In this document: in pieces, positions 1 to 64,000 of the stretch
How positions within the stretch are numbered: the stretch's first letter is position 1
Layout: each line of letters starts with the position of its first letter
NCBI GenBank assembly: GCA_021648725.1
Contig: JAKISF010000004.1
Location: 1 to 64,000, forward strand
DNA: 64,000 nucleotides
Direction: 5' to 3'
Source: Bacteroidales bacterium
GTDB taxonomy: Bacteria; Bacteroidota; Bacteroidia; Bacteroidales; JAADGE01
The notes under the pieces: model-generated
Databases searched by the model: none
Seen by the model: the letters and a program-made list of their open reading frames with translations, nothing else
Told to the model about the DNA's origin: nothing
Translations under genes and position numbers: made by a program

Positions 1-349
1 AAATATTTTACACAAGTGCAGGGAAATAGGGCGAAATGAATTAAAAACCTTGCACTTGTATATGTAAATAATCTTATAAATGACTGAAAAATAAATATAT
101 TAGCGTTTTTCAGCAAGCCCTAAGTAAATGATTTAAAGATAGTATATTTTATTAAAATTTTAAAGTCAGTATCTATTGCTCAGAGTACGAAGATGTTTCT
201 TTTACGAGAAACCTCTTTTTTTATTTGAAATAATCTTTACTCTGTCAAAAATATCCGAACTAACCAAATTTGCTAAAGCAAAAAAAAAATACTATATTTA
301 CTGTATATTAAAAAGAGACCACTGGCAAAACCATGATTTTCACAAAAAA
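1..349. other. Leader region before the first kinase
   Basis: This 349-bp stretch has no credible gene. The only structure seen is a 9-bp inverted repeat, acaagtgca at 12-20 and tgcacttgt at 51-59, separated by 30 nt. It could be a weak hairpin downstream of a gene lying to the left of the window or a regulatory site for the kinase to the right. No clear TAnnTTTG promoter was identified here. Confidence 0.4.
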
Positions 350-3300
350 ATGAAAAAAAAACCGACATACTCAGAATTGGAAAAAGAAAATAAACTTCTT
401 CTCAAAAAATTATCCGATAATGAATATGACACAAAATTTAACAGCTTTTTTAAAAACAATAAAGCTGTAATGCTCGAAGTTGATACTTCAACAAAACAAA
501 TTATAAATGCAAATGATGCTGCAATTAACTTTTACGGATATAAAAAAGAAGATTTACTTAAAAAATCAATATATGATTTAAATACTTTATCTGCCGATGA
601 GATTGATAAGCTGATGAAAGAAGCAATCTCAAAAAAGTCAAACCTGTTACAATTTAAACATAAATTAGCAGGCGGCACTATTAAAGATGTCGAAATTTAT
701 GCATCTCCGCTTAAAGTTAACAACAAACTTCATTTGTTTACTACTGTTTTTGACATCTCGACAAGAAAAAAAGCAGAAGAAAACCTAAAAACCCGAATTG
801 AAGAATTTATATCATTAAGTGCAGAATACAAAGTACAAAATAAAATACTAAAAGAAGCAAAAGAAAAAGCCGAAGAAAATGAAAAAAAGTTTTCGGTTCT
901 TTTCAATAATGCCTCAATAGGTATTTTAGTAGCAGATGTTAAAACAAGAAAATTCCAATTTGCAAACCCGGCAATATGTAAATTGCTTGGATATACCGAA
1001 AATGAATTAAAAAAGATGAGTGTTAATAATATTCATCCTAAAGAATCATTAAATAGTGTAATTGCAGAATTTGAAGCTCAGGCAAAAAAAGAAAAAACAT
1101 TAGCCCCAAATTTGCCTTGCCTAAGAAAAGACGGCTCAATTATTTACACAAACATTAACACAACCTCCTATGTTATAAATAATGTAAAATATAATATCGG
1201 ATTTTTTACGGATATTACAGAACAAAGAGAAACCGACTTAAAAATAAAAAAACAAAATGAAGAATATGCAGCATTAAACGAAGAATATAAAACCCAAAAT
1301 GACGAACTTATTAAAGCCGTTGAAAAAGCTAAAAAAAGTGAACAACGCTATAAATTACTCTCAAATGCAAGCTTTGAAGCAATATTTATTTCAGAAAACG
1401 GATATTGCATAGAACAAAACCAAACCGCCTCAAAAATGTTCGGATATTCTGATGAAGAAGCAGTAGGACTATTTGCAACTGAAATTTTTGATGAAGAAAG
1501 CAAGCAAATTGTTATTAACAATATTAAGAACGATTATAAAAAACCCTATGAAGTTATTGCAATAAAAAGAGACGGAACAAAATTCCATGCCGAAATTCAA
1601 GGAATTACATACTACCATAAAAACAAAAAACTAAGATTTAGTGCAATAAGAGATATTACCGAAAGAAAAAAAGCAGAAGCAGCCAAATTAGAAAGCGAAA
1701 CTAAATTTAAAACAATTGTTGAAACAGTTAATGATTGGATATGGGAAATTGACAGAAACGGAGTATATACATATTCAAGTCCAAATGCATTTTCTATATT
1801 AGGCTACACAAAAAATGAAATCCTCGGAAAAACACCTTTCGACTTTATGCCCGAATATGAAAAAACAAGAATTAATAAAATATTTACAGATATTATTAAA
1901 CAAGGAAAACCGATAAATAAAATCGAAAATATTAACATCCACAAAAAAGGAAATGAAATTATTCTTGAAACCAGAGGTGTTCCCTTCTTTGATTCAAACA
2001 ACAACTTACTCGGCTACAGAGGTGTTGACAGAGATATAACATACAGAAAAAAAACAGAAAAAGAACTAATTAAATTAAAGATGGCAGTAGAACAAAGTGC
2101 AAATTCTATCGTCATTACCGATACCGAAGGATTGATTGAATACACAAATCCCAAATTCTCTGAATTAACCGGATATTCTAAAAAAGAAACACTCGGAAAA
2201 AACATAAACTTTCTTAAAGCAGGAACACAAGAAAAAGAATATTATGAAAAAATGTGGAAAACTATTACTAACGGAAAAGAGTGGGAAGGTAAGTTTCATA
2301 ATATAACAAAAAAAGGGGAACTGTTTTGGGAAAAAGTAAGAATTACACCTTTAAAAAATAACGACGGCAAAATAGTTAACTTCATTGCAATTAAAGAAGA
2401 TATTACAGCTGAGAAAAAAACAAAAAAACAACTGTCACTTGCACACGAAACAATAAAAGAAAACGAAATATACCTCAGTAATATCCTGAACACGGCTAAC
2501 GAAGGTCTGTGGATTATTGACACAAACTCAATTACTCTTGATGTAAACAAAGAAATGTGCAAAATTTTAGGTCTTACCGAAAAAGAAGTCATTGACAAAT
2601 CAATATTCAATTTCGTTGATGAAAAAAATTCTCTAATTTTTAAAGAGCAATTAAAAAAGAGAGCAAAAGGAATTTCTTCAAATTATGAAATTGAACTTTT
2701 ATCAAGTTCCGGAAAAGTTACTCCCTGCTTATTCAAAACAACACCTATTTACAATTCAGAGAAAGAAAGAATCGGTTCTTTTGCAATGGTTACAGACATT
2801 TCAGAACTTAAAGATGCCTACAATAAATTAGACACAAAAAATAAAGAACTTATTAAAGCAAAAGAAAAAGCCGAAGAAAGTGACAGATTAAAAACCGATT
2901 TCATTAATAATATGTCGCATGAAATCAGAACACCCATGAACGGAATAATGGGTTTCTCCGAACTGCTTAATACTCCGAACTTAACAGCAGAAAAACTCAA
3001 AAACTATATCAGTATTATTCAAAACAGCGGGCATCAACTAATGAGAATTATTGATGATATATTGGAAATTTCAAAACTCGGAACCAAGCAAATTAAAGCA
3101 ACAGAACATAAACTATGTTTAAATGATTTACTTTATGAGCTGTTCTCGATATTTGATATAAAAGCAAAAGAAAACAAAACACCATTATATTTAATTAAAG
3201 GGCTCTCGGACAAAAAAAGTACAATAACTACCGATGAATCAAAACTAAATAAAATACTCAGTAATTTATTAGAAAATGCACTAAAGTTTACCAATACGGG

Positions 3301-3988
3301 TTATATTGAATTCGGCTACAATATTATTAACAACAAAATTGAAATATATGTAAAAGACACAGGAATAGGCATTAAACCTGAGAAACAAAAAACAATATTT
3401 GAAAGATTCTCACAAGAAGACGAAGGAATATCCGCTATAGTCGGAGGTTTAGGCTTAGGTTTATCTATTGCAAAAGAAAATGCAGAACTTCTGGGCGGAA
3501 AAATTACCGTAAAATCTGAAAAAGGTAAAGGCTCTGTTTTTTTAGTTACAATTCCTTATAAACCCGTAACTGTTACAACAGATGAAATTGAACAGAAAAA
3601 AAAGAAACCCAAAGATTTAAAATCAAACAAAATATTAATTGTTGAAGATGAAGAAATAAATTTTTTATACATTGAAACATTAATAGAAACATTTGATATT
3701 AACTGTAAAATAATACACGCCAAAACAGGTAAAGATGCTGTTGAAATTTGCAAAGCTAAAACAGATATCGACTTAATTCTTATGGACATTAAAATGCCTG
3801 TAATGAACGGCTATGAAGCAACAAAACTAATAAAAGAAATACATCCCGACATTCCTGTCGTTGCTCAAACTGCATATTCTACTCCCGAGCATAAAAATAA
3901 AGCAAAAGCTGCCGGATGTGATGACTATATATCAAAACCGATTAAACAAGAAACATTAATTTCGATTATTAATAAATATCTTAATTAA
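350..3988 (+). CDS. Multi-PAS hybrid sensor histidine kinase
   Basis: Predicted soluble hybrid histidine kinase of 1212 residues that senses a signal through PAS domains and phosphorylates its own receiver. Six PAS units begin near residues 34, 182, 334, 452, 580 and 712, several linked by the typical DITERKKAE segment. They are followed by HisKA with the phospho-acceptor His857 in [11 protein letters not shown], a HATPase_c domain with N box NLLENALKF (about 976) and G box GLGLGLSIAKEN (about 1033), and a C-terminal receiver (1094-1210) with phospho-acceptor Asp1146 in LMDIKMPVMNG. No membrane segment is evident. I chose ATG 350 because the upstream extension to a TTG at 176 encodes sequence unlike the family. 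The stop codon abuts the start of the next kinase, so the two are probably co-transcribed. Ligand and partner regulators are unknown. Confidence 0.9.
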   Translation: MKKKPTYSELEKENKLLLKKLSDNEYDTKFNSFFKNNKAVMLEVDTSTKQIINANDAAINFYGYKKEDLLKKSIYDLNTLSADEIDKLMKEAISKKSNLLQFKHKLAGGTIKDVEIYASPLKVNNKLHLFTTVFDISTRKKAEENLKTRIEEFISLSAEYKVQNKILKEAKEKAEENEKKFSVLFNNASIGILVADVKTRKFQFANPAICKLLGYTENELKKMSVNNIHPKESLNSVIAEFEAQAKKEKTLAPNLPCLRKDGSIIYTNINTTSYVINNVKYNIGFFTDITEQRETDLKIKKQNEEYAALNEEYKTQNDELIKAVEKAKKSEQRYKLLSNASFEAIFISENGYCIEQNQTASKMFGYSDEEAVGLFATEIFDEESKQIVINNIKNDYKKPYEVIAIKRDGTKFHAEIQGITYYHKNKKLRFSAIRDITERKKAEAAKLESETKFKTIVETVNDWIWEIDRNGVYTYSSPNAFSILGYTKNEILGKTPFDFMPEYEKTRINKIFTDIIKQGKPINKIENINIHKKGNEIILETRGVPFFDSNNNLLGYRGVDRDITYRKKTEKELIKLKMAVEQSANSIVITDTEGLIEYTNPKFSELTGYSKKETLGKNINFLKAGTQEKEYYEKMWKTITNGKEWEGKFHNITKKGELFWEKVRITPLKNNDGKIVNFIAIKEDITAEKKTKKQLSLAHETIKENEIYLSNILNTANEGLWIIDTNSITLDVNKEMCKILGLTEKEVIDKSIFNFVDEKNSLIFKEQLKKRAKGISSNYEIELLSSSGKVTPCLFKTTPIYNSEKERIGSFAMVTDISELKDAYNKLDTKNKELIKAKEKAEESDRLKTDFINNMSHEIRTPMNGIMGFSELLNTPNLTAEKLKNYISIIQNSGHQLMRIIDDILEISKLGTKQIKATEHKLCLNDLLYELFSIFDIKAKENKTPLYLIKGLSDKKSTITTDESKLNKILSNLLENALKFTNTGYIEFGYNIINNKIEIYVKDTGIGIKPEKQKTIFERFSQEDEGISAIVGGLGLGLSIAKENAELLGGKITVKSEKGKGSVFLVTIPYKPVTVTTDEIEQKKKKPKDLKSNKILIVEDEEINFLYIETLIETFDINCKIIHAKTGKDAVEICKAKTDIDLILMDIKMPVMNGYEATKLIKEIHPDIPVVAQTAYSTPEHKNKAKAAGCDDYISKPIKQETLISIINKYLN

Positions 3989-5869
3989 ATGAAACAAAGT
4001 CAAAAAAGCAATAATAAAACTTGCTGTAAAGAAAATAAATTAAAAATTCTATTAGATTTATCTGAAGAAATTATTATTGAACTCGACTCTGACGGAAATA
4101 TTATTCTTGCAAATAAAAAAGCTTGCAAACTTTTAGGGAGTAAAGAAAACGAGATAATAGGGAAAAACTGGTTTGACAACTTCATTCCTGAAAAAACAAA
4201 AAACGAAATATTACCTGCCTTCAAAAAATTATTTAACGGAAAAATAGATAATATTGATTTTTATAAAAATCCTGTTTTAACAAAAACAGGTGAAGAAAGA
4301 TTAATTTTATGGCATAACACAACAACTAAAAATAAAAAAGGTAAAATCATATCTCTTTTAAGTGCAGGAAATGACATAACAGAACATAAAAAAACAAAAA
4401 AAGACCTTAAAGAAAGTGAAGAAAAATATAAAAATATTATTGACAATCTTATAGATATTTATTATCGAGCCGACCAATTCGGAAATCTAACAATGCTCAG
4501 TCCCTCGGGGCTTAAAATATTCGGTTACAAAAACCTCGATGAAGTAATAGGGCGTTCGCTCAATATTTTGTATAAAACAGAAGACGAACGAAATAAATTT
4601 GTCTCTTTGCTTAAAAAATTCGGCAAAGTAGAAAACTACCGTACAATGCTGACAAGTGAAAACGGAAAAGAAATTTATGTTGAAACTACCGCCAATATAA
4701 TATTGAACGACAAAGGGAATTATATAGGTGTTGAAGGCATAGTAAGAGATATTACCGAAAGAAAAAAAGCGGAAATGTTTTATCAAAAAACCGTAAATTC
4801 ATTAAGTGAGCCTTTACACATAATAGATAAAGATTATAAAATAATTTTTGCAAATGCAGCATTTTTTAAACTCTTAAAAAGTCTTAGCCTCTCAACAGAT
4901 ATCATAGGTAAAAAAGTATATAAAGCTTTTGATCTTCCTTTTGAAAGAGTAATAAAAGAATACAAAAAAGTTTTTAAGACAGGTAAAGAGCTTAAAGTAC
5001 AAGAAGTTACAAGAATAGGAACTAATACTATACATACAAAAACAACAAAAACTCCCATTACTGAGAACGGCAAAGTAGATAAGATAATTACAAGCTTTGT
5101 TGATATTACCGAAAGAAAAAAAGCTGAAGATAAACTCATTTCAGCAAAAGAAAGAGCAGAAGAAAGCGACAGGTTAAAAACCGAGTTTATAAATAATATG
5201 TCGCACGAAATCAGAACTCCGATGAACGGAATAATTGGCTTCTCACAACTTCTCGACAATCCTGATCTGTCATACCAAAAATTAAAAAACTACATCAACA
5301 TTATTCAAAACAGCGGAAAACAATTAATGCGTATTATTGATGATATACTTGAAATTTCAAAACTCGGAACAAAACAAGTAAAAACAAATGAATCAAAAAT
5401 TTGTTTAAACGATTTATTGTTAGAACTGTTTTCTATTTTCAGTATTAAAGCCAAAGAAATCAAAATTCCGTTATATTTCAAAAAAGGACTTCCCGACAAA
5501 GAAAGTTTCATTATAACCGATGACTCTAAATTAAGTAAAATTCTTAGTAATTTGCTTGAAAATGCTTTAAAATTTACAAATGAAGGTTATATTGAGTTCG
5601 GCTACTCCTTAAACCACAATCAAATTCAAATTTTTGTAAAAGATACCGGAATAGGAATTGACTCTGAAAAACAAGAACAAATTTTTGAACGTTTTTCGCA
5701 AGAAGAAGAAACTATTTCAAAACAAGCGGGAGGCTTAGGCTTAGGCTTATCCATTGCAAAAGAAAATGCCGAATTAATAGGAGGCAAAATTACGCTGACA
5801 TCCGAAAAAGGCAAAGGTTCAACTTTTTATTTAACTATACCTTATAAAACTGAATTTATAAAAAACTAA
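3989..5869 (+). CDS. PAS sensor histidine kinase, paralogue of its neighbour
   Basis: Histidine kinase of 626 residues with three PAS units starting near residues 20, 147 and 265, HisKA with His406 in [11 protein letters not shown], and HATPase_c with N box around Asn525 and G box GLGLGLSIAKENAE. There is no receiver domain and no membrane segment. Its ATG directly follows the stop codon of the upstream hybrid kinase with no gap, which implies one operon. The kinase core is nearly the same as that of the upstream gene: both contain NYI-IIQNSG and QLMRIIDDILEISKLGTKQ, so this looks like a tandem duplication followed by changes in the sensor part. Lacking a receiver, it may pass phosphate to the neighbour's receiver or to a partner elsewhere. 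It ends 7 bp from a convergent gene. Confidence 0.9.
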   Translation: MKQSQKSNNKTCCKENKLKILLDLSEEIIIELDSDGNIILANKKACKLLGSKENEIIGKNWFDNFIPEKTKNEILPAFKKLFNGKIDNIDFYKNPVLTKTGEERLILWHNTTTKNKKGKIISLLSAGNDITEHKKTKKDLKESEEKYKNIIDNLIDIYYRADQFGNLTMLSPSGLKIFGYKNLDEVIGRSLNILYKTEDERNKFVSLLKKFGKVENYRTMLTSENGKEIYVETTANIILNDKGNYIGVEGIVRDITERKKAEMFYQKTVNSLSEPLHIIDKDYKIIFANAAFFKLLKSLSLSTDIIGKKVYKAFDLPFERVIKEYKKVFKTGKELKVQEVTRIGTNTIHTKTTKTPITENGKVDKIITSFVDITERKKAEDKLISAKERAEESDRLKTEFINNMSHEIRTPMNGIIGFSQLLDNPDLSYQKLKNYINIIQNSGKQLMRIIDDILEISKLGTKQVKTNESKICLNDLLLELFSIFSIKAKEIKIPLYFKKGLPDKESFIITDDSKLSKILSNLLENALKFTNEGYIEFGYSLNHNQIQIFVKDTGIGIDSEKQEQIFERFSQEEETISKQAGGLGLGLSIAKENAELIGGKITLTSEKGKGSTFYLTIPYKTEFIKN

Positions 5870-5876
5870 AGCTTTA

Positions 5877-6410
5877 TTACTGAATTGTATCTATTCCTGA
5901 AAAAAGAAAATTACCTCCTGTTTTTTTAAAACGCAATACTATTTCGTTGCCTGATACAAAACCGTCTTCAGGGTCAGAATCGGTAACGGTAATAAAAAAT
6001 TTAAAGTCGGCATCAGGCTCATTAGATCTTATAATCCGCATTTTGCTTTCATCATCAAGCCTTGCCATAACATTATCGTCAAAAATTTGAGGCATTTCAT
6101 AAGTATAAAATTCATCAAATTTCAGATAGAAAAAATTATCAAAATCAATAATAACTTTTTTATCGTTTGCAGAAGGTAACTCATCGGCTGCAGAAGCTAA
6201 CAACTTCAAATCTCCCATTTGCATAGAAAACTTAACCGAATCAGTACAAATATTCTTTAAAGAACTTTTATCTGAATTTTTAACAGCTTTTTTAAATTCT
6301 GTCCATGTTTGAAGCAACTCCGGTTCAGTCTGAATATCAGCAATATCCTGTCCGAAAATATTATTAAACGTAAAAAAAAGCGAGATAAAAAAAAGAATTC
6401 CGGTTTTCAT
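5877..6410 (-). CDS. Predicted secreted protein of unknown function
   Basis: A 177-residue protein starting MKTGILFFISLFF with a hydrophobic signal peptide likely cleaved after the FGQ segment. I chose the ATG at 6410 because it places a clean signal peptide at the N-terminus; a longer upstream reading gives non-signal sequence. The mature part is acidic and mixed alpha/beta in character, with no motif I recognise. It may be a small periplasmic domain of the SnoaL or DUF4348-like kind, but that is only a guess from size and from the segment LQTWTEFKKAVKNSD. It converges on the kinase gene with a 7-bp gap. Confidence 0.65.
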   Translation of the reverse strand: MKTGILFFISLFFTFNNIFGQDIADIQTEPELLQTWTEFKKAVKNSDKSSLKNICTDSVKFSMQMGDLKLLASAADELPSANDKKVIIDFDNFFYLKFDEFYTYEMPQIFDDNVMARLDDESKMRIIRSNEPDADFKFFITVTDSDPEDGFVSGNEIVLRFKKTGGNFLFSGIDTIQ

Positions 6411-6545
6411 CAAAAAAAGTATTTTAAAATTTGTTATGTTATTATGAGCAACAGAAATGATAAACGCATAAAAGACAGTAAAAATCACATAAACCAAAAT
6501 AAATACTATTTTATCATTTTATTATTTTTTAAAACATGCTTTTTA

Positions 6546-6571
6546 TTAACAATTTGACGAAAAATTGTTAA
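6546..6571. other. 10-bp inverted repeat between two minus-strand genes
   Basis: The arms ttaacaattt (6546-6555) and aaattgttaa (6562-6571) are perfect complements around a 6-nt spacer. It lies between the sanA-like gene and the downstream secreted-protein gene, both on the minus strand. No strong T-run follows on either side, so an operator or weak hairpin is as likely as a terminator. Confidence 0.35.
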
Positions 6572-6636
6572 TAACTTGGGAAAGTCTTGTTTTTCGTTTT
6601 GTTTTTTAAAAAAAACAGCAATTTACTTTGACGAAA

Positions 6637-7278
6637 TTATTCAATAATAATTTTCTCGCCTAAAAATTTCGGTTTTGTACAAAGAATAAAAACATCAAGT
6701 ATTGCTTTTATACGAGCAAACCTTTCTCTGATTCGTGTTTTTAAACCGTTTCTTCCGTGAAGGTCTTTTGCATTATACCCTACGGCATTTATTCCGTTAT
6801 GTTTCGCAATAAATATAGCTCGCTCATTATGAAACTGTTGCGAAATAAATGTAATGCTTTCTTGTCCGAATACTTCTTTGCTTCGAATAACCGAATCAAA
6901 AGTTCTGAAACCGGCATAATCTAAATAAATACGTTTGGCAGGAATTCCTCTTTTTACCAAATCATCTTTAAATGTTTGCGGTTCGTTATAACTTGCTGCC
7001 GAGTTATCTCCGCTGACAAGTATGTATTTTATTTTGCCTTTTTTGTAGAGTTCAACAGCAGCATCAATTCTATATTTATAGTAGTAATTTAAACTTTTAC
7101 CGATATATTTTGAAGTACCGAGCAATAAACCGACTTTATTTTTCGGTATTTCATCAATATCATTATAACATAACTTCTTTTGAGCTTTAAAAATATTTTC
7201 GGAAACAATAAATAAAGTAAAAATCGACAATATTATTATTGCTGATATTCTTTTTATTTTTTGAATAAATCTTTTCAA
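6637..7278 (-). CDS. sanA: SanA/ElyC/YdcF-family membrane protein
   Basis: A 213-residue protein of the DUF218 family, close in pattern to E. coli SanA, which is tied to envelope barrier function and vancomycin exclusion at high temperature. An N-terminal membrane anchor (about residues 10-28) is followed by the family signatures GLLLGTSKY, YYYKYRIDAA, SGDNSAASYNEP, LDYAGFRTFDS and QQFHNERA, in the same order as in SanA. Predicted to sit on the periplasmic side of the inner membrane. The only usable start is a TTG at 7278, preceded in frame by a stop codon. It stands alone between hypB and a secreted protein on the same strand. The enzymatic activity of the family is not settled. Confidence 0.85.
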   Translation of the reverse strand: MKRFIQKIKRISAIIILSIFTLFIVSENIFKAQKKLCYNDIDEIPKNKVGLLLGTSKYIGKSLNYYYKYRIDAAVELYKKGKIKYILVSGDNSAASYNEPQTFKDDLVKRGIPAKRIYLDYAGFRTFDSVIRSKEVFGQESITFISQQFHNERAIFIAKHNGINAVGYNAKDLHGRNGLKTRIRERFARIKAILDVFILCTKPKFLGEKIIIE

Positions 7279-7397
7279 ATCTGTTTAATTTATCTGCAAA
7301 AATAGAAGAATAATAGTTACGGTATGAATTATTTGAGAAAACAGTAAATATTTCCTGTAGTTTACCGATTTATTCACACCGTAACTTGCGAAGATAT

Positions 7398-8177
7398 TTA
7401 TGCTTTTTGCATTTTCAATAATGCCTCATACCACTTATCCATTCCCTCGCCTGTCGTTGCAGAAACTTCAATAAATTCTAAATGATGATTTACCCGAAGA
7501 GCGTAGTTTTTTGCTGCTTTCATATCAAAATTTACATAAGGCAGAAGATCTATTTTATTAATGATGCAGATATCAGCATTTTCAAACATGGTCGGATATT
7601 TTATCGGCTTATCTTCGCCTTCGGTTGTGCTCATAATCACAAGCCGTTTGGCTTCTCCCAAATCAAATAATGACGGACAAACTAAATTCCCCACATTCTC
7701 AATAAAGACAATTGAGTTATCTTTAACATCTAACTTTTTAACAGCCTTATTAATCATATCCGCATCCAAATGGCAACCGTTTCCGGTATTGACCTGAATA
7801 ACAGGTGCTCCGGCTTTGCCTATTCGCTCAGCATCATTCATCGTTTGTTGGTCGCCTTCAATGATGTATAATTGAACTTTATCTTTTATATCTTTGATTG
7901 TTCTTTCAAGCAAAGTTGTTTTTCCCGAACCCGGAGAACTCATCATATTAATCGTAAAGATATTTTTTGCTTCAAAATAACCTCTGTTTCGTTCTGCCAG
8001 AAGATTGTTTTGACTTAAAATATCCGTTTCCAAATTTATTTGATGAGAATGACTGTGCTCGTGGTGGTGATGCCCGTAAGAATGATTGTGCTCATGTGCA
8101 TTTGTTTCGGCTTTTTCACCGAATACCGTCATTGTTATTTTGTTTCCGTCGCCTTCGCAACCGCAAGTTGTACACAT
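7398..8177 (-). CDS. hypB: Hydrogenase nickel incorporation GTPase HypB
   Basis: HypB of 259 residues, a GTPase that works with HypA to insert nickel into [NiFe] hydrogenase. The start at 8177 gives the family N-terminus MCTTCGC, the high-affinity nickel site, followed by a histidine-rich segment (several HH and HEH motifs around residues 28-45). The GTPase core shows the P-loop SSPGSGKTT, a Walker B region around FIENVGNLVCP with the conserved Cys, and the NKID guanine-specificity motif. A longer reading from a codon 21 nt upstream is not supported. It lies 61 bp downstream of hypA and is probably co-transcribed with it. No hydrogenase structural gene is in the window. Confidence 0.95.
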   Translation of the reverse strand: MCTTCGCEGDGNKITMTVFGEKAETNAHEHNHSYGHHHHEHSHSHQINLETDILSQNNLLAERNRGYFEAKNIFTINMMSSPGSGKTTLLERTIKDIKDKVQLYIIEGDQQTMNDAERIGKAGAPVIQVNTGNGCHLDADMINKAVKKLDVKDNSIVFIENVGNLVCPSLFDLGEAKRLVIMSTTEGEDKPIKYPTMFENADICIINKIDLLPYVNFDMKAAKNYALRVNHHLEFIEVSATTGEGMDKWYEALLKMQKA

Positions 8178-8238
8178 AATAAAAATGTTTATTTGCACTT
8201 CGACTTTGCTCAGTGCAGGTTATTGACTGTTGATTATT

Positions 8239-8580
8239 TTAATCTACTAAAATTGATTTTACTTTCATCTCTTTGCCTTGTAATATTTCTGTTTTGTATG
8301 AATCGCATTCGGGACACAAGGTATAAACATTTTCGGTTTTAAATTCATGCTTGCAATCTACACATTTTGATTTTGCCTGAATGATATTAATTTTTATTTC
8401 GGCATCTTTCAGCATTGTTCTTGGTTTTATGCTGTCGAATGCAAAGTTCAAAGCATCCAATTCAATGCCTGAAACTGTTCCTATATCCATTTCTAATTCT
8501 GTAATCTTATTTGCATTTGCTTTCTTTGCTTCACTTTCAGCAATATCAACAATACTTGCCACAATTGACATCTCGTGCAT
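8239..8580 (-). CDS. hypA: Hydrogenase nickel chaperone HypA
   Basis: HypA of 113 residues. It starts with MHEMSIV, whose His2 is the nickel ligand in this family, and carries the zinc-binding CVDC and CPEC pairs near residues 73-76 and 90-93. It delivers nickel to HypB and hydrogenase maturation in the cytoplasm. A -7 box TAACTTTG is visible on the minus strand at 8598-8605. The gene is intact, whereas a second, broken copy of its 5' end lies at 9531-9667 beyond an inserted HEPN/MNT pair. Confidence 0.95.
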   Translation of the reverse strand: MHEMSIVASIVDIAESEAKKANANKITELEMDIGTVSGIELDALNFAFDSIKPRTMLKDAEIKINIIQAKSKCVDCKHEFKTENVYTLCPECDSYKTEILQGKEMKVKSILVD

Positions 8581-8710
8581 ACCTATTATCTTTTGTTCAA
8601 AGTTAAGTCAAAAAAAACTTACCGGAAATGATATATGTCAGTATCCGGATATATTTTTATAAACCGGGGAAAGATTATCATGTGACTATTCAAAAATAAT
8701 TTCGTTTATA
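8444..8710. repeat. hypA-leader repeat, copy 1 (complete)
   Basis: Reference copy of a repeat present three times between 8.4 and 10.8 kb. It spans the first third of hypA, its leader, the palindrome-bearing core atgtcagtatccggatat (8635-8652, with the 8-bp palindrome ATCCGGAT) and a tail resembling atgtgactattc and caaaaataattt. Copy 2 keeps the hypA side and core; copy 3 keeps the core and tail. Confidence 0.75.
8598..8605 (-). promoter_or_regulatory. Probable -7 box of the hypAB operon
   Basis: The minus strand reads TAACTTTG here, matching the Bacteroidota -7 consensus TAnnTTTG, 18 bp upstream of the hypA ATG. The duplicated copy of this leader at 9685-9692 keeps a matching box (TACTTTTG). 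No clear TTG -33 box is visible at the usual distance. Confidence 0.5.
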
Positions 8711-8750
8711 TTGAACACATGTTAATAGTAAAGATAAATTAAATATTTCG

Positions 8751-8758
8751 TATATTTG
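8751..8758 (+). promoter_or_regulatory. Probable -7 box of the HEPN/MNT operon
   Basis: The sequence tatatttg matches TAnnTTTG and lies 17 bp upstream of the HEPN start codon. No Shine-Dalgarno sequence is seen, as is usual in this phylum. Confidence 0.5.
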
Positions 8759-8775
8759 TAAAAACAAATTGTTTA

Positions 8776-9174
8776 ATGAGTAACGAAATAGATATTGGAA
8801 AAATAGTAAGCCATTGGATAAAAACATCTGATGAAGATTTTGATGCTGTGAACTCCTTGTTTAAATCTAAAACTTATCATTGGGCATTATTTTTAGGTCA
8901 TATTTCTACAGAGAAATTATTAAAAGCATACTTTGTTAAAGTTAAAAAGAAACACTCGCCGCCAATCCATAATTTATTAAGAATTGCTGAAAAATGTGAA
9001 CTTGAACTAACAGAAGAGTATAAAGATTGGTTAGATGCAATCTCATTATTTAATATTAATGCAAGATATGACGATTTTAAACGTGAATTCTATAAGCAAT
9101 GTACAAAAGAATTTACAAAACTTTGGATTGAACGAATTAATGAAATAAGAGAATGGATAAGACTGAAATTATAA
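8776..9174 (+). CDS. HEPN-domain protein of a HEPN/MNT pair
   Basis: A 132-residue all-helical protein with HEPN features: HWALFLGHISTEKLLKAYF near residues 35-53, the H-bearing PPIHNLL segment near 62-68 and an ARYDD motif near 95-99. HEPN proteins paired with minimal nucleotidyltransferases form toxin-antitoxin-like modules in which the HEPN partner can act as an RNase. I do not see the classical RX4-6H catalytic motif, so RNase activity is uncertain and the pair could have another role. It overlaps the MNT gene by 22 bp, as expected for a co-translated pair. It sits immediately outside hypA in an island between repeat copies. Confidence 0.85.
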   Translation: MSNEIDIGKIVSHWIKTSDEDFDAVNSLFKSKTYHWALFLGHISTEKLLKAYFVKVKKKHSPPIHNLLRIAEKCELELTEEYKDWLDAISLFNINARYDDFKREFYKQCTKEFTKLWIERINEIREWIRLKL

Positions 9175-9470
9175 ATATCGTAAATGAATTTGCAACAAAA
9201 GTTGCAGAAAAATACGACTGCGTCAGTATAGTTCTTTTCGGCTCTTACGCAAAAGGTTCGTATCATATTGACAGTGATATTGATATAGCAGTAATACTGA
9301 AAGATTATGATAACCTTATGAATATTCAACTTGAATTAATGAAGTTGCGAAGAAAAATTGACAACAGAATTGAACCCCACCCGATAAAAGAAAGTGATTT
9401 TAATGAAGGAAATCCTTTGGTAAATGAAATTAAAAAATACGGTAAAACAATAAATATAAACGTTGCTTAA
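9153..9470 (+). CDS. Minimal nucleotidyltransferase (MNT), HEPN partner
   Basis: A 105-residue nucleotidyltransferase of the MNT family. The signature GSYAKGSYHIDSDID is a full GSX10DXD motif near residues 31-45, so the metal-binding active site looks intact. In characterised HEPN/MNT modules this protein modifies and neutralises its HEPN partner. The start ATG at 9153 lies inside the HEPN gene. It is followed at 9531 by a remnant of hypA in opposite orientation. Confidence 0.88.
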   Translation: MDKTEIINIVNEFATKVAEKYDCVSIVLFGSYAKGSYHIDSDIDIAVILKDYDNLMNIQLELMKLRRKIDNRIEPHPIKESDFNEGNPLVNEIKKYGKTININVA

Positions 9471-9530
9471 TAATCTACATAAACCATAAAAAAAGTTGTT
9501 TACACTTTTGAAGTGCTAAACAACTATCAT

Positions 9531-9667
9531 AAGTTCAGAGCATCCGATTAAATACCTGCAACAGTTCCTATATCCATTTCTAATTATGTTATCTTATTTG
9601 CATTTGCTTTCTTTGCCTCGCTTTCGGCAATTTCAACAATGCTTGCTACAATTGACATCTCGTGCAT
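9531..9667 (-). pseudogene. hypA: Decayed duplicate of the hypA 5' end
   Basis: On the minus strand the sequence from ATG 9665-9667 translates MHEMSIVASIV-IAESEAKKANANKIT and then hits a stop at 9584-9586 and a second in-frame stop at 9548-9550. It is clearly homologous to the first third of the intact hypA at 8239-8580, and homology stops near 9531. The duplicated leader continues upstream to about 9745. The fragment cannot make HypA and marks a past duplication of the hypA start region around the HEPN/MNT insert. Confidence 0.9.
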
Positions 9668-9745
9668 GCTTCTTATCTTTTGTTCAAAAGTAAGCCAAAA
9701 AAAACTTATAGGCTATGATATATGTCAGTATCCGGATATATTTTA
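9531..9745. repeat. hypA-leader repeat, copy 2
   Basis: About 215 bp aligned with 8444-8660, including the hypA fragment, a retained -7 box and the core with palindrome ATCCGGAT at about 9730-9737. It lacks the tail found in copies 1 and 3. Several point differences show that the duplication is not recent. Confidence 0.85.
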
Positions 9746-9810
9746 TGATTGTTTTAAATTATTGTCATTATTATATGTCATTCATTTAGAAAAAAATAAC
9801 CGAAAAAGAT

Positions 9811-9818
9811 TATCTTTG
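9811..9818 (+). promoter_or_regulatory. Probable -7 box of the Bro-N gene
   Basis: The sequence tatctttg matches TAnnTTTG and lies 28 bp upstream of the Bro-N start codon. Confidence 0.5.
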
Positions 9819-9846
9819 GACTTGAATACTACTCTGAAAATATTAT

Positions 9847-10695
9847 ATGACAAAAGAAAATGCAATAAGATTATTTCAAGACCAAAGAGTACGTGTACAT
9901 TGGGATGAAGATAATGAAAAATGGTATTTCTCAATTATTGATATAGTCGGAATTTTGACTGAAAGTTTAAATCCAAGAAAATATTGGAGTGTATTAAAGA
10001 CCAGACTTAAAAAGGAGGGTAGTGAGTTGGCTACAAATTGTAGTCAACTGAAAATGCAATCTGCAGACGGGAAATTTTACAAAACAGATGTTGCAGATAC
10101 AGAGCAACTTCTTCGTTTAATTCAATCTATTCCGTCACCAAAGGCTGAGCCTTTTAAACTTTGGCTGGCAAAAGTGGGTTATGAAAGAATTGAAGAAACA
10201 GAAGATCCGGAGTTAGCTTTTGACAGAGCAATGGAAATTTACCTTAAAAAAGGATACTCTAAAGAATGGATAAATCAACGTTTAAAAAGTATTGAGGTTA
10301 GAAAAGAACTAACTGATGAGTGGCAGGAAAGAGGAATGAAAGAAGGTTTAGAGTATGCGATATTAACCAACGAAATAACAAAAGCTTGGGCAGATAGAGA
10401 TATAAAATCATACAAAAAATTAAAAGGACTTAAAAAAGAAAACTTGCGAGATAATATGACTAATTTAGAATTAGTTTTAAATATGTTGGCAGAAGCATCG
10501 GTTACTGAAATATCGAAAGCAAAAAAACCAAAAGGTATAGAAGAGAATAAAGATGTAGCCCAAAAAGGAGGTAATGCTGCGAAAAAAGCACGATTAGAAA
10601 TTGAGAAACAAACAGGTAGATCAATTGTGTCTTCTAAAAATGCCAAAGAATTACAGCTAAAAAAAGATGATAGAGATGAGAGTATTGAAGAATAA
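9847..10695 (+). CDS. Bro-N domain protein, DinD/antirepressor-like
   Basis: A 282-residue protein. The N-terminal part (about residues 8-110) resembles the Bro-N DNA-binding domain of phage antirepressors: it has VRVHWDEDNEKWYFSIIDIV, the NPRKYWSVLKTRLKKEG segment and TEQLLRLIQSIPSPKAEPFK. The C-terminal part, with KEGLEYAILTNEITKAW and QKGGNAAKKARLEIEKQTG, is shared with DinD-like chromosomal proteins. It is likely a nucleic-acid-associated regulator or DNA-damage-related protein; the exact role is not known. It sits between repeat copies 2 and 3 and has its own promoter, so it is one module of the island. Confidence 0.75.
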   Translation: MTKENAIRLFQDQRVRVHWDEDNEKWYFSIIDIVGILTESLNPRKYWSVLKTRLKKEGSELATNCSQLKMQSADGKFYKTDVADTEQLLRLIQSIPSPKAEPFKLWLAKVGYERIEETEDPELAFDRAMEIYLKKGYSKEWINQRLKSIEVRKELTDEWQERGMKEGLEYAILTNEITKAWADRDIKSYKKLKGLKKENLRDNMTNLELVLNMLAEASVTEISKAKKPKGIEENKDVAQKGGNAAKKARLEIEKQTGRSIVSSKNAKELQLKKDDRDESIEE

Positions 10696-10730
10696 TCAAG
10701 AAAGTTACCAAAACCAATATTAAATATTAC

Positions 10731-10812
10731 CGGCTATGATATATGTCAGTATCCGGATGTATTTTTATTAAAAAGGAAAAAATAAGTATGTAACTATTCT
10801 GAAATAATTTTG
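10731..10812. repeat. hypA-leader repeat, copy 3 (core and tail)
   Basis: The core cggctatgatatatgtcagt, followed by atccggatgtattttt, matches the cores of copies 1 and 2. The tail atgtaactattc and gaaataattt matches the tail of copy 1. No hypA coding sequence is present here. It leads directly into the promoter of the RelE-type module. Confidence 0.75.
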
Positions 10813-10820
10813 TAACTTTG
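10813..10820 (+). promoter_or_regulatory. Probable -7 box of the RelE-type operon
   Basis: The sequence taactttg matches TAnnTTTG, 35 bp upstream of the antitoxin start. Confidence 0.5.
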
Positions 10821-10855
10821 TATCATTAGCAATACAGAAAACACTATTTTTAACT

Positions 10856-11065
10856 ATGGAAACAATTATTATACAAGCAAAAGACAAAAAAGAAGCTGAT
10901 TTTTTAAGAAAATTGCTTTTAAAATTGAATATTACCATAAAAAAGAAATATCCGGAACCTTCTAATATTGATTTTGTTTCTGAAGAAGAACAAAAAGAAA
11001 TTGAAAAAGAACTACAAGACCCCGATACAAATGAGATTGTTAACAGTGAAACTACAAAACTGTGA
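10856..11065 (+). CDS. Small antitoxin-like protein
   Basis: A 69-residue acidic protein (METIIIQAKDKKEADFLRKL at the start, a Glu-rich segment EEEQKEIEKEL near 44-54). Size, charge and its position directly upstream of a RelE-family gene fit the antitoxin of a type II module. Small Bacteroidota antitoxins of this kind have a beta strand and a helix and bind the toxin with the acidic C-terminus. Its stop overlaps the toxin start as GTGA. I see no clear ribbon-helix-helix or HTH signature, so DNA binding is uncertain. Confidence 0.7.
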   Translation: METIIIQAKDKKEADFLRKLLLKLNITIKKKYPEPSNIDFVSEEEQKEIEKELQDPDTNEIVNSETTKL

Positions 11066-11340
11066 CGGTAAAAATAAACTATTCCAAAAAGTCGGATAAA
11101 TTTCTGAAGAAAAATCAATCTGTTATCAGTCAAAAGGAAGTTAGTGAACTTGTAATATTTTCTTTGCGAAGAATTATATTATCGGAAGATATTAATATTG
11201 ATTTAAAAATGATGCGAGGTAATTATAAGGGATATTACAGAATTCGAAAAGGAAACATACGTATTGTTTTTCAATTAGAACAAAACGAGATAATAATTGC
11301 ATCGGTTATGACAATAGGTTTCAGAGGGGATGTCTATTAA
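11062..11340 (+). CDS. RelE/ParE-family toxin
   Basis: A 92-residue basic protein of the RelE fold. It shows KINYSKKSDKFLKKN near the start, the LKMMRGNYKGYYRIRKGNIRI segment (residues about 51-71) typical of RelE/ParE/YafQ-like toxins, and a hydrophobic C-terminal strand. Such toxins cleave mRNA on the ribosome or inhibit gyrase; which applies here cannot be told. It starts at GTG 11062, overlapping the antitoxin stop, so the two are translationally coupled. Confidence 0.82.
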   Translation: MTVKINYSKKSDKFLKKNQSVISQKEVSELVIFSLRRIILSEDINIDLKMMRGNYKGYYRIRKGNIRIVFQLEQNEIIIASVMTIGFRGDVY

Positions 11341-11542
11341 TATTTTAATCTTCAAAAATTGCTGGAATCTTATTTCCTCTAATGTTTTTATCATTTTCTA
11401 GATCAATGAAATTTGATTAATTGAATTAAAAACAATATATTCGATGCTCAAAATAGCCTTGCAGGTATAATCGAAATAATCGCAATAGAAAGGGGTGTAC
11501 ATTGGTTTATACATGTTTAGGTGAAACCAAATATAAGATTAA

Positions 11543-12349
11543 ATGACTTTAATAATTAATGACATTCATATTAAAAGAAATCAAAAGGAAGCATATATCG
11601 TTGCATGTGCTGACAGAAGGTTAACATATAGAAAGGAATTAAATCCAAAGAAAAAGTATAACTCTGGGAAAAAATTATTTAAAATTGAATATCTAAATTC
11701 ATGTGTTTCCTTTTGGGGGAATGCTATTGCCAAAAATAAATCGCAAAATTACGAATTACTTTCTTCTTGGATACCTAATTTTATTCGCCACAATTCAGAC
11801 TGTAAAACACTCCTCGAATTTTCTGAAAGATTAAGAGATAGATTAAACAAATATATGCATACTGACCATTTAAGAAATGAAGCATCAGGTTTCCATTTGT
11901 CAGGGTTTAATGAAAATTCGCTTCCTGAATTTTTCCATTTTTCCAATTGCCAATGGAACCCAGAGAAGAATAAATACACTAACATCACTTGGAAATTTGG
12001 AAATGTAGCAGACGATTTTCTGGGGCGAGATTTTCCTGGGGAATTCAAGTGGGATAAAAAAGAATGGAATTCCATACAATTTGTCGGGACTCAAACATAT
12101 AGAAATGGAGATATTAAAATCCATGTATCCGCTTGGAAAAAACTTGATGAAACCTTTGACGAAATATTTTCACATCCCAACTTCAAAACCAATAAAGAAA
12201 AAAATGAAGATACAATTAAGAATCTTTACAAGTTCAAGTTAGATTTTATTGGAGCTGTTTATTCAAATTGGGGAACTGTAAAGAATGTTGGAGGGCCATT
12301 TGATATAATGATTTTAAAACCTAAAAAGGGAGTAGCTAACAAAACCTGA
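11543..12349 (+). CDS. Orphan Ntn-hydrolase (proteasome/HslV-like) candidate
   Basis: A 268-residue protein without an obvious common family name. The N-terminus resembles self-processed Ntn hydrolases of the HslV and proteasome beta type: after loss of Met, Thr becomes residue 1 (MTLIIND); CADRR near residues 22-26 aligns with the conserved Asp region; GKKLFKI near 43-49 aligns with the catalytic Lys region. The rest (TLLEFSERLRDRLNKYM, WNSIQFVGTQTYRNGD) is not recognised. No ATPase partner such as HslU is next to it. It follows the RelE module after 202 bp with no visible feature, and its codon and base use look slightly richer in GGG and CCT than its neighbours, which hints at transfer. 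It ends before a strong bidirectional terminator. Confidence 0.55.
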   Translation: MTLIINDIHIKRNQKEAYIVACADRRLTYRKELNPKKKYNSGKKLFKIEYLNSCVSFWGNAIAKNKSQNYELLSSWIPNFIRHNSDCKTLLEFSERLRDRLNKYMHTDHLRNEASGFHLSGFNENSLPEFFHFSNCQWNPEKNKYTNITWKFGNVADDFLGRDFPGEFKWDKKEWNSIQFVGTQTYRNGDIKIHVSAWKKLDETFDEIFSHPNFKTNKEKNEDTIKNLYKFKLDFIGAVYSNWGTVKNVGGPFDIMILKPKKGVANKT

Positions 12350-12410
12350 ACTACATTAAAACGCCGTTTAGTAATCCGTTAATCCCAATTATAGTTTTCA
12401 ATACATTACA

Positions 12411-12440
12411 AAAAATGCCGTACATCAGTACGGCATTTTT
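12411..12440. terminator. Bidirectional intrinsic terminator
   Basis: A perfect 13-bp stem, aaaaatgccgtac at 12411-12423 and gtacggcattttt at 12428-12440, around the 4-nt loop atca. A and T runs flank both sides, so it can stop transcription from the Ntn-like gene (plus) and from the CPGS-like gene (minus). Confidence 0.9.
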
Positions 12441-12458
12441 CAATTATTTGTATTTGCT

Positions 12459-13799
12459 TTACTTCAAATTATGTTTCTTAACAAAATCAGTTAATAAACC
12501 GTCTAAATCAGGTTTTCCGATTTCTTGAAGGTCATAAAATACTCTTGCAGTCGGCTTTTTGATGTTAATAATACGGGTTAAATCAATAGGCGTTCCGATA
12601 ACAACAACATCACAATCGGTATTGTTAATTGAAGTTTCAAGATCTTTTAATTGTTCATCACTGTAACCCATTGCCGGCATTAATTCACCGATATTCGGAT
12701 AAATTTCAAAAGTTTCAGCTAATTTACCGACTACGAAAGGTCTCGGGTCAACAATTTTACCTGCTCCGAATTTAAGTGCTGCAACAGTTCCTGCTCCGAG
12801 TTTCATTCCACCGTGCGTTAAAGTAGGTCCGTCTTCAACAACTAAAACTCTTTTGCCTTTAATGACTTCGTAGTTTTCAACTCTTAATGGAGATGCTCCG
12901 TCAATTACAACCGCTTTCGGATTTACTTTCGCAATACTTTCTCTTACGGTTTGAATACCTTCGGGAGATGCAGAATCCATTTTATTAATAACAATGGCAT
13001 CAGCAAGTCTTAAGTTTACTTCTCCGGGGTAATATGACAATTCATCTCCCGGTCTGTGCGGATCGGCAACTGTAATGGTTAAGTCAGGTTTATAAAATGA
13101 GAAATCATTATTTCCGCCGTCCCAAAGAATAACATCGCATCCGTCAGGATCTTTTTCGGCAGCTCTTACAATTGCTTCATAATCAACACCTGCATAAATT
13201 ACATTTCCGCGAACAACATGCGGTTCGTATTCTTCCATTTCCTCAATGGTACATTTATGTTTTTTCAAATCTTCAACAACAGCAAAACGTTGAACTCTTT
13301 GAGCGATTAAGTTACCGTAAGGCATAGGATGGCGAACAGCGATTACTTTTAATCCCATACCCATCAAATACTCAATTACTTTACGTGAAGTTTGGCTTTT
13401 ACCGCAACCGGTTCTTGTAGCAACAACAGAGATAACCGGTTTAGTACTTTTTACCATTGTGTCATCAGGTCCTAATAAGTGAAAGTTTGCACCTGCGGCA
13501 TTAACAATTGCACTCATTGCCATCACTTTCATATAAGTAACATCGCTGTATGAAAAAACGCAATCGTCAACATTATGTTCTTTGATTAATTTTTCTAAAT
13601 CTTCCTCTGCATAAATCGGGATTCCTTGCGGATATAAATCACCTGCAAGTTCTGCAGGGTATTTTCTTCCGTCAATATCAGGAATTTGAGCGGCTGTAAA
13701 AGCAACTACATTATAATCTTCATTACCGCGATAATAGGTGTTAAAGTTGTGAAAATCACGACCGGCGGCACCAATAATAATTACATTTTTCTTTGCCAT
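12459..13799 (-). CDS. CPGS-like P-loop GTPase
   Basis: A 446-residue P-loop NTPase of the group annotated as cyclic 2,3-diphosphoglycerate synthetase or predicted GTPase (COG2403). The N-terminal Rossmann-like part starts KKNVIIIGAAGRDFHNF. The P-loop ATRTGCGKSQTS lies near residue 128, with WDGGNNDFSFY, DPHRPGDE and VINKMDS further on. In methanogens the family makes cyclic diphosphoglycerate; in Bacteroidota the substrate is unknown and the archaeal product is not expected. Length is typical of the family. It is a single gene, terminated by the hairpin at 12411. Confidence 0.8.
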   Translation of the reverse strand: MAKKNVIIIGAAGRDFHNFNTYYRGNEDYNVVAFTAAQIPDIDGRKYPAELAGDLYPQGIPIYAEEDLEKLIKEHNVDDCVFSYSDVTYMKVMAMSAIVNAAGANFHLLGPDDTMVKSTKPVISVVATRTGCGKSQTSRKVIEYLMGMGLKVIAVRHPMPYGNLIAQRVQRFAVVEDLKKHKCTIEEMEEYEPHVVRGNVIYAGVDYEAIVRAAEKDPDGCDVILWDGGNNDFSFYKPDLTITVADPHRPGDELSYYPGEVNLRLADAIVINKMDSASPEGIQTVRESIAKVNPKAVVIDGASPLRVENYEVIKGKRVLVVEDGPTLTHGGMKLGAGTVAALKFGAGKIVDPRPFVVGKLAETFEIYPNIGELMPAMGYSDEQLKDLETSINNTDCDVVVIGTPIDLTRIINIKKPTARVFYDLQEIGKPDLDGLLTDFVKKHNLK

Positions 13800-13910
13800 T
13801 TGTGTTATACTTTAAATTATTAAAATGTTTTTGTGAACGGAAACAAAATTAAAATATTTGAGCAATAAAACAAATGATGCTGTTCTTTAACATTGTTTTT
13901 ATGAATAAAA

Positions 13911-13937
13911 AAAGACTGTCCTAAAAAGACAGTCTTT
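13911..13937 (-). terminator. Intrinsic terminator after the C1 peptidase gene
   Basis: The stem aaagactgtc (13911-13920) pairs with gacagtcttt (13928-13937) around a 7-nt loop. On the minus strand the hairpin is followed by a run of T, and it lies 22 bp past the stop of the peptidase gene. Confidence 0.88.
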
Positions 13938-13958
13938 AAATTTTGTTCATATAAATTC

Positions 13959-15053
13959 TTATTTAATGCCGCATTTTTTTGCAATATCAGCAGGTACGGC
14001 ATCTTTATGTATCATAATCGCAATTGTTTTAACTTTCACATAGTCTTTTGACATAAACAGATAGCCTCCGTAATCATTATAATTTCCCCAAGAGTTTTTA
14101 GTAATATAATACAATCGTCCGTCTTTATCTTTTGCAGTTCCTGTTATGTGCATTAAATGATCATCAGTAGTTTTATAATTTTCAAAAGTAATTTGTCTGT
14201 ATCTTTGAAAACCTTCGTCTTGAACTTTTTTAATATCTTTCTCCGATAAGTCAGCTTTTCCGGTTTCGTTATCAAAACCGTCTTCTGATACGTCTCCGTC
14301 CCAATCTACCGAATAACCTTTTTCAATAGCATAATCCATAATCTGCATTAATTCATCAATGGTAACATTGTAGTATCTGTCATGCGACCAATTATCCGGA
14401 ATTTCCAAATCAAACTCTTCATAATACGGATGATGAGAATATGAAGTAAATTCAATATAATCTTCAATTTTAAATCCTATTTCGGATTCATTAAAAGATT
14501 TAGGGTTGTATTCTTTATCTCCTACTTTGAAATTTACGGGAACTGCACCCATATAACTGTCTAACACGCCTTTAAATGCCATGTACCAGGCTGCACCCAA
14601 AACTTTTTCATTTTTTGCTGCATTTATAACAATTGATTCTAAGTTTTTAACCATATCAACATGATAATGGTAGGGCAAATCATATTCTCGTCCTAAATAT
14701 GCAGACTCGGGAACTAATCCGTAATTTTTAATAACATTTAACACATCATGTGCCTGACCGCCTTCCGAAAAATTAGCTTTTCCGTGAAATTTGGTGTAAT
14801 CTTCGGCTTTATTAAGATAAGCATAGTAAACAAAATACATTTCGGAAAGATTGTATTCCTTTTTTCCCATTCTTAATGCTTCCGTTTCAATAAAAGAAGT
14901 TGTTGCATAAGACCAGCAGGTGCCTGTACCCTGCTGATTATCAACAGGTGATGTTTTAATTTGTTTAATTATCGTAAAATCAGGATGTTTTTGGGAATAT
15001 ACATTAGTTAAACTGAAAATTCCGGCAATAAGTAAGATTAGTGTTTGTTTCAT
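13959..15053 (-). CDS. Secreted C1-family cysteine peptidase
   Basis: A 364-residue papain-fold peptidase of the bleomycin hydrolase/aminopeptidase C type (C1B). A signal peptide (about residues 1-20, ending VYS) indicates export, unlike cytoplasmic PepC. Catalytic residues are visible: Gln41 and Cys46 in QGTGTCWSY, His299 in DHLMHITG and Asn320 in KNSWGNY. It probably trims peptides in the periplasm or at the surface. It starts 5 bp after the miaB stop on the same strand and may be co-transcribed with it; an intrinsic terminator follows. Confidence 0.88.
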   Translation of the reverse strand: MKQTLILLIAGIFSLTNVYSQKHPDFTIIKQIKTSPVDNQQGTGTCWSYATTSFIETEALRMGKKEYNLSEMYFVYYAYLNKAEDYTKFHGKANFSEGGQAHDVLNVIKNYGLVPESAYLGREYDLPYHYHVDMVKNLESIVINAAKNEKVLGAAWYMAFKGVLDSYMGAVPVNFKVGDKEYNPKSFNESEIGFKIEDYIEFTSYSHHPYYEEFDLEIPDNWSHDRYYNVTIDELMQIMDYAIEKGYSVDWDGDVSEDGFDNETGKADLSEKDIKKVQDEGFQRYRQITFENYKTTDDHLMHITGTAKDKDGRLYYITKNSWGNYNDYGGYLFMSKDYVKVKTIAIMIHKDAVPADIAKKCGIK

Positions 15054-15058
15054 TTTTA

Positions 15059-16453
15059 TTATTTTTCTTTAATAATTTCTCCGATTAGTGTAGCCGAAGT
15101 GCAAGATAATACTTTTGCATTAATATAATCTCCGATTTTTGATTTTCCTTTAGGAAAAACAATTACTTTATTTTGAGAGTTTCTTCCGAAGTAAAATTCT
15201 TCAGATTTTTTTGAAACTCCTTCAACCAATACCTCAAAGATTTTGCCAATATCTCTTTTGTTGCTTTCTAATGATAAATTACGTTGTAATTCAATAACTT
15301 CGCTCAATCTTCTTTTCTTTGTTTCTTCACCAACATCATCTTTATAATTTCTTGCTGCATAGGTATTGGGTCTCTCAGAATATTTAAACATATATGCAAA
15401 ATCATAAGCAACTTCTTTCATTAGTTTTAATGTATCTTGATGGTCTTCTTCGGTTTCGCCGCAATAACCGGAAATCATATCGGTTGAAATTGCACAATCG
15501 GGAATAATTTTGCGGATTGCTTCAATTCTGTTTAAATACCATTCGCGAGTATATCCTCTTTTCATCTTTTCAAGCATATTGTTGCTTCCGGATTGAACAG
15601 GCAAGTGTATATATTTACAAATATTTTTGTGTTCTGACATTGTTTTAATAACCTCATCATTAAAATCTTGCGGATATGAAGTTGCAAATCTTATTCTTAT
15701 ATCGGAATCAACTTCTGCCGTCATTTTCAGCAAAGCTGCAAAATTAACTTCTCCTTTATTCCAGTTGTATTTATCAACATTTTGCCCGAGCAAAGTAACT
15801 TCTTTATATCCTTCAAAAATAACTTGCTTTAATTCTTTTAAAATATCTTTCGGGGCTCTGCTTCTCTCCCGCCCTCTTGTAAACGGAACGACACAGAAAG
15901 CACACATATTGTCGCAACCTCTTGTTATTGAAATAAATGCAGACACTCTGTTTTTGTCTCGTCTTACAGGGCTTATTTCGGCATAAGTTTCTTCTCTTGA
16001 AAGAAGAACGTTAATTGCTTTGCTGCCGGTTTCAACTTCTTTAATTAAATTAGGCAAGTTTCTGTATGCATCAGGTCCGGCAACAATATCAAGTATTTGC
16101 TCTTCCTGCACCAATTTTTCTTTCAAACGCTCAGCCATACAACCTAAGATACCGACTATTAAACCCGGTTTTTTTTTCTTTAAAGAATTTAATGCAATTA
16201 ATCTGTTTCTTATTTTTTTTTCGGCATTATCTCTTACTGCACATGTATTAATAAAAATAATATCTGCGTCTTTTTCATCATCAGTTATTGCAAAACCGTT
16301 ATCAATCATAATTGAAACAACCAATTCGCTGTCGGCAACATTCATCTGGCATCCGTAGGTTTCAATATATAATTTGCCGGCATCTCCTTTTAAGTTTGCC
16401 TGTTTTAACCTTTGTTCTGATGTTTTATAATTCTTTAAATTAACAATCTCCAT
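15059..16453 (-). CDS. miaB: tRNA 2-methylthioadenosine synthase MiaB
   Basis: Radical SAM methylthiotransferase of 464 residues that adds the methylthio group to i6A37 in tRNA. The N-terminal cluster-binding domain has TYGCQMN, NTCAVR and LGCMAE, the radical SAM site is RGCDNMCAFCVVPF, and a TRAM domain forms the C-terminus (about 395-460). Length and motif order are those of MiaB rather than RimO or MtaB. The start at 16453 is supported by good family agreement from residue 28 on. The divergent gene is the KAS III enzyme. Confidence 0.96.
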   Translation of the reverse strand: MEIVNLKNYKTSEQRLKQANLKGDAGKLYIETYGCQMNVADSELVVSIMIDNGFAITDDEKDADIIFINTCAVRDNAEKKIRNRLIALNSLKKKKPGLIVGILGCMAERLKEKLVQEEQILDIVAGPDAYRNLPNLIKEVETGSKAINVLLSREETYAEISPVRRDKNRVSAFISITRGCDNMCAFCVVPFTRGRERSRAPKDILKELKQVIFEGYKEVTLLGQNVDKYNWNKGEVNFAALLKMTAEVDSDIRIRFATSYPQDFNDEVIKTMSEHKNICKYIHLPVQSGSNNMLEKMKRGYTREWYLNRIEAIRKIIPDCAISTDMISGYCGETEEDHQDTLKLMKEVAYDFAYMFKYSERPNTYAARNYKDDVGEETKKRRLSEVIELQRNLSLESNKRDIGKIFEVLVEGVSKKSEEFYFGRNSQNKVIVFPKGKSKIGDYINAKVLSCTSATLIGEIIKEK

Positions 16454-16631
16454 CCGTTTATATTATCTTTCATATTTTTGAATTGCCAAAAATAAAAAAT
16501 CTTATCACTATTCTATATAATAATATTAATATTTTGACAATTATGTTAAATGTTATTATATGTTAAAGGAAATTAATTGTTGTTTTTGTTAAATAATAAT
16601 AGCAACTTTGCGGGCTTATTTTCAGAGATTA

Positions 16632-17717
16632 ATGAATATGAAATATATCAATACAGTTATTACGGGAACCGGAAGTTATATACCGAAAGTCGTAAAAAAG
16701 AATAAAGATTTTGTTAATCAAGATTTTTACGATGAAAAACAAGAGAAAATAATTGCCCCCGGTAAATTAATTACCAAAAAAGTAAACGAAATTACCGGTA
16801 TCGAAGAAAGGCGTTATGTTAAAGAAGATCAAATAAATTCTGACATTGCAAGTTTAGCGGCACAAAAAGCGATTGATGATGCAGGAATTGATAAAGAGAC
16901 TATCGATCAAATTATATTAGCTCAAAATTACGGAGATTTGCACCACGGCTCAGTTCAACCTGATACTGTACCGAGCATTGCCTCACGTGTAAAATATAAT
17001 ATCGGAATTAATAATCCTTCGTGTGTTGCTTATGATATCTTATTTGGATGTCCGGGGTGGATACAAGGAATAATACAGGCTCACGCATTTATTAAAGCAA
17101 AAATCGGAAAACGTTTTTTAGTAATCGGTTCGGAAACATTATCAAGAGTTTCTGATAAATATGACAGGGATTCAATGATTTATGCTGACGGTGCAGGTGC
17201 TGTTATAATCGAAGCTGTCGAAAGCAATGAGAAAGCGGGCTTATTATCTTTTTCAATGCAATCAGATACAATAAAAGAGGTATATTATTTATTCGGGGGG
17301 AAATCAAATAACCCTAATATTGACCAAAGTGATAAATACATTAAAATGCACGGACGAAAGATATATGAATACGCATTATCCAATGTTCCGCAAGCTATGA
17401 AAAAATCTTTTGACGAAACAGGGTATGAATTATCTGATTTAAAAAAAATATTAATTCATCAAGCAAATGAAAAAATGGATTTGGCTATAGTAGAACGGTT
17501 TTATCATTTATATAAAAAGAAAAATGAAATGCCGAAAGATATAATGCCTATGAGTATAACTAACTTAGGAAATAGTTCAGTTGCAACAATTCCTACATTA
17601 TACAACAGTATTTTAAAAAACAAATATCCGAAACATAGTATTAACAAAGGAGATATTTTATTATTTGCATCAGTCGGTGCCGGAATGAATATTAATTCAT
17701 TCGTTTATAAGCAATAA
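16632..17717 (+). CDS. 3-oxoacyl-ACP synthase III (FabH-like)
   Basis: A 361-residue thiolase-fold condensing enzyme. The triad is visible with this start: Cys140 in LFGCPGW, His276 in LIHQAN and Asn314 in NLGNSSVATIP. The YDILFGCPGW block is typical of the FabH-like subgroup often annotated as KAS III or beta-ketoacyl synthase III in Bacteroidota. It may start fatty acid synthesis or build a special lipid or secondary metabolite; no biosynthetic partner genes lie beside it. I chose ATG 16632; ATG 16638 is equally possible and the TTG at 16608 is unlikely. A -7-like box caactttg lies just upstream near 16612. Confidence 0.85.
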   Translation: MNMKYINTVITGTGSYIPKVVKKNKDFVNQDFYDEKQEKIIAPGKLITKKVNEITGIEERRYVKEDQINSDIASLAAQKAIDDAGIDKETIDQIILAQNYGDLHHGSVQPDTVPSIASRVKYNIGINNPSCVAYDILFGCPGWIQGIIQAHAFIKAKIGKRFLVIGSETLSRVSDKYDRDSMIYADGAGAVIIEAVESNEKAGLLSFSMQSDTIKEVYYLFGGKSNNPNIDQSDKYIKMHGRKIYEYALSNVPQAMKKSFDETGYELSDLKKILIHQANEKMDLAIVERFYHLYKKKNEMPKDIMPMSITNLGNSSVATIPTLYNSILKNKYPKHSINKGDILLFASVGAGMNINSFVYKQ

Positions 17718-17755
17718 TTTTAAACCCTGAGTTCGATATAAGATTTATCTTGCGT

Positions 17756-19366
17756 TTAATCGGATTCATTTGTTCTTCCGGCATTTGCCCCCCAATGCGA
17801 CCATCCGGTAATTTTTTTATTACCTGTATTAATCGCATGTAATTTACCGTTTGCCGAAGTTACGAATATCCAGCCTTTATCTGCAACAGGCTGATAACGA
17901 ATAGGTTCTTTAATATCGTAAGTTTCTATTTCTTTGCCTGTGTTTTTATCCGAAATGATAACTTTCCCCGAATAAGTTGCAATAATTATATAATCAGAAA
18001 CCGACAAAGGAGGTGTTCCCATAAAACCTCCGGATTTAGTCATATCTCCCGAAATTTCATGTTCCCAAATAACTTTTCCTGTTCTTGAATCAGTACAAAT
18101 TAATACATCTCCCATTGTATTGTAGTTTTTTCCGTCTCGGTTTAAAGTTCTTGAACCTTGAAAAGATTGCAAAGATGAAACATTTGATTGTCCGACATTC
18201 TCATTTGCAGCATACCAACCTGAGTTAGAAGGAGCACCGCCTGCAAATCCGTTTCCTGCATCATCGGCAACAGAAGCAGTTTTTAACTCGGTTCTTTCTT
18301 GAACTGTTTTATCTAAATATGGTGCATATTTTTTATGATGTTCTTTTAATGAATTTTCTTTTTCAAAATTAAACGAAACAATACCTTCGCTGACATTTTC
18401 TCCTTCCGAATCGGAACGTTTGCTTATAAAAATATTTCCGTCAACAATCATAGGTGCAGATGTTGCTCGCATTGCTTTTACAGAAATAATTTCGCCTGTT
18501 TTTTGATTAAACTTAAATAATGTTCCCGGAAAGGTTGTAACATAAACAAATTCGTCTTTTGCAACCGGTGCAGACATAACATCACCGTCAATTCTGTTTT
18601 GCCAAATAATTTCGCCTGTATGTAAGTCGAAAGCTACAAAAACATGGGAGGTATTTATTGAAATTGTTGTATCGTTTATTAGTTGCGAGTTGCCGGTAGT
18701 AATAATCTCGTTTTTTTGATTAAAGTTTATACCTTGACTTTGAATGTTTAATTTTGCATTCATACCGGAAGGGTATGCCGAAAAAACTATATTGCCTGCA
18801 ATTGTCGGCATTGACATTAAAGGATCTCCCATCCACCAAGACCAAATTTGCTCACCTGTTTTTATATTACACGCAAAAATTGTGCATGATTCTGTATTAA
18901 AAACAATTATGCTGTCTCTTATTGCAGGAGAAGACGGTCCGTCATCATCTAAGTTAACAGCCCAAATATTTTGACCGCTTTTTGCATCAAATGCATAATA
19001 TTGTTTACTTCCGAAACCTCCGCTTACATACACAACGCCGTTTTTAACAGCCGGTGTCGGAATATTTGTATTTTTTCCGAGATTTATTACATAACCGTAA
19101 TCTGTTTTTTTCAAATAATTACTAATTTGTGTTGCACTTACATGTCCGGGTCTGAATGAATTACTCGGCTTATATTTTTTATCAGAATTAAGTTTTATAT
19201 ATTGCTCGGTAACATCAATTATTAAAGAGTCAATACTGTCATTATGAACTTTAATTATAACTTCATCTTCCGTAATTTTGGCTTCAACAGGTTTAGAAAT
19301 AAATGATAAAAAATAAATCAAAGCAATTATCAATACAGAAGGGAAAGCAAATTTTATTGTTTTCAT
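17756..19366 (-). CDS. Membrane-anchored PQQ-like beta-propeller protein
   Basis: A 536-residue protein with an N-terminal anchor or signal (residues about 5-24) and a series of PQQ_2-type blades: GVVYVSGGFGSKQYYAFDAKSG, SGQNIWAVNL, TGEQIWSWW, TGEIIWQNR, TGKVIWEHE and a last strand set ending HAINTGNKKITGW. Such propellers act outside the cytoplasm as scaffolds or quinoprotein-like domains; BamB is one relative. No dehydrogenase catalytic residues are evident, so PQQ binding is not implied. It lies 96 bp downstream of the 7TM kinase on the same strand. Confidence 0.82.
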   Translation of the reverse strand: MKTIKFAFPSVLIIALIYFLSFISKPVEAKITEDEVIIKVHNDSIDSLIIDVTEQYIKLNSDKKYKPSNSFRPGHVSATQISNYLKKTDYGYVINLGKNTNIPTPAVKNGVVYVSGGFGSKQYYAFDAKSGQNIWAVNLDDDGPSSPAIRDSIIVFNTESCTIFACNIKTGEQIWSWWMGDPLMSMPTIAGNIVFSAYPSGMNAKLNIQSQGINFNQKNEIITTGNSQLINDTTISINTSHVFVAFDLHTGEIIWQNRIDGDVMSAPVAKDEFVYVTTFPGTLFKFNQKTGEIISVKAMRATSAPMIVDGNIFISKRSDSEGENVSEGIVSFNFEKENSLKEHHKKYAPYLDKTVQERTELKTASVADDAGNGFAGGAPSNSGWYAANENVGQSNVSSLQSFQGSRTLNRDGKNYNTMGDVLICTDSRTGKVIWEHEISGDMTKSGGFMGTPPLSVSDYIIIATYSGKVIISDKNTGKEIETYDIKEPIRYQPVADKGWIFVTSANGKLHAINTGNKKITGWSHWGANAGRTNESD

Positions 19367-19462
19367 AGTATTTTAATTATAGGTACACAAATAAGATGAA
19401 AACAGACATCTGTTTCCATATAAAATGAAAGTATTTTTTTCTTTGAATAAATAAACAGGGGT

Positions 19463-21511
19463 TTAGTTCAAGGGAATGCTGAAATAAAATTCAGAGCCTT
19501 TATTTACATCTGATTTTATCCATATTTTTCCGCCTAACAGGTTTACGATATTTTTTGAAATTGAAAGCCCGAGACCGGCGCCTCGATATAATTTTTCTCC
19601 TTCATTTTCTAATTTAGTAAACCTGCTGAAAATTTGTTTTTGTTGCTTTTCGGTCATCCCTATTCCTGTATCTTTTACTTTAAAAACCAAAAATTGTTTT
19701 TCGTCAATCAGTTCTTCTGTAAAAGAGACTTCAATAAAGCCTTTTTCGGTAAACTTTAAAGCATTGTCAATTAAATTAATTAATACTTGCTTTAATCTTA
19801 CTTTATCTGTATATAAATTAAGTTCCTTGTTTTTATTTTTAATAAAGTTAAGATTTACATTACCGCTAAGCTCAGCCGTTTGTTTTTTATCGTATATTTC
19901 AATTAACTCGTCAAAAACATCATCAATGCAACATTTTCCTTTATTAATTTCTAACTGCCCCGCTTCAATTTTTGAAACATCAATTATATCATTAATTAGT
20001 CGAAAAAGACTGTCTCCGCTTTTAATAATATATGATGTCAGTTCTTTTCTTTTTTCTTTATCTAAATCTTTTTTATTCAGCAAATTTGAAAATCCCAAAA
20101 TTGCATTCATAGGGGTTCTGATTTCATGAGACATGTTTGCGAGAAAGGAAGATTTTAATTTATCTGCTTTTTCTGCTCTTTCTTTTGCAACTACAAGTTC
20201 TGAATTTTGTCGTTTATATTCTTTATTCAGTATTAAATATTCTGTGTTTTGGCTTTTAAGTTCTTTTGTAAGTCTTTTATTCTTTTTAAATGAAGCGGAG
20301 AACCTTTCGGCAATATTTAAAGATTGAAAAATAATATATGCAGCAAAGCCGTATATCCCGAAATATCCGGTCTGCAAGTAGCCAAGTGCAAATAAATTAT
20401 CATTCATGTTTGCAATAAATAACAATATCATTCCTATAAATGCCCATATTGCACCTTGCCGTTTATGAATAATTGCTCTCGGTAAAGAGTAAAAAATAAA
20501 ATATACAGATACAATGAAAATGAATATTATTTTCATCATAATATGTTTCCGCACCCAACTTATATCAAAAAACAAGCTGGATATCAATAAAAATCCGGAA
20601 AATATTAGAATGAGAATTAACAGCCGTTTATTAACCTCTTTTTTAAACAGCACATAAAAAAACAAAGAAATAAGAGCCGGATAAAGTGAAATTACAAGGT
20701 GAAATAATCTGGTAATTGTATTAAACCCGGGATTAACAATATTCTTGAGCATTGTATCATTACCGACAATTCCGAGAATAACTACTAATAATGCAAGAAT
20801 TGAAAAAATTATGTTTGAATAATCTGTCCTTCGATATAAAAACAGAATAAAATGGTAAATTCCTATAATGAAAATAATGCTTATAACGGAAATTATAATA
20901 ATAAGTTCAATAATTTTCAGAGAAAATAGTGTTTCAACTTCACCTATACGAACAGGGTTTATAATTCCGGCTCTTCTGTCGTTAAAATTTGAAGCTTGTA
21001 TAATTAATTCATTTTCTTTTTTAAGGTAAAGAGGAATAGTCAACAGTAATTCTAAATCAGGTTTATACTCTGATTTTGTTTTTGCAATTTTTCCGACTTC
21101 ATTCAGCAATTTACCGTTTAACCAAACTTTACAGGCAGTAAAAATTCTTTGGTTTGCAATAACAACCGGAGTTATTGTATCTTTTGCAAGAATAATTAAG
21201 CGATAAGTTGCATAGGCATTTTCCGAATATTTATTTCCTGATTGCTTTGTCCATGATTTAGGGACATGTATAAATTCTTTTTTAAGTAAATTGCTTTTGT
21301 TTTTAAAGTCATCCGGACTAAATAATTCTCTGTAATAAAATTCCCATTCTCCGTTAAGTTGTATTATTCCGTCGGTTTTAAAGTTATGCTCAGTTATATC
21401 AATTATTCCTTTTTCGGCAATATAATCTTTACTTTTTTTTGTATTACAAGAAAACAATAAAATACCGGCAAGTATAAATATATAAGTTTTATATTTTTTA
21501 AGTAATTTCAT
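19463..21511 (-). CDS. 7TM-sensor (7TMR-DISM) histidine kinase
   Basis: A 682-residue membrane kinase. The N-terminus is a lipoprotein-type signal (LLFSCN near residue 22). A periplasmic 7TMR-DISM-like jelly-roll domain follows (about 35-180, with [15 protein letters not shown]), then seven membrane helices (about 185-390), a coiled coil (395-440), HisKA with His462 in [11 protein letters not shown] and HATPase_c with NLIDNALKF and [11 protein letters not shown]. 7TMR-DISM sensors often detect carbohydrates or small ligands. There is no receiver or HTH in the protein. It lies downstream of a 17-bp palindrome at 21567-21603. Confidence 0.9.
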
Positions 21512-21566
21512 TAAAAAAACTTAAACTTTTTGAAGCAATATTCTTCAAATATAAGAAAAAAGTTCT

Positions 21567-21603
21567 TTTATCATTAAATAATTTTTAATTATTTAATGAT
21601 AAA
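21567..21603. promoter_or_regulatory. 17-bp perfect AT-rich inverted repeat
   Basis: The arms tttatcattaaataatt (21567-21583) and its exact complement (21587-21603) surround a 3-nt loop ttt. It lies 56 bp upstream of the 7TM kinase start on the minus strand and just before the terminator of the preceding gene. It could be an operator or a strong hairpin; the absence of G/C makes a stable terminator less likely. Confidence 0.5.
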
Positions 21604-21622
21604 CCTCAACCTGAAATAAAAA

Positions 21623-21647
21623 AAGCTGCTCATAAAAAGAGCAGCTT
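21623..21647 (-). terminator. Intrinsic terminator, minus strand
   Basis: The stem aagctgctc (21623-21631) pairs with gagcagctt (21639-21647) around a 7-nt loop. A T-run follows on the minus strand, and the hairpin lies about 130 bp after the stop of the gene at 21777. Confidence 0.8.
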
Positions 21648-21776
21648 AATTGTGTAGTTTTTTTCAATTAATAATGTTGAAGGTAAAATGAACTTTAAGG
21701 TTTAGGTTAATAATTCAAAACTCATTTCTTTATAGATGTTTTTATAATATAATTTCCATACTTTTTAAAAACTTTT

Positions 21777-22709
21777 TTAAATACCGTCTGCTTTTTCGGC
21801 AAATTTTTCATAATTTACCAACCATGCTGCTGCATTTTTCACATATCTTCCTGTTCCTGCATGATCCCACGAAATGTATAAGCGAGTAAAACCGCCGTCA
21901 AGAATTAATCTTTTTCCGTCTTTCTCGTAAGTTGCTGTTACTAAGTTGCTTTCATGTCCATATATTAACGGCTGTAAAACTTGTTGTTTGTCTTGTAAAG
22001 TTGCAATAGTTATACCTTCATAAACATATTCCAAACCTGTTGTAATAAGATGTCCCGGTGTAAGCCCTGTCATTTTCTTTTTATTATTAAGTCCTACAAC
22101 TTCGTTTCCGGGTAAATTTCCCAACATTTTAACACCTATTAAATAATCTGAAACATAATTTGCATCTGCATAATAAGGTTCATTATCTCCCCAGATATAA
22201 ACACCTTTGCCGCTGTCGAAAAACTTCTTAATTACTTTCAGATGGTCAGCATTTAATTTTTGAGTATAGCTTGAAATAATCCATAACTGACAAGCTTTAT
22301 CAAGCGATTTTTCAAGTTCCTCAGCCGAAGGCGGGTTATTAATATATCTGTAAACGGAGAAACCTTTTTCTTTTAAAGCAGCTTTTGGCAATGAGAAATC
22401 GAATCCTTCTCCGGTGTATAAGTGTAATACAACAATTGTTTCTCCTTGGAAAGCACCGTCAATAGCTAAATCATATTGATTTCCGTCTGCATTACCGTGT
22501 TTATCTGATTCAACTTTTACTCTTCTTACTCCACCTGTAGCTTCATCAACAGACTCTCCGTATATTGTATTTTGAGCTGCACATTTGTTATAAACTTGTG
22601 CTTTCATTTCTCCCATAAAAAAGAAAAAAAGCAAAATAAAAGCAATAACAAATGTTAAATAAATTCCTAATGTTCTTTTTGCGGTTAATTTTTGTGTGTT
22701 GTTTTCCAT
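21777..22709 (-). CDS. Membrane-anchored protein with GATase-like fold, unknown function
   Basis: A 310-residue protein. ATG 22709 was chosen since it places the single membrane segment (about residues 15-33) near the N-terminus; upstream sequence is not convincing. The outer part has alternating beta/alpha segments (ETIVVLHLYTGEGFDFSLP, QLWIISSYTQKLN, GKGVYIWGDNEPYYADANY, KRLILDGGFTRLYISWD) that resemble a ThuA or glutamine amidotransferase-like fold without an obvious catalytic Cys. It may be a periplasmic sensor or stress protein. I do not recognise a named family. Confidence 0.6.
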   Translation of the reverse strand: MENNTQKLTAKRTLGIYLTFVIAFILLFFFFMGEMKAQVYNKCAAQNTIYGESVDEATGGVRRVKVESDKHGNADGNQYDLAIDGAFQGETIVVLHLYTGEGFDFSLPKAALKEKGFSVYRYINNPPSAEELEKSLDKACQLWIISSYTQKLNADHLKVIKKFFDSGKGVYIWGDNEPYYADANYVSDYLIGVKMLGNLPGNEVVGLNNKKKMTGLTPGHLITTGLEYVYEGITIATLQDKQQVLQPLIYGHESNLVTATYEKDGKRLILDGGFTRLYISWDHAGTGRYVKNAAAWLVNYEKFAEKADGI

Positions 22710-22885
22710 AATAAATAGTTTTAAAATTTCCTTATCGTTTGTTTTATCCAGATGATAAAAATTGAAAATTCCACAAACCAAATATATTATTCAGATATTT
22801 TTTTATTCAAACTACAAAAATGCAAGCATATAATCACTTAGTTTTAATGTGACTACAGTAAGAAAAAAGAATTTTAGAAAAGAGG

Positions 22886-23881
22886 TTATTTATTCTCTGT
22901 AATTTTATTTACTAAACGTTCTAATTTATCGGAAGCACGTTTAAAAAATTTATAACGATGTATTTGAGAAACACCGCTTATCAAATTTGACTTTTTTATT
23001 AAATTATCCAGCCAAACTTTTGTATCTTCAACAAAGCCGGGGTTACCGCTTATTATTTTGTTAAAAGTATGTACACTTAAATAAATAGACTCGATGTCTG
23101 CTTTTTTTGTGTAGATGCAATTATTTCCTATTTCAATTTGGCTGTAATACAAACTAAAGTTTCCTTCTGCACCTGTAAGTTTAACATTTTTGTTTCCTAT
23201 TTCTGCTTGTTTACTTAGCGTGTCAATTTCATTTTGTGCTTGCTCACAAACCCTTAAAGCATCCTCTTGTTTTGCAAAATTACCTGAATCCCAGTAAAAT
23301 TCAATTTGTTTTATTAATCCGTTTATTGTTTCGTCCGTCCAAATTTCAACTGACGGAATTTTGCAATAAACTTCAAATATTTGCTTTCCGAGATCGGCAA
23401 ATTCAGGACTTATATGTTCAACCGAAAATTGTTTATCGATTAAAGAAGGAGCATTAACAACTGCTTTCATCCAATAGAACATTTTAAAAGCAGATAATTC
23501 GGGGTAATTAAAATGATGAAAAATGGGAACATCAATCGCTGCATATATAATTTGCTTATTTTCAGAACGTTCTATTTGCAACATATCGTTTAATATTGAA
23601 GTCAGATAGGTTCTGAAACCGGTAAAGTTTCCCATCGGTTCGTAATTAAACGCTATATTTTTTGTTTGGTGTGTAAATAAATCGAATGAAATATTATAAT
23701 GTGTACAAAGTTTATAAATTTCATTAATACTCAACAAGGTTTCTCCTCTTATTCGCCGGTAAATACTGTCTGTACTGATGTCCAAAACATCGGCAAGTTC
23801 ATCGGCAAAAGAATTTGCAGAAGGAATCAATTCCTTAATTCTGTTCAAAAAATTTATTTGTAAAGAATTTTCTTTGGACAT
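22886..23881 (-). CDS. HTH-domain (BetR-like) regulator
   Basis: A 331-residue protein with an N-terminal helix-turn-helix: FADELADVLDISTDSIYRRIRGET near residues 24-47, with SINEIYKLCTHYNISFD after it, as in BetR or XRE-like domains of Bacteroidota. The rest is an uncharacterised helical domain. It is probably a DNA-binding regulator whose effector is unknown. ATG 23881 gives a 10-bp gap after the murA stop; a TTG 24 nt upstream is less likely. The close spacing suggests it is read in one operon with murA. Confidence 0.72.
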   Translation of the reverse strand: MSKENSLQINFLNRIKELIPSANSFADELADVLDISTDSIYRRIRGETLLSINEIYKLCTHYNISFDLFTHQTKNIAFNYEPMGNFTGFRTYLTSILNDMLQIERSENKQIIYAAIDVPIFHHFNYPELSAFKMFYWMKAVVNAPSLIDKQFSVEHISPEFADLGKQIFEVYCKIPSVEIWTDETINGLIKQIEFYWDSGNFAKQEDALRVCEQAQNEIDTLSKQAEIGNKNVKLTGAEGNFSLYYSQIEIGNNCIYTKKADIESIYLSVHTFNKIISGNPGFVEDTKVWLDNLIKKSNLISGVSQIHRYKFFKRASDKLERLVNKITENK

Positions 23882-23891
23882 ATTACCGATA

Positions 23892-25196
23892 TTAAATTCG
23901 TTCAATTTGTGCTCCGAGTGCGTTTAATCTTGTATCAATGTTTTGATAACCTCTGTCTATTTGTTCAATATTATGTATTGTGCTTGTTCCTTCGGCAGAC
24001 ATTGCCGCAATAAGTAATGCTATTCCTGCTCTTATATCAGGAGAAGTCATAGTTGAAGCTCTCAGGCATTGTTCTCTGTTTAAGCCTATTACGGTTGCTC
24101 TGTGCGGGTCGCATAAAATAATTTTTGCACCCATATCAATTAACTTATCAACAAAAAACAAACGACTTTCAAACATTTTTTGATGGATTAAAACACTGCC
24201 TTTTGCTTGTGTTGCAGTTACCAGAATAACACTTAAAATATCGGGTGTTAAACCGGGCCAGGGAGCATCTGCAATAGTCATTATTGAACCGTCGATAAAA
24301 GTTTCTATTTCATAATTTTCTTGTGCTGGAATATTAATATCATTTTTAACTTGTTCGACTTTAATACCGAGTTTTCGAAATGCTTGCGGTATCATTCCGA
24401 GGTCATTAATATTTACATTTTTTATAGTGATTTCAGAAGATGTCATAGCTGCCAAGCCGATAAAACTACCGACTTCAATCATATCGGGCATAATTTCATG
24501 TGTGCATCCTCCGAGGGATTTTACGCCTTCAATAATAAGCATATTTGAGCCTATTCCGGAAATTTTTGCCCCCATACTATTCAACATTTTACTTAACTGC
24601 TGCAAATATGGCTCGCAGGCAGCATTGTAAATTGTTGTTTTTCCTTCTGCAAAAACAGATGCCATAAGAATATTTGCCGTTCCCGTAACCGAAGCTTCAT
24701 CCAAAAGCATATATGCTCCTTTAAGTTCCTCGCCTTCAACGGAGTAAACACCGTTATTTCCGTCATAATTAAATTTTGCACCTAACTTTTTAAAGCCCAA
24801 AAAATGTGTATCTAATCTTCTTCTGCCTATTTTATCTCCGCCGGGAGCCGGTATGAATGCTTTTTTGAAACGAGCCAATAAAGGTCCCAGAATCATAACG
24901 GAACCTCGTAATCTTGCACCTTGTTTTTTATATTCTTCCGTCAGCAAATAATCAGTATTTATATTTTCTGCTTTAAAAATATAATCAGTACTATTAAGTC
25001 TTGTTACCTGAACTCCCATTTTATTCAGAAGTTTTATCAGGTTATTTACATCTAATATATCGGGTATGTTTTTGATTGTAACTTCTTCGGGTGTAAGCAA
25101 AACGGCACAAAGAATTTGTAATGCTTCATTTTTTGCTCCCTGGGGTATTAATTCTCCGCTTAATTTTATTTCGCCTTTTATTCTGAAAGATGACAT
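23892..25196 (-). CDS. murA: UDP-GlcNAc 1-carboxyvinyltransferase MurA, Asp variant
   Basis: MurA of 434 residues, which adds enolpyruvate to UDP-GlcNAc in the first committed step of peptidoglycan synthesis in the cytoplasm. Substrate-binding Lys22-Asn23 are present in QGAKNEAL. The active-site loop reads [19 protein letters not shown], with Asp121 where E. coli MurA has Cys115. The Cys-to-Asp change is known from other bacteria to keep activity while abolishing fosfomycin inactivation, so intrinsic fosfomycin tolerance is expected. Length is normal. DUF4290 lies upstream and an HTH gene follows. Confidence 0.93.
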
Positions 25197-25264
25197 TCTT
25201 CAATAAGTTTTAAAAAATTATTACGTGCAAATTAATGTAAAACATTGCAAGAGAATAAAAAAGG

Positions 25265-25903
25265 TTAATACGACCTTCTTTTAGAATATTTATTATCCTT
25301 TTTCCCGCTGTATTTAGAATCTTTTTTTCTTTTGCGTTGTTGTTGCTGTTTATTTACCAAACTTCCGGAATCACTTAAAACCAGGTCTTTATTAACAACT
25401 AATTTGCCGTTGGTTAATTCCGTAATTTTTTGAAAAATAAAGTCATCTGCAACAATATCTTTACTCCATGTTAAATACAATTTTTTCATGTGATTTGCCA
25501 ATAAGGCAGTTAATAGAGTTTTTTCTTCTCCGTCTTCTAAATCGGCAGCATAATTAAGCATATCTAAAATATTTTTGCCGAAATGCTTATATCTGAAATT
25601 TTTTATTCCGTAGGGAATTTTTTCAGGTTCTCCGTCAAAAGTTGAAGTTGCAGGAACCGGATAAGGAGAGTCTTCTTTAAGTTTAAAATCAGACATTATT
25701 ACAAGATGATCCCATAATTTATGTTTAAAGTCTCTTAAATCTCGAAGATAGGGGTACATTTTACCCATTAAATAAATGATATTATTTACAAATTTCTCGC
25801 GTTCTTTTTCATCTTCAATTTGAACTGCTTGCTTGACTAATTTTTGAATATTTCGCCCGTATTCGTGCAAAATTAATTTCTCTGATGCTGTGTTATATTC
25901 CAT
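25265..25903 (-). CDS. DUF4290 family protein
   Basis: A 212-residue protein of the Bacteroidota-specific DUF4290 family: EYNTASEKLILHEYGRNIQ at the start, then FVNNIIYLMGKMYPYLRDL and HKLWDHLVIMSDFKL. It has a lysine- and arginine-rich tail (about 185-212) that suggests RNA or DNA contact. No catalytic motif is known. Its usual neighbourhood upstream of murA is kept here. Confidence 0.85.
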   Translation of the reverse strand: MEYNTASEKLILHEYGRNIQKLVKQAVQIEDEKEREKFVNNIIYLMGKMYPYLRDLRDFKHKLWDHLVIMSDFKLKEDSPYPVPATSTFDGEPEKIPYGIKNFRYKHFGKNILDMLNYAADLEDGEEKTLLTALLANHMKKLYLTWSKDIVADDFIFQKITELTNGKLVVNKDLVLSDSGSLVNKQQQQRKRKKDSKYSGKKDNKYSKRRSY

Positions 25904-25987
25904 ATTTTTAAATAATTATCAAAATTAATAAAAAAGTTTACAATTTATGATTTATGCTTACTTTTCTCTTATGTGTGTTTGTAGTGA

Positions 25988-28300
25988 TTAATTTAAGATG
26001 TGCAATTTTGCAAACTTTAATAAAAGGTTTTTTGTTCCTGCCGAATTAAAATTAATTACTGCTTTAGTATTAGGAAACTCGCCTTCAACACTTATTACGG
26101 TTCCGTTTCCGAAACGTGCATGTTTTACTTTAACTCCGGCTTTTATTTTTTCGATATCGGTTGCCGGTGCTGTTGTTATATTATTAATTTTTGAAAGGTT
26201 TTTATTAAAATTAGTACTTGCAATACTTTCCGTTTTTTTATTAAAGCTGACAGTTTTTTTCGGATATTTTTTTCTTCCTCGGAATAAAGTTGTTTGTTGG
26301 GGTGAATTTGTTTTAATATCTTCAACAGAATCTTCAAATGCGGAATGAAATTCAATAAAAGAAGGGTTTACATCTTTTATAAATCTGCTAGGAGTGCAAT
26401 CGTGCAGTTGCCCCCATCGATATCTTTGCCTCGAATAACTTATTATTAATTCTTTTTCAGCTCTTGTAAGTGCAACATAAAACAACCTTCTTTCTTCTTC
26501 AACTTCTTTGGGTGAAAATGCTGCTATTTCGGAAGGGAATAATTTTTCTTCCGTTCCGACAATATATACATTCCTGAATTCCAGACCTTTGGCAGAATGA
26601 ATTGTCATTAATGCAACTTTGTTTTTATCTTCTTCTTTTTCGTTATCTTCGTTTGTGAGCAATGCAACAGATTCTAAATAATTATCCAAAAAGTTTTCGT
26701 CTGCTGTATTTTCACTGTCGGCAAACTCTCTGATACCGTTTAATAATTCTTGCACATTTTCATGTCTTGCAATTGCTTCGGGTGCCTTATCTACAAATAA
26801 ATCTTTTAATATTCCGCTTGTACCGGCAATTTCTTTTGCAAGAGCATAAGCATCTTTTTCGGGAAGTTTTGCAGTAAAACCTGCAATTAAATCTGCGAAT
26901 GCAATCATTTGGTTAACAGCTCTTGAATTAAGTTTCATATCAACCGACCTGACGAGTTTCATTGCTTCCCACATAGGAATGTCGTTTTCTCTTGCATAAT
27001 ATTCAAGCCTTTCAATGCTTGTTTTTCCGATTCCTCTTTTCGGGTAATTTATAATTCGTTTAAAAGCCTCATCATCTTTTTTGTTAACCGTTAATTTAAA
27101 ATATGCCAACAAATCTTTAATTTCTTTTCGTTGGTAAAAAGATGTTCCGCCGTAAATTTTATAAGGTATGTTTCTTTTTCTTAAAGCTTCTTCAAAGATA
27201 CGTGATTGTGCATTTGTTCTGTAAAGAATTGCATGGTCGAGGTATTTTGTTTTATCGATAATTGTTGACTCCGAGATTTTATTAACAACTACAAAGCCTT
27301 CTTCGTTGTCGGTTAACGCTTCGATAAGTTTTATTTTATTTCCGTCTTCGTTTTTTGAGAAAACTTCTTTTTTTATTCTGTCTTTATTTTTTTCAATTAC
27401 GGAATTTGCAGCATCAACAATATTTTTAGTTGAACGATAGTTTTGTTCGAGTTTAAAAAGTTTGTGCTCTTTGTATTCTTCTTGAAATTTTAAAATATTC
27501 TCAATTTTTGCACCTCTGAACGAATAAATACTTTGAGCATCATCACCTACAACACAAATGTTTTTATGCTGTTCGGCTAATTTCTTAATAATCAGATATT
27601 GTGAAAAATTTGTATCTTGATACTCGTCAACCAAAATATAGTCAAATTTATTTTGGTATTTTTCTAAAATATCGGGTCTTTGCTTAAAAAGGATGTTTGT
27701 GTTTAAAAGTAAATCGTCAAAATCCATTGCACCGGATTTTTTACAGCGTTCGGCATAAATTTTATAAATTCTGTATAGTTCAGGTTTTCTTGATTTTTCA
27801 TCGGATATTCTTGCTTGTTGATTATTTTCGTAAGCATTTGCAGTTACCAAATTATTTTTCGCATTAGAGATTCTTCCGTAAACTGAATTTGCTTTATAAA
27901 CTTTATCGTCTAATTGTAGTTCTTTTATAATTGTTCTTAGAATACTTTTTGTATCAACATTATCGTAAATCGTAAAACTTGAAGGGTAACCGAGTGCTTC
28001 AGCCTCTTTTCTTAAAAATTTTGCAAAAATTGAATGAAAAGTTCCCATCCATAATGAACGAACATGCTCCTCTCCTATTAAAGTTGCAATACGTTCTTTC
28101 ATTTCTTTTGCTGCTTTATTTGTAAAAGTAAGTGCTAAAATACGCCAAGGTTTTACTCCGTTTGCAAGTAAGTGTGCAATACGGTATGTAAGAACTCGAG
28201 TTTTTCCGGAACCTGCACCGGCAATGATTAAGGAAGGTCCTTTATAATTTACGACAGCTTTTTTTTGAGCTTCGTTAAGTTGGTTTAGATAGTCATTCAC
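25988..28300 (-). CDS. UvrD/PcrA-type SF1 DNA helicase
   Basis: A 770-residue superfamily 1A helicase. Walker A GAGSGKTRVLTYR is at residues 28-40, VDEYQDTN is the Walker B motif, and motif V/VI elements MTIHSAKGLEFRNVYIVG and FYVALTRAEKELIISY are near the C-terminal third. The last 50 residues (VKHARFGNGTVISVEG) form the PcrA-like tail domain. It unwinds DNA in repair and replication restart. The start is GTG 28300, as no in-frame ATG lies upstream. It has 3'-5' helicase features, not those of RecB or AddA. Confidence 0.93.
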   Translation of the reverse strand: MNDYLNQLNEAQKKAVVNYKGPSLIIAGAGSGKTRVLTYRIAHLLANGVKPWRILALTFTNKAAKEMKERIATLIGEEHVRSLWMGTFHSIFAKFLRKEAEALGYPSSFTIYDNVDTKSILRTIIKELQLDDKVYKANSVYGRISNAKNNLVTANAYENNQQARISDEKSRKPELYRIYKIYAERCKKSGAMDFDDLLLNTNILFKQRPDILEKYQNKFDYILVDEYQDTNFSQYLIIKKLAEQHKNICVVGDDAQSIYSFRGAKIENILKFQEEYKEHKLFKLEQNYRSTKNIVDAANSVIEKNKDRIKKEVFSKNEDGNKIKLIEALTDNEEGFVVVNKISESTIIDKTKYLDHAILYRTNAQSRIFEEALRKRNIPYKIYGGTSFYQRKEIKDLLAYFKLTVNKKDDEAFKRIINYPKRGIGKTSIERLEYYARENDIPMWEAMKLVRSVDMKLNSRAVNQMIAFADLIAGFTAKLPEKDAYALAKEIAGTSGILKDLFVDKAPEAIARHENVQELLNGIREFADSENTADENFLDNYLESVALLTNEDNEKEEDKNKVALMTIHSAKGLEFRNVYIVGTEEKLFPSEIAAFSPKEVEEERRLFYVALTRAEKELIISYSRQRYRWGQLHDCTPSRFIKDVNPSFIEFHSAFEDSVEDIKTNSPQQTTLFRGRKKYPKKTVSFNKKTESIASTNFNKNLSKINNITTAPATDIEKIKAGVKVKHARFGNGTVISVEGEFPNTKAVINFNSAGTKNLLLKFAKLHILN

Positions 28301-28511
28301 AGTTAATGTAATAATCTGATTTTTAATCTTGCAAGTTTATTAAATATGTTTCCGTGCAGTATTTTTTTCGGAAGAAAAATTATTTGCTAATAGGAATGCA
28401 CAAAAATAAAAAGGCAAACGTAAATTGCAGTATTTTTTTGATTTTTTTTATAAATAGTTTTTAAAAATTAAAAAGTCTGTCGAATTTCACAGCATTTTTA
28501 TTGTTCATTTT

Positions 28512-29027
28512 TTAAACAACAGGGTCACCGCAAAAATCTCTGCGACCGCAAATTTTACAAAATTTCCCTATCCAAACTTCGTCAAATTGCATCATAATTT
28601 CGTCAATAAAATCAGGATTTGTCGTTATTATTCCGGCTTCGAAATTTCTGCGATTTTCGCTTTTCATTCCGAGCCCTGCTCCGGTAAGATTTGCCGAACC
28701 GGTATAAGCAAATTTCCCGTCTATAATTATGTGCTTAAAATGAACGCGCGGACAAAGTTGCCGTTCCATCAGGTCCCACAGTCGCGGATATTTATCAAAA
28801 CTTTTGCGAAAATTTATACCGGGTTCTTTTGCATGAAGTAATCTGATTGCAACATTCTTTTTTATAAGTTCGTTTAAAACCGACAAAAACGAAACAAGGC
28901 TTCCTTTGTGTTTTACGTGCAGGTCTTTTATGTCGGCAGTTCCTATCCAAACAAATTTTCGTGCTTTTGCAATTTCCAAGATTACTTCTTCGTAGTGTTG
29001 CCGGTTTGTTATAAATTTTGTGCTCAC
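28512..29027 (-). CDS. Phospholipase D-family nuclease with Cys-rich tail
   Basis: A 171-residue single-HKD protein. The motif is complete: His96, Lys98 and Asp103 in HFKHIIIDGK, followed by TGSANLTGAG. One HKD per chain means it would work as a dimer, like the Nuc endonucleases. A short tail with CKICGRRDFCGDP near residues 157-169 could bind a metal. The start is GTG 29027. It begins the block of nuclease and ATPase genes at 28.5-34.4 kb but lacks the shared promoter box; two ggttataac repeats (29051 and 29083) lie just upstream instead. Role could be DNA processing or defence. Confidence 0.82.
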   Translation of the reverse strand: MSTKFITNRQHYEEVILEIAKARKFVWIGTADIKDLHVKHKGSLVSFLSVLNELIKKNVAIRLLHAKEPGINFRKSFDKYPRLWDLMERQLCPRVHFKHIIIDGKFAYTGSANLTGAGLGMKSENRRNFEAGIITTNPDFIDEIMMQFDEVWIGKFCKICGRRDFCGDPVV

Positions 29028-29050
29028 GTTATGAAAATAGTATATTTTTC

Positions 29051-29091
29051 GGTTATAACAAAGAAAAAAGGCAATAATATTGGGTTATAAC
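29051..29091. repeat. Two direct copies of ggttataac
   Basis: The 9-mer ggttataac occurs at 29051-29059 and 29083-29091, upstream of the PLD-family gene and overlapping the 3' end of the small basic protein gene. It could be a regulatory repeat, or chance in AT-rich sequence. Confidence 0.35.
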
Positions 29092-29270
29092 GTAAAATTA
29101 TTACCTTTTCCCAAAATTCTGCTTATTTTTTCGAGATATTTTCGTTCTGTTTTTCTGTATTTTGCCGCTTTGTCGAAGTTATTTTTTTTTCTGTATTTTG
29201 TTTTTTTTGCTTTGAATTTTTCGGCTTTTGATTTAAAGTAAAGTAATTTTATTCGGTTTAATGTGTTCAT
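29085..29270 (-). CDS. Small basic protein of unknown function
   Basis: A 61-residue, strongly basic, helical protein with 16 Lys and many aromatic residues (MNTLNRIKLLYFKSKAEKF at the start). By sequence alone it would be doubtful, but a promoter identical in architecture to those of four neighbours lies at 29300-29336, with a 29-bp leader. That supports it being a real gene. It could be an RNA-binding or coiled-coil accessory protein. Confidence 0.5.
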   Translation of the reverse strand: MNTLNRIKLLYFKSKAEKFKAKKTKYRKKNNFDKAAKYRKTERKYLEKISRILGKGNNFTL

Positions 29271-29299
29271 AGAATATTAATTTAGAAAATTATTTCAGA

Positions 29300-29336
29300 C
29301 AAAATTAAACTTTGCCGAAGCCGGAAGGTGTCGCTG
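29300..29336 (-). promoter_or_regulatory. Shared-box promoter of the small basic gene
   Basis: Minus-strand reading: box CAGCGACACCTTCCGGC (29320-29336), exactly 12 bp, then -7 box TAATTTTG (29300-29307). It is one of five promoters in this region with the same layout. Confidence 0.7.
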
Positions 29337-29358
29337 TAAAGAATTATTTAAAAAACTC

Positions 29359-29381
29359 TGCCGAAGTTTTGGGCTTCGGCA
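29359..29381 (-). terminator. Intrinsic terminator after the AAA ATPase gene
   Basis: The stem tgccgaag (29359-29366) pairs with cttcggca (29374-29381) around a 7-nt loop. The minus strand has a T-run right after it. It lies 18 bp past the stop of the AAA ATPase gene. Confidence 0.78.
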
Positions 29382-29398
29382 AAGTTTGAGTTTTATTT

Positions 29399-31069
29399 TT
29401 ATTTAAACCCTATTTGAGCTGTATCTTTATTTGATAATTTTTCAGTTTCGCAAAATTCAGTAATTTTAGTTAAAGACGGTAATCTGCCGTTTAATACTTC
29501 ATACATGTTTATTTTTCTTACTATATTATCAATTTGACCTCCTGTTAAATCAAACTTTGTATTTAAAAGGTCATATTCTTCTTTTGTCAGACCCTTTAGC
29601 TTCGATTTCCAAATCTTTAATTTTGTATCGTTATCAGGCTTTTTAAATTCAATTTTAAAAAGAAATCTTCTTTCAAAAGCAGAATCAAAATTTTCGGGTA
29701 AATTTGTAGTGGCAATAAAAATACCTTCAAAAGTTTCCAATTCTTGTAATATTATATTTTGTATTGTATTTTCAGTTTGAACAGTATTTCCTATCGAGTT
29801 ATTTTGCCGTTTTGATATAATTGCATCGGCTTCATTGAAAAGCAAAACAGGTATTTTCTTACTTTCTTTTAACAGTTCTTTGTATTCGGTAAATATTTCT
29901 TTCATTTTCTTCTCGCTTTGACCGAACCACATTGATTTTGTGTTACTTATATCAACTTGCATAATTTCTCTGCCCGTTTTTTTTGCCGACTGATATACGG
30001 TTTCCGTCTTTCCAGTTCCGGGTGCACCGAAAAACAAAACGGTTATTCCTGTCGGCAAGTTTTTACTTTTTAACCGCCTTTTTATTTTACTCATATTTTT
30101 ATTTTCCAAAATATTATTCAACATTTCAATATGTTCTTTTTCATTTTGATTATAAAATAATTGTTTTTCGGGTATTTTCCTCGGTTTTATGATGTATTCT
30201 TTTTCAATTTTAGGAGTGTAAAGCTCTATATTGTGTTTTTTTATAATTTTTATTGCATTATCAGATAATTCAACCTTTGCGTAATCCATGTAATCTTCTC
30301 CTTCAATTTTAATTAATTTAAGCTTTATCAGTTCGTGGTTTTTACCTATTATCTTTTGTATTTCTTTTATTCTTTCTAATGGATCGTCATATATAACTTC
30401 AAAAGTTTTGGATAAATAAACATTTTCATTTCCATTAAGTTTTTTCCAAATAAGATATAATACAATAAACTTATCATATATTTTTAAAGGTTGAGAGTCA
30501 AGCCATTTTATAAGAGGGTGTTCCAAATTGTTATTAATTACTTTTAAAATTTTATGTCTTAACAAAAAAAGATTTATTTCGTTATTTTCTTTTTTCTTAC
30601 CTATATCATAAATATAATTTAAAAGTTTATATATGTCATCAAATTTGTTATTATTTAATACAGGTAAAGGTTTTGAGTTTAAAAGTGCTTCCGGTATAGT
30701 TTCATTAATATAATATTGATAATTCGAACGTTTAAGTGCACTTCTATATCTTGAACTTTCAATTTTAAAATATCCTTTTTCGGTAAGGAAGTCAAAATCT
30801 TTACTCATATACAATAATTGTACGGGACTACATTTAAAATATTTTATCAAATTAGTGAAATCAACAGTTGTGCCTTTGTAGTTCTTTGAGAATACAACCG
30901 AATATAAAAATGCTTGACTTTTATTTATTTTTAAATATTCGGCAATCAGTTGCAATTCCGTATCAACTGAATTAAAAAAACTTTCTTCCAGTTTGCATTT
31001 TTTAGATTTTTCGTAAATCGTATTAATGCCTTGTAAAACTTTGTTTTTTATTTTAACACTTATTTTCAT
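29399..31069 (-). CDS. AAA-family ATPase with unusual Walker B
   Basis: A 556-residue protein. The C-terminal half is a AAA module: Walker A FFGAPGTGKTE near residues 344-354, Walker B written LLFNEADAI near 410 with Asn in place of the usual Asp, sensor 1 ATTNLPENFD and arginine finger FERRFLFKI. The N-terminal 320 residues are helical and unrecognised; they may bind the substrate or partner. Such single-AAA proteins remodel proteins or nucleic-acid complexes and occur in several defence systems. It has a shared-box promoter at 31090-31126 and its own terminator, so it is a single-gene unit in the regulon. Confidence 0.85.
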   Translation of the reverse strand: MKISVKIKNKVLQGINTIYEKSKKCKLEESFFNSVDTELQLIAEYLKINKSQAFLYSVVFSKNYKGTTVDFTNLIKYFKCSPVQLLYMSKDFDFLTEKGYFKIESSRYRSALKRSNYQYYINETIPEALLNSKPLPVLNNNKFDDIYKLLNYIYDIGKKKENNEINLFLLRHKILKVINNNLEHPLIKWLDSQPLKIYDKFIVLYLIWKKLNGNENVYLSKTFEVIYDDPLERIKEIQKIIGKNHELIKLKLIKIEGEDYMDYAKVELSDNAIKIIKKHNIELYTPKIEKEYIIKPRKIPEKQLFYNQNEKEHIEMLNNILENKNMSKIKRRLKSKNLPTGITVLFFGAPGTGKTETVYQSAKKTGREIMQVDISNTKSMWFGQSEKKMKEIFTEYKELLKESKKIPVLLFNEADAIISKRQNNSIGNTVQTENTIQNIILQELETFEGIFIATTNLPENFDSAFERRFLFKIEFKKPDNDTKLKIWKSKLKGLTKEEYDLLNTKFDLTGGQIDNIVRKINMYEVLNGRLPSLTKITEFCETEKLSNKDTAQIGFK

Positions 31070-31089
31070 CGTAATTTTATTTTATGATG

Positions 31090-31126
31090 TAAAAATAAGC
31101 ATAGTCTCTGCCGGAATATGTCGTTA
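31090..31126 (-). promoter_or_regulatory. Shared-box promoter of the AAA ATPase gene
   Basis: Minus strand: box TAACGACATATTCCGGC (31110-31126), 12 bp, then -7 box TATTTTTA (31090-31097), 20 bp before the ATG. This copy of the box is the closest to the consensus. Confidence 0.75.
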
Positions 31127-31195
31127 ATAAATTACGCTAAAAAAAATTATCGAAGTTTTAAACACCGGCAAAGCTTCGGTTTGGGAAACACAACT

Positions 31196-31429
31196 TTATT
31201 TCCCTGCATTTGCAATTGTTACCTTTCGTATTGTTTTAAGTTCCGATTTTGTATTGAATTGTTCGACCATACTCCCGAGCAGGAATAAATCAACAATCCA
31301 ACCGATACCTGCGAGTTGTAATGTCAGTAAATAAATTATTCCGCTTCCGTATTTGCCGAGATAAAATCTGTGAGTGGAAAAAATTCCGAGAAAAAACCAC
31401 ACTAAATAAGCAATTGTTTTTGACTTCAT
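31196..31429 (-). CDS. TM2-domain small membrane protein
   Basis: A 77-residue TM2-family protein: TIAYLVWFFLGIFSTHRFYLG, a turn with KYGSGIIYLL and a second membrane helix ending GWIVDLFLLG. The STHRFYLG and GWIVDLF features are characteristic. It lies in the inner membrane with a short basic tail. It has a shared-box promoter, so it is probably co-regulated with the ATPase and WYL genes. TM2 proteins are not well understood and are often found near stress or defence genes. Confidence 0.88.
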   Translation of the reverse strand: MKSKTIAYLVWFFLGIFSTHRFYLGKYGSGIIYLLTLQLAGIGWIVDLFLLGSMVEQFNTKSELKTIRKVTIANAGK

Positions 31430-31463
31430 AACTTTTGTATTTTTAATTGATAAATATTTTATA

Positions 31464-31500
31464 CAAAATTATGAAGTGCTTATGCCGAAAGGCAGCGTTG
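31464..31500 (-). promoter_or_regulatory. Shared-box promoter of the TM2 gene
   Basis: Minus strand: box CAACGCTGCCTTTCGGC (31484-31500), 12 bp, then -7 box TAATTTTG (31464-31471). This is the most diverged box of the five but has identical spacing. Confidence 0.6.
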
Positions 31501-31570
31501 TGAAAATTTAAAAATATTTTTTTGCTTTTTCTGAAATACCCTAATTTAAGAATTGAGTAATCTGAAAAAT

Positions 31571-32875
31571 TTAATTTGATATTTTTTTTATACTTTCTTG
31601 AAACTCTATTATTATCTCTTTTATTTCTTTCCAAAATTCATCAACTTTTTCTTTTAAATACTTTTCATTTGTCATGTTAAAAACATCTTCTGAATTAAAA
31701 TCTTTAAAATTATGTTTAAACTTTGTATAAATCCATCCGGATAATACATTTTCTTTTCCGGATTGAAACTTCTCGCTATATTCTTTTTTAAACACATCCT
31801 TGAAATATTGCAAATAGTCAGAAAAGTCATTTTTTTCATCATGGTCTTCTTTTCCTTCTTTATTGACAATTGCTATAGATAATGTCGGATATTTGTATAT
31901 GTTTACTATATTTAGTTTTATATAGTGTTTATCATCAATTTTATTAATAATAAGACTAATTCCTTGATAGAAGTATTTTTCACCACCGGAAGTGTAAAAT
32001 CTTTTTATATTTTCACCAGTTATATTAGTCTCATTAATTTTTAAAATGATATTTTGGTTATCATGCATAAACTCTTCAATTTTTTCTTTTAAACTTATCC
32101 AAAATCTTTTTTGAAGTTCAATTTTAGCATCCAAAATTACTTGGTTGATTTTTACTGCACTCTTTAAATTATCCGCATCTTTCAATATTAACTCAACCAT
32201 TTCTTTATTCATAGTTTTATTCATAGTTTGCCCTGTTAAATATTTAATGATGTTAATATATTGTGTAATTGTTTCTCTTAAACCGGGAAAATTTACCGCT
32301 TCTTTTTTACATTTTTCAAGCCATTTTTTTATATCATCAGAATATGATAATAATTTTACATTTTCTTTTTTAAAAGAACCGTTTCCTATTGAATAAACAG
32401 AAGGCTCTTCACCATATAGTGTTAAATAATATATATATGCATCAGGAGCATAATTATAATATCTTAACAACTGATTTTCTTGATCTTCTGCATATATTTT
32501 ATTTTCAATAATAATCTTTTTACCTTCATTACCTTTAATAATAATATCTATTCTGCCTCCTTCCGTATAATCTTCATTAATTGCACCTATATATTTTTCA
32601 GCTTCGGCAACTGCATTTTCCGTATTAAAGTTTTCTATTTTAAATTGCTCAATAAAAAGTTTCAAAAAAACATCTCCTTGTCCGTGCATTCCTTTTGGGT
32701 TAAGTAATTCTGCAATAAATGCAGAATGCAAATTAACTTCATCAGATTGCATATTCATAACCTGAAAGATATTAAAATTTTCACCGGTTATTTTTGCAAT
32801 TTCTTCATATTTTTTACTTATTGCCGATACTTTTTGCAATAAGTTTTTAATGTTTTGTATTTGTTCTTTTTCCAT
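31571..32875 (-). CDS. PD-(D/E)XK nuclease family protein
   Basis: A 434-residue protein whose N-terminal part fits the PDDEXK_4 group: LLNPKGMHGQGDVFLKLFI near residues 57-75, then the catalytic pattern GRIDIIIKG (about 105-113) followed by KKIIIENKIYAEDQENQLLRYY (about 117-138), giving the D-(E)xK set with trailing Gln. The rest is an unrecognised C-terminal region. Predicted cytoplasmic nuclease. It lies 15 bp downstream of the WYL gene, so the two form an operon. Such WYL-nuclease pairs are seen in defence islands, though here that is inference. Confidence 0.85.
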   Translation of the reverse strand: MEKEQIQNIKNLLQKVSAISKKYEEIAKITGENFNIFQVMNMQSDEVNLHSAFIAELLNPKGMHGQGDVFLKLFIEQFKIENFNTENAVAEAEKYIGAINEDYTEGGRIDIIIKGNEGKKIIIENKIYAEDQENQLLRYYNYAPDAYIYYLTLYGEEPSVYSIGNGSFKKENVKLLSYSDDIKKWLEKCKKEAVNFPGLRETITQYINIIKYLTGQTMNKTMNKEMVELILKDADNLKSAVKINQVILDAKIELQKRFWISLKEKIEEFMHDNQNIILKINETNITGENIKRFYTSGGEKYFYQGISLIINKIDDKHYIKLNIVNIYKYPTLSIAIVNKEGKEDHDEKNDFSDYLQYFKDVFKKEYSEKFQSGKENVLSGWIYTKFKHNFKDFNSEDVFNMTNEKYLKEKVDEFWKEIKEIIIEFQESIKKISN

Positions 32876-32890
32876 ATTTTAATTATTAAT

Positions 32891-33781
32891 TTAGTATTCA
32901 TCAATTGCCTTCAAAAACTCATTTTTTATCTTATCTCTCAAAAAATCCGGCTTTAAAACTTTCATACTACTTCCGAAAGATAATAATTTTTGCTTGAAAT
33001 CGAAAGTGATATGGAGTTTCAGTTTTATAACGAGTTCATCTTCGGTATTTTTTATAATTTCTTGACTGCCGTGCAAAGGCAGAGACTTTATATAATTACC
33101 TTGGAAAGCATCGAAAGATAAAATCACTTCTTCAAAAGGTGTTGTTTCATCTGTTATAATACCGTAAAAATTTTTAAAATATTCGGTTAGATTAAAATTC
33201 CGTTCTTTAAATTTAGATTTTAAAATTTCATAATGAATAATTCTATCGAAAGAAAAAGTTCTTAATTCGGCGGCAGGCATTTTTCGGGCAATTAAATACC
33301 AACGTTTTTCAAATTCTTTTAAAGCAAGAGGTTCAAGCCGGTATTCCGTATGTTCTTTTTCATAAAATTTTTGATACCACAATTTTATAAGGTTTTGATT
33401 TTTAACGGCTTCGGCAATATCATAAAACATTCCCCGTTTTCCGAAATTATTTTTTTCCAAACTTATAAATTCCGAAAAATTATCGTAAAGTTGCAAAGAG
33501 GCGGACAAAGTGAAAGCATCGGATAAAATTTTTGCCGATTCGCTCATTTCGTTTTCATTAATAAAATAAACTTTTTCGGAACGGTCGTATTTTATTTCAA
33601 TACCGAAAATATTCTCAATATCATTTTTATCTCTTTGAAAAGTTCTTAAAGAATAGTTAAATTCGTATCCGAGCATTTCGAATTTATCTGTAAGAAACTG
33701 CTCAATTTCTTCATAAATTGCTTTAACTCTTTGAAGTTTTTCAATTATAAACTGATACCGAAGAAAGTATTTTGATTTCAT
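32891..33781 (-). CDS. WYL-domain transcriptional regulator
   Basis: A 296-residue protein with a helical N-terminal DNA-binding region (SLRTFQRDKNDIENIFGIEI near residues 45-64, DeoR or HTH_11 like) and a WYL domain (IKLWYQKFYEKEHTEYRLEPLALKEFEKRWYLIARK, about 132-167), then a WCX-like C-terminal part. WYL regulators bind nucleic-acid ligands or DNA breaks and often control defence genes. The ATG at 33781 is preferred over the TTG at 33799. The promoter at 33957-33993 contains the region's only perfect inverted-repeat form of the shared box, which suggests autoregulation. A long 170-bp leader separates promoter and gene. Confidence 0.88.
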   Translation of the reverse strand: MKSKYFLRYQFIIEKLQRVKAIYEEIEQFLTDKFEMLGYEFNYSLRTFQRDKNDIENIFGIEIKYDRSEKVYFINENEMSESAKILSDAFTLSASLQLYDNFSEFISLEKNNFGKRGMFYDIAEAVKNQNLIKLWYQKFYEKEHTEYRLEPLALKEFEKRWYLIARKMPAAELRTFSFDRIIHYEILKSKFKERNFNLTEYFKNFYGIITDETTPFEEVILSFDAFQGNYIKSLPLHGSQEIIKNTEDELVIKLKLHITFDFKQKLLSFGSSMKVLKPDFLRDKIKNEFLKAIDEY

Positions 33782-33785
33782 GTAT

Positions 33786-33905
33786 CTAAAATTTTGCAAT
33801 TAATATTGTGCAAGTTGAACACTGTTCGTTATTTATTATATTTGTGTTGCTCTGCACATAGGAACACATAATTTGTATGCAAGTAATTGTGATTCTGTTA
33901 GTCAT
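33786..33905 (-). CDS. Possible 39-codon leader ORF before the WYL gene
   Basis: From ATG 33903-33905 the minus strand is open for 39 codons (MTNRITITCIQIM at the start, four Cys in all) and stops at 33786-33788, only 4 bp before the WYL start codon. It fills nearly all of the unusually long leader after the promoter at 33957. It could be a leader peptide coupled to WYL translation, or a chance reading frame in AT-rich DNA; nothing in its sequence decides this. Confidence 0.25.
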   Translation of the reverse strand: MTNRITITCIQIMCSYVQSNTNIINNEQCSTCTILIAKF

Positions 33906-33956
33906 GCTTCTTTGTGTTAAACTTGTTTATTACGGGTGTTTAATATTTTGTTTTTT

Positions 33957-33993
33957 CAAAGATACGAAAATATAACGACAAAATATGTCGTTA
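33957..33993 (-). promoter_or_regulatory. Shared-box promoter of the WYL-nuclease operon, with operator
   Basis: Minus strand: box TAACGACATATTTTGTC (33977-33993), 12 bp, then -7 box TATCTTTG (33957-33964). The box is part of a perfect 9-bp inverted repeat, ataacgaca at 33972-33980 and tgtcgttat at 33986-33994, with a 5-bp centre. A dimeric regulator would fit such a site. Confidence 0.72.
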
Positions 33994-34046
33994 TATCAAA
34001 ATTAATTGCAAATCTTTAATGAAACTTCGGCAAAGTATAGGTACTC

Positions 34047-34331
34047 TTATTTTTGTTCGTAAATAATTCCTTTTTCGGTTAGTTTTCTGAATAAAGGTTC
34101 TTCTTTCATTGCAAGTTTCTCATAACGACTTGCATTATTATATCTTCTGAGTAAGTTATCAATATCTTTTTGCAAGATAATTGTATTACTGAATGTCAGA
34201 TTGTTTTTCGGGAATACCATTAATGATTCCGGCACATAATGAAAAGGTAATGTTGCACCGATAACGAAAATAAAAAATACAATCCATCCTTTTCCTTTTC
34301 TTCTTTTTGTTTTGTTGTTTTGATTTGTCAT
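34047..34331 (-). CDS. Small single-pass membrane protein
   Basis: A 94-residue protein with a very basic N-terminus (NKTKRRKGKG) followed by one membrane helix (WIVFFIFVIGATLPFHYV, about residues 17-34) and a hydrophilic C-terminal part (LLRRYNNASRYEKLAMKEE). The basic stretch before the helix fits an inside-facing N-terminus. No family recognised. A shared-box promoter lies 27 bp upstream, so it belongs to the same regulon as the AAA, TM2 and WYL genes. Confidence 0.65.
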   Translation of the reverse strand: MTNQNNKTKRRKGKGWIVFFIFVIGATLPFHYVPESLMVFPKNNLTFSNTIILQKDIDNLLRRYNNASRYEKLAMKEEPLFRKLTEKGIIYEQK

Positions 34332-34357
34332 AGCTGTTTGTTTTTATTTATTTTCAA

Positions 34358-34394
34358 CAAAAATATAGTTCGAGAAAGCCAAAATATGTCGTAA
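34358..34394 (-). promoter_or_regulatory. Shared-box promoter of the small membrane protein
   Basis: Minus strand: box TTACGACATATTTTGGC (34378-34394), 12 bp, then -7 box TATTTTTG (34358-34365). Confidence 0.72.
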
Positions 34395-34565
34395 CGAATA
34401 TTAATTAAGAACTTTTCCGAAAAGTAGCAACAACAGAAATTTGAAGTTTATATTTTTATTATTTGTTTAAAATATTTTTTGTTTTTTTCTGTTTACAAAA
34501 TATATGTAACGAAATAAGCAATTCAATTTTAACAAAACATAAGTTTTTTGTTTTGCAGGATTTAT

Positions 34566-34573
34566 TACTTTTG
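34566..34573 (+). promoter_or_regulatory. Probable -7 box of the T9SS cargo gene
   Basis: The sequence tacttttg matches TAnnTTTG, with a TTG at 34548-34550 at the usual -33 distance. It lies 15 bp before the GTG start, leaving almost no leader. Confidence 0.5.
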
Positions 34574-34588
34574 CATAAATTTTACGGT

Positions 34589-36379
34589 GTGAAAAAACAT
34601 TTAATTTTAACATTCATTTTATTTCCGCTTTTCAGTTTTTCTCAATTAGATATCTCAATTACAAGTAATATTGTTCCGATATATCCTTCTGATGGTGACA
34701 CACTTAGTGCTTGCAGAGATTCTCTCATAATTTTTGAAGCAATAGTTACCGACGGCGGAAGCCCTGTTACGGGAGCCGAATATTTTTGGGATTTTGACAA
34801 CGGCATAAAACCTTTCGGGACTGATGTTGACTCTGTTACTTATATTTTTTCGGAAGGCGGAGGTTACAGAATTAAATTAAAGGTTACAAAAGGTGCAAAT
34901 GAGGGATTTGCAATTTTACCTTTGAAAGTAGCAATGAGACCGAATTATGAAGGAACAAAAGTAAATTTACCCGAGGAACAAGACGGCATTTGTATAAGCA
35001 GTACAGCACCCATAACAGGAAAAGCATATCCTGAACTTTGGGAAGATGGGCCTGTTTATGAAATAATTGAAAACCCTTATGATTTTTTTGAATTTAACGA
35101 CGGTTATACATCTGTTTTAAACTTTGATGAATTCGGTTTAGATTCAGTTTATAAAAGCGGATACATTGATTCGATAGGAATAAACATTTTACATGCCGAT
35201 ATGGGCGATTTGCAAATTAAACTTTTGTGCGAAAACGGAAATTCGGTTATTTTAAAAGATTATGCACCTGCAAATCATGCACTTCTCGGAGATACTGTGT
35301 TAAATGAAGCTTATTTTTATTATTGGTCTCAGGTTTCAGGAACAGCAACAATGAACAGCAATACAACAGATGCTATAATTCCTTCAAGTTCATATTTGCC
35401 CGATGAAAGTTTTGATAATTTAATCGGATGTTCGTTAAACGGAGATTGGACTATTGAAATTGATGATAACCAAGAACTTGACAGTGGGTTTATTTTTTCG
35501 TGGAATATTGTTTTCAGAAAAGATATTTTACCTGATGTTTGGAAATTCAAAGATACTTTGGTTCAATATAATATAGTTAATAATATTTTGTACGGAACAT
35601 ATTGGTCGGGGAATAACATAAATGCAAGCTCAGTAATTACATCGGGTGATACAATAATTTCAAATTCGTCAGCTTCCCCGGATTCTTACGGAACAAAAAA
35701 ATATAATTACCATGTTATTACAAATTGGGGATGTCCGCAAGATACATTTATAAACCTTTTAGTTGAAGAAGTTGTTATTGATGCAGCCTCAACGGTTCAA
35801 GAAAATGACACTATAGTTTTTACGGATAAAACAAGTTGGGCATTTGAAAGAGATTGGGACTTCGGAGATAAAGAAACTGCCTACAGAACAACTGACACAG
35901 TTTCTCACAAATATATTGAAAAAGGAGAATATGAAGTTATACTGTATGCAACAGATAAGAACGGATGTACAGATACTGATACCGTAACAATTGAAGTAAC
36001 GGTTGAACCTTCAAAATTAAGTAATATACCGAATATGTTCAGCCCGGACAGCAATGACGAAATAAATAAAACATTTAAGATACCGAAGGAAAGCTTAGCC
36101 GGAATGGAAGAATTTCAAATGACAATTTATAACAGATGGGGAGACAGAGTTTACCACACAAACAGCATGGATGAAATTATTAATGAAGGATGGGACGGTA
36201 AAAACTTGTTAGGTATAAAAGCATCACCGGGGGTTTATTTTTATGTAATAAAAGCAACAGGTAAAGACGGAATAATATATAAAGGTGTGAGAAACCCGGA
36301 CAAAATAAAAAAAGTTGATAATAATGACGAAACCATAATTTCAACTGAAACTACGGGAACAATTCATTTATTCAGGTAA
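34589..36379 (+). CDS. T9SS-secreted PKD/P-domain protein with gliding-type C-terminus
   Basis: A 596-residue surface or secreted protein. I start it at GTG 34589, which gives a clean signal peptide KKHLILTFILFPLFSFSQ; the TTG at 34463 leads to non-signal sequence. Domains in order: a PKD-like domain (AEYFWDFDNGIKPFG), a P-proprotein convertase-type jelly roll (DMGDLQIKLLCENGN to SFIFSW-like end, with GDWTIEIDD), a second PKD (RDWDFGDKETAYRTT) and a type-B C-terminal domain (NMFSPDSNDEINKTF, YNRWGDRVYHT, SPGVYFYVI, ending TIHLFR). The last domain targets it to type IX secretion. It may be an adhesin. Confidence 0.85.
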   Translation: MKKHLILTFILFPLFSFSQLDISITSNIVPIYPSDGDTLSACRDSLIIFEAIVTDGGSPVTGAEYFWDFDNGIKPFGTDVDSVTYIFSEGGGYRIKLKVTKGANEGFAILPLKVAMRPNYEGTKVNLPEEQDGICISSTAPITGKAYPELWEDGPVYEIIENPYDFFEFNDGYTSVLNFDEFGLDSVYKSGYIDSIGINILHADMGDLQIKLLCENGNSVILKDYAPANHALLGDTVLNEAYFYYWSQVSGTATMNSNTTDAIIPSSSYLPDESFDNLIGCSLNGDWTIEIDDNQELDSGFIFSWNIVFRKDILPDVWKFKDTLVQYNIVNNILYGTYWSGNNINASSVITSGDTIISNSSASPDSYGTKKYNYHVITNWGCPQDTFINLLVEEVVIDAASTVQENDTIVFTDKTSWAFERDWDFGDKETAYRTTDTVSHKYIEKGEYEVILYATDKNGCTDTDTVTIEVTVEPSKLSNIPNMFSPDSNDEINKTFKIPKESLAGMEEFQMTIYNRWGDRVYHTNSMDEIINEGWDGKNLLGIKASPGVYFYVIKATGKDGIIYKGVRNPDKIKKVDNNDETIISTETTGTIHLFR

Positions 36380-36380
36380 A

Positions 36381-37226
36381 CTATTTGACAGGACAAAAAA
36401 CAGCAATATCTTTTACGACACGAAAACCTATCGTAGCTTTCCGGGAAACAGGATTTGCAGCTCTTCTGTTTGTTACTCTCAGCATTTTCTCGGTATTATA
36501 CCATGAACCGCCTCTGTAAACTTTGAAATTTGCTTTTTTAGGTCCGGAAGGATTTTCAGAAGGCATATTATTATAGTAATCAGCAACATACCAATCCTCA
36601 CACCATTCATCAACATTACCCGACATATCAAATAATCCGAATTTATTTGCTTTCTTTAAACCTTGTTTATGAACTTTATTGCCGGAATTATTTTTATACC
36701 AACCAACCTCATCAACATTATTACTTCCTGAAAATATTTTACATTTCTTAAAAACAGAATGCTTTTTAGATTTGGCTGCAAACTCCCATTCTGCCTCAGT
36801 AGGCAATCTTAAATTGTAGAAATCACAAAAAGCATTCGCTCCGAACCAACTTACAAAAACAACAGGATAATCTTCTAAACCATCTTTTACATAAAAAATA
36901 CCGTCTTCTTTAAAAATTGCAATATTATCTTTTCGGTTTTTGCTTATCTTTATATAAGAAGGCAACTTATTTGAATTTATTTTTGCAGAATTTAAAAAAT
37001 CACAATATTGCCGATTACTTATTTCAAACTTACTTATAAAAAAATCGGAAATTTTTATTTTTTTCCCGTTTTTTTCATCCTCATCATAATTATTACATCC
37101 GATATAAAAAGTTCCTCCTTCAATATAAACCAAAGCCGTATCGGAAAAGACATTTTGTGAAAATGAGGAAAAACTGTTACTTAAAAGTAAGCAAAAAAGA
37201 ATAATTATATGGTTCATCGTTTTCAT
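36381..37226 (-). CDS. FGE-sulfatase-fold protein without catalytic cysteines (1)
   Basis: A 281-residue exported protein (signal peptide about residues 1-24) with an FGE-sulfatase (SUMF1) domain: EGGTFYIGCNNYDEDEKNG, SKFEISNRQYCDFLNSA, VVFVSWFGANAFCDFYNLRLPTEAEWEFAA, DMSGNVDEWCEDWY and RGGSWYN near the C-terminus. The C-terminal block reads RVTNRRAANP and lacks the cysteine pair of true formylglycine-generating enzymes, so a structural or binding role, as in GldJ and GldK, is likelier. It converges with the T9SS cargo gene with a 1-bp gap. Confidence 0.83.
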   Translation of the reverse strand: MKTMNHIIILFCLLLSNSFSSFSQNVFSDTALVYIEGGTFYIGCNNYDEDEKNGKKIKISDFFISKFEISNRQYCDFLNSAKINSNKLPSYIKISKNRKDNIAIFKEDGIFYVKDGLEDYPVVFVSWFGANAFCDFYNLRLPTEAEWEFAAKSKKHSVFKKCKIFSGSNNVDEVGWYKNNSGNKVHKQGLKKANKFGLFDMSGNVDEWCEDWYVADYYNNMPSENPSGPKKANFKVYRGGSWYNTEKMLRVTNRRAANPVSRKATIGFRVVKDIAVFCPVK

Positions 37227-37291
37227 GTATTAACAAAATAATTTAAAAGTTTTAACTAAGTTTGCACGCAAAACTAATAAATATTTGAATA

Positions 37292-38086
37292 ATGTTCTTT
37301 AAAGATAAGATAGTTTGGATTACCGGAGCATCTTCCGGTGTCGGAGAAGCTATGGTTTATGCTTTTAATAATGAGAGAGCAAAACTTATTATTTCTTCGC
37401 ATGAACCTGAAGAATTGAAACGAGTTAAAAATAACTGCAAATTTGAACCCGAAAATATATTTATTTTGCCCTTTAATCTCAGGGAACATGATAAATTTCC
37501 CGGTTTGGTTAAAACCGTAATTGAGAAATTTAAAAAAGTTGACATTCTTTTCAACATCGGAGGTGTGAGCCAACGTTCATTAGCGAAAGATACGATACCT
37601 GAAGTTGACAAAAGAATTATGGACATTAATTATTTCGGAACAGTACTGTTAACCAAAGCATTATTGCCGGAAATGATTAAGAATAAATCAGGTCATATTG
37701 CAGCAATGAGCAGTTTAGCCGGAAAATTTGAAATCCCGTTACGTACTGCTTACGCAGCATCAAAACACGCATTGCACGGTTTTTTTGACACTTTAAGAGC
37801 TGAGGTATATGAGGACAATATCAAAATAACATTATTTTGCCCTGCATATATCAATACTAAAATTGCAATAAATGCTCTTACGGAAGACGGCTCTTCCCAA
37901 AACATTAACGATCCGGGAGCTGCAAAAGGAACTTCGCCCGATGATTTTGCACAATTAGCTTTAAAAGCAATAAAAAAAGGAAAACATGAAGTAATAAGCG
38001 GCGGGAAAGAGATTTTAGGTGTATATATTAAGCGTTTTTCTCCTAAATTATTTTCAAAAATAATACGAAAACGAGATGTCAGATAA
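37292..38086 (+). CDS. Short-chain dehydrogenase/reductase
   Basis: A classical SDR of 264 residues: cofactor motif TGASSGVGEA at 11-20, NIGG in place of NNAG at 88-91, and the catalytic set Ser140/141, Tyr154 and Lys158 in TAYAASKHALHG. The pattern resembles DHRS7-like SDRs that use NADP(H), with a tail rich in Lys and Arg. Substrate unknown. Its 3' end overlaps the RNA methyltransferase gene by 11 bp, so they are co-transcribed. Confidence 0.9.
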   Translation: MFFKDKIVWITGASSGVGEAMVYAFNNERAKLIISSHEPEELKRVKNNCKFEPENIFILPFNLREHDKFPGLVKTVIEKFKKVDILFNIGGVSQRSLAKDTIPEVDKRIMDINYFGTVLLTKALLPEMIKNKSGHIAAMSSLAGKFEIPLRTAYAASKHALHGFFDTLRAEVYEDNIKITLFCPAYINTKIAINALTEDGSSQNINDPGAAKGTSPDDFAQLALKAIKKGKHEVISGGKEILGVYIKRFSPKLFSKIIRKRDVR

Positions 38087-39221
38087 ACAAGAAGAACATA
38101 TTTTTGAACTTACGGCAAAAACATTTCACGGTTTAGAAAAAATATTGGCATCCGAATTAAAAAAAATCGGAGCAAGTGAAATTACTATATTGAAACGAGC
38201 AGTGAGTTTTAAAGGTAATTTAAAAGTAATTTATAAGGCAAACTATTTATTAAGAACAGCTTTAAATGTTTTATTAAAAATTGACAGTTTCAAAGCACAA
38301 AGTTCAGATATTCTTTACGAAAAAGCAAAAAAAATAAGTTGGGAAAAGTTTCTGACCTTAAAGGAAACATTTGTAATTAGTAATACCGTTCATTCAAGTT
38401 TTCATAAACATTCTCACTTTGCAGGATTAAAAGTAAAAGATGCAATTGTTGATTATTTTACGGATAAATATAAAGAACGCCCTTCAGTTGACACAAAAAA
38501 TCCTGACAAAAAAATTCATCTTCACATAAAAGGAGATTATTGCACTTTATCAATAGACACATCAGGAGAAGCATTATTTAAAAGAGGGTACAGAGGAGAT
38601 ACAGACATTGCTCCCTTAAATGAAATATTAGCTGCGGGAATGGTTATGATGTCTGATTATAAAGAGATTGAATATTTTTATGACCCGATGTGCGGTTCGG
38701 GAACTATTCTGATAGAAGCTGCACGAATTTTCATGAATATTCCTTCCGGTTTTTTAAGAAAAAAATTCGGTTTCCAAAAATTTGCTGATTATGATTATAA
38801 AGTATGGAACTCGATAAAACGAGAAGCAGAGAAACAAATAAAAAAGGAAATTCCTTTTAAAATAATAGGAACTGATATTAATGATAAAGCTATTACAATT
38901 GCAAGAAGAAATATATCAAATGCCGGCTTAAGACATTTTATTAACATCCAAACAAAAGATTTTATTAACTCAAGATTTGAAGATAAAAAAGGACTAATTA
39001 TTACAAATCCGCCTTATGATATCAGAATAAAATCTAATAATATAAATAAATTATACAAAGAAACCGGAGATACGCTTAAACAAGGGTTTAAAGGCTGGAC
39101 AGGTTATATTTTTTCCGGCAACCCGGAAGCCGTTAAACATATAGGGCTTAAACCTTCGCAAAAAATTAATTTGTATAACGGAAAAATTGAATGCAAGCTT
39201 TTAAAATATGAAATTTATTAG
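38076..39221 (+). CDS. THUMP-domain rRNA methyltransferase (RlmL-like)
   Basis: A 381-residue SAM-dependent RNA methyltransferase. An N-terminal THUMP domain (about residues 50-160) precedes a Rossmann core with DPMCGSGTILIEAA near 205, GTDINDKAITIARRN near 268 and the catalytic NPPYDIRI near 310. This layout is that of the N-terminal half of E. coli RlmL, which makes m2G2445 in 23S rRNA. The C-terminal RlmK domain of the E. coli fusion is absent, as is usual in Bacteroidota. The exact target base is inferred. Confidence 0.9.
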   Translation: MSDKQEEHIFELTAKTFHGLEKILASELKKIGASEITILKRAVSFKGNLKVIYKANYLLRTALNVLLKIDSFKAQSSDILYEKAKKISWEKFLTLKETFVISNTVHSSFHKHSHFAGLKVKDAIVDYFTDKYKERPSVDTKNPDKKIHLHIKGDYCTLSIDTSGEALFKRGYRGDTDIAPLNEILAAGMVMMSDYKEIEYFYDPMCGSGTILIEAARIFMNIPSGFLRKKFGFQKFADYDYKVWNSIKREAEKQIKKEIPFKIIGTDINDKAITIARRNISNAGLRHFINIQTKDFINSRFEDKKGLIITNPPYDIRIKSNNINKLYKETGDTLKQGFKGWTGYIFSGNPEAVKHIGLKPSQKINLYNGKIECKLLKYEIY

Positions 39222-39259
39222 CTTTATAATTCATTATTTTGTGTCTTTGTTTTTTTTTA

Positions 39260-39267
39260 TATATTTG
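39260..39267 (+). promoter_or_regulatory. Probable promoter of the siaBC genes
   Basis: The -7 box tatatttg (39260-39267) has TTG at 39239-39241 at a fitting distance. It lies 32 bp upstream of the SiaB-family start. Confidence 0.55.
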
Positions 39268-39299
39268 TTAAAATTTTGTATAACACCAAGCATTTATTA

Positions 39300-39851
39300 A
39301 TGTCATTTGATTTATCCGATTGGTATAAAAAAAACTCAGGAGAAAATGCACTTTTCTCATATATGGGAGTAATCTCAGAAAATAAGATTAGTGATATTTT
39401 AGATGAGATAGAAGATATTCTTTTGGAAAAAGGTGAAAAAACGAAGATTTTTAAACGAGTTTATTATATTGCAGTCGAAACATTGCAAAACCTTTATCAC
39501 CATTCTGATAAACCTGAGGTTAACAAAGTAAACGGAACAAATATAGAAAAGAATATAGCTTTTGTTTTAAATACAAAAACATCTGATAAATACCAAATTA
39601 TTACAGGTAATTTCATTAAGAAAAGCAATATAAGGGTTTTAAAAGAAAGAATAGATCAGTTAAATTTTTTATCAAAAGATGAAGTTAAAGTATTATATAA
39701 GTTGATATTAAACAATGAAGAGTTCTCAGAAAAAGGCGGCGGAGGTTTAGGAATGATTGATTTAGTAAAGCGAACAGGGAATAATTTAACTTATAAATTT
39801 TATAATTTTGATAAAGATTACATTTTTTTTAGCTTAAGAATTGCAATTTAG
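39300..39851 (+). CDS. siaB: SiaB-family protein kinase (DUF6272)
   Basis: A 183-residue GHKL-fold protein of the SiaB/DUF6272 family. ATG 39300 gives the family start SFDLSDWYKKN; the TTG at 39276 is unlikely. The N-box-like segment VETLQNLYHHSD and the G-box-like GGGGLGMIDLVKRTG (about 153-167) are clear. In Pseudomonas, SiaB phosphorylates SiaC and thereby switches its binding to the diguanylate cyclase SiaD. The next gene here encodes the SiaC homologue 48 bp downstream. No SiaA phosphatase or GGDEF protein is in the window, so the downstream partner in this organism is open. Confidence 0.85.
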   Translation: MSFDLSDWYKKNSGENALFSYMGVISENKISDILDEIEDILLEKGEKTKIFKRVYYIAVETLQNLYHHSDKPEVNKVNGTNIEKNIAFVLNTKTSDKYQIITGNFIKKSNIRVLKERIDQLNFLSKDEVKVLYKLILNNEEFSEKGGGGLGMIDLVKRTGNNLTYKFYNFDKDYIFFSLRIAI

Positions 39852-39899
39852 GATTATGATTATTAAATTTGTCAAATAAGAAAAACAATAAAATTAATT

Positions 39900-40280
39900 A
39901 TGGAGTCTATAAAAATTGAAAGAACACGAAAAACACCTGATGTAACTTTTAATGCAGAAACAGGTAAAATGCAAATTGAAGGAAAATCAATTCCTGAAAA
40001 TTCAATTGAATTTTACAAACCTCTTGTTGATTGGTTAGATGAATACGGAAAAAGTCCGCAAGAATCAACAGAGGTTAATATTAAACTTGAATATTTTAAT
40101 ACAAGTTCGTCAAAATGTATTCTTGATGTATTTAAAAAACTTGAATCTATATACAAAGATGATAATAATGTGATTATTAATTGGTATTATGAGGAAGACG
40201 ATGAAGATATGTTGGAAGCCGGAGAAGACTACCAATCTATCTTGAAAATCCCATTTAAAATGATTGAAATGGAAGAATAA
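39900..40280 (+). CDS. siaC: SiaC-family phosphoprotein (DUF1987)
   Basis: A 126-residue DUF1987 protein. It starts ESIKIERTRKTPDVTFNAE and contains YFNTSSSKCILDVFKKLE near 69-86, where the Thr or Ser cluster aligns with the site phosphorylated by SiaB in Pseudomonas. It is a small switch protein whose phosphorylation state controls partner binding. It follows siaB by 48 bp in the same operon, and a bidirectional terminator lies right after it. Confidence 0.88.
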   Translation: MESIKIERTRKTPDVTFNAETGKMQIEGKSIPENSIEFYKPLVDWLDEYGKSPQESTEVNIKLEYFNTSSSKCILDVFKKLESIYKDDNNVIINWYYEEDDEDMLEAGEDYQSILKIPFKMIEMEE

Positions 40281-40309
40281 TACTTTTTAGTAATATATAG
40301 ACTTTATTA

Positions 40310-40342
40310 AAAAGAGGAAAAATATTTTATTTTTCCTCTTTT
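40310..40342. terminator. Bidirectional intrinsic terminator
   Basis: A perfect 14-bp stem, aaaagaggaaaaat (40310-40323) and atttttcctctttt (40329-40342), with a 5-nt loop. It separates the converging siaC and rodA genes and has A/T runs suited to both directions. Confidence 0.88.
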
Positions 40343-40345
40343 GGT

Positions 40346-41764
40346 TTATATAAACAACAGATTTCGTTCAGCATCAAGCCTTAAAAACACAAATAAGAAA
40401 ATTGAGAAAGCAAATAAAGAAGAGCCTCCGTAACTGAAAAAGGGCAAAGGAATTCCTATAACCGGTGCCAAACCTATTGTCATCGCAATATTAACTGAAT
40501 AATGGAAAAACAAAACTCCTGCTAACGAGTAACCAAAAATTCTGCTGAAAATTGATTTTTGTCTTTCTGCTAAAAATATTATTCGCAATATCAAAAATGT
40601 AAAAAGAATTATTACTGATGAAGAACCAACAAAACCCCACTCTTCACCTACGGTACAAAATATATAATCAGTATCTTGTTCAGGCACAAAATCATATTTT
40701 GTTTGGGTTCCTTTTAAATATCCTTTTCCCGAAAAACCGCCGGAACCTATTGCTATTTTTGACTGATGGGTTTGATAACCGACTCCAGTTATATCTTTTT
40801 CCGGATAAAATAATACGGTTATCCTGTCTTGCTGGTGGCTTCGTAATACATTATTAAAAACATACTCGACAGAGTAAGCAGAAATTATATAAAATAACAA
40901 CAAAGCAGGAATAAGCAAAGGTTTTAATGTTCTTTTTCTCAGCGACTTGATAATTGCAAGACCTATAACAATGAGTATAGAAATTGAAATCAGTATATGT
41001 AATTGAACATCTATTTTTAAAAAAGCAACAACGGCTAATTCTGCAAAAACAATTAGCACCATAATAAAAAAAGCAATAACGGTTTCCTTTTTATTTCCTG
41101 TTACTAATCTGTATGCAAATAATGAAACAACAGATAATACTATAAATATCAGATAAATATCAACAAAAAAGAAGGCTGTAAATACTAATATTTCAATGAA
41201 AATTATTAAAAGCCAATAAAATGACAAACCTTGCCTGTAAAGTACAAAAATAAAGGCTAAAAACACAAGTGCCGAACCGGCATCACCTTGCATAAGAATT
41301 AAAAATGCAGGAAAAATAATATAAGCAGCAATTGTAAAAAAGTTTTTTGCATTTCCGGTTAACTTAAAGTTTTCTCTGCCGGCAACTTTTGCAACAACAA
41401 GAGCAGTAGCCAGTTTAGCAAACTCAGCCGGTTGTAATTTAAAACTTCCGATTTTGAACCAAGAACGTGAACCTCCGGTTTTATCTCCCAAAAACAAAAC
41501 TGCAATAAGAGCAAAAATCATTAAGGCATAAACAAAATAAGAAGATGTCGGAATAATTTGACCGTTTAAAAATAAAATACCTATTAAAAGTATAATATTA
41601 ATAATAATCATTATCAACTGCTTTCCGTATCTTGAACTAAAATCAAAAGATGAACCGTCATAAACAGATGAATAAATATTCATCCAGCCCATAATAACTA
41701 AAACTAAATATATAACAATACTCAGCAAATCAATATTTTGTACTATTTTTGAATTTACAGCCAT
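40346..41764 (-). CDS. rodA: Rod-shape peptidoglycan polymerase RodA
   Basis: A SEDS-family glycosyltransferase of 472 residues with about ten membrane helices. Family signatures include KTGGSRSWFKIG, LQPAEFAKLATAL, QGDAGSALVFLAF, DYIFCTVGEEWGFVG and the C-terminal GIPLPFFSYGGSSL. It polymerises glycan strands for cell elongation together with PBP2, encoded just upstream with a 9-bp gap. It is longer than E. coli RodA because of extra helices in the middle, which is common in this phylum. Confidence 0.93.
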   Translation of the reverse strand: MAVNSKIVQNIDLLSIVIYLVLVIMGWMNIYSSVYDGSSFDFSSRYGKQLIMIIINIILLIGILFLNGQIIPTSSYFVYALMIFALIAVLFLGDKTGGSRSWFKIGSFKLQPAEFAKLATALVVAKVAGRENFKLTGNAKNFFTIAAYIIFPAFLILMQGDAGSALVFLAFIFVLYRQGLSFYWLLIIFIEILVFTAFFFVDIYLIFIVLSVVSLFAYRLVTGNKKETVIAFFIMVLIVFAELAVVAFLKIDVQLHILISISILIVIGLAIIKSLRKRTLKPLLIPALLLFYIISAYSVEYVFNNVLRSHQQDRITVLFYPEKDITGVGYQTHQSKIAIGSGGFSGKGYLKGTQTKYDFVPEQDTDYIFCTVGEEWGFVGSSSVIILFTFLILRIIFLAERQKSIFSRIFGYSLAGVLFFHYSVNIAMTIGLAPVIGIPLPFFSYGGSSLFAFSIFLFVFLRLDAERNLLFI

Positions 41765-41773
41765 AAAATATTC

Positions 41774-43561
41774 TTATTTTTTCATAAAATCGGCATTCAA
41801 AATTCTTTTTTCTTGCCAAGGTTTTGTAATTGTATCCGTTAAATATTTCTCAATCATTAATCCTGCAATAGGAGCAGCCCACGTTGAACCGAAACCTGCA
41901 TTCTCAACATAAACCGAAATTGCTATTTTAGGATTATCTTTAGGGGCAAATGCTATAAAAATTGAATGGTCGGCTCCGTGAGGATTTTGTACCGTTCCGG
42001 TTTTTCCGCAAATATCAAGTCCGTATGTATAAGCAGAATAACCCGTTCCTTCCGAAACTACTTTTTCGGCAGCATCAATAACAGGTTTAAAATACTTCTC
42101 ATCAACTTTTGTATAATGTTTTATTTTAAACTTATTATCAATAGTGTCTTCCTCAATTTCTTTAATAATGTGCGGAGTAATATAATAACCTCTGTTAGCA
42201 ATTGCCGAAATCATATTCGCTGTTTGAAGCGGTGTAAACCCCAATTCTCCTTGACCTATTGCTAATGATATTATTGTATTGTAATTCCACCTTCCTTTTC
42301 CGTAATATCTGTCAAAGTAAGAATGAGAATACAAAATTCCGCTTTTTTCAAAGCCTAAATCTGTTTTTAGGTTTATTCCTAATCCGAAAGACTCGACATA
42401 AGTTTTCCAAGCTTCGTATGCAGTTGCATAATTAGGATATATCTTATTTGTAATCATTCTTTTATACACATTACAAAAATACGCATTACTGGAAAATTGT
42501 ATTGCTTTTTGAAATGTTATTGCTCCGCTTATATGATCTCCTACTATATGTGTTCCGGCATCATAGCCGTATGTTACAAATACGGTTCTTGAATTAATTA
42601 CTTCTTGTTGCAAAGCAATAAGTGCATTTACTAACTTAAAAGTTGAGCCGGGAGGATACATCGATCTTAATGCTCTGTTAAAAAGTGGTTTCCCTTTTTG
42701 TTTTTCAATTTTTCCGTAATTTTCAGAAAGTTTTCTTCCCACAAATAAATCAGGAGTGTAGCCCGGGCTTGAAACTAAAGTTAGAATTTCTCCTGTTTCG
42801 GGTTCAATGGCAACAATACTGCCTATTTTATTTTGCAATAATTGTTCTCCGTACTCTTGCAACTCACTGTCAATTGTCGAAACTAAATTTTTGCCTGCAA
42901 TAGCTTCTTCATCATACTTTCCGTTTTTATAATGACCTTGAACTTTTCCGTGAACATCAACAATATATATTTTTACACCTTTTTTTCCTCGTAAAACCTT
43001 TTCATATACTTTTTCTATTCCACTTTTACCTATGTAATCACCTGATTTATAATAATTATCGCTTTTAAGTTCTTCAACACTAACCTCTGCTGTATAGCCT
43101 AAAAGATGTGCCGCAATTAACTTGCGGTATTCTCTTAATGTTCTTTTTTCAACATAAAACCCGGGAAACTTATATAACTGTTCCTGAATTAAAGCATATT
43201 CACTGTTTTCAATTTGCTTTTTTACTACAATAGGTCGGTAAGAGTTCTTATTTTGTTTTATCGAAATTATAAACTCATCTTTTTTTATATCTGTAAGAGA
43301 ACAAAACTCAGCAGTATCAAACGACAATAAACTTTTAGGAACAACTTTTAAGTCATAATATACCTTATTGCTTACCAGCACTTTTCCGTTCCGGTCAAAT
43401 ATCTTTCCTCTTGACGGATATTGTGTTACATATCGTAAAGTATTATTATCTGCCGAAACTTTATAAGTTATATCAACTACTTGAATAAAAAATAACTTCG
43501 CAATGAAAACAACTGCAGTTGTTATGATAATAAGACCTATTATGAAAATTTTAGTTTTCAA
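41774..43561 (-). CDS. mrdA: Penicillin-binding protein 2
   Basis: A class B transpeptidase of 595 residues with one N-terminal membrane helix. The dimerisation domain has TQYPSRGKIFDRNGKVLVSN; the transpeptidase shows the three active-site motifs PPGSTFK (SxxK), FSSNAYF (SxN) and CGKTGTVQNPHG (KTG). It crosslinks peptidoglycan during elongation in the periplasm with RodA. The start is TTG 43561, directly after the mreD stop. Three elongation genes (mreD, mrdA, rodA) form one operon on the minus strand. Confidence 0.94.
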   Translation of the reverse strand: MKTKIFIIGLIIITTAVVFIAKLFFIQVVDITYKVSADNNTLRYVTQYPSRGKIFDRNGKVLVSNKVYYDLKVVPKSLLSFDTAEFCSLTDIKKDEFIISIKQNKNSYRPIVVKKQIENSEYALIQEQLYKFPGFYVEKRTLREYRKLIAAHLLGYTAEVSVEELKSDNYYKSGDYIGKSGIEKVYEKVLRGKKGVKIYIVDVHGKVQGHYKNGKYDEEAIAGKNLVSTIDSELQEYGEQLLQNKIGSIVAIEPETGEILTLVSSPGYTPDLFVGRKLSENYGKIEKQKGKPLFNRALRSMYPPGSTFKLVNALIALQQEVINSRTVFVTYGYDAGTHIVGDHISGAITFQKAIQFSSNAYFCNVYKRMITNKIYPNYATAYEAWKTYVESFGLGINLKTDLGFEKSGILYSHSYFDRYYGKGRWNYNTIISLAIGQGELGFTPLQTANMISAIANRGYYITPHIIKEIEEDTIDNKFKIKHYTKVDEKYFKPVIDAAEKVVSEGTGYSAYTYGLDICGKTGTVQNPHGADHSIFIAFAPKDNPKIAISVYVENAGFGSTWAAPIAGLMIEKYLTDTITKPWQEKRILNADFMKK

Positions 43562-44074
43562 TTATTTTCTAAATACTAAATATTGACTTATAATTATTAA
43601 AATAGTCGAAAAAAAGCCTGTAATAAAAACTTTAAGTAATGTTATTAAAAAGTGAGCAAAACTAAATTCCAAAACTAAAAAAAATATAAGATGGTGGATT
43701 ATTACAAGTATTACGGTATATTTAAAAAACCAGTTAAAACCGTACCATGAAATTCGCGGAGAAGTTTCTGGAGCATAACCGTCTCTTCCGCTTAGCATTT
43801 TTAACACAAAAGGTCTTAAAAAAGCAATAAAAACTGTTGCTGACGCATGTACACCTCCCGTATCTGAAAACATATCAATAAATAAACCCAAGAAAAATGC
43901 AAATAATAGTAATGCCCAGTCCGGTATTCCGAAAGGCAATAAAAGAATAAGAAGTATATAAAAATATGGGGTTATTCCATATTCGGTTAAATTAATATTA
44001 TTTAACACAAGAACTTGCAATAACACAAGAAAAACAAACTTTCCGATATATTTCAGAAGTACATTTAAAGTCAA
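43562..44074 (-). CDS. mreD: Rod-shape-determining protein MreD
   Basis: A 170-residue multi-pass membrane protein: LLILLLPFGIPDWALLLFAF and GLFIDMFSDTGGVHASATVFIAFLRP are typical of MreD. It helps position the elongation complex. The only workable start is TTG 44074, with an in-frame stop two codons upstream. mreB and mreC, usually upstream, are not present; the next gene is divergent. Confidence 0.87.
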   Translation of the reverse strand: MTLNVLLKYIGKFVFLVLLQVLVLNNINLTEYGITPYFYILLILLLPFGIPDWALLLFAFFLGLFIDMFSDTGGVHASATVFIAFLRPFVLKMLSGRDGYAPETSPRISWYGFNWFFKYTVILVIIHHLIFFLVLEFSFAHFLITLLKVFITGFFSTILIIISQYLVFRK

Positions 44075-44269
44075 GAGTCAATAATTTAATAAATTTATAA
44101 ACAGCTCAAAGATAAAAGTTATTTATCGTTATTTAAATAAATTATTTTTAATTATTATCCTAACCATTTTTTAAATTCCGCTACTTTAAAATAAATACCG
44201 ATTTTTTTTACCCTTAACAAAATTTGATTTATATTTGATAAAAGAATATATTAATTAACCTTAATTAAC

Positions 44270-44770
44270 ATGAAAAAAATTAGCTTTTTATTTTTAACAA
44301 CACTATTCTTTTTATTTGCAGGTTTTGTTGCACAATCTCAATCGGAGGTAAATTCAAAAACAGGAGGAGAAGATAATCCCAGGCTGCAAAATCGTTTCGG
44401 AATAAATTTTTTAATCGGAAGTCCGGCATACGTTCTTTCATTTTCGGCAGACTATTTTATAAAACCTTACTTAAATGCAGAAATTGGTGCTGGTATTGCA
44501 GGTTATTACGGAGGTGTTAAGTATTATCTCTTCGGAAATACAAATAAAAACTGGACACCGTACACCGGCTTATATGCAGCAAGTGTACCTGTTATCAGAT
44601 TATTTGAAGAAACCACGGAAAGGCGGTTACATTTATATTCGCCCGTAGGCATTCAATATTCCGGCGACAGAGGATTTACATTTGCGATTGAAGCCGCTGC
44701 TACATATTCGGTAAAAAGAGATTCGCCATTTCTTCCGTGGGGAGCAATAAGATTAGGTTTTCATTTTTAA
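44270..44770 (+). CDS. Small predicted outer-membrane beta-barrel protein
   Basis: A 166-residue exported protein with a clear signal peptide (KKISFLFLTTLFFLFAGF, cut near SQS). The rest has alternating amphipathic strands ending in GAIRLGFHF, a terminal aromatic as in outer-membrane barrels. No named family. A -7 box tatatttg at 44230-44237 lies 32 bp upstream. Confidence 0.7.
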   Translation: MKKISFLFLTTLFFLFAGFVAQSQSEVNSKTGGEDNPRLQNRFGINFLIGSPAYVLSFSADYFIKPYLNAEIGAGIAGYYGGVKYYLFGNTNKNWTPYTGLYAASVPVIRLFEETTERRLHLYSPVGIQYSGDRGFTFAIEAAATYSVKRDSPFLPWGAIRLGFHF

Positions 44771-44885
44771 AAATATACATAATAAAATATGCAAAGAAAT
44801 TGCAGGGAGGTGTGTTTCCTAAGTAAATCTGCCAATCATAACAAGAGGATTTCCGGAAAAATTCATATTTTATGAAGCTCTCTAA

Positions 44886-46013
44886 TTAATCATACATTTT
44901 TATCACATTATAAACTGTATCTCTTTCAACAGGAATTCGTTTAACTTGCTTTATAAGTTTAACCAAATCCTGTGTTGACATTTTAGGATTCTTATCTTCT
45001 GCACCTGCCATTGAATAAATTTTTGTTGAATCGTCTATTGTCCCGTCAACATCATCAACACCGTATGAAAGAGACAGTTGTGTGATATTTTTCCCGAGCA
45101 TAGGCCAATATGCTTTTATATGCGGGAAGTTATCAAGATAAATTCGGGAAACTGCAAAATTCTTTAAATCTTCAATTGAAGTAACTTCACCGATATGTGA
45201 CAAATTATTATTCTCTTTTCTGTATTTCAGCGGAATAAAAGTATTAAACCCGCCGGTTTTGTCTTGTAATTCTCTAAGTTTTGAAAGATGGTGAATTCTG
45301 TGAGAATAATTTTCAACATGCCCGTATAATATTGTTGCATTAGACGGAATACCAACTTTATGAGCTGTTTCGTGAATTGTAAGCCACATACTTGTTGATG
45401 CTTTTTCGTCGCAAACTTCTTTTCTTACATCCGGATGAAAAATTTCAGCTCCTCCTCCCGGTATTGAGTCTAATCCGTATTCTTTTAATTTCCTCAAACC
45501 TTCATTAAGCGGCATATTTGCTTTTTTAATCATAAATTCAAGTTCAACCGCCGTAAACCCCTTTATGTGAATTTCAGGAATAATTTGTTTGATTTTTTGC
45601 ATCATTCCGCCGTAATAATGCAAATCTCTGTTAGGATGTACGCCTCCTACAATATGCACTTCGGTAACACCTTTGCCTTTGTAACTTTCTACGGTTTTTA
45701 AAATATCATCAATACTGAATTCCCAAGCACCTTCCTGCCCTATTTTTCGCACATAAGAACAAAATTTGCAATTATAAATACAAATATTTGTAGGTTCTAT
45801 ATGAAAATTTTTATTGAAATAAGTTTTACCGCCGTGTTTTTGCTCTCGAACATAATTAGCAAGCATTCCCAGAAATCCGAGTTCTGCTTCTTGAAATAAT
45901 AACAACCCGTCTTTATCAGAAATTCGAATATTATTTATAACTTTTTCAGTAATTTTTTTAAGGCTGTTACTTATGTTACTATTGCTTATTAGTGTATTTA
46001 TATTATTTATCAT
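44886..46013 (-). CDS. mqnE: Aminofutalosine synthase MqnE
   Basis: Radical SAM enzyme of 375 residues in the futalosine pathway to menaquinone. The cluster motif is CIYNCKFCSYVRK, followed by EVHIVGGVHPNRDLHYYGG, KGFTAVELEFMIKKA and SIPGGGAEIFHPDVRKEVC, all in the MqnE order. ATG 46013 was chosen because the upstream GTG adds an atypical, basic and hydrophobic leader. Other mqn genes are not in the window. A terminator for rpmH lies 60 bp upstream, so it has its own promoter. Confidence 0.93.
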   Translation of the reverse strand: MINNINTLISNSNISNSLKKITEKVINNIRISDKDGLLLFQEAELGFLGMLANYVREQKHGGKTYFNKNFHIEPTNICIYNCKFCSYVRKIGQEGAWEFSIDDILKTVESYKGKGVTEVHIVGGVHPNRDLHYYGGMMQKIKQIIPEIHIKGFTAVELEFMIKKANMPLNEGLRKLKEYGLDSIPGGGAEIFHPDVRKEVCDEKASTSMWLTIHETAHKVGIPSNATILYGHVENYSHRIHHLSKLRELQDKTGGFNTFIPLKYRKENNNLSHIGEVTSIEDLKNFAVSRIYLDNFPHIKAYWPMLGKNITQLSLSYGVDDVDGTIDDSTKIYSMAGAEDKNPKMSTQDLVKLIKQVKRIPVERDTVYNVIKMYD

Positions 46014-46071
46014 TTTTTGCTTATATATATTTATTCTAAATAAGAATCGTAACACAATAATAAATAAAAAA

Positions 46072-46096
46072 ACCCTCGATTGATAATATCGAGGGT
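46072..46096 (-). terminator. Intrinsic terminator after rpmH
   Basis: The stem accctcgat (46072-46080) pairs with atcgagggt (46088-46096) around a 7-nt loop, and the minus strand continues in a T-run. It lies 50 bp past the rpmH stop. Confidence 0.87.
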
Positions 46097-46146
46097 ATAT
46101 TTTGCAGATTTTTTACATAAGAATAAAAAAACCTGAATTATGTAAT

Positions 46147-46305
46147 TTATGCTTTATGCTTTAGTTCGCTTGAAACGGATAATTTCTTTCTCCCTTTTCT
46201 TCTTCTTCTGTTTAAAATATTTTTACCTCCCACAGTTGCCATTCTTTCTCTGAAACCGTGCTTATTTTTTCTTTTTCTGTTTGAAGGTTGAAACGTTCTT
46301 TTCAT
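46147..46305 (-). CDS. rpmH: 50S ribosomal protein L34
   Basis: A 52-residue protein reading [18 protein letters not shown], then [20 protein letters not shown] and a Lys-rich tail, the unmistakable L34 sequence. It is a component of the large ribosomal subunit. It is a single gene here, with a terminator 50 bp downstream, and not next to rnpA or dnaA as in many bacteria. Confidence 0.97.
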
Positions 46306-46414
46306 CTTTCTTTATTTTTATTACCTAGTGAAAGGCTTGATTGATTTCTTATTTAATTTCGGCTTGCAAAGGTATTAATTTTTTATTCTTTACAAAATAT
46401 TGTAGATTTTTTTA

Positions 46415-47047
46415 TCAATAATTTATGGGCAAATAAATAACTTTCTTTGTTTCAAAGAATTGATTATTAAAAAAGTCACTTATTTCAAATACTTGAATTT
46501 TATTAAATACCTTGATTTCATCGTTAAAATTACCGCCTTTTAAATAGATTATTGCTTTTTCAGACTTTCCTTTTTTAAAAAGATGTTTTACCGAACTATA
46601 AAACGCAGGAAAGGCTGTTACTGCTCTGCCCGTGATATAATCAAACGAAGCTTTTAATTGAGTGCTTTTAATTTGTTTGGTTTTTATATTTCTCAATCCT
46701 AATGCATCTGCAATTTCTTGAGTTACTTTAACCTTTTTTGCAATAGAATCAATTAAAGTAAATTTTGTTTCGGGAAACATTATTGCCAAAGGAATTCCGG
46801 GAAACCCACCTCCTGTTCCCACATCTAATACATGAATGTTTTTTTTAAATGATTTAACTTTTGCAATTGCTAATGAATGCAAAATATGCCTTATAGTAAG
46901 GTTTTCAATATCTTTTCTTGAGATAACATTTATTTTGTTATTCCAATATTCGTATAATTCGGATAATTTAAGAAATTGAGAGTTTTGCAAAGAAGATATT
47001 TCCGGAAAATATGTTTTAACAATTTCAATGTCAGAATTTAATATCAT
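46415..47047 (-). CDS. rsmG: 16S rRNA m7G527 methyltransferase RsmG
   Basis: A 210-residue SAM-dependent methyltransferase. It shows NVISRKDIENLTIRHILHSLA near residues 39-59, the SAM-binding LDVGTGGGFPGIPLAI (about 74-89), LIDSIAKKVKV and ITGRAVTAF. It methylates G527 of 16S rRNA; loss in other bacteria gives low streptomycin resistance. Its start overlaps the end of the ECF sigma gene by 17 bp, indicating coupling. Confidence 0.95.
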   Translation of the reverse strand: MILNSDIEIVKTYFPEISSLQNSQFLKLSELYEYWNNKINVISRKDIENLTIRHILHSLAIAKVKSFKKNIHVLDVGTGGGFPGIPLAIMFPETKFTLIDSIAKKVKVTQEIADALGLRNIKTKQIKSTQLKASFDYITGRAVTAFPAFYSSVKHLFKKGKSEKAIIYLKGGNFNDEIKVFNKIQVFEISDFFNNQFFETKKVIYLPINY

Positions 47048-47651
47048 GGATATTATGTTTTTTCAAGGTACTTAATAATAGTTCTCGTGAGCGATGAAGC
47101 CTTGCTTTTACTGTTCCGAGGGGCAAATCAAGTTTGTCGGAAATCTCACCGTATGTAAACTCCTCAAAATATCTGAGAACAATTATTCTTCTGTAATCAG
47201 GCGGTAATTTTTGAACAATACTTTTTAAAATTTTCTTTTGTTGGTTGCTTACAATCTCTTCTTCGGGGTTTAATGATTTTTCAGCAATTACAATCGGTTT
47301 ATGGAAATCATTATCATAATTAAAACCTTTGTCTATATATACATTATTTACTTTTTTTTCGGCTGTACGCATAAAATCAATTCCGTGGTTTGTAGCAATA
47401 CGAAACAACCAAGTGCTGAAGGCATAAACAGGTTTATATGTATTAATTTTTCGAAATGCTTTTTCAAATGTTTCAATTGTTAAATCCTCAGCATCTTCTT
47501 TTGAATTTACCATTTTAAGTAATAAATAATATAAAGATTCTCGGTAATAACCTAACAATTCGGCAAAAGCAGATTGGTCTCCGCTTTTTGCTTTCTCTAT
47601 TAAAAGAAAGTCTCTTTTTGCCTTATCTGAAAAGTTACGTCCTATTTCCAT
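47031..47651 (-). CDS. ECF-type RNA polymerase sigma factor
   Basis: A 206-residue sigma-70 family factor. Region 2 covers AFAELLGYYRESLYYLLLKM to INTYKPVYAFSTWLFRIATNHGIDFMR, and region 4 covers LPPDYRRIIVLRYFEEFTYGEISDKLDLPLGTVKARLHRSRE in two successive pieces. There is no anti-sigma gene next to it; the flanking genes encode RsmG and a glycosyltransferase, overlapping it by 17 and 10 bp. It is probably a housekeeping-linked ECF factor as seen in many Bacteroidota, with unknown target genes. Confidence 0.9.
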   Translation of the reverse strand: MEIGRNFSDKAKRDFLLIEKAKSGDQSAFAELLGYYRESLYYLLLKMVNSKEDAEDLTIETFEKAFRKINTYKPVYAFSTWLFRIATNHGIDFMRTAEKKVNNVYIDKGFNYDNDFHKPIVIAEKSLNPEEEIVSNQQKKILKSIVQKLPPDYRRIIVLRYFEEFTYGEISDKLDLPLGTVKARLHRSRELLLSTLKKHNIHDIKF

Positions 47652-48742
47652 TCTTTATTTTTAACAAAAAAATTGCTGCTAATCGCAAGAAAATTTATTA
47701 TCGGAATTAAAGCATCAAATATAGGAATAAAAATTAAATTCTTCTTTTCTTTAAACATATCATAAAAAAATGAAAAGATAACAGTTTGAAAAAAAATCTT
47801 TAATATATACGGAATAACAACTATTTCAAAAGGAACTTTAACAATCAAAGCAATAATGAAAGCCGGAAAAAAAAATACTGATGACAAATATTCCGTTCCT
47901 AATAAAAACTTATGTGCTGTTTTATACTTAAAACCTGTTGATAAGTGCCTCCGTTTCTGAATAATAAATTCTTTTAATGTTTTTTTCGGAATTGACTTAG
48001 TAATTCCCTCATATTCACACACAATCGAAGTGTTTTTATTGTTTGCAGTTTCATTAATTAATAAGTCATCATCACCCGACATAATGTGTTTATGGGATTC
48101 AAATCCGTTATTATTAAAAAAAATTGATTTCCTGTATGCTAAATTTCGTCCTACTCCCATATACGGGAATCCTGCTTTTGCAAAAGACATGTATTTTAAT
48201 GCAATAAACAATGTTTCAAATCTTATCATTTTGTTCAGAAAGCCTTCAGTCTCTTTATATGCACCGTAACCAAGTACAATATCTTTGTCTTCTGAAAACG
48301 GAAGCATCATTGTTTCAATCCACAAATCGGTTTCGGGATAACAGTCAGCATCAGTAAAAAGCAAATATTCGTATTTTGCTGCTTCGATACCTTTTTTTAC
48401 TGCATTTTTTTTTCCTGAGCTTTCAGACTTGATTTCAATTATTTTCAGATGCTCATATTCATCTGAAAACGAATTTAATAATTCCGAAGACATATCTGAT
48501 GAACCGTCATTTACAACAACTACTTCAAAAACCGGGTATTTTTGATTAAGAACTTTTGGTAAAAATTCTTTTAAATTATTATGCTCATTTTTAGCACAAA
48601 TAATTACGGATACAGGTTTTTCACTATTATTATTTAAGCTGATTTTTGGTTTAATAAAAACACGCAAATAAAAAAATGCAAAATAAAATATTTGAATGCC
48701 GAAAGAAATCCAAAAAACAAGTATGATAATTTTCTCAAGCAC
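47642..48742 (-). CDS. Membrane-bound family 2 glycosyltransferase
   Basis: A 366-residue GT2 enzyme: an N-terminal membrane helix, then the GT-A core with PVSVIICAKNEHNNL, VVVNDGSSDMS, the DxD motif in FTDADCYPE and SGDDDLL plus KRRHLSTG near residue 265, and two or three C-terminal helices. It probably makes a surface glycan or glycolipid on the cytoplasmic face. The start is GTG 48742. It overlaps the sigma factor gene by 10 bp, so they are co-transcribed. Confidence 0.88.
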   Translation of the reverse strand: MLEKIIILVFWISFGIQIFYFAFFYLRVFIKPKISLNNNSEKPVSVIICAKNEHNNLKEFLPKVLNQKYPVFEVVVVNDGSSDMSSELLNSFSDEYEHLKIIEIKSESSGKKNAVKKGIEAAKYEYLLFTDADCYPETDLWIETMMLPFSEDKDIVLGYGAYKETEGFLNKMIRFETLFIALKYMSFAKAGFPYMGVGRNLAYRKSIFFNNNGFESHKHIMSGDDDLLINETANNKNTSIVCEYEGITKSIPKKTLKEFIIQKRRHLSTGFKYKTAHKFLLGTEYLSSVFFFPAFIIALIVKVPFEIVVIPYILKIFFQTVIFSFFYDMFKEKKNLIFIPIFDALIPIINFLAISSNFFVKNKEWK

Positions 48743-48776
48743 TTTATTTATTTACAATATTTCAGTTCGGTTATTT

Positions 48777-49838
48777 TTAGATATTTTGATTTTCGCCTTT
48801 CCCGGAAAGTTTATTTTTTGAAGTTTCTTTGTACATTTTTCTGTTTTTAAAAATTTCAATTCCGGTAAATAATGCTTTTCTGAAAGAATCTGCCGAAGCA
48901 ATACCTTCTCCTGCAATTTCAAATGCAGTTCCGTGAATGGGAGAAGTTCTTATAACCGGCAAACCGGCAGTATAATTTACACCGTTCTCAAAATCAATCG
49001 CTTTAAACGGTGCTAAACCTTGATCATGATACATTGCCAACACAGCATCAAACTTCAAATATGCTCCCGAACCGAAAAAGCCGTCGGCAGGATAAGGTCC
49101 CACAGCCATAATGCCTTCGTCACGAGCTTTATTAATTGCAGGTATAATAATTTCTTTTTCTTCACTTCCGATTACACCGTCGTCTCCGGCATGCGGATTT
49201 AATCCCAAGACAGCAATTTTTGCTTTTCTTATTGTAAAATCTTCAAGTAAAGATTTATTTAAAATTCTTAATTTCTTTAAAATATTTTCTTCTGTAATTA
49301 AAGACGAAATATCTCTAACAGGTACATGACCGGTTACAACTCCGATTTTCATTTTTTCACCGAGCATCAGCATTAAAACCTCATCAGTATTTGTTTTATT
49401 TTGTAAATATTCTGTATGCCCCGGAAAATTAAATTTTTCAGATTTTATACTTTTTTTATTAATCGGGGCGGTTAACAAAACATCTATTTTATGCTCAATC
49501 AAATCATTTACTGCTTTTTCTAATGCCAAATATGCTGCTTCACCCGATTCGGAAGTTGATTTTCCCAGTTCAATTCGTGTTTCTTCGTTTACACAATTTA
49601 TAATATTGGGTCTTTTAGGGTTTGCACCCTCAGGACTTTTAATAATATTTAAACTGAAATTTTCAATATTAACAGCTTTTCTGTGATAAGCTGCTAATTT
49701 AGGAGAACCGTAAACAATAGGGATACAAAAATCATTTATTCTTTTATCAATAAGTGTTTTTATAATTATTTCATAACCAATACCGTTAATATCTCCGTGG
49801 GTTATTCCTACTTTTATTTTATTTTCAACTGTTTCCAT
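48777..49838 (-). CDS. pdxA: 4-hydroxythreonine-4-phosphate dehydrogenase
   Basis: PdxA of 353 residues, an NAD-dependent enzyme of the DXP-dependent vitamin B6 pathway. Signatures are GITHGDINGIGYE at the N-terminus, TAPINKKSIKS, NFPGHTEYL, LGLNPHAGDDG and MYHDQGLAPFKA with the metal-binding His. The short C-terminal extension (KNRKMYKETSKNKLSGKGE) is not conserved. The neighbours (leucyl aminopeptidase upstream, glycosyltransferase downstream) are functionally unrelated. Confidence 0.95.
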   Translation of the reverse strand: METVENKIKVGITHGDINGIGYEIIIKTLIDKRINDFCIPIVYGSPKLAAYHRKAVNIENFSLNIIKSPEGANPKRPNIINCVNEETRIELGKSTSESGEAAYLALEKAVNDLIEHKIDVLLTAPINKKSIKSEKFNFPGHTEYLQNKTNTDEVLMLMLGEKMKIGVVTGHVPVRDISSLITEENILKKLRILNKSLLEDFTIRKAKIAVLGLNPHAGDDGVIGSEEKEIIIPAINKARDEGIMAVGPYPADGFFGSGAYLKFDAVLAMYHDQGLAPFKAIDFENGVNYTAGLPVIRTSPIHGTAFEIAGEGIASADSFRKALFTGIEIFKNRKMYKETSKNKLSGKGENQNI

Positions 49839-49865
49839 TATTTCATCTTTTTTTTGAAAAATGTT

Positions 49866-51290
49866 TTATTTAATATTCTTCAGGAAGTCATATAGTAATC
49901 TTACGCCGAAGCCGCTGCCTCCTTCTGTTCTGTATGAACTTTTTTTACTTAATATTGAAGGTCCTGCAATATCAATATGTATCCAAGGATAATCAGTAAA
50001 ATATTCTAAAAATTTTCCGGCAGTTATTGCTCCGGCTTCTTTGCCTCCTACATTTTTTATATCTGCGATGTTTGATTTCAACATCTCTTTGTATTCATCC
50101 CAAAAAGGAAATTTCACAACTCTTTCGTAAACATTTTCTCCGCTTAATATAAGTTTATTGAAAATATCGTCCGAAGCCGTTCCCATAATTACTGCAGCTT
50201 CCGTACCTACTGCAACTGCAGCAGAACCGGTCAATGTAGCAACATCCACAACAAGCCCAGGATTAAGACTTTGGGCGTAACTTAAAGCATCTGCCAGAAT
50301 CAATCTTCCTTCAGCATCTGTATTTAAAACTTCTACAAATAACCCGTTGTGCATCTTTATAACATCTCCGGGAACATAAGCATCCGAATTTACCATATTA
50401 TCCGTTGAAGGTATTAATGCAATAACACTTACAGGTAAATTATTTTTTGCAACAGCATACATTGCACCTATAACCGATGCTGCACCTGCCATATCCAACT
50501 TCATTAAATCCATTGAATTCTTTGTGGGTTTTAAACTATAGCCTCCTGAATCATAAACTAATCCTTTTCCGACTAAAACATAAGGTTTTGAATTTACGGC
50601 ATTTTTCGGTTCCCATTTTAATACAGAAAAAGTCGGAGAAATATTACTGCCTTGATTAACAGCAAGTATTCCGCCCATTTTGTTCGCTTCAATTTCCTTT
50701 TTTTTAAACACTTCAACAACAAAACCTGCTTCTTTTCCTAATTCTTTAATTTTTTCGGATAAATCAACAGAATTTAAACCGGAATAAGGTTCATTTCCGA
50801 GATCTCTCGCATAAAATAAAGCATTTACAATTGTTTGCAATTCAAAAATTTGCTCAGAACTTATGTTTTCAGAAACAATGTTAATTTCTTTAAACGTTGA
50901 AACTTTCTTTTCTGCATCTTTAAAGTACTTCAAAAATTTATAATTGCTTAATGCCATTCCTTCGGCAAGAGCTAAAATCTTTTCGTAACTATGTCCGGAA
51001 TCAATAATAGTAACTGAATCAATTTTATTTTTATTAAATATGCTTGTAAGTTTGCTGCCGACATTTCTTATCTTTTCTATATCGCAACTTATTATTTTAT
51101 CATTCGGGTTAATAAAATAAAAAAAGCGACTGAAGTTATTCAACTCAATTATTTCTTTTTCTGATTCTCCGGAAATATAAGCTTGTTCTTTTTCATTAAT
51201 TGAAAATTCGGTAAAATCTACATTTTCACCGGCAAAAACAACAGTTCCTGACGGTTTTATACTCTCTTTTGTTAAAAAATTAATCTTCAT
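49866..51290 (-). CDS. pepA: M17 leucyl aminopeptidase
   Basis: A 474-residue M17 metallopeptidase. The catalytic domain shows the metal-binding VGKGLVYDSGGYSLKP and KLDMAGAASVIGAM, the active-site NTDAEGRLILADALSYA, and GSAAVAVGTEAAVIMG. It removes N-terminal residues from peptides in the cytoplasm as a hexamer and needs two metal ions. The N-terminal domain is divergent. It lies 27 bp upstream of pdxA on the same strand. Confidence 0.94.
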   Translation of the reverse strand: MKINFLTKESIKPSGTVVFAGENVDFTEFSINEKEQAYISGESEKEIIELNNFSRFFYFINPNDKIISCDIEKIRNVGSKLTSIFNKNKIDSVTIIDSGHSYEKILALAEGMALSNYKFLKYFKDAEKKVSTFKEINIVSENISSEQIFELQTIVNALFYARDLGNEPYSGLNSVDLSEKIKELGKEAGFVVEVFKKKEIEANKMGGILAVNQGSNISPTFSVLKWEPKNAVNSKPYVLVGKGLVYDSGGYSLKPTKNSMDLMKLDMAGAASVIGAMYAVAKNNLPVSVIALIPSTDNMVNSDAYVPGDVIKMHNGLFVEVLNTDAEGRLILADALSYAQSLNPGLVVDVATLTGSAAVAVGTEAAVIMGTASDDIFNKLILSGENVYERVVKFPFWDEYKEMLKSNIADIKNVGGKEAGAITAGKFLEYFTDYPWIHIDIAGPSILSKKSSYRTEGGSGFGVRLLYDFLKNIK

Positions 51291-51456
51291 ATATAATAAA
51301 TGTATAAAATAAAACGTAAAATTATAAAAATAAGTAAATATGTATCAGTAAAAACAAATTTTAATTAAACATCTGCTGCAACAAGGCAAAATGATATATT
51401 GCAAACTTTTGCACGTATTTTGTGTTTAATAAGTTTAAATAATATTCAACCGACAA

Positions 51457-52119
51457 ATGAAAAAAATTCTTCTCATATTTTTATTCAATATAAGTGTGCT
51501 TGTAATTTTCTCTCAGAATCACACTTTCGGAGAAGATGACAATTCTGAAAAAGAATATTTCTTTGCAATAAGATTAATGCCTAATCTAAACGGAAGCCTT
51601 ATTCAATGTGCCGTTATGAAAAAAGATGCAAAACATCGTGAAGATATATTTTTTTTAACAGCAGACAGTTGGATAAGACAAGCTGCCGGTTTTGAAACCT
51701 CACCTGCTAATCCCGAAAAAGAAAATTTAATAGAAAAATATAACATTTTTGAAATACCCGCTAATGTGAAAAAAATTGGCAACAGCGAAATTACTCGCTA
51801 TACTATAAAAAAAACTGAAGCAATTCTTAATAATCTATGGCGTTTAAAATATTCTGAGTTCCCTTATTATAATCCGGAAAAAAATAATGAAAAAGGTTGG
51901 GCAAAACATCCTGATATAAAAATTACTTGGCTTCCTTCCGAAGCTCAAATGCAAATTCTGAGAACTTTCGGGATTCAAGAGTTAAGCGACTTTTTTGTCG
52001 GAGAAAATGTATTTAATTTATTGAAAGAAGTCAGAAACAGAGACTGGCAAAACAGATATATTCAAAGTGCAGGAGTTTATTACGAAGAACCGGAAGGTGA
52101 CAGCATTCCTAACAACTAA
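51457..52119 (+). CDS. Predicted exported protein of unknown function
   Basis: A 220-residue protein with a signal peptide (KKILLIFLFNISVLVIFSQ) and an unrecognised mature domain rich in Trp, Tyr and charged residues, with KGWAKHPDIKITWLPSEAQ near 148-166 and an acidic end. No repeats or catalytic motif. It stands between leucyl aminopeptidase and parA and reads toward parA but has 167 bp between them, so a shared transcript is uncertain. Confidence 0.7.
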   Translation: MKKILLIFLFNISVLVIFSQNHTFGEDDNSEKEYFFAIRLMPNLNGSLIQCAVMKKDAKHREDIFFLTADSWIRQAAGFETSPANPEKENLIEKYNIFEIPANVKKIGNSEITRYTIKKTEAILNNLWRLKYSEFPYYNPEKNNEKGWAKHPDIKITWLPSEAQMQILRTFGIQELSDFFVGENVFNLLKEVRNRDWQNRYIQSAGVYYEEPEGDSIPNN

Positions 52120-52238
52120 CCCATCGTACTTATTTGTAAATCACGACTATTCGGTCTTATTTTAACAATTAATTAAAACCTGTTAATTGCTGTTAATAAA
52201 AGAAACAATAAAAAACCGTTTAATATTAATAAAAGTTA

Positions 52239-52246
52239 TATTTTTG
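52239..52246 (+). promoter_or_regulatory. Probable -7 box of the parAB operon
   Basis: The sequence tatttttg matches TAnnTTTG and lies 40 bp upstream of the parA start. Confidence 0.5.
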
Positions 52247-52286
52247 CATGATTATTCTTTAAAACAAATATTCAAAAAAACAAATA

Positions 52287-53060
52287 ATGTCAAAAATTAT
52301 AGCTTTAGCAAATCAGAAGGGCGGAGTAGGAAAAACTACTACTGCAATTAATTTAGCTGCAAGTCTTGCTGTTTTAGAAAAAAAAACCTTAATAGTTGAT
52401 GTTGACCCGCAAGCAAATGCAACATCAGGAACCGGTTTTGATTTGAATGAAATTGAACAAGGCATATATGATTGCTTTATTGGAGGAGCTTCAGCAAAAG
52501 ACGTAATACTAAAAACACAGATAGAAAATTTATATTTATTACCGTCTCATATTGATTTGGTCGGAGCAGAAATTGAAATGCTGGAAGAAGAGGACAGAGA
52601 ATACATACTTGACAAAGTATTAAAAGAAATAAAAGATGATTATGATTATATATTAGTTGACTGCTCCCCTTCATTAGGTCTTTTAACATTAAACTCTCTT
52701 ACTGCCTCAGATTCCGTAATTATACCCGTTCAATGTGAATATTTTGCATTAGAAGGGCTCGGTAAACTGTTGAATACAATCCAAATGATTCAAAAGAATA
52801 TAAATAAAGAGTTAAGCATTGAAGGTTTTCTTTTAACAATGTATGATGCAAGACTTCGTTTATCTAACCATGTTGCCGAAGAAGTAAAAAAACATTTTGA
52901 AAGCATGGTTTTTGACACAATAATTCAACGAAACATTAAGCTAAGCGAAGCTCCGAGTTACGGTATGCCTGCAATACAATATGATGCAAACTCAAAAGGT
53001 TCAATAAATTATTTAAATTTAGCAAGAGAACTACTGGAAAGAAACAAAACAGCAAACTAA
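52287..53060 (+). CDS. parA: Chromosome-partitioning ATPase ParA
   Basis: ParA/Soj of 257 residues, a deviant Walker ATPase that moves ParB-bound DNA. The motif KGGVGKTTTAINLAASLA is near the N-terminus, then VDVDPQANATSGTG, the Walker B-like DYILVDCSPSLGLLTLNSL and TMYDARLRLSNHV. There is no N-terminal HTH, so it is the chromosomal type. It is followed 10 bp later by parB. Confidence 0.95.
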   Translation: MSKIIALANQKGGVGKTTTAINLAASLAVLEKKTLIVDVDPQANATSGTGFDLNEIEQGIYDCFIGGASAKDVILKTQIENLYLLPSHIDLVGAEIEMLEEEDREYILDKVLKEIKDDYDYILVDCSPSLGLLTLNSLTASDSVIIPVQCEYFALEGLGKLLNTIQMIQKNINKELSIEGFLLTMYDARLRLSNHVAEEVKKHFESMVFDTIIQRNIKLSEAPSYGMPAIQYDANSKGSINYLNLARELLERNKTAN

Positions 53061-53070
53061 GAAAAAAAAT

Positions 53071-53958
53071 ATGGCAAAAAAAAGTCCCTTAGGAAAAGGT
53101 TTAGGAGCATTAATTGATAACTCAAGATTTGAAAAAAGAAGTGTTGATGAAGCTGTTTCAACAGGAGCAGTTGCAGAAATTGACATAAACAAAGTTGAAT
53201 TAAATCCGTTCCAACCTCGTCAAGAATTTGACCCGGAAACATTAGAAGAACTTAAATCTTCCATAAAAAAACACGGAATAATTCAACCGATAACCGTAAG
53301 AAAATTAGAAAACGGAAACTTCCAACTTATTTCCGGTGAAAGAAGGTTAAGAGCATCAAAAGATGCAGGACTAAAAAACATAATTGCATTTATAAGAAAA
53401 GCCGATGATCAAGGAATGCTTGAAATGGCATTAATTGAAAATATTCAAAGAGAAGATTTAAATGCAGTTGAAATTGCTGTTTCATACCAAAGATTAATGG
53501 ATGAATGTAATTTAACCCAAGATAAGCTTGGCGACAGAGTAGGAAAAAAAAGATCTACGATTACAAATTATTTACGTCTTCTTAAACTTCCTGCCGAAAT
53601 TCAATTTGGTATTCAGAAAAAACTAATATCAATGGGACATGCCAGAGCATTAGTTAATATTGAAGATGGGGAAAAACAAGTTGAAACTTATGAGAAAATA
53701 ATAAGTAACAAACTTTCGGTCAGGGAAACTGAAAATTTAATAAGAGAAATTAATTATCCTGTAAAAAAACAAACAAGTAAGACAACAAAAACTAAATTAC
53801 CCAAAGAATTTGTAAAATTTAAAGATGAACTTTCCGATATTTTTAAAAGTAATGTAACAATAAAAAGAAATAATGCGGGAAGAGGAAGTATTAGCATACC
53901 GTTTACATCCGACGAAGCATTTAAAGAAATACAAAAAATCATTTCTAATATTAAATAA
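53071..53958 (+). CDS. parB: Chromosome-partitioning protein ParB
   Basis: ParB/Spo0J of 295 residues. It has NPFQPRQEFDPETLEELKSS, the CTPase/nuclease-fold motif LISGERRLRASKDAG, ALIENIQREDLNAVEIAVSY with the HTH TQDKLGDRVGKKRSTITNYL, and a C-terminal dimer domain. It binds parS sites and loads SMC. I saw no parS-like TGTTTCACGTGAAACA in the window. The next gene (DUF5683) starts 2 bp later. Confidence 0.95.
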   Translation: MAKKSPLGKGLGALIDNSRFEKRSVDEAVSTGAVAEIDINKVELNPFQPRQEFDPETLEELKSSIKKHGIIQPITVRKLENGNFQLISGERRLRASKDAGLKNIIAFIRKADDQGMLEMALIENIQREDLNAVEIAVSYQRLMDECNLTQDKLGDRVGKKRSTITNYLRLLKLPAEIQFGIQKKLISMGHARALVNIEDGEKQVETYEKIISNKLSVRETENLIREINYPVKKQTSKTTKTKLPKEFVKFKDELSDIFKSNVTIKRNNAGRGSISIPFTSDEAFKEIQKIISNIK

Positions 53959-53960
53959 TA

Positions 53961-54566
53961 ATGGAAACTAAGTTTTTTTTCTTTCTTTTTTTATTTGCAA
54001 ATTTCTTTATTCAAACTAATGCACAACAAGATACATCATTAATTGAACTCACAACCGACACAGTAGTTATTTCTGATATAATTAAACCCGAAAAAAAGCA
54101 TAACCCGACAACAGCCATAATTTTTTCGGCAATATTACCGGGTGCAGGACAAGGATACAATAACCAATATTGGAAAATACCGCTTTTTTACAGTGCTTTA
54201 GGTACAACTGCTTTCTCATTCAATTATTTTAACAAACAATATCAGAAATACCTGGACGGATTAGTTGAACGCCAAAAACTAACAAACGGTGAGATTACTG
54301 AATCTGAATTAACAATTTTTACTCTTGAAATTGATGAAACAACAATAACCCAATACAAAGACAAATACAGAAGAAACAGAGACCTGTCAGCTTTAGTTTT
54401 TTTAGCCGTTTATGCTCTGAATATTATTGATGCAACCGTTTATGCACATCTTGCAGATTTTGACGTAAGTGATGATTTATCTTTAACAATACAACCGGAA
54501 GTTATTCCGTTATACACAATAAAAAATAAAAATACTGTCGGTTTAACTTTTAGATTAAGGTTTTAA
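53961..54566 (+). CDS. DUF5683 membrane protein
   Basis: A 201-residue protein of the Bacteroidota DUF5683 family: a signal peptide (residues about 1-21), then NPTTAIIFSAILPGAGQGYN, the conserved glycine-rich turn, and membrane segments around KIPLFYSALGTTAFSFNYF and SALVFLAVYALNIIDATVYAH. Function unknown; the family is constantly placed between parB and a lytic transglycosylase, as here, which hints at a link between chromosome segregation and the cell wall. Confidence 0.85.
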   Translation: METKFFFFLFLFANFFIQTNAQQDTSLIELTTDTVVISDIIKPEKKHNPTTAIIFSAILPGAGQGYNNQYWKIPLFYSALGTTAFSFNYFNKQYQKYLDGLVERQKLTNGEITESELTIFTLEIDETTITQYKDKYRRNRDLSALVFLAVYALNIIDATVYAHLADFDVSDDLSLTIQPEVIPLYTIKNKNTVGLTFRLRF

Positions 54567-54653
54567 CGTAAAATTGTAATATTAAGAACATTATTTATGT
54601 TCCGGAACAAACTTTGCATTATTGATACAATATTTATATTCTAAAAAAAATAT

Positions 54654-56234
54654 ATGAAAACTTTATTTCTTTCAATACTTCTTTCAGTTCTTTTTATAGT
54701 TGCCGATGCACAAAAAAAAACCAATACAGAAGAACCCGAAGATTTTGATGCACTTGCACAACAAACAGAATACCTTGATTTATTGGTCAATAACTGGTAT
54801 GTTAAAAGAAGTCAAAATAATAATGACAACACTACCGTAAAAACCAACCCTGCATTTATTACTGAAGAAACAGCAGATTCGGTTTATATTAAAAGACTTT
54901 TCAACTTACCGACTTTGATTCCTATTGCATATAACGATAAAGTTAAAAGGTGGATTGAATTTTACACAAAAAATACATCTTTCAGAAGAAATCTTTTAGG
55001 AATGACAGAATACTACTTACCGTTTTTTGAACAAGTTTTTGATAAATACGACCTTCCGCTTGAATTAAAATACATGTCAATTATCGAATCAGGATTAAAC
55101 CCCAGAGCAAGATCTCGTTCCGGAGCTGTCGGGCTGTGGCAATTTATGTACCCGACCGGAAAAATGTACGGCTTAGAAATTAATTCTTATGTTGACGAAA
55201 GAATGGATATTTTAAAATCAACCGATGCAGCCGCAAGATACCTCAGAGATATGTATAAAATTTTCGGAGATTGGACACTTTCAATTGCTGCATATAACAG
55301 CGGAGCAGGAAATGTAAAAAAAGCAATAAGACGTTCGGGCGGAAAAACTAACTTCTGGGAAATATATCCTTATCTTCCTAAAGAAACAAGAGGCTATATA
55401 CCTGCCTATATTGCAGCACTTTACACAACAAATTATTATGCAGAACACAACATCGTACCGAAAAAAATTGACATGACAATTGTTACAGATACAGTAATGA
55501 TTAATAAAAAATTGCATCTTAAACAAGTTTCCGAGTTTCTGAAAATAGATTTTGATGAATTAACTTTATTGAATCCTCAATATAAAAAACAAATTATTCC
55601 GGGACATTACAAAGCATATCCCTTAAGACTTCCTTTTGATAAAGTAAGTGATTTTTTAACTTCGGAAGACGAAATATACAAATATAAAGACAGTTTATAC
55701 TTAACAGATCAAGTTACTATTATTGAACCGTCAAAAGATGACAGACCGTATAAAAATTACAGTTATAATTACACACCGCCGAGCAAAAAAGGAAAGAAAA
55801 AACTATTTTATACCATAAAAGCAGGCGATACATACAGTAATATTGCCGAATGGTATGATGTTTCAAGCAGAGATTTACAATATTGGAACGGTATTAAAAG
55901 CAATAAACTCCAAATAGGACAAAAAATTGAAGTTTGGGTAAATGCAAGTAAATTTTCACATTATCAGAAAGTAAATTCAATGTCCAGGAAGAAAAAGGAT
56001 GAAACTAATATCCCGTCTAACAGCAATAGCAATTCAAAAGTTAAAAAAACATTCACTAAGCCGGATAAAAGCAAACATATCACATACAAAATTAAATCAG
56101 GCGATAACCTTTGGACAATTGCAAAAAAATATCCGGGAGTATCTGCCGATAATATTAAAAAAATTAACGGTTTTACTGATGGTGATTTACGCTCATTAAA
56201 AATCGGTCAAGAAATTATTATCAAAAACAAATAA
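54654..56234 (+). CDS. LysM-containing lytic transglycosylase (MltD-like)
   Basis: A 526-residue exported wall hydrolase. After a signal peptide (about 1-19) it has an SLT domain with catalytic Glu in YMSIIESGLNPRARSRSGAVGL and WQFMYPTGKMYG, AAYNSGAGNVKKAIR and YIPAYIAALY, then two LysM domains (FYTIKAGDTYSNIAEWY near 387, YKIKSGDNLWTIAKKY near 482). It cleaves glycan strands in the periplasm to form anhydromuropeptides. It lies in the parAB-DUF5683 group, 87 bp after DUF5683. Confidence 0.92.
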   Translation: MKTLFLSILLSVLFIVADAQKKTNTEEPEDFDALAQQTEYLDLLVNNWYVKRSQNNNDNTTVKTNPAFITEETADSVYIKRLFNLPTLIPIAYNDKVKRWIEFYTKNTSFRRNLLGMTEYYLPFFEQVFDKYDLPLELKYMSIIESGLNPRARSRSGAVGLWQFMYPTGKMYGLEINSYVDERMDILKSTDAAARYLRDMYKIFGDWTLSIAAYNSGAGNVKKAIRRSGGKTNFWEIYPYLPKETRGYIPAYIAALYTTNYYAEHNIVPKKIDMTIVTDTVMINKKLHLKQVSEFLKIDFDELTLLNPQYKKQIIPGHYKAYPLRLPFDKVSDFLTSEDEIYKYKDSLYLTDQVTIIEPSKDDRPYKNYSYNYTPPSKKGKKKLFYTIKAGDTYSNIAEWYDVSSRDLQYWNGIKSNKLQIGQKIEVWVNASKFSHYQKVNSMSRKKKDETNIPSNSNSNSKVKKTFTKPDKSKHITYKIKSGDNLWTIAKKYPGVSADNIKKINGFTDGDLRSLKIGQEIIIKNK

Positions 56235-56285
56235 AATCTTCTCAATAAAATTGGCAGTAAAAAGTTTTTTTGCTGCCGGTTTCTT

Positions 56286-57815
56286 ATGAATCTAAGCACA
56301 ATGAATCCTAAAAAGATATTAATATTTATAACATCAATATTTTTTATCCTTTTGTTATTAACAATAATTATTCCTGCCGACGGAATTAAAATAACCGATA
56401 ATTTTACCGTTAAATTTATTTCTTTTGAAGAACTCATTAACCCTTCTTCGCAAGAAAAAGTTGATATAAGTGATATTTTAGATGTTACAAATATTGATGA
56501 CGAAGTTGACAGCTCAGCATTTGAAATTATTGAAGAAAATAAATACGATTCCGTAATGGTTGATTCTCATTACGTGTATTATGAGCCTGTTCCTATTCGT
56601 ATAGATTCGGTTGTGAGGTATATAGAATTTCCGGATGCAACACATTCAAGTCTTAATCGTTTTTTTGAGATTCTTGCAAACGTAAAAAATGAAAACAAAA
56701 TTGTAAGAATAATGCACTATGGTGACTCTCAGATAGAAACAGACAGGATTACAGATTATTTCAGATATAAATTACAAACACAATTCGGAGGTTTCGGTGC
56801 AGGTTTTGTCCCTGCCGTTAAAGCTTATGATTTTAAATCACCCATGATTCACAGCAAAAGCGGAGATTGGAAAAGATACACAGTTTACGGAAGAAAAGAC
56901 ACAACCGTAAAACACAGAAAATACGGTATGCTGGGAAATTTTGCTCGATTTACTCCGATTCTCGCAGATATACCGGATACAATTGTTAAAAACGAAAAGC
57001 TTGCCGCCAAAATAATACAACATGCAGAACTGACAATTTCGCAATCACCGTATTCTTTTAAACCCACAAAAAAATATCAACGATGCAAAATGTTCTACGG
57101 TAATAATAAATCTCCTTTTACCGTAAAAGTTTTTGCCGATGAACAGCAAATTGCCGAAGATGTATTAGATTCCACAAGCGACTATTCTGTTAAAACTTGG
57201 ACATTTGAAACTGCACCCGAAAATTTAAAATTTGAATTTGATGCCGAAGACAGCCCCGATATTTACGGTTTTTCTTTAGAAGGATATTCAGGAATAAATG
57301 TTGATAACATCGGTATGCGAGGTTCGGGAGGATTGTTTTTTACACGAATGGATTTGAATATGCTGAGCCGAATGTATTCACAACTTAATACTAAACTTCT
57401 AATTTTACAATTCGGAGGAAACATAGTACCCGGACAAAGAGAAAAATACGGTTGGTACAGAAAAAGTTTTTCTCGCCAGTTACGAACAATTAAAAACATT
57501 GCTCCCGATATGACAATTCTTGTAATCGGTCTTGCCGATATGTCAAAAAAAGAAGACGATATTTATGTTACATACCCGAATATTCCTCTCATCAGAGATG
57601 CTTTAAAACAAGCAAGTTTTGAAAACAACTGTGCCTATTGGGATATGTATGAAGCAATGGGAGGAGAAAACTCAATGCCTTCATGGGTTTTTCACGACCC
57701 GCCTTTGGGAGAAAAAGATTTTATACATTTCACTCCGCAAGGTGCCCGTTATATTGCTAAAATGTTCTATAATGCATTTATGTATGAATATAACCGATAT
57801 TTGAGAAAGAGGTAA
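56286..57815 (+). CDS. SGNH-fold hydrolase/acetyltransferase-like protein (1)
   Basis: A 509-residue protein with one N-terminal membrane helix (about residues 8-30) and a periplasmic SGNH domain: catalytic Ser in MHYGDSQIETDR (block I), the Gly/Asn blocks LQFGGNIVPG and the Asp-His pair DFIHFTPQGARY (block V). The acidic stretch after the helix is a linker. With a second SGNH gene and an MBOAT gene downstream, it probably transfers or removes acetyl groups on a surface glycan or peptidoglycan, as in PatB or AlgJ/AlgX-like proteins. ATG 56301 is an alternative start. Confidence 0.83.
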   Translation: MNLSTMNPKKILIFITSIFFILLLLTIIIPADGIKITDNFTVKFISFEELINPSSQEKVDISDILDVTNIDDEVDSSAFEIIEENKYDSVMVDSHYVYYEPVPIRIDSVVRYIEFPDATHSSLNRFFEILANVKNENKIVRIMHYGDSQIETDRITDYFRYKLQTQFGGFGAGFVPAVKAYDFKSPMIHSKSGDWKRYTVYGRKDTTVKHRKYGMLGNFARFTPILADIPDTIVKNEKLAAKIIQHAELTISQSPYSFKPTKKYQRCKMFYGNNKSPFTVKVFADEQQIAEDVLDSTSDYSVKTWTFETAPENLKFEFDAEDSPDIYGFSLEGYSGINVDNIGMRGSGGLFFTRMDLNMLSRMYSQLNTKLLILQFGGNIVPGQREKYGWYRKSFSRQLRTIKNIAPDMTILVIGLADMSKKEDDIYVTYPNIPLIRDALKQASFENNCAYWDMYEAMGGENSMPSWVFHDPPLGEKDFIHFTPQGARYIAKMFYNAFMYEYNRYLRKR

Positions 57816-57837
57816 TTAAGAAGAAGCCTGTAAAATA

Positions 57838-59070
57838 ATGAGAATTAAAACTGCCATATTGTTATATTTTATCTTTGGATTTATATTTTCTGTAAATGCC
57901 CAAGATTATTCTTATAAAAGTTACAACTTTATAAGATACGACAAAAATAAAATTGATTTCCCGGGCGACAGCTCTCAATTTGGAAACTTATTCTCAAAAC
58001 TTGATAAAGTTATTAAAACAGGAGAAGGAAAAATTAATGTAATTCACATAGGAGGTTCACATATTCAAGCCGGAAGATACACAGAAGTTGTACGAAAGAA
58101 AATGCAAACATTTTTTCCGGGATTAAACGGCGGAAGAGGCTTATTATTTCCTTTCAGAATGGCAAAAACAAACGGACCGAAAAACTATTCAATATCATAC
58201 ACCGGCAATTGGGAAACATGCAGAAATGTAGAAAAAAAACAATGCAATTTAGGCATTACCGGAATATCAGCCTCAACAACCGAAAAAAATACAAGTATTT
58301 CAATTAAGTTTAAAGAAGATTATATTCATTATGATTTTAATAAAATTATTGTTTTTAATAAAATAAACGAAGCAACTTATAAAATTGAACCTGTTGAAAT
58401 AAATTGTTTATATGAAATTAACGAATTTCCTGAAAAAGGATATACCGAAATAATTACCGAAGATTATTTACAAACAATTAAACTGAAATTTGTTCAAACA
58501 GATACGATTCAAAATAATTTTACATTATACGGTATTTATTTAGAAAATGATAATCCCGGGGTTGTATATAACGATGTCGGAATTAACGGAGCAAGCGTAC
58601 CTTCCTTTTTAAAATGTAACTTACTGGAACAGCAAACAGAAGTTCTTAAACCCGATTTAGTTATTCTGTCACTCGGAACAAACGACACATATACTACAAA
58701 TTTCCGCCCCGATTATTATAAAAATAATTACATGCAACTTATTAAAAGCATTAAAAAAGCCTCTCCTGAAACTGCAATTTTATTTACAGTGCCAAACGAC
58801 AGCTATTATCGAAGAAAGAACCCTAACGAAAATACGGCAAAAGCCGAAGATGTTATGTATAAACTTGCCGAAGAACTCGGTTGCGGAGTTTGGGATTTCT
58901 ATAAAATCATGGGAGGTTATAACTCAGCTTTTCTTTGGCATAAAGAAAAACTTATGCAAAATGATTTAATTCATTTCACAAAAAAAGGTTATCAAATTAA
59001 AGGCGATTTGCTTTTTAGTGCAATTTTGAAAGCTTACGGTAATCACATTGATTATATTAATAAATTATAG
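57838..59070 (+). CDS. SGNH-fold hydrolase/acetyltransferase-like protein (2)
   Basis: A 410-residue exported protein with a signal peptide (about residues 1-21) and an SGNH domain. Block I reads VIHIGGSHIQAGR with GGS in place of GDS; block III is LSLGTNDTYTTNF and block V is DLIHFTKKGYQ, so the catalytic Ser, Gly, Asn and His are kept. It is related to the preceding protein. The two SGNH genes and the MBOAT gene form a cassette for acetylation of a cell-surface polymer. Confidence 0.83.
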   Translation: MRIKTAILLYFIFGFIFSVNAQDYSYKSYNFIRYDKNKIDFPGDSSQFGNLFSKLDKVIKTGEGKINVIHIGGSHIQAGRYTEVVRKKMQTFFPGLNGGRGLLFPFRMAKTNGPKNYSISYTGNWETCRNVEKKQCNLGITGISASTTEKNTSISIKFKEDYIHYDFNKIIVFNKINEATYKIEPVEINCLYEINEFPEKGYTEIITEDYLQTIKLKFVQTDTIQNNFTLYGIYLENDNPGVVYNDVGINGASVPSFLKCNLLEQQTEVLKPDLVILSLGTNDTYTTNFRPDYYKNNYMQLIKSIKKASPETAILFTVPNDSYYRRKNPNENTAKAEDVMYKLAEELGCGVWDFYKIMGGYNSAFLWHKEKLMQNDLIHFTKKGYQIKGDLLFSAILKAYGNHIDYINKL

Positions 59071-59074
59071 TTTT

Positions 59075-59082
59075 TATATTTG
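59075..59082 (+). promoter_or_regulatory. Possible internal -7 box before the MBOAT gene
   Basis: The sequence tatatttg matches TAnnTTTG and lies 13 bp before the MBOAT start. A TTG at 59048-59050 could be its -33 partner at a slightly long distance. Confidence 0.4.
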
Positions 59083-59095
59083 CAGCCGTTAATTT

Positions 59096-60613
59096 ATGGA
59101 TGACTTTTTAAGAAATATTTTCCTCTTTAATAAAGATGCTCCTTTAATCTTTACACGCTTCTATTTTTGGGCATTTTTTGCTGTTGTATTGGCATTATAT
59201 TCTATTGTTTATAAGAAAGAAAAGCCTCGAAATGCTTATTTATTTCTTGTAAGTTTATTTTTCTATTACAAAACAAGCGGAATATTTTTTCTTTTATTAA
59301 TATTTTCAACAATTGTCGATTTTTTTATAGGAAAAGCTATTTACAAATCAGATGTTAAGCTGAGGAGAAAACTTTTGGTTGCTTTAAGCGTAACGGTAAA
59401 CCTTTCTGTTCTAGTTTATTATAAATATTCAGGTTTCTTTACGGAAAGCATTAATTACCTTTTCGGAATGCAGCTTGAACCGGTTGATTTGCTGGCAAAA
59501 TGGACAAATCAATTTGCCGGAACACATTTTACGATTGATAAAATTATTCTTCCGGTAGGTATATCATTCTTTACATTTCAAACCATAAGTTACTCGATTG
59601 ATATTTACCGAAAAAAACTAAAACCGGTTAACAGCATAATAGATTTCGGATTTTATGTTTCATTTTTCCCGCAATTAGTTGCGGGCCCAATTGTAAGAGC
59701 AGCTGAATTTATTCCGCAATTGTATAAAAAATACAGCATTACAAAAGCCGAATTCGGAATTGCAATTTTTATGATTTTAAACGGCTTACTGAAAAAACTT
59801 GTAGTTGCCGATTATATTGCCGTAAATTTTGTTGACCGTGTTTTCAGCAACCCTACAACATACGGAGGTTTTGAAAATCTTATGGCACTTTACGGATATT
59901 CTTTGCAAGTTTATGCCGATTTTTCCGGTTATACCGATGTTGCAATCGGTGTTGCTCTGCTGATGGGATTTCGCTTACCCGTTAACTTTAATTCGCCCTA
60001 CAAAGCTTTGCATACAGGCGAATTTTGGAAACGTTGGCATATTTCATTATCAACTTGGCTCAAAGATTATTTATACATTCCGCTGGGAGGTAACCGCAGA
60101 GGTAAAGTAAGAACAAATTTTAATTTAATGCTGACTATGTTGCTCGGAGGATTGTGGCACGGAGCAAGTTGGCAATTTGTTATTTGGGGCGGTTTAAACG
60201 GAATTGGGCTGGTTGTTTATAAATATTGGAGACAAATAAGTCCGTTTAAAGACAGCAAAACTTGGGCAGTACGATTTTATGCCATATTTTTAACCTTTAA
60301 TTTTATAACGGTAACACGTATTTGGTTCAGAGCCGAAACTATGCAAGCTGCAAACAGCATTATGCACCAAATTACAACTGCATTTAAATTTTCGCAAATA
60401 GGAGAAGTTATTATTGCATATAAAAATATTTTTGGAGTAATGCTTGTTGCAATGATTATTCACTGGTTGCCGGTTAAAGTAAAAAACGTTTATAAAAACA
60501 TTTTTATAAATTCGCCGCAATGGGCAAAAGCAACCGTTGTTGTTTTAGCGGTATTACTAATTTGGCAAGCTCGAACTGCTGATTTACAGCCCTTTATATA
60601 TTTTCAATTTTAA
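59096..60613 (+). CDS. MBOAT-family O-acyltransferase
   Basis: A 505-residue membrane-bound O-acyltransferase with about ten helices, of the AlgI/PatA type. It contains PVGISFFTFQTISYSIDIYR near residues 158-177, VAGPIVRAAEFIPQL, the WKRWHISLSTWLKDYLYIPLG block (about 305-325) and the catalytic GGLWHGASWQFVIWGG with the invariant His near 362. It moves acetyl groups from cytoplasmic donors across the membrane to the SGNH partners encoded upstream. It is 25 bp after the second SGNH gene. Confidence 0.93.
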   Translation: MDDFLRNIFLFNKDAPLIFTRFYFWAFFAVVLALYSIVYKKEKPRNAYLFLVSLFFYYKTSGIFFLLLIFSTIVDFFIGKAIYKSDVKLRRKLLVALSVTVNLSVLVYYKYSGFFTESINYLFGMQLEPVDLLAKWTNQFAGTHFTIDKIILPVGISFFTFQTISYSIDIYRKKLKPVNSIIDFGFYVSFFPQLVAGPIVRAAEFIPQLYKKYSITKAEFGIAIFMILNGLLKKLVVADYIAVNFVDRVFSNPTTYGGFENLMALYGYSLQVYADFSGYTDVAIGVALLMGFRLPVNFNSPYKALHTGEFWKRWHISLSTWLKDYLYIPLGGNRRGKVRTNFNLMLTMLLGGLWHGASWQFVIWGGLNGIGLVVYKYWRQISPFKDSKTWAVRFYAIFLTFNFITVTRIWFRAETMQAANSIMHQITTAFKFSQIGEVIIAYKNIFGVMLVAMIIHWLPVKVKNVYKNIFINSPQWAKATVVVLAVLLIWQARTADLQPFIYFQF

Positions 60614-60623
60614 ATGATTTAAG

Positions 60624-61238
60624 ATGCCTTCTGACGAAAATAACAACTTACCCGACAAACTTATTTACACAAAAGAAGTTATTGAATTTGTTACCGTTGC
60701 AAATGAATATTGTTTGCTTATTGAAAGTTTAAACGTTCTTACACGAGAACAGTTTATTGAACAAGCATATAAATTATTGACTTTACTTCATTTAAAAGCT
60801 GTTATTTTACCAAAACCGAAAAACATAATAAATGCCGAAACTGAAACCTTTATAACGGAAGCCGATTGGCATTTTATTGATACCGGAATTTCGACAAAAC
60901 TCGGCAGCCTTGAAACATTTAATGATTTAATTGAACCTGCAACACCCGATAGTCCGGTAAATATAAGTTTATCGGAATGTTTAACGGATACTTACCAAGA
61001 TTTAAAAGATTTTACGCAATTATACCAATTCGGAAACGAAGAAGCAATAACTGAAGGGCTTTGGGAATGTAAAAATAATTTTGAGCAAATATGGGGTTCT
61101 CGAATTATTATTGTTCTGAAAGAATTTCATAATTTATTATACGGGAACATTGATTTAGCAACCGAAGAAAATAAAGATAAAACTGAAATTCAAAAAGGCG
61201 ATTCAAAAAATTGGCTTGATGAGATTTTTGAAAATTAA
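60624..61238 (+). CDS. DUF5063 family protein
   Basis: A 204-residue acidic cytoplasmic protein of the DUF5063 family: YTKEVIEFVTVANEYCLLIES near the start, YKLLTLLHLKAVILPKP, and SECLTDTYQDLKDFTQLY followed by WGSRIIIVLKEFHNLLYG. Function unknown. It starts 10 bp after the MBOAT gene, so it is the last gene of that operon; it converges with the second FGE-fold gene. Confidence 0.83.
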   Translation: MPSDENNNLPDKLIYTKEVIEFVTVANEYCLLIESLNVLTREQFIEQAYKLLTLLHLKAVILPKPKNIINAETETFITEADWHFIDTGISTKLGSLETFNDLIEPATPDSPVNISLSECLTDTYQDLKDFTQLYQFGNEEAITEGLWECKNNFEQIWGSRIIIVLKEFHNLLYGNIDLATEENKDKTEIQKGDSKNWLDEIFEN

Positions 61239-61262
61239 ATTTTTTGTTCCTTCTTGTTTCCG

Positions 61263-62081
61263 TTAGTCTGTTTTAGTTCTTACAACCCTGAAACCGACAT
61301 ACAAATTCTTTTTATCTTCTTCCAAAAATGAGCGTCTCGTAATTTCAATATGTATCATTTTATCTCTTCTGGAACCGCCTCTGAAAACACGCTTAGAACC
61401 CACATCAAGTCCTTTGGGATTTATTGAATCAGATTTTGCATAATAATTCTCACCGTAATAATCCCAACACCATTCTGCAATATTCCCGGTCATATCATAT
61501 AAACCGAGTTCGTTAGGCAGCAGTTCCCCTGATTTATGCTCAAGCCCTTTATAAGTATCACTGAACCAGGCAACTAAAAAAGGGCTATTACTTCCGCTGA
61601 ATCTGTAATCTTTTGAGCGATGCCCGCCTTTTGCGGCATACTCCCACTCAGCTTCTGTAGGTAATCTGTAACCGTTCGAATTAAAATTACAAGTTACCTT
61701 AAAAATACCTTCTTTTTTGTTTCTTTCAATATCGTAGGCTTTATCGAAACCGTCTCTTCTGCTCAACCAATTACACATCATTACAGCTCTTTGCCAAGTT
61801 ATATTTGATGCAGGAAATTCAGTCATTCCGTATGGTTCACTGTATCCTGCAACATTGCAAAAAGCAGAATAATCATCGTAACCTATTTCATATTGAGAAA
61901 TATAAAAGTCACTTAAGGTAACTTCATGCTTTGGGCTTTCGTCTTTAAACAAATCATTATCGGAACCCATTTCAAAAGTTCCGCCTTTTACGGAAACCAT
62001 TTTTATTTCCTTTTGAGAAAAACTTATACCTGTAATCAGTATTGAAATAATAATTAATCCTGTTCTAAAAAGCTTATTCAT
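61263..62081 (-). CDS. FGE-sulfatase-fold protein without catalytic cysteines (2)
   Basis: A 272-residue exported protein (signal peptide about 1-22) with an FGE-sulfatase domain: VKGGTFEMGSDNDLFKDESP, FYISQYEIGYDDYSAFC, ITWQRAVMMCNWLSRRDG, YRLPTEAEWEYAAKGG, DMTGNIAEWCWDYYG and RVFRGGSRRDK. The C-terminal block RRSFLEEDKKNLYVGFRVV lacks the catalytic Cys pair. It resembles the product of 36381-37226 and the GldK/GldJ fold of the T9SS, but is shorter than GldK. It lies near porU on the same strand, though a functional link is not proven. Confidence 0.82.
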   Translation of the reverse strand: MNKLFRTGLIIISILITGISFSQKEIKMVSVKGGTFEMGSDNDLFKDESPKHEVTLSDFYISQYEIGYDDYSAFCNVAGYSEPYGMTEFPASNITWQRAVMMCNWLSRRDGFDKAYDIERNKKEGIFKVTCNFNSNGYRLPTEAEWEYAAKGGHRSKDYRFSGSNSPFLVAWFSDTYKGLEHKSGELLPNELGLYDMTGNIAEWCWDYYGENYYAKSDSINPKGLDVGSKRVFRGGSRRDKMIHIEITRRSFLEEDKKNLYVGFRVVRTKTD

Positions 62082-62107
62082 GTTATGATTCTGTCAATTT
62101 TATGTAA

Positions 62108-62842
62108 TTAATACAAATTCCTTGCCTTAAAATTATTTTTTATCATTTTTAAACTTCCTTTATTAAAAACTTTTTCATATTTATTCTGTTCCTTAATATC
62201 ATTAAAATATTTTTGGGAAATTCTTTCTCCTGTTTGTTTATTTACATAAAACATCATCGGCTCTTTTTTTTCTTTGCTTACAAAACCTAAGTTTTTAAAT
62301 GCTTCTCCCCCGCCCCAATCTAAATCAATATAGGTCATTACAGTATCGGGCTGATAATCTTTAATATATGCAGATAAAAGTTTATCAAATCCTCCTACAA
62401 CGGTACAGTAATTTTTATTGCAAAATCTTAGTAATTCAACAGAACGACTTCCGTTTTGAAATCGTCTTTGCCCCGCAAAAGTGATTATACCGTACAAGCG
62501 ATTTTTGTAAAATAAGCCGTATTTTACTTTGGATTTTACGGAGCCGTATAAATGATTTTCTTTAAGAAATAAATTTGCAACAGGTTTGTCAATTTTCTTA
62601 ACTGTGCATTCCCTTGCATAAACTCTCGTGCTTAATTTTAAAATTGAAATAATCTTGCTTTTTACTATTTCAGGATTTTTAATCCACCAATCTTCATATA
62701 CAATAAATTTGTTGTTTGTTTTGTCGGCTTTTGGGTATTTTTCATAAGGTAAAAAAATGAACTTTTCTTTTACGGATAAATTCAAATTATTTTCAGAAAT
62801 AATCAAATCAAGAAAATCTGTAAATTCATTTATTGTTTCCAA
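62108..62842 (-). CDS. GNAT-fold, Mom-like protein
   Basis: A 244-residue protein. The core resembles a group of phage and phage-like proteins related to Mom or GNAT acyltransferases: VKKIDKPVANLFLKENHLYGS near 80-100, KYGLFYKNRLYGIITFAGQRR (in two parts), VELLRFCNKNYCTVVGGFDKLL and MTYIDLDWGGGEAFKNLGF. In phages such proteins act in DNA base modification or in homing-type enzymes; here the activity is open. The start is TTG 62842 with an in-frame stop two codons upstream. It lies 33 bp after porU on the same strand and may be a transferred gene. Confidence 0.65.
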   Translation of the reverse strand: METINEFTDFLDLIISENNLNLSVKEKFIFLPYEKYPKADKTNNKFIVYEDWWIKNPEIVKSKIISILKLSTRVYARECTVKKIDKPVANLFLKENHLYGSVKSKVKYGLFYKNRLYGIITFAGQRRFQNGSRSVELLRFCNKNYCTVVGGFDKLLSAYIKDYQPDTVMTYIDLDWGGGEAFKNLGFVSKEKKEPMMFYVNKQTGERISQKYFNDIKEQNKYEKVFNKGSLKMIKNNFKARNLY

Positions 62843-62880
62843 CTTTTAACTTTCTACTTTTAACTATTGACTTTCTACTT
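62843..62880. repeat. Short tandem-like repeat at the porU 3' end
   Basis: The motif aactttctactt and gactttctactt occurs twice within 33 bp, covering the porU stop codon (62875-62877) and the gap to the next gene. It is probably replication slippage of low-complexity sequence. Confidence 0.45.
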
Positions 62881-64000
62881 AAGTATAAGTAATTTTTCAT
62901 ATTTTTCGGCAATATCTCCGGTTGATGAACGAAGTTTTACTCTGTAAACATAAACTCCTCTTCCTATTCTGTTACCGAAATCGTCGGTTCCGTCCCAAGG
63001 ATAAGGTCCTGCTCTGTATCCGTCAGCCAAAAAGCTTGATTCGATTGTTTTTACTAACTTTCCGGAAACGGTAAAAATTTGTATCAGAACGTCAATGTCG
63101 GTTCCGGCTTGATTGTGTTCAAAATAAAAATCGGTGTGCGTGGTAAACGGATTGGGATAATTAAGTAATCTGTCAATTGTTAAATTACCTGCTTCAATAA
63201 CCAAAAATTCAATATATTCTTCAGAAGAATTATTATAAACATCCCAAGCTTTAAACTTTAGTGTGTGCTCTCCCTGTTCCAAATTAAATAAGAAATGTTC
63301 GAGCGAACCGCTTTTATATGTATCTTCATCGGCTCTGTAATCATCATTCATTACAATAATATTTTGAATGTCGTCATCCAAAATGCCCGTAATATCATGT
63401 CCTATTCCTCCGGAAGCGGTGTTTATTCCGTGTTCATCAAAAAGTTTTGCATAAATTCTCGGATTAACATCTGTCATTCCGCCCGAAACAAAATTTTCGT
63501 CATTCATATATAAACTGATTTCGGGTCCTGTATTATCTTCTTCATAATCATCGGAAATATCGCCTGCCAAAAAATCAAACGAATAACCTTTTGCATCAAT
63601 TGTACCGTTATGAGCATAATAACTTACTTTTCCGGTATCAACATTGAGGGCAATATCTTTCGGGACAATAAATTCAAAGTCGAAATCTCCGTTTGTAATA
63701 CTTGCGGCACCTTTATAAACTGTATTATCTCTTGTTTCATAAGTGTATGCACCTATTCCGTTATTATCTTGAGTTGTAACTGTTCTTATTTTGTCGTAAA
63801 CTGTCGGATAAACTATACCGTTAAAATTAGTGAGTTTATTACCGTTTTTATCTTGTAATTCGCCTGAAAAAGATGCAAGACTTAGAGCTTTTAAAGTATC
63901 AATTTCAGAAACGGGATGTCCGTTTATTGTTTTTGTAATTACTTTATTTTCTGCTGCAAATCCGAGATGCAGTGCAGGATCTCCCATTAAAAAGAAAATT
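62875..64000 (-). CDS. porU: Type IX secretion sortase PorU, C-terminal part (partial)
   Basis: The reading frame is open to the right edge of the window, so only the last 375 codons are seen and the start lies outside. The visible part begins just before MGDPALHLGF, a segment typical of the end of the C25 gingipain-like domain in PorU, and continues with an Ig-like region (TGPEISLYMNDENFVSGG), GEHTLKFKAWDVYNNSSE and a C-terminal domain (LLNYPNPFTTHTDFYFEHN, GRGVYVYRVKL, ending KLLILK). PorU removes C-terminal signals from T9SS cargo and attaches A-LPS at the outer membrane. The catalytic residues are beyond the window. Confidence 0.9.
   Translation of the reverse strand, partial: IFFLMGDPALHLGFAAENKVITKTINGHPVSEIDTLKALSLASFSGELQDKNGNKLTNFNGIVYPTVYDKIRTVTTQDNNGIGAYTYETRDNTVYKGAASITNGDFDFEFIVPKDIALNVDTGKVSYYAHNGTIDAKGYSFDFLAGDISDDYEEDNTGPEISLYMNDENFVSGGMTDVNPRIYAKLFDEHGINTASGGIGHDITGILDDDIQNIIVMNDDYRADEDTYKSGSLEHFLFNLEQGEHTLKFKAWDVYNNSSEEYIEFLVIEAGNLTIDRLLNYPNPFTTHTDFYFEHNQAGTDIDVLIQIFTVSGKLVKTIESSFLADGYRAGPYPWDGTDDFGNRIGRGVYVYRVKLRSSTGDIAEKYEKLLILK

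What the first reader, a model, noticed from the sequence alone, without database searches (positions are those of the whole stretch)
29300..34394. Five promoters sharing one box-spacer-box architecture define a candidate regulon of ATPase, TM2, WYL-nuclease and two small-protein genes
On the minus strand five starts are preceded by a 17-bp box near tAACGACATATTCCGGC, exactly 12 bp, then TAnnTTTG (29300-29336, 31090-31126, 31464-31500, 33957-33993, 34358-34394). The spacing is the same in all five while the spacer sequences differ, so this is not simple recent duplication. The box sits where the -33 element should be. Target genes encode a small basic protein, a AAA ATPase, a TM2 protein, a WYL regulator with a PD-(D/E)XK nuclease, and a small membrane protein. 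WYL regulators often control defence operons. This could be an undescribed multi-unit defence or stress system under one regulator, or a regulon of an alternative sigma factor. The shared layout is seen in the sequence; regulation and function are inferred.
Basis: partly seen in the sequence, partly recalled or inferred. Interest (0 to 1): 0.85.

Follow-up and report, generated by a model that had tools for sequence, protein, structure and literature searches.

The report
One-switch cluster of defence-like gene promoters
In an unnamed Bacteroidota bacterium, five neighbouring promoters, one of them that of a WYL-domain regulator gene, share one conserved signal that matches the target of a known DNA-damage activator from a distant phylum, suggesting that one alarm protein switches on an exchangeable set of probable anti-phage genes.

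Summary
The five promoters are real: AACGACATATTYYGGC, exactly 12 bp, TAnnTTTG (one -7 ends in A, one box is diverged). Genome-wide the composite pattern (up to 3 mismatches) has 5 hits, 4 in this 5 kb. A matrix trained on the genus finds it within about 1.5 kb of 13 of 26 WYL genes of other families, 0 of 26 reversed controls. Between orthologous promoters box and -7 are conserved; spacer and flanks are not. At the WYL gene the box is a perfect dyad, ACGAC-N7-GTCGT, the consensus core of the Caulobacter activator DriD. Order-wide, 11 of 24 such dyads lie 12 nt before TAnnTTTG. WYL-gene promoters keep GTC (10 of 10 outside the genus); other genes mostly have GGC (19 of 29). None of the five has a -33 TTG. 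Best reading: a DriD/PafBC-like activator of a modular, probably defensive gene set; the AAA-WYL pair is conserved across the order. Not shown: binding, sign, ligand, defence. Against: one of two arginines implicated in relatives is missing, 13 of 26 WYL loci lack the site, and four AAA-WYL plasmid loci lack the box.

The parts
33970..33996 (-). operator dyad ATATAACGACA-N5-TGTCGTTATAT (core ACGAC-N7-GTCGT) of the promoter of the WYL and nuclease genes
   Evidence: read; same core as the DriD consensus ATACGAC-N7-GTCGTAT
33957..33964 (-). -7 element TATCTTTG of the WYL promoter, 12 bp below GTC
34378..34393 (-). box TACGACATATTTTGGC of the SMP promoter (-7 at 34358-34365)
31484..31499 (-). diverged box AACGCTGCCTTTCGGC of the TM2 promoter (-7 at 31464-31471)
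   Evidence: TM2 promoters of G012 and G006 keep the layout
31110..31125 (-). box AACGACATATTCCGGC of the AAA promoter (-7 TATTTTTA at 31090-31097)
   Evidence: 94% box identity with the G012 orthologue
29320..29335 (-). box AGCGACACCTTCCGGC of the SBP promoter (-7 at 29300-29307)
32891..33781 (-). wHTH-WYL-WCX regulator, 296 aa: proposed activator of the cluster and of itself
   Evidence: Pfam WYL 1.7e-13, WCX 1.6e-7; closest folds DriD and PafBC
31571..32875 (-). PD-(D/E)XK nuclease, PADLOC candidate PDC-S26, directly behind the WYL gene
   Evidence: Pfam PDDEXK_4 4.4e-39; PDC-S26 3.6e-116
29399..31069 (-). AAA+ ATPase, 556 aa, conserved partner of the WYL gene across the order
   Evidence: Pfam AAA 1.4e-23; co-occurrence and adjacency
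31196..31429 (-). TM2-domain small protein
   Evidence: Pfam TM2 3.4e-19
34047..34331 (-). SMP, 94-aa small protein with one hydrophobic stretch (by eye); clear matches only in this genus
   Evidence: no family
29085..29270 (-). SBP, 61-aa basic protein, no family
   Evidence: homologues in the G012, G002 and G006 clusters
28512..29027 (-). PLD-like protein next to the cluster, with an ordinary-looking TTTG-N19-TATTTTCA promoter and no box: neighbour and contrast, membership uncertain
   Evidence: PLDc_2 7e-15; promoter read

Best explanation
The cluster is a local regulon of the WYL protein encoded in it. A dimer binds the dyad ACGACA-N5-TGTCGT at its own promoter and the half-degenerate ACGACA-N5-TGGC (or CGGC) at the other promoters, centred where the -33 element would be and exactly 12 bp above TAnnTTTG, and activates the housekeeping polymerase there by helping its sigma factor on promoters that lack a -33 element (as DriD and PafBC do). 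The trigger is probably nucleic acid from damage or phage attack. Targets are an exchangeable, mostly defence-like set: AAA ATPase, PDC-S26 nuclease, TM2, SMP and SBP proteins here, other genes in relatives. Shown by sequence: the promoters, their near-confinement, conservation and fixed spacing, the dyad at the WYL gene, the AAA-WYL linkage. Inferred: WYL as the binder, activation rather than repression, the signal, defence.
For: 4 of 5 genome hits of the composite element lie in the cluster. Up to 2 mismatches in 148 relatives: 32 hits in 22 genomes (14 of the 32 in the genus), reversed control 1. Matrix trained on 16 genus promoters: score 12 or more within about 1.5 kb at 13 of 26 WYL loci and 7 of 15 AAA loci outside the genus, all fetched by protein, reversed controls 0 and 0; the two sets share some sites. 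17 orthologous promoter pairs: box 81%, -7 83%, spacer 46%, upstream 35%, downstream 47% identical. Dyad core equals the DriD consensus. GTC-to-TA distance 12 in 11 of 24 order-wide sites, no other value above 2. PafBC's tTGTCRgtg-8-TAnnnT has the same 12 nt. No TTG 15 to 24 nt above TA in any of the five. Outside the genus, WYL-gene promoters GTC 10 of 10, other genes GGC 19, GTC 6, GAC 4 of 29, Fisher 1.3e-5. Foldseek ranks 1 to 15 are all DriD or PafBC chains. Seven genus relatives carry box promoters at the same chromosomal place with other gene contents.
Against: No binding or expression data. In the WYL domain the first of two arginines (RxFR in PafBC, RxWR in DriD) is R or K but the second is S, G or A in all 12 aligned box-associated proteins, so an ssDNA ligand is doubtful. 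13 of 26 WYL loci outside the genus do not reach the score. Order-wide, the dyad-plus-TAnnTTTG pattern with free spacing is not more frequent than its reversed control (30 hits against about 69 by my count of the table): only the spacing is special. Four plasmid loci with AAA and WYL together have no box; four full-length AAA plasmid hits, all Arcobacter or Aliarcobacter, have no WYL match. A box is near only 3 of 12 PDC-S26 loci, the window included. Two genus genomes (G006, G007) have a further hit elsewhere on the chromosome, and some hits lie inside genes. In Chryseobacterium the pattern precedes secreted proteins. WYL model confidence is moderate (pLDDT 72.8, pTM 0.49). BrxR, a repressor, has the same 11-bp arms and 5-bp spacer. 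No background of ordinary promoters was measured for the -33 statement.
Confidence: 0.58

Rival explanations
1. Same regulon, opposite sign: the WYL protein is a repressor like BrxR or CapW that sits over the -33 region and is released by a ligand made during infection.
For: The dyad has the BrxR geometry, 11-bp arms with a 5-bp spacer. BrxR and CapW are repressors of defence genes, and a CapW structure with ssDNA exists (row), so ssDNA sensing does not imply activation. A perfect dyad at the own promoter with weaker sites at targets also suits a repressor.
Against: CapW sites overlap the -10 and the BrxR site lies below the promoter, whereas here the site is above the -7 at one exact spacing, which a blocking repressor does not need; the five promoters lack a -33 TTG; closest folds are the activators.
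Confidence: 0.27
2. A WYL regulon whose products serve stress or envelope functions rather than phage defence.
For: TM2, SMP and SBP have no known defence role; one target elsewhere is recA (L180); Chryseobacterium targets are secreted proteins.
Against: PDC-S26 nuclease behind the WYL gene; targets elsewhere include GmrSD and Cas6, and AAA-WYL neighbours on plasmids include DUF262 pairs, a nuclease and a PLD protein; shuffled gene content.
Confidence: 0.2
3. Recognition by an alternative sigma factor: the box is its -35 element.
For: Fixed spacing to the -7 and position near -33.
Against: At WYL-gene promoters the element is an inverted repeat (GTC in 10 of 10) matching a WYL operator; the -7 is the ordinary TAnnTTTG (consensus recalled); the element tracks WYL genes in other families. 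Presence of sigma genes was not searched.
Confidence: 0.03
4. Recently copied promoter DNA without common regulation.
For: One 36-bp promoter is identical at AAA here and at SBP in G002.
Against: Between 103 non-orthologous promoter pairs box and -7 are 74 and 76% identical while spacer and flanks are 33 to 40%; the signal recurs in other families.
Confidence: 0.03

Closest known systems
DriD of Caulobacter crescentus (WYL activator; PMC12340889, a preprint, passages seen)
   Same: wHTH-WYL-WCX chain; operator core ACGAC-N7-GTCGT; site overlapping the -35 at a constant distance from the -10; poor -35 elements; closest fold
   Different: Other phylum and -7 element (TAnnTTTG); local gene cluster instead of scattered repair genes; half-degenerate sites at most targets; second RxxR arginine absent
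PafBC of mycobacteria (PMC5656591 and PMC11804915, passages seen)
   Same: TTGTC followed after 12 nt by TA; PafBC activates by sigma adaptation; WYL fold
   Different: Heterodimer; published motif is not a dyad; does not bind promoter DNA without polymerase; genome-wide DNA-damage regulon
BrxR of pEFER and Acinetobacter (PMC9122601, passages seen)
   Same: WYL regulator of a defence island with more than one operator; 11-bp arms, 5-bp spacer; a degenerate second site (R-BOX2)
   Different: Repressor, site below the -10; no BREX hit among the seven cluster proteins
CapW of CBASS (PMC9122588, passages seen)
   Same: WYL homodimer, palindromic operator, defence operon
   Different: Operator overlaps the -10; repressor; no CBASS cyclase or effector hit here
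IetAS (PADLOC, NCBIfam)
   Same: AAA domain similarity (IetA 2e-25)
   Different: 82.7 bits against a cut-off of 510; no protease family among the cluster proteins

Membership tests
DriD-type WYL activator | wHTH, WYL and WCX domains in one chain | tested here: met
   WYL and WCX by Pfam; helical N-terminus and an alignment to DriD spanning residues 2-296 (8tpk_B, Z 10.3, rmsd 16.5)
DriD-type WYL activator | operator ACGAC-N7-GTCGT | tested here: met
   perfect at the WYL promoter against the consensus quoted; the other four promoters keep mainly the upstream half
DriD-type WYL activator | operator at one fixed distance above the -10, over the -35 | tested here: met
   12 bp in all five and in 11 of 24 order-wide dyads
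DriD-type WYL activator | RxxR arginine pair aligned with the pair of PafBC and DriD | tested here: not met
   first R or K kept, second S, G or A in 12 of 12; hence 'works like', not 'is'
DriD-type WYL activator | ssDNA-dependent activation of transcription | not testable with these tools
   needs protein and polymerase
BrxR/CapW repressors | operator overlapping or below the -10 | tested here: not met
   site lies 12 bp above the -7; positions for BrxR and CapW
BrxR/CapW repressors | BREX or CBASS genes alongside | tested here: not met
   no BREX or CBASS cyclase/effector model among the hits of seven cluster proteins; the AAA has a domain-level match to TRIP13, 3.8e-13
PDC-S26 | full-length match to the PADLOC model | tested here: met
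   3.6e-116, residues 5-427 of 434; the library gives no cut-off
IetAS | IetA above cut-off and IetS protease | tested here: not met
   82.7 against 510 bits; no protease family among the cluster proteins
DISARM | DrmC above cut-off | tested here: not met
   PLD neighbour 33.3 against 133 bits
Bacteroidetes LexA-like SOS regulon | GGA-N5-TCC or CTAA-N5-TTAG operator | tested here: not met
   the box differs from both motifs given in passages of PMC8565304

The most novel reading that the evidence does not exclude
Bacteroidota carry a DriD-like alarm whose operator travels with cargo genes: each gene arrives or is captured with its own WYL-responsive promoter, so that new defence genes are wired into one alarm on arrival. 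A two-tier operator code separates the regulator (symmetric ACGACA-N5-TGTCGT) from effectors (asymmetric ACGACA-N5-TGGC), giving tight self-control and a steep, polymerase-assisted switch for effectors.
Probability: 0.35. Interest if true: 0.8.

Novelty: new variant of a known kind. Interest (0 to 1): 0.62.

Why it matters
Regulation of defence islands is poorly known. If true, this gives a Bacteroidota promoter class with a readable operator that predicts which neighbouring genes belong to one inducible system, extends sigma-assisting WYL activation to a phylum with an unusual promoter, and marks new candidate defence genes (the AAA-WYL pair, SMP, SBP, TM2) for testing.

Tried and rejected
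Box as ordinary genome promoter: rejected. Alternative sigma: see rivals. LexA-like operator: motifs differ. Phage carriage: AAA and WYL queries found no relative in viral contigs (close relatives only by that tool); the dyad pattern gave 8 viral stretches, not followed. Two recA hits of the dyad scan, recognised by eye: L180 kept (81 bp upstream; its genome has two WYL homologues); L235 dropped, because its site reads by eye as lying inside an opposite-strand frame. The genome of the L192 Cas6 site showed no WYL match at 1e-8. Plasmid AAA-WYL loci: no box, and only one other dyad at that spacing. AAA model: the five models range from 42 to 67 pLDDT and Foldseek's 50 listed rows are generic AAA+ ATPases; no conclusion on its N-terminal half. 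Phylum-wide exact dyad: 3 of 395 genomes, the two besides our own in one genus, so it is rare. In one search, 14 of 88 dyad sites stood directly before a WYL gene; the list was capped. Literature: among the rows shown (15 to 20 each, open-licence library only) I recognised no report of this operator in Bacteroidota.

Rows dropped before counts: six dyad hits of one repeat family in G039. In one search, identical sites were counted once; 12 sites without a gene within 300 bp and 7 AAA sites were left out of the main GTC/GGC test (with AAA added the test gives 1.0e-5). Its loci were partly fetched with a GGC-type pattern, which favours GGC in both classes; its matrix treats G and T alike at that position but penalises A and C; some rows come from related genomes, so Fisher values overstate independence. 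In one search lower thresholds give more controls (score 8: WYL 15 against 1, AAA 10 against 3), and 1 of 24 own-genome loci that had been chosen for weak box matches also scored above 12.
Full report
Observation. The five minus-strand promoters exist at the stated coordinates with one exact spacing. The box is 16 bp, AACGACATATTYYGGC, followed by 12 bp and TAnnTTTG; the AAA -7 ends in A and the TM2 box is diverged. In the window the box has 4 matches (up to 3 mismatches) against 0.39 expected. In the whole genome the box alone is not special (81 matches, reversed control 39), but box, spacing and -7 together are: 5 hits, 4 of them here, control 1.

Genes. On the minus strand from 34331 down: SMP (94 aa), WYL regulator with the PD-(D/E)XK nuclease directly behind it, TM2, AAA ATPase, SBP (61 aa), then a PLD-like protein. 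Pfam gives WYL and WCX, PDDEXK_4, TM2, AAA, PLDc_2. PADLOC gives PDC-S26 for the nuclease at 3.6e-116; the AAA matches IetA only in its C-terminal ATPase part and the PLD is far below the DrmC cut-off. The PLD gene has TTTG-N19-TATTTTCA, an ordinary-looking promoter without box (the Bacteroidota consensus TTTG/TAnnTTTG is recalled). By contrast none of the five box promoters has a TTG 15 to 24 nt above TA; a background of other ordinary promoters was not measured.

Relatives in the genus. Of 14 genus genomes searched (own included), 8 have the composite element with up to 2 mismatches; two of them, G006 and G007, also have one hit elsewhere on the chromosome (L098, L100). Regions read from G012, G007, G013, G002, G008, G006 and G011 lie at the same chromosomal place, beside the gene at 34463-36379 and its neighbours, beside UvrD, or both. 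Contents differ: G012 has WYL, a 230-aa gene, SMP, AAA, TM2 and an SBP homologue, with boxes before WYL, SMP, AAA and TM2; G007 has SMP and WYL with nuclease; G013 has WYL, PLD, a gene with a partial PDC-S26 match and a DnaB_C-like ATPase with its own box. G008 keeps one box promoter, most like that of the G013 WYL gene, but only remnants of SMP and of the WYL gene, read by eye. In G002 the 36 bp that drive AAA in the window stand before SBP, and no close WYL was found in that genome. Across 17 orthologous promoter pairs the box is 81% and the -7 83% identical, the spacer 46%, upstream 35%, downstream 47%; across 103 non-orthologous pairs 74, 76, 33, 36 and 40%. I read this as selection on box, -7 and distance.

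Order. A matrix trained only on 16 genus promoters was run on loci fetched by protein similarity, about 1.5 kb to each side: 13 of 26 WYL loci and 7 of 15 AAA loci outside the genus score 12 or more, 0 and 0 in reversed sequence; the two sets overlap in some sites, and at lower thresholds the controls rise. Not every such site is directly before the WYL gene. The AAA protein is in 16 of 148 relatives; 15 of these also have a WYL homologue, against 41 of the 132 others (Fisher 1.4e-6); a WYL gene lies within about 1.5 kb of the AAA gene in 9 of 15 loci outside the genus. SMP is found in six genus genomes (own included) plus two marginal hits elsewhere (8 of 148); five of the six SMP loci have a box nearby, the sixth, on a short stretch of 1656 bases, has none. 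The nuclease occurs in 12 of 148 genomes, with a box nearby in 3, the window included, so it looks like exchangeable cargo.

Operator. At the WYL promoter the box is the centre of ATATAACGACA-TATTT-TGTCGTTATAT. [quoted passage not shown] The PafBC motif tTGTCRgtg-8-TAnnnT (PMC5656591, passage) has the same 12 nt between TGTC and TA. In 393 order genomes the dyad followed within 30 bp by TAnnTTTG gives 30 hits; the reversed pattern gives more (about 69 by my count of the table), so the total is no evidence. The spacing is: without six copies of one repeat, 11 of 24 hits have exactly 12 nt from GTC to TA (two of the 11 are the window and G012) and no other value exceeds 2. Downstream half-sites differ by gene class outside the genus: 10 of 10 WYL-gene promoters have GTC; 29 other-gene promoters have GGC 19, GTC 6, GAC 4 (Fisher 1.3e-5); seven AAA promoters have GTC 5, GGC 1, GAC 1. 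In the genus 3 of 4 WYL promoters have GTC (G013 has GGC) against none of the 12 other-gene promoters listed (11 GGC, one GGT; one search tested it with 11, p 0.009); the G002 site at 5761, GTC, has no gene assigned and is left out.

Targets elsewhere include GmrSD-like genes (G101, L125), Cas6 (L121, L192), a peptidase-M41-like AAA protein and a DnaB_C-like ATPase (L107), AAA homologues (L144, L158, L164, L195), and recA once convincingly, recognised by eye (L180). In Chryseobacterium, two of three targets scanned have a Por_Secre_tail domain (L163, L167; not L202) and 17 targets, L163 among them, begin alike by eye, so the pattern is not only a defence mark. The exact dyad is rare phylum-wide: 3 of 395 genomes. 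On named plasmids, 15 records match the AAA, 8 of them over at least 80% of its length. Four of the eight are Bacteroidota and have a WYL gene 0.3 to 6 kb away (Chryseobacterium balustinum, where the AAA is annotated as two frames; Segatella copri; S. hominis; Prevotella sp. E2-28), with DUF262 pairs, exonucleases, a PD-(D/E)XK nuclease or a PLD protein nearby in some, but without this box. The other four are Arcobacter or Aliarcobacter, without a WYL match.

Regulator. The WYL model (pLDDT 72.8, pTM 0.49) has its best 15 Foldseek rows in DriD and PafBC chains, then CapW and BrxR; VIA-align 2 gives DriD Z 11.0, rmsd 8.7 over 153 residues, with unrelated wHTH and Hfq-like rows at about 8 to 9. 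TM-scores are low (0.30 or less by query length in those rows), so this shows family, not mode. The arginine pair of PafBC (RNFR) and DriD (RSWR) is RTFS here; in the other 11 the first place is R or K and the second G or A. SiwR work (PMC10693628, passages) ties its R204 and R207 to activation; that these are the same positions is my alignment. So 'works like DriD' is favoured by operator and geometry, while the ligand may differ.

Mechanism and limits. Exact spacing, missing -33 and the DriD-like site favour an activator that helps the sigma factor; a repressor remains possible because BrxR has the same arm and spacer lengths (PMC9122601, passages), although BrxR and CapW sites lie at or below the -10. 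Binding, sign of regulation, signal and protection against phage are all untested.

Noticed in passing
L163-L242 (Chryseobacterium records, e.g. L163, L167, L196, L211): The exact ACGAC-N7-GTCGT-N10-TAnnTTTG promoter stands before many look-alike secreted proteins, and before a conserved 306-aa WYL gene: a possible second, genome-wide WYL regulon.
   Followed up: partly
window 29310, 29384, 31173, 34035: CTTTGCCGAAG-like sequences, some as inverted repeats, between the units; one overlaps the SBP promoter spacer.
   Followed up: no
window 33782-33956: The window's WYL gene has a leader of about 175 bp with a short frame starting MTNRITIT; in G012 and G007 the -7 lies about 15 bp before the start codon.
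   Followed up: no
window 29399-31069: The Walker B stretch of the AAA ATPase reads LLFNEAD, with N where D is usual (recalled), invariant in the three aligned homologues.
   Followed up: no
L101 9300-10176 (G008): Natural relic: one box promoter kept, SMP and WYL genes reduced to fragments, an unrelated ATPase gene downstream.
   Followed up: partly
L142, L157, L159-L162 (G039): Six near-identical copies of a repeat carrying ACGAC-N7-GTCGT with a longer distance to TAnnTTTG.
   Followed up: no
L340 (Segatella hominis plasmid NZ_CP137560.1): AAA, PD-(D/E)XK nuclease, WYL and PLD-like genes in one stretch as in the window, but without the box.
   Followed up: partly
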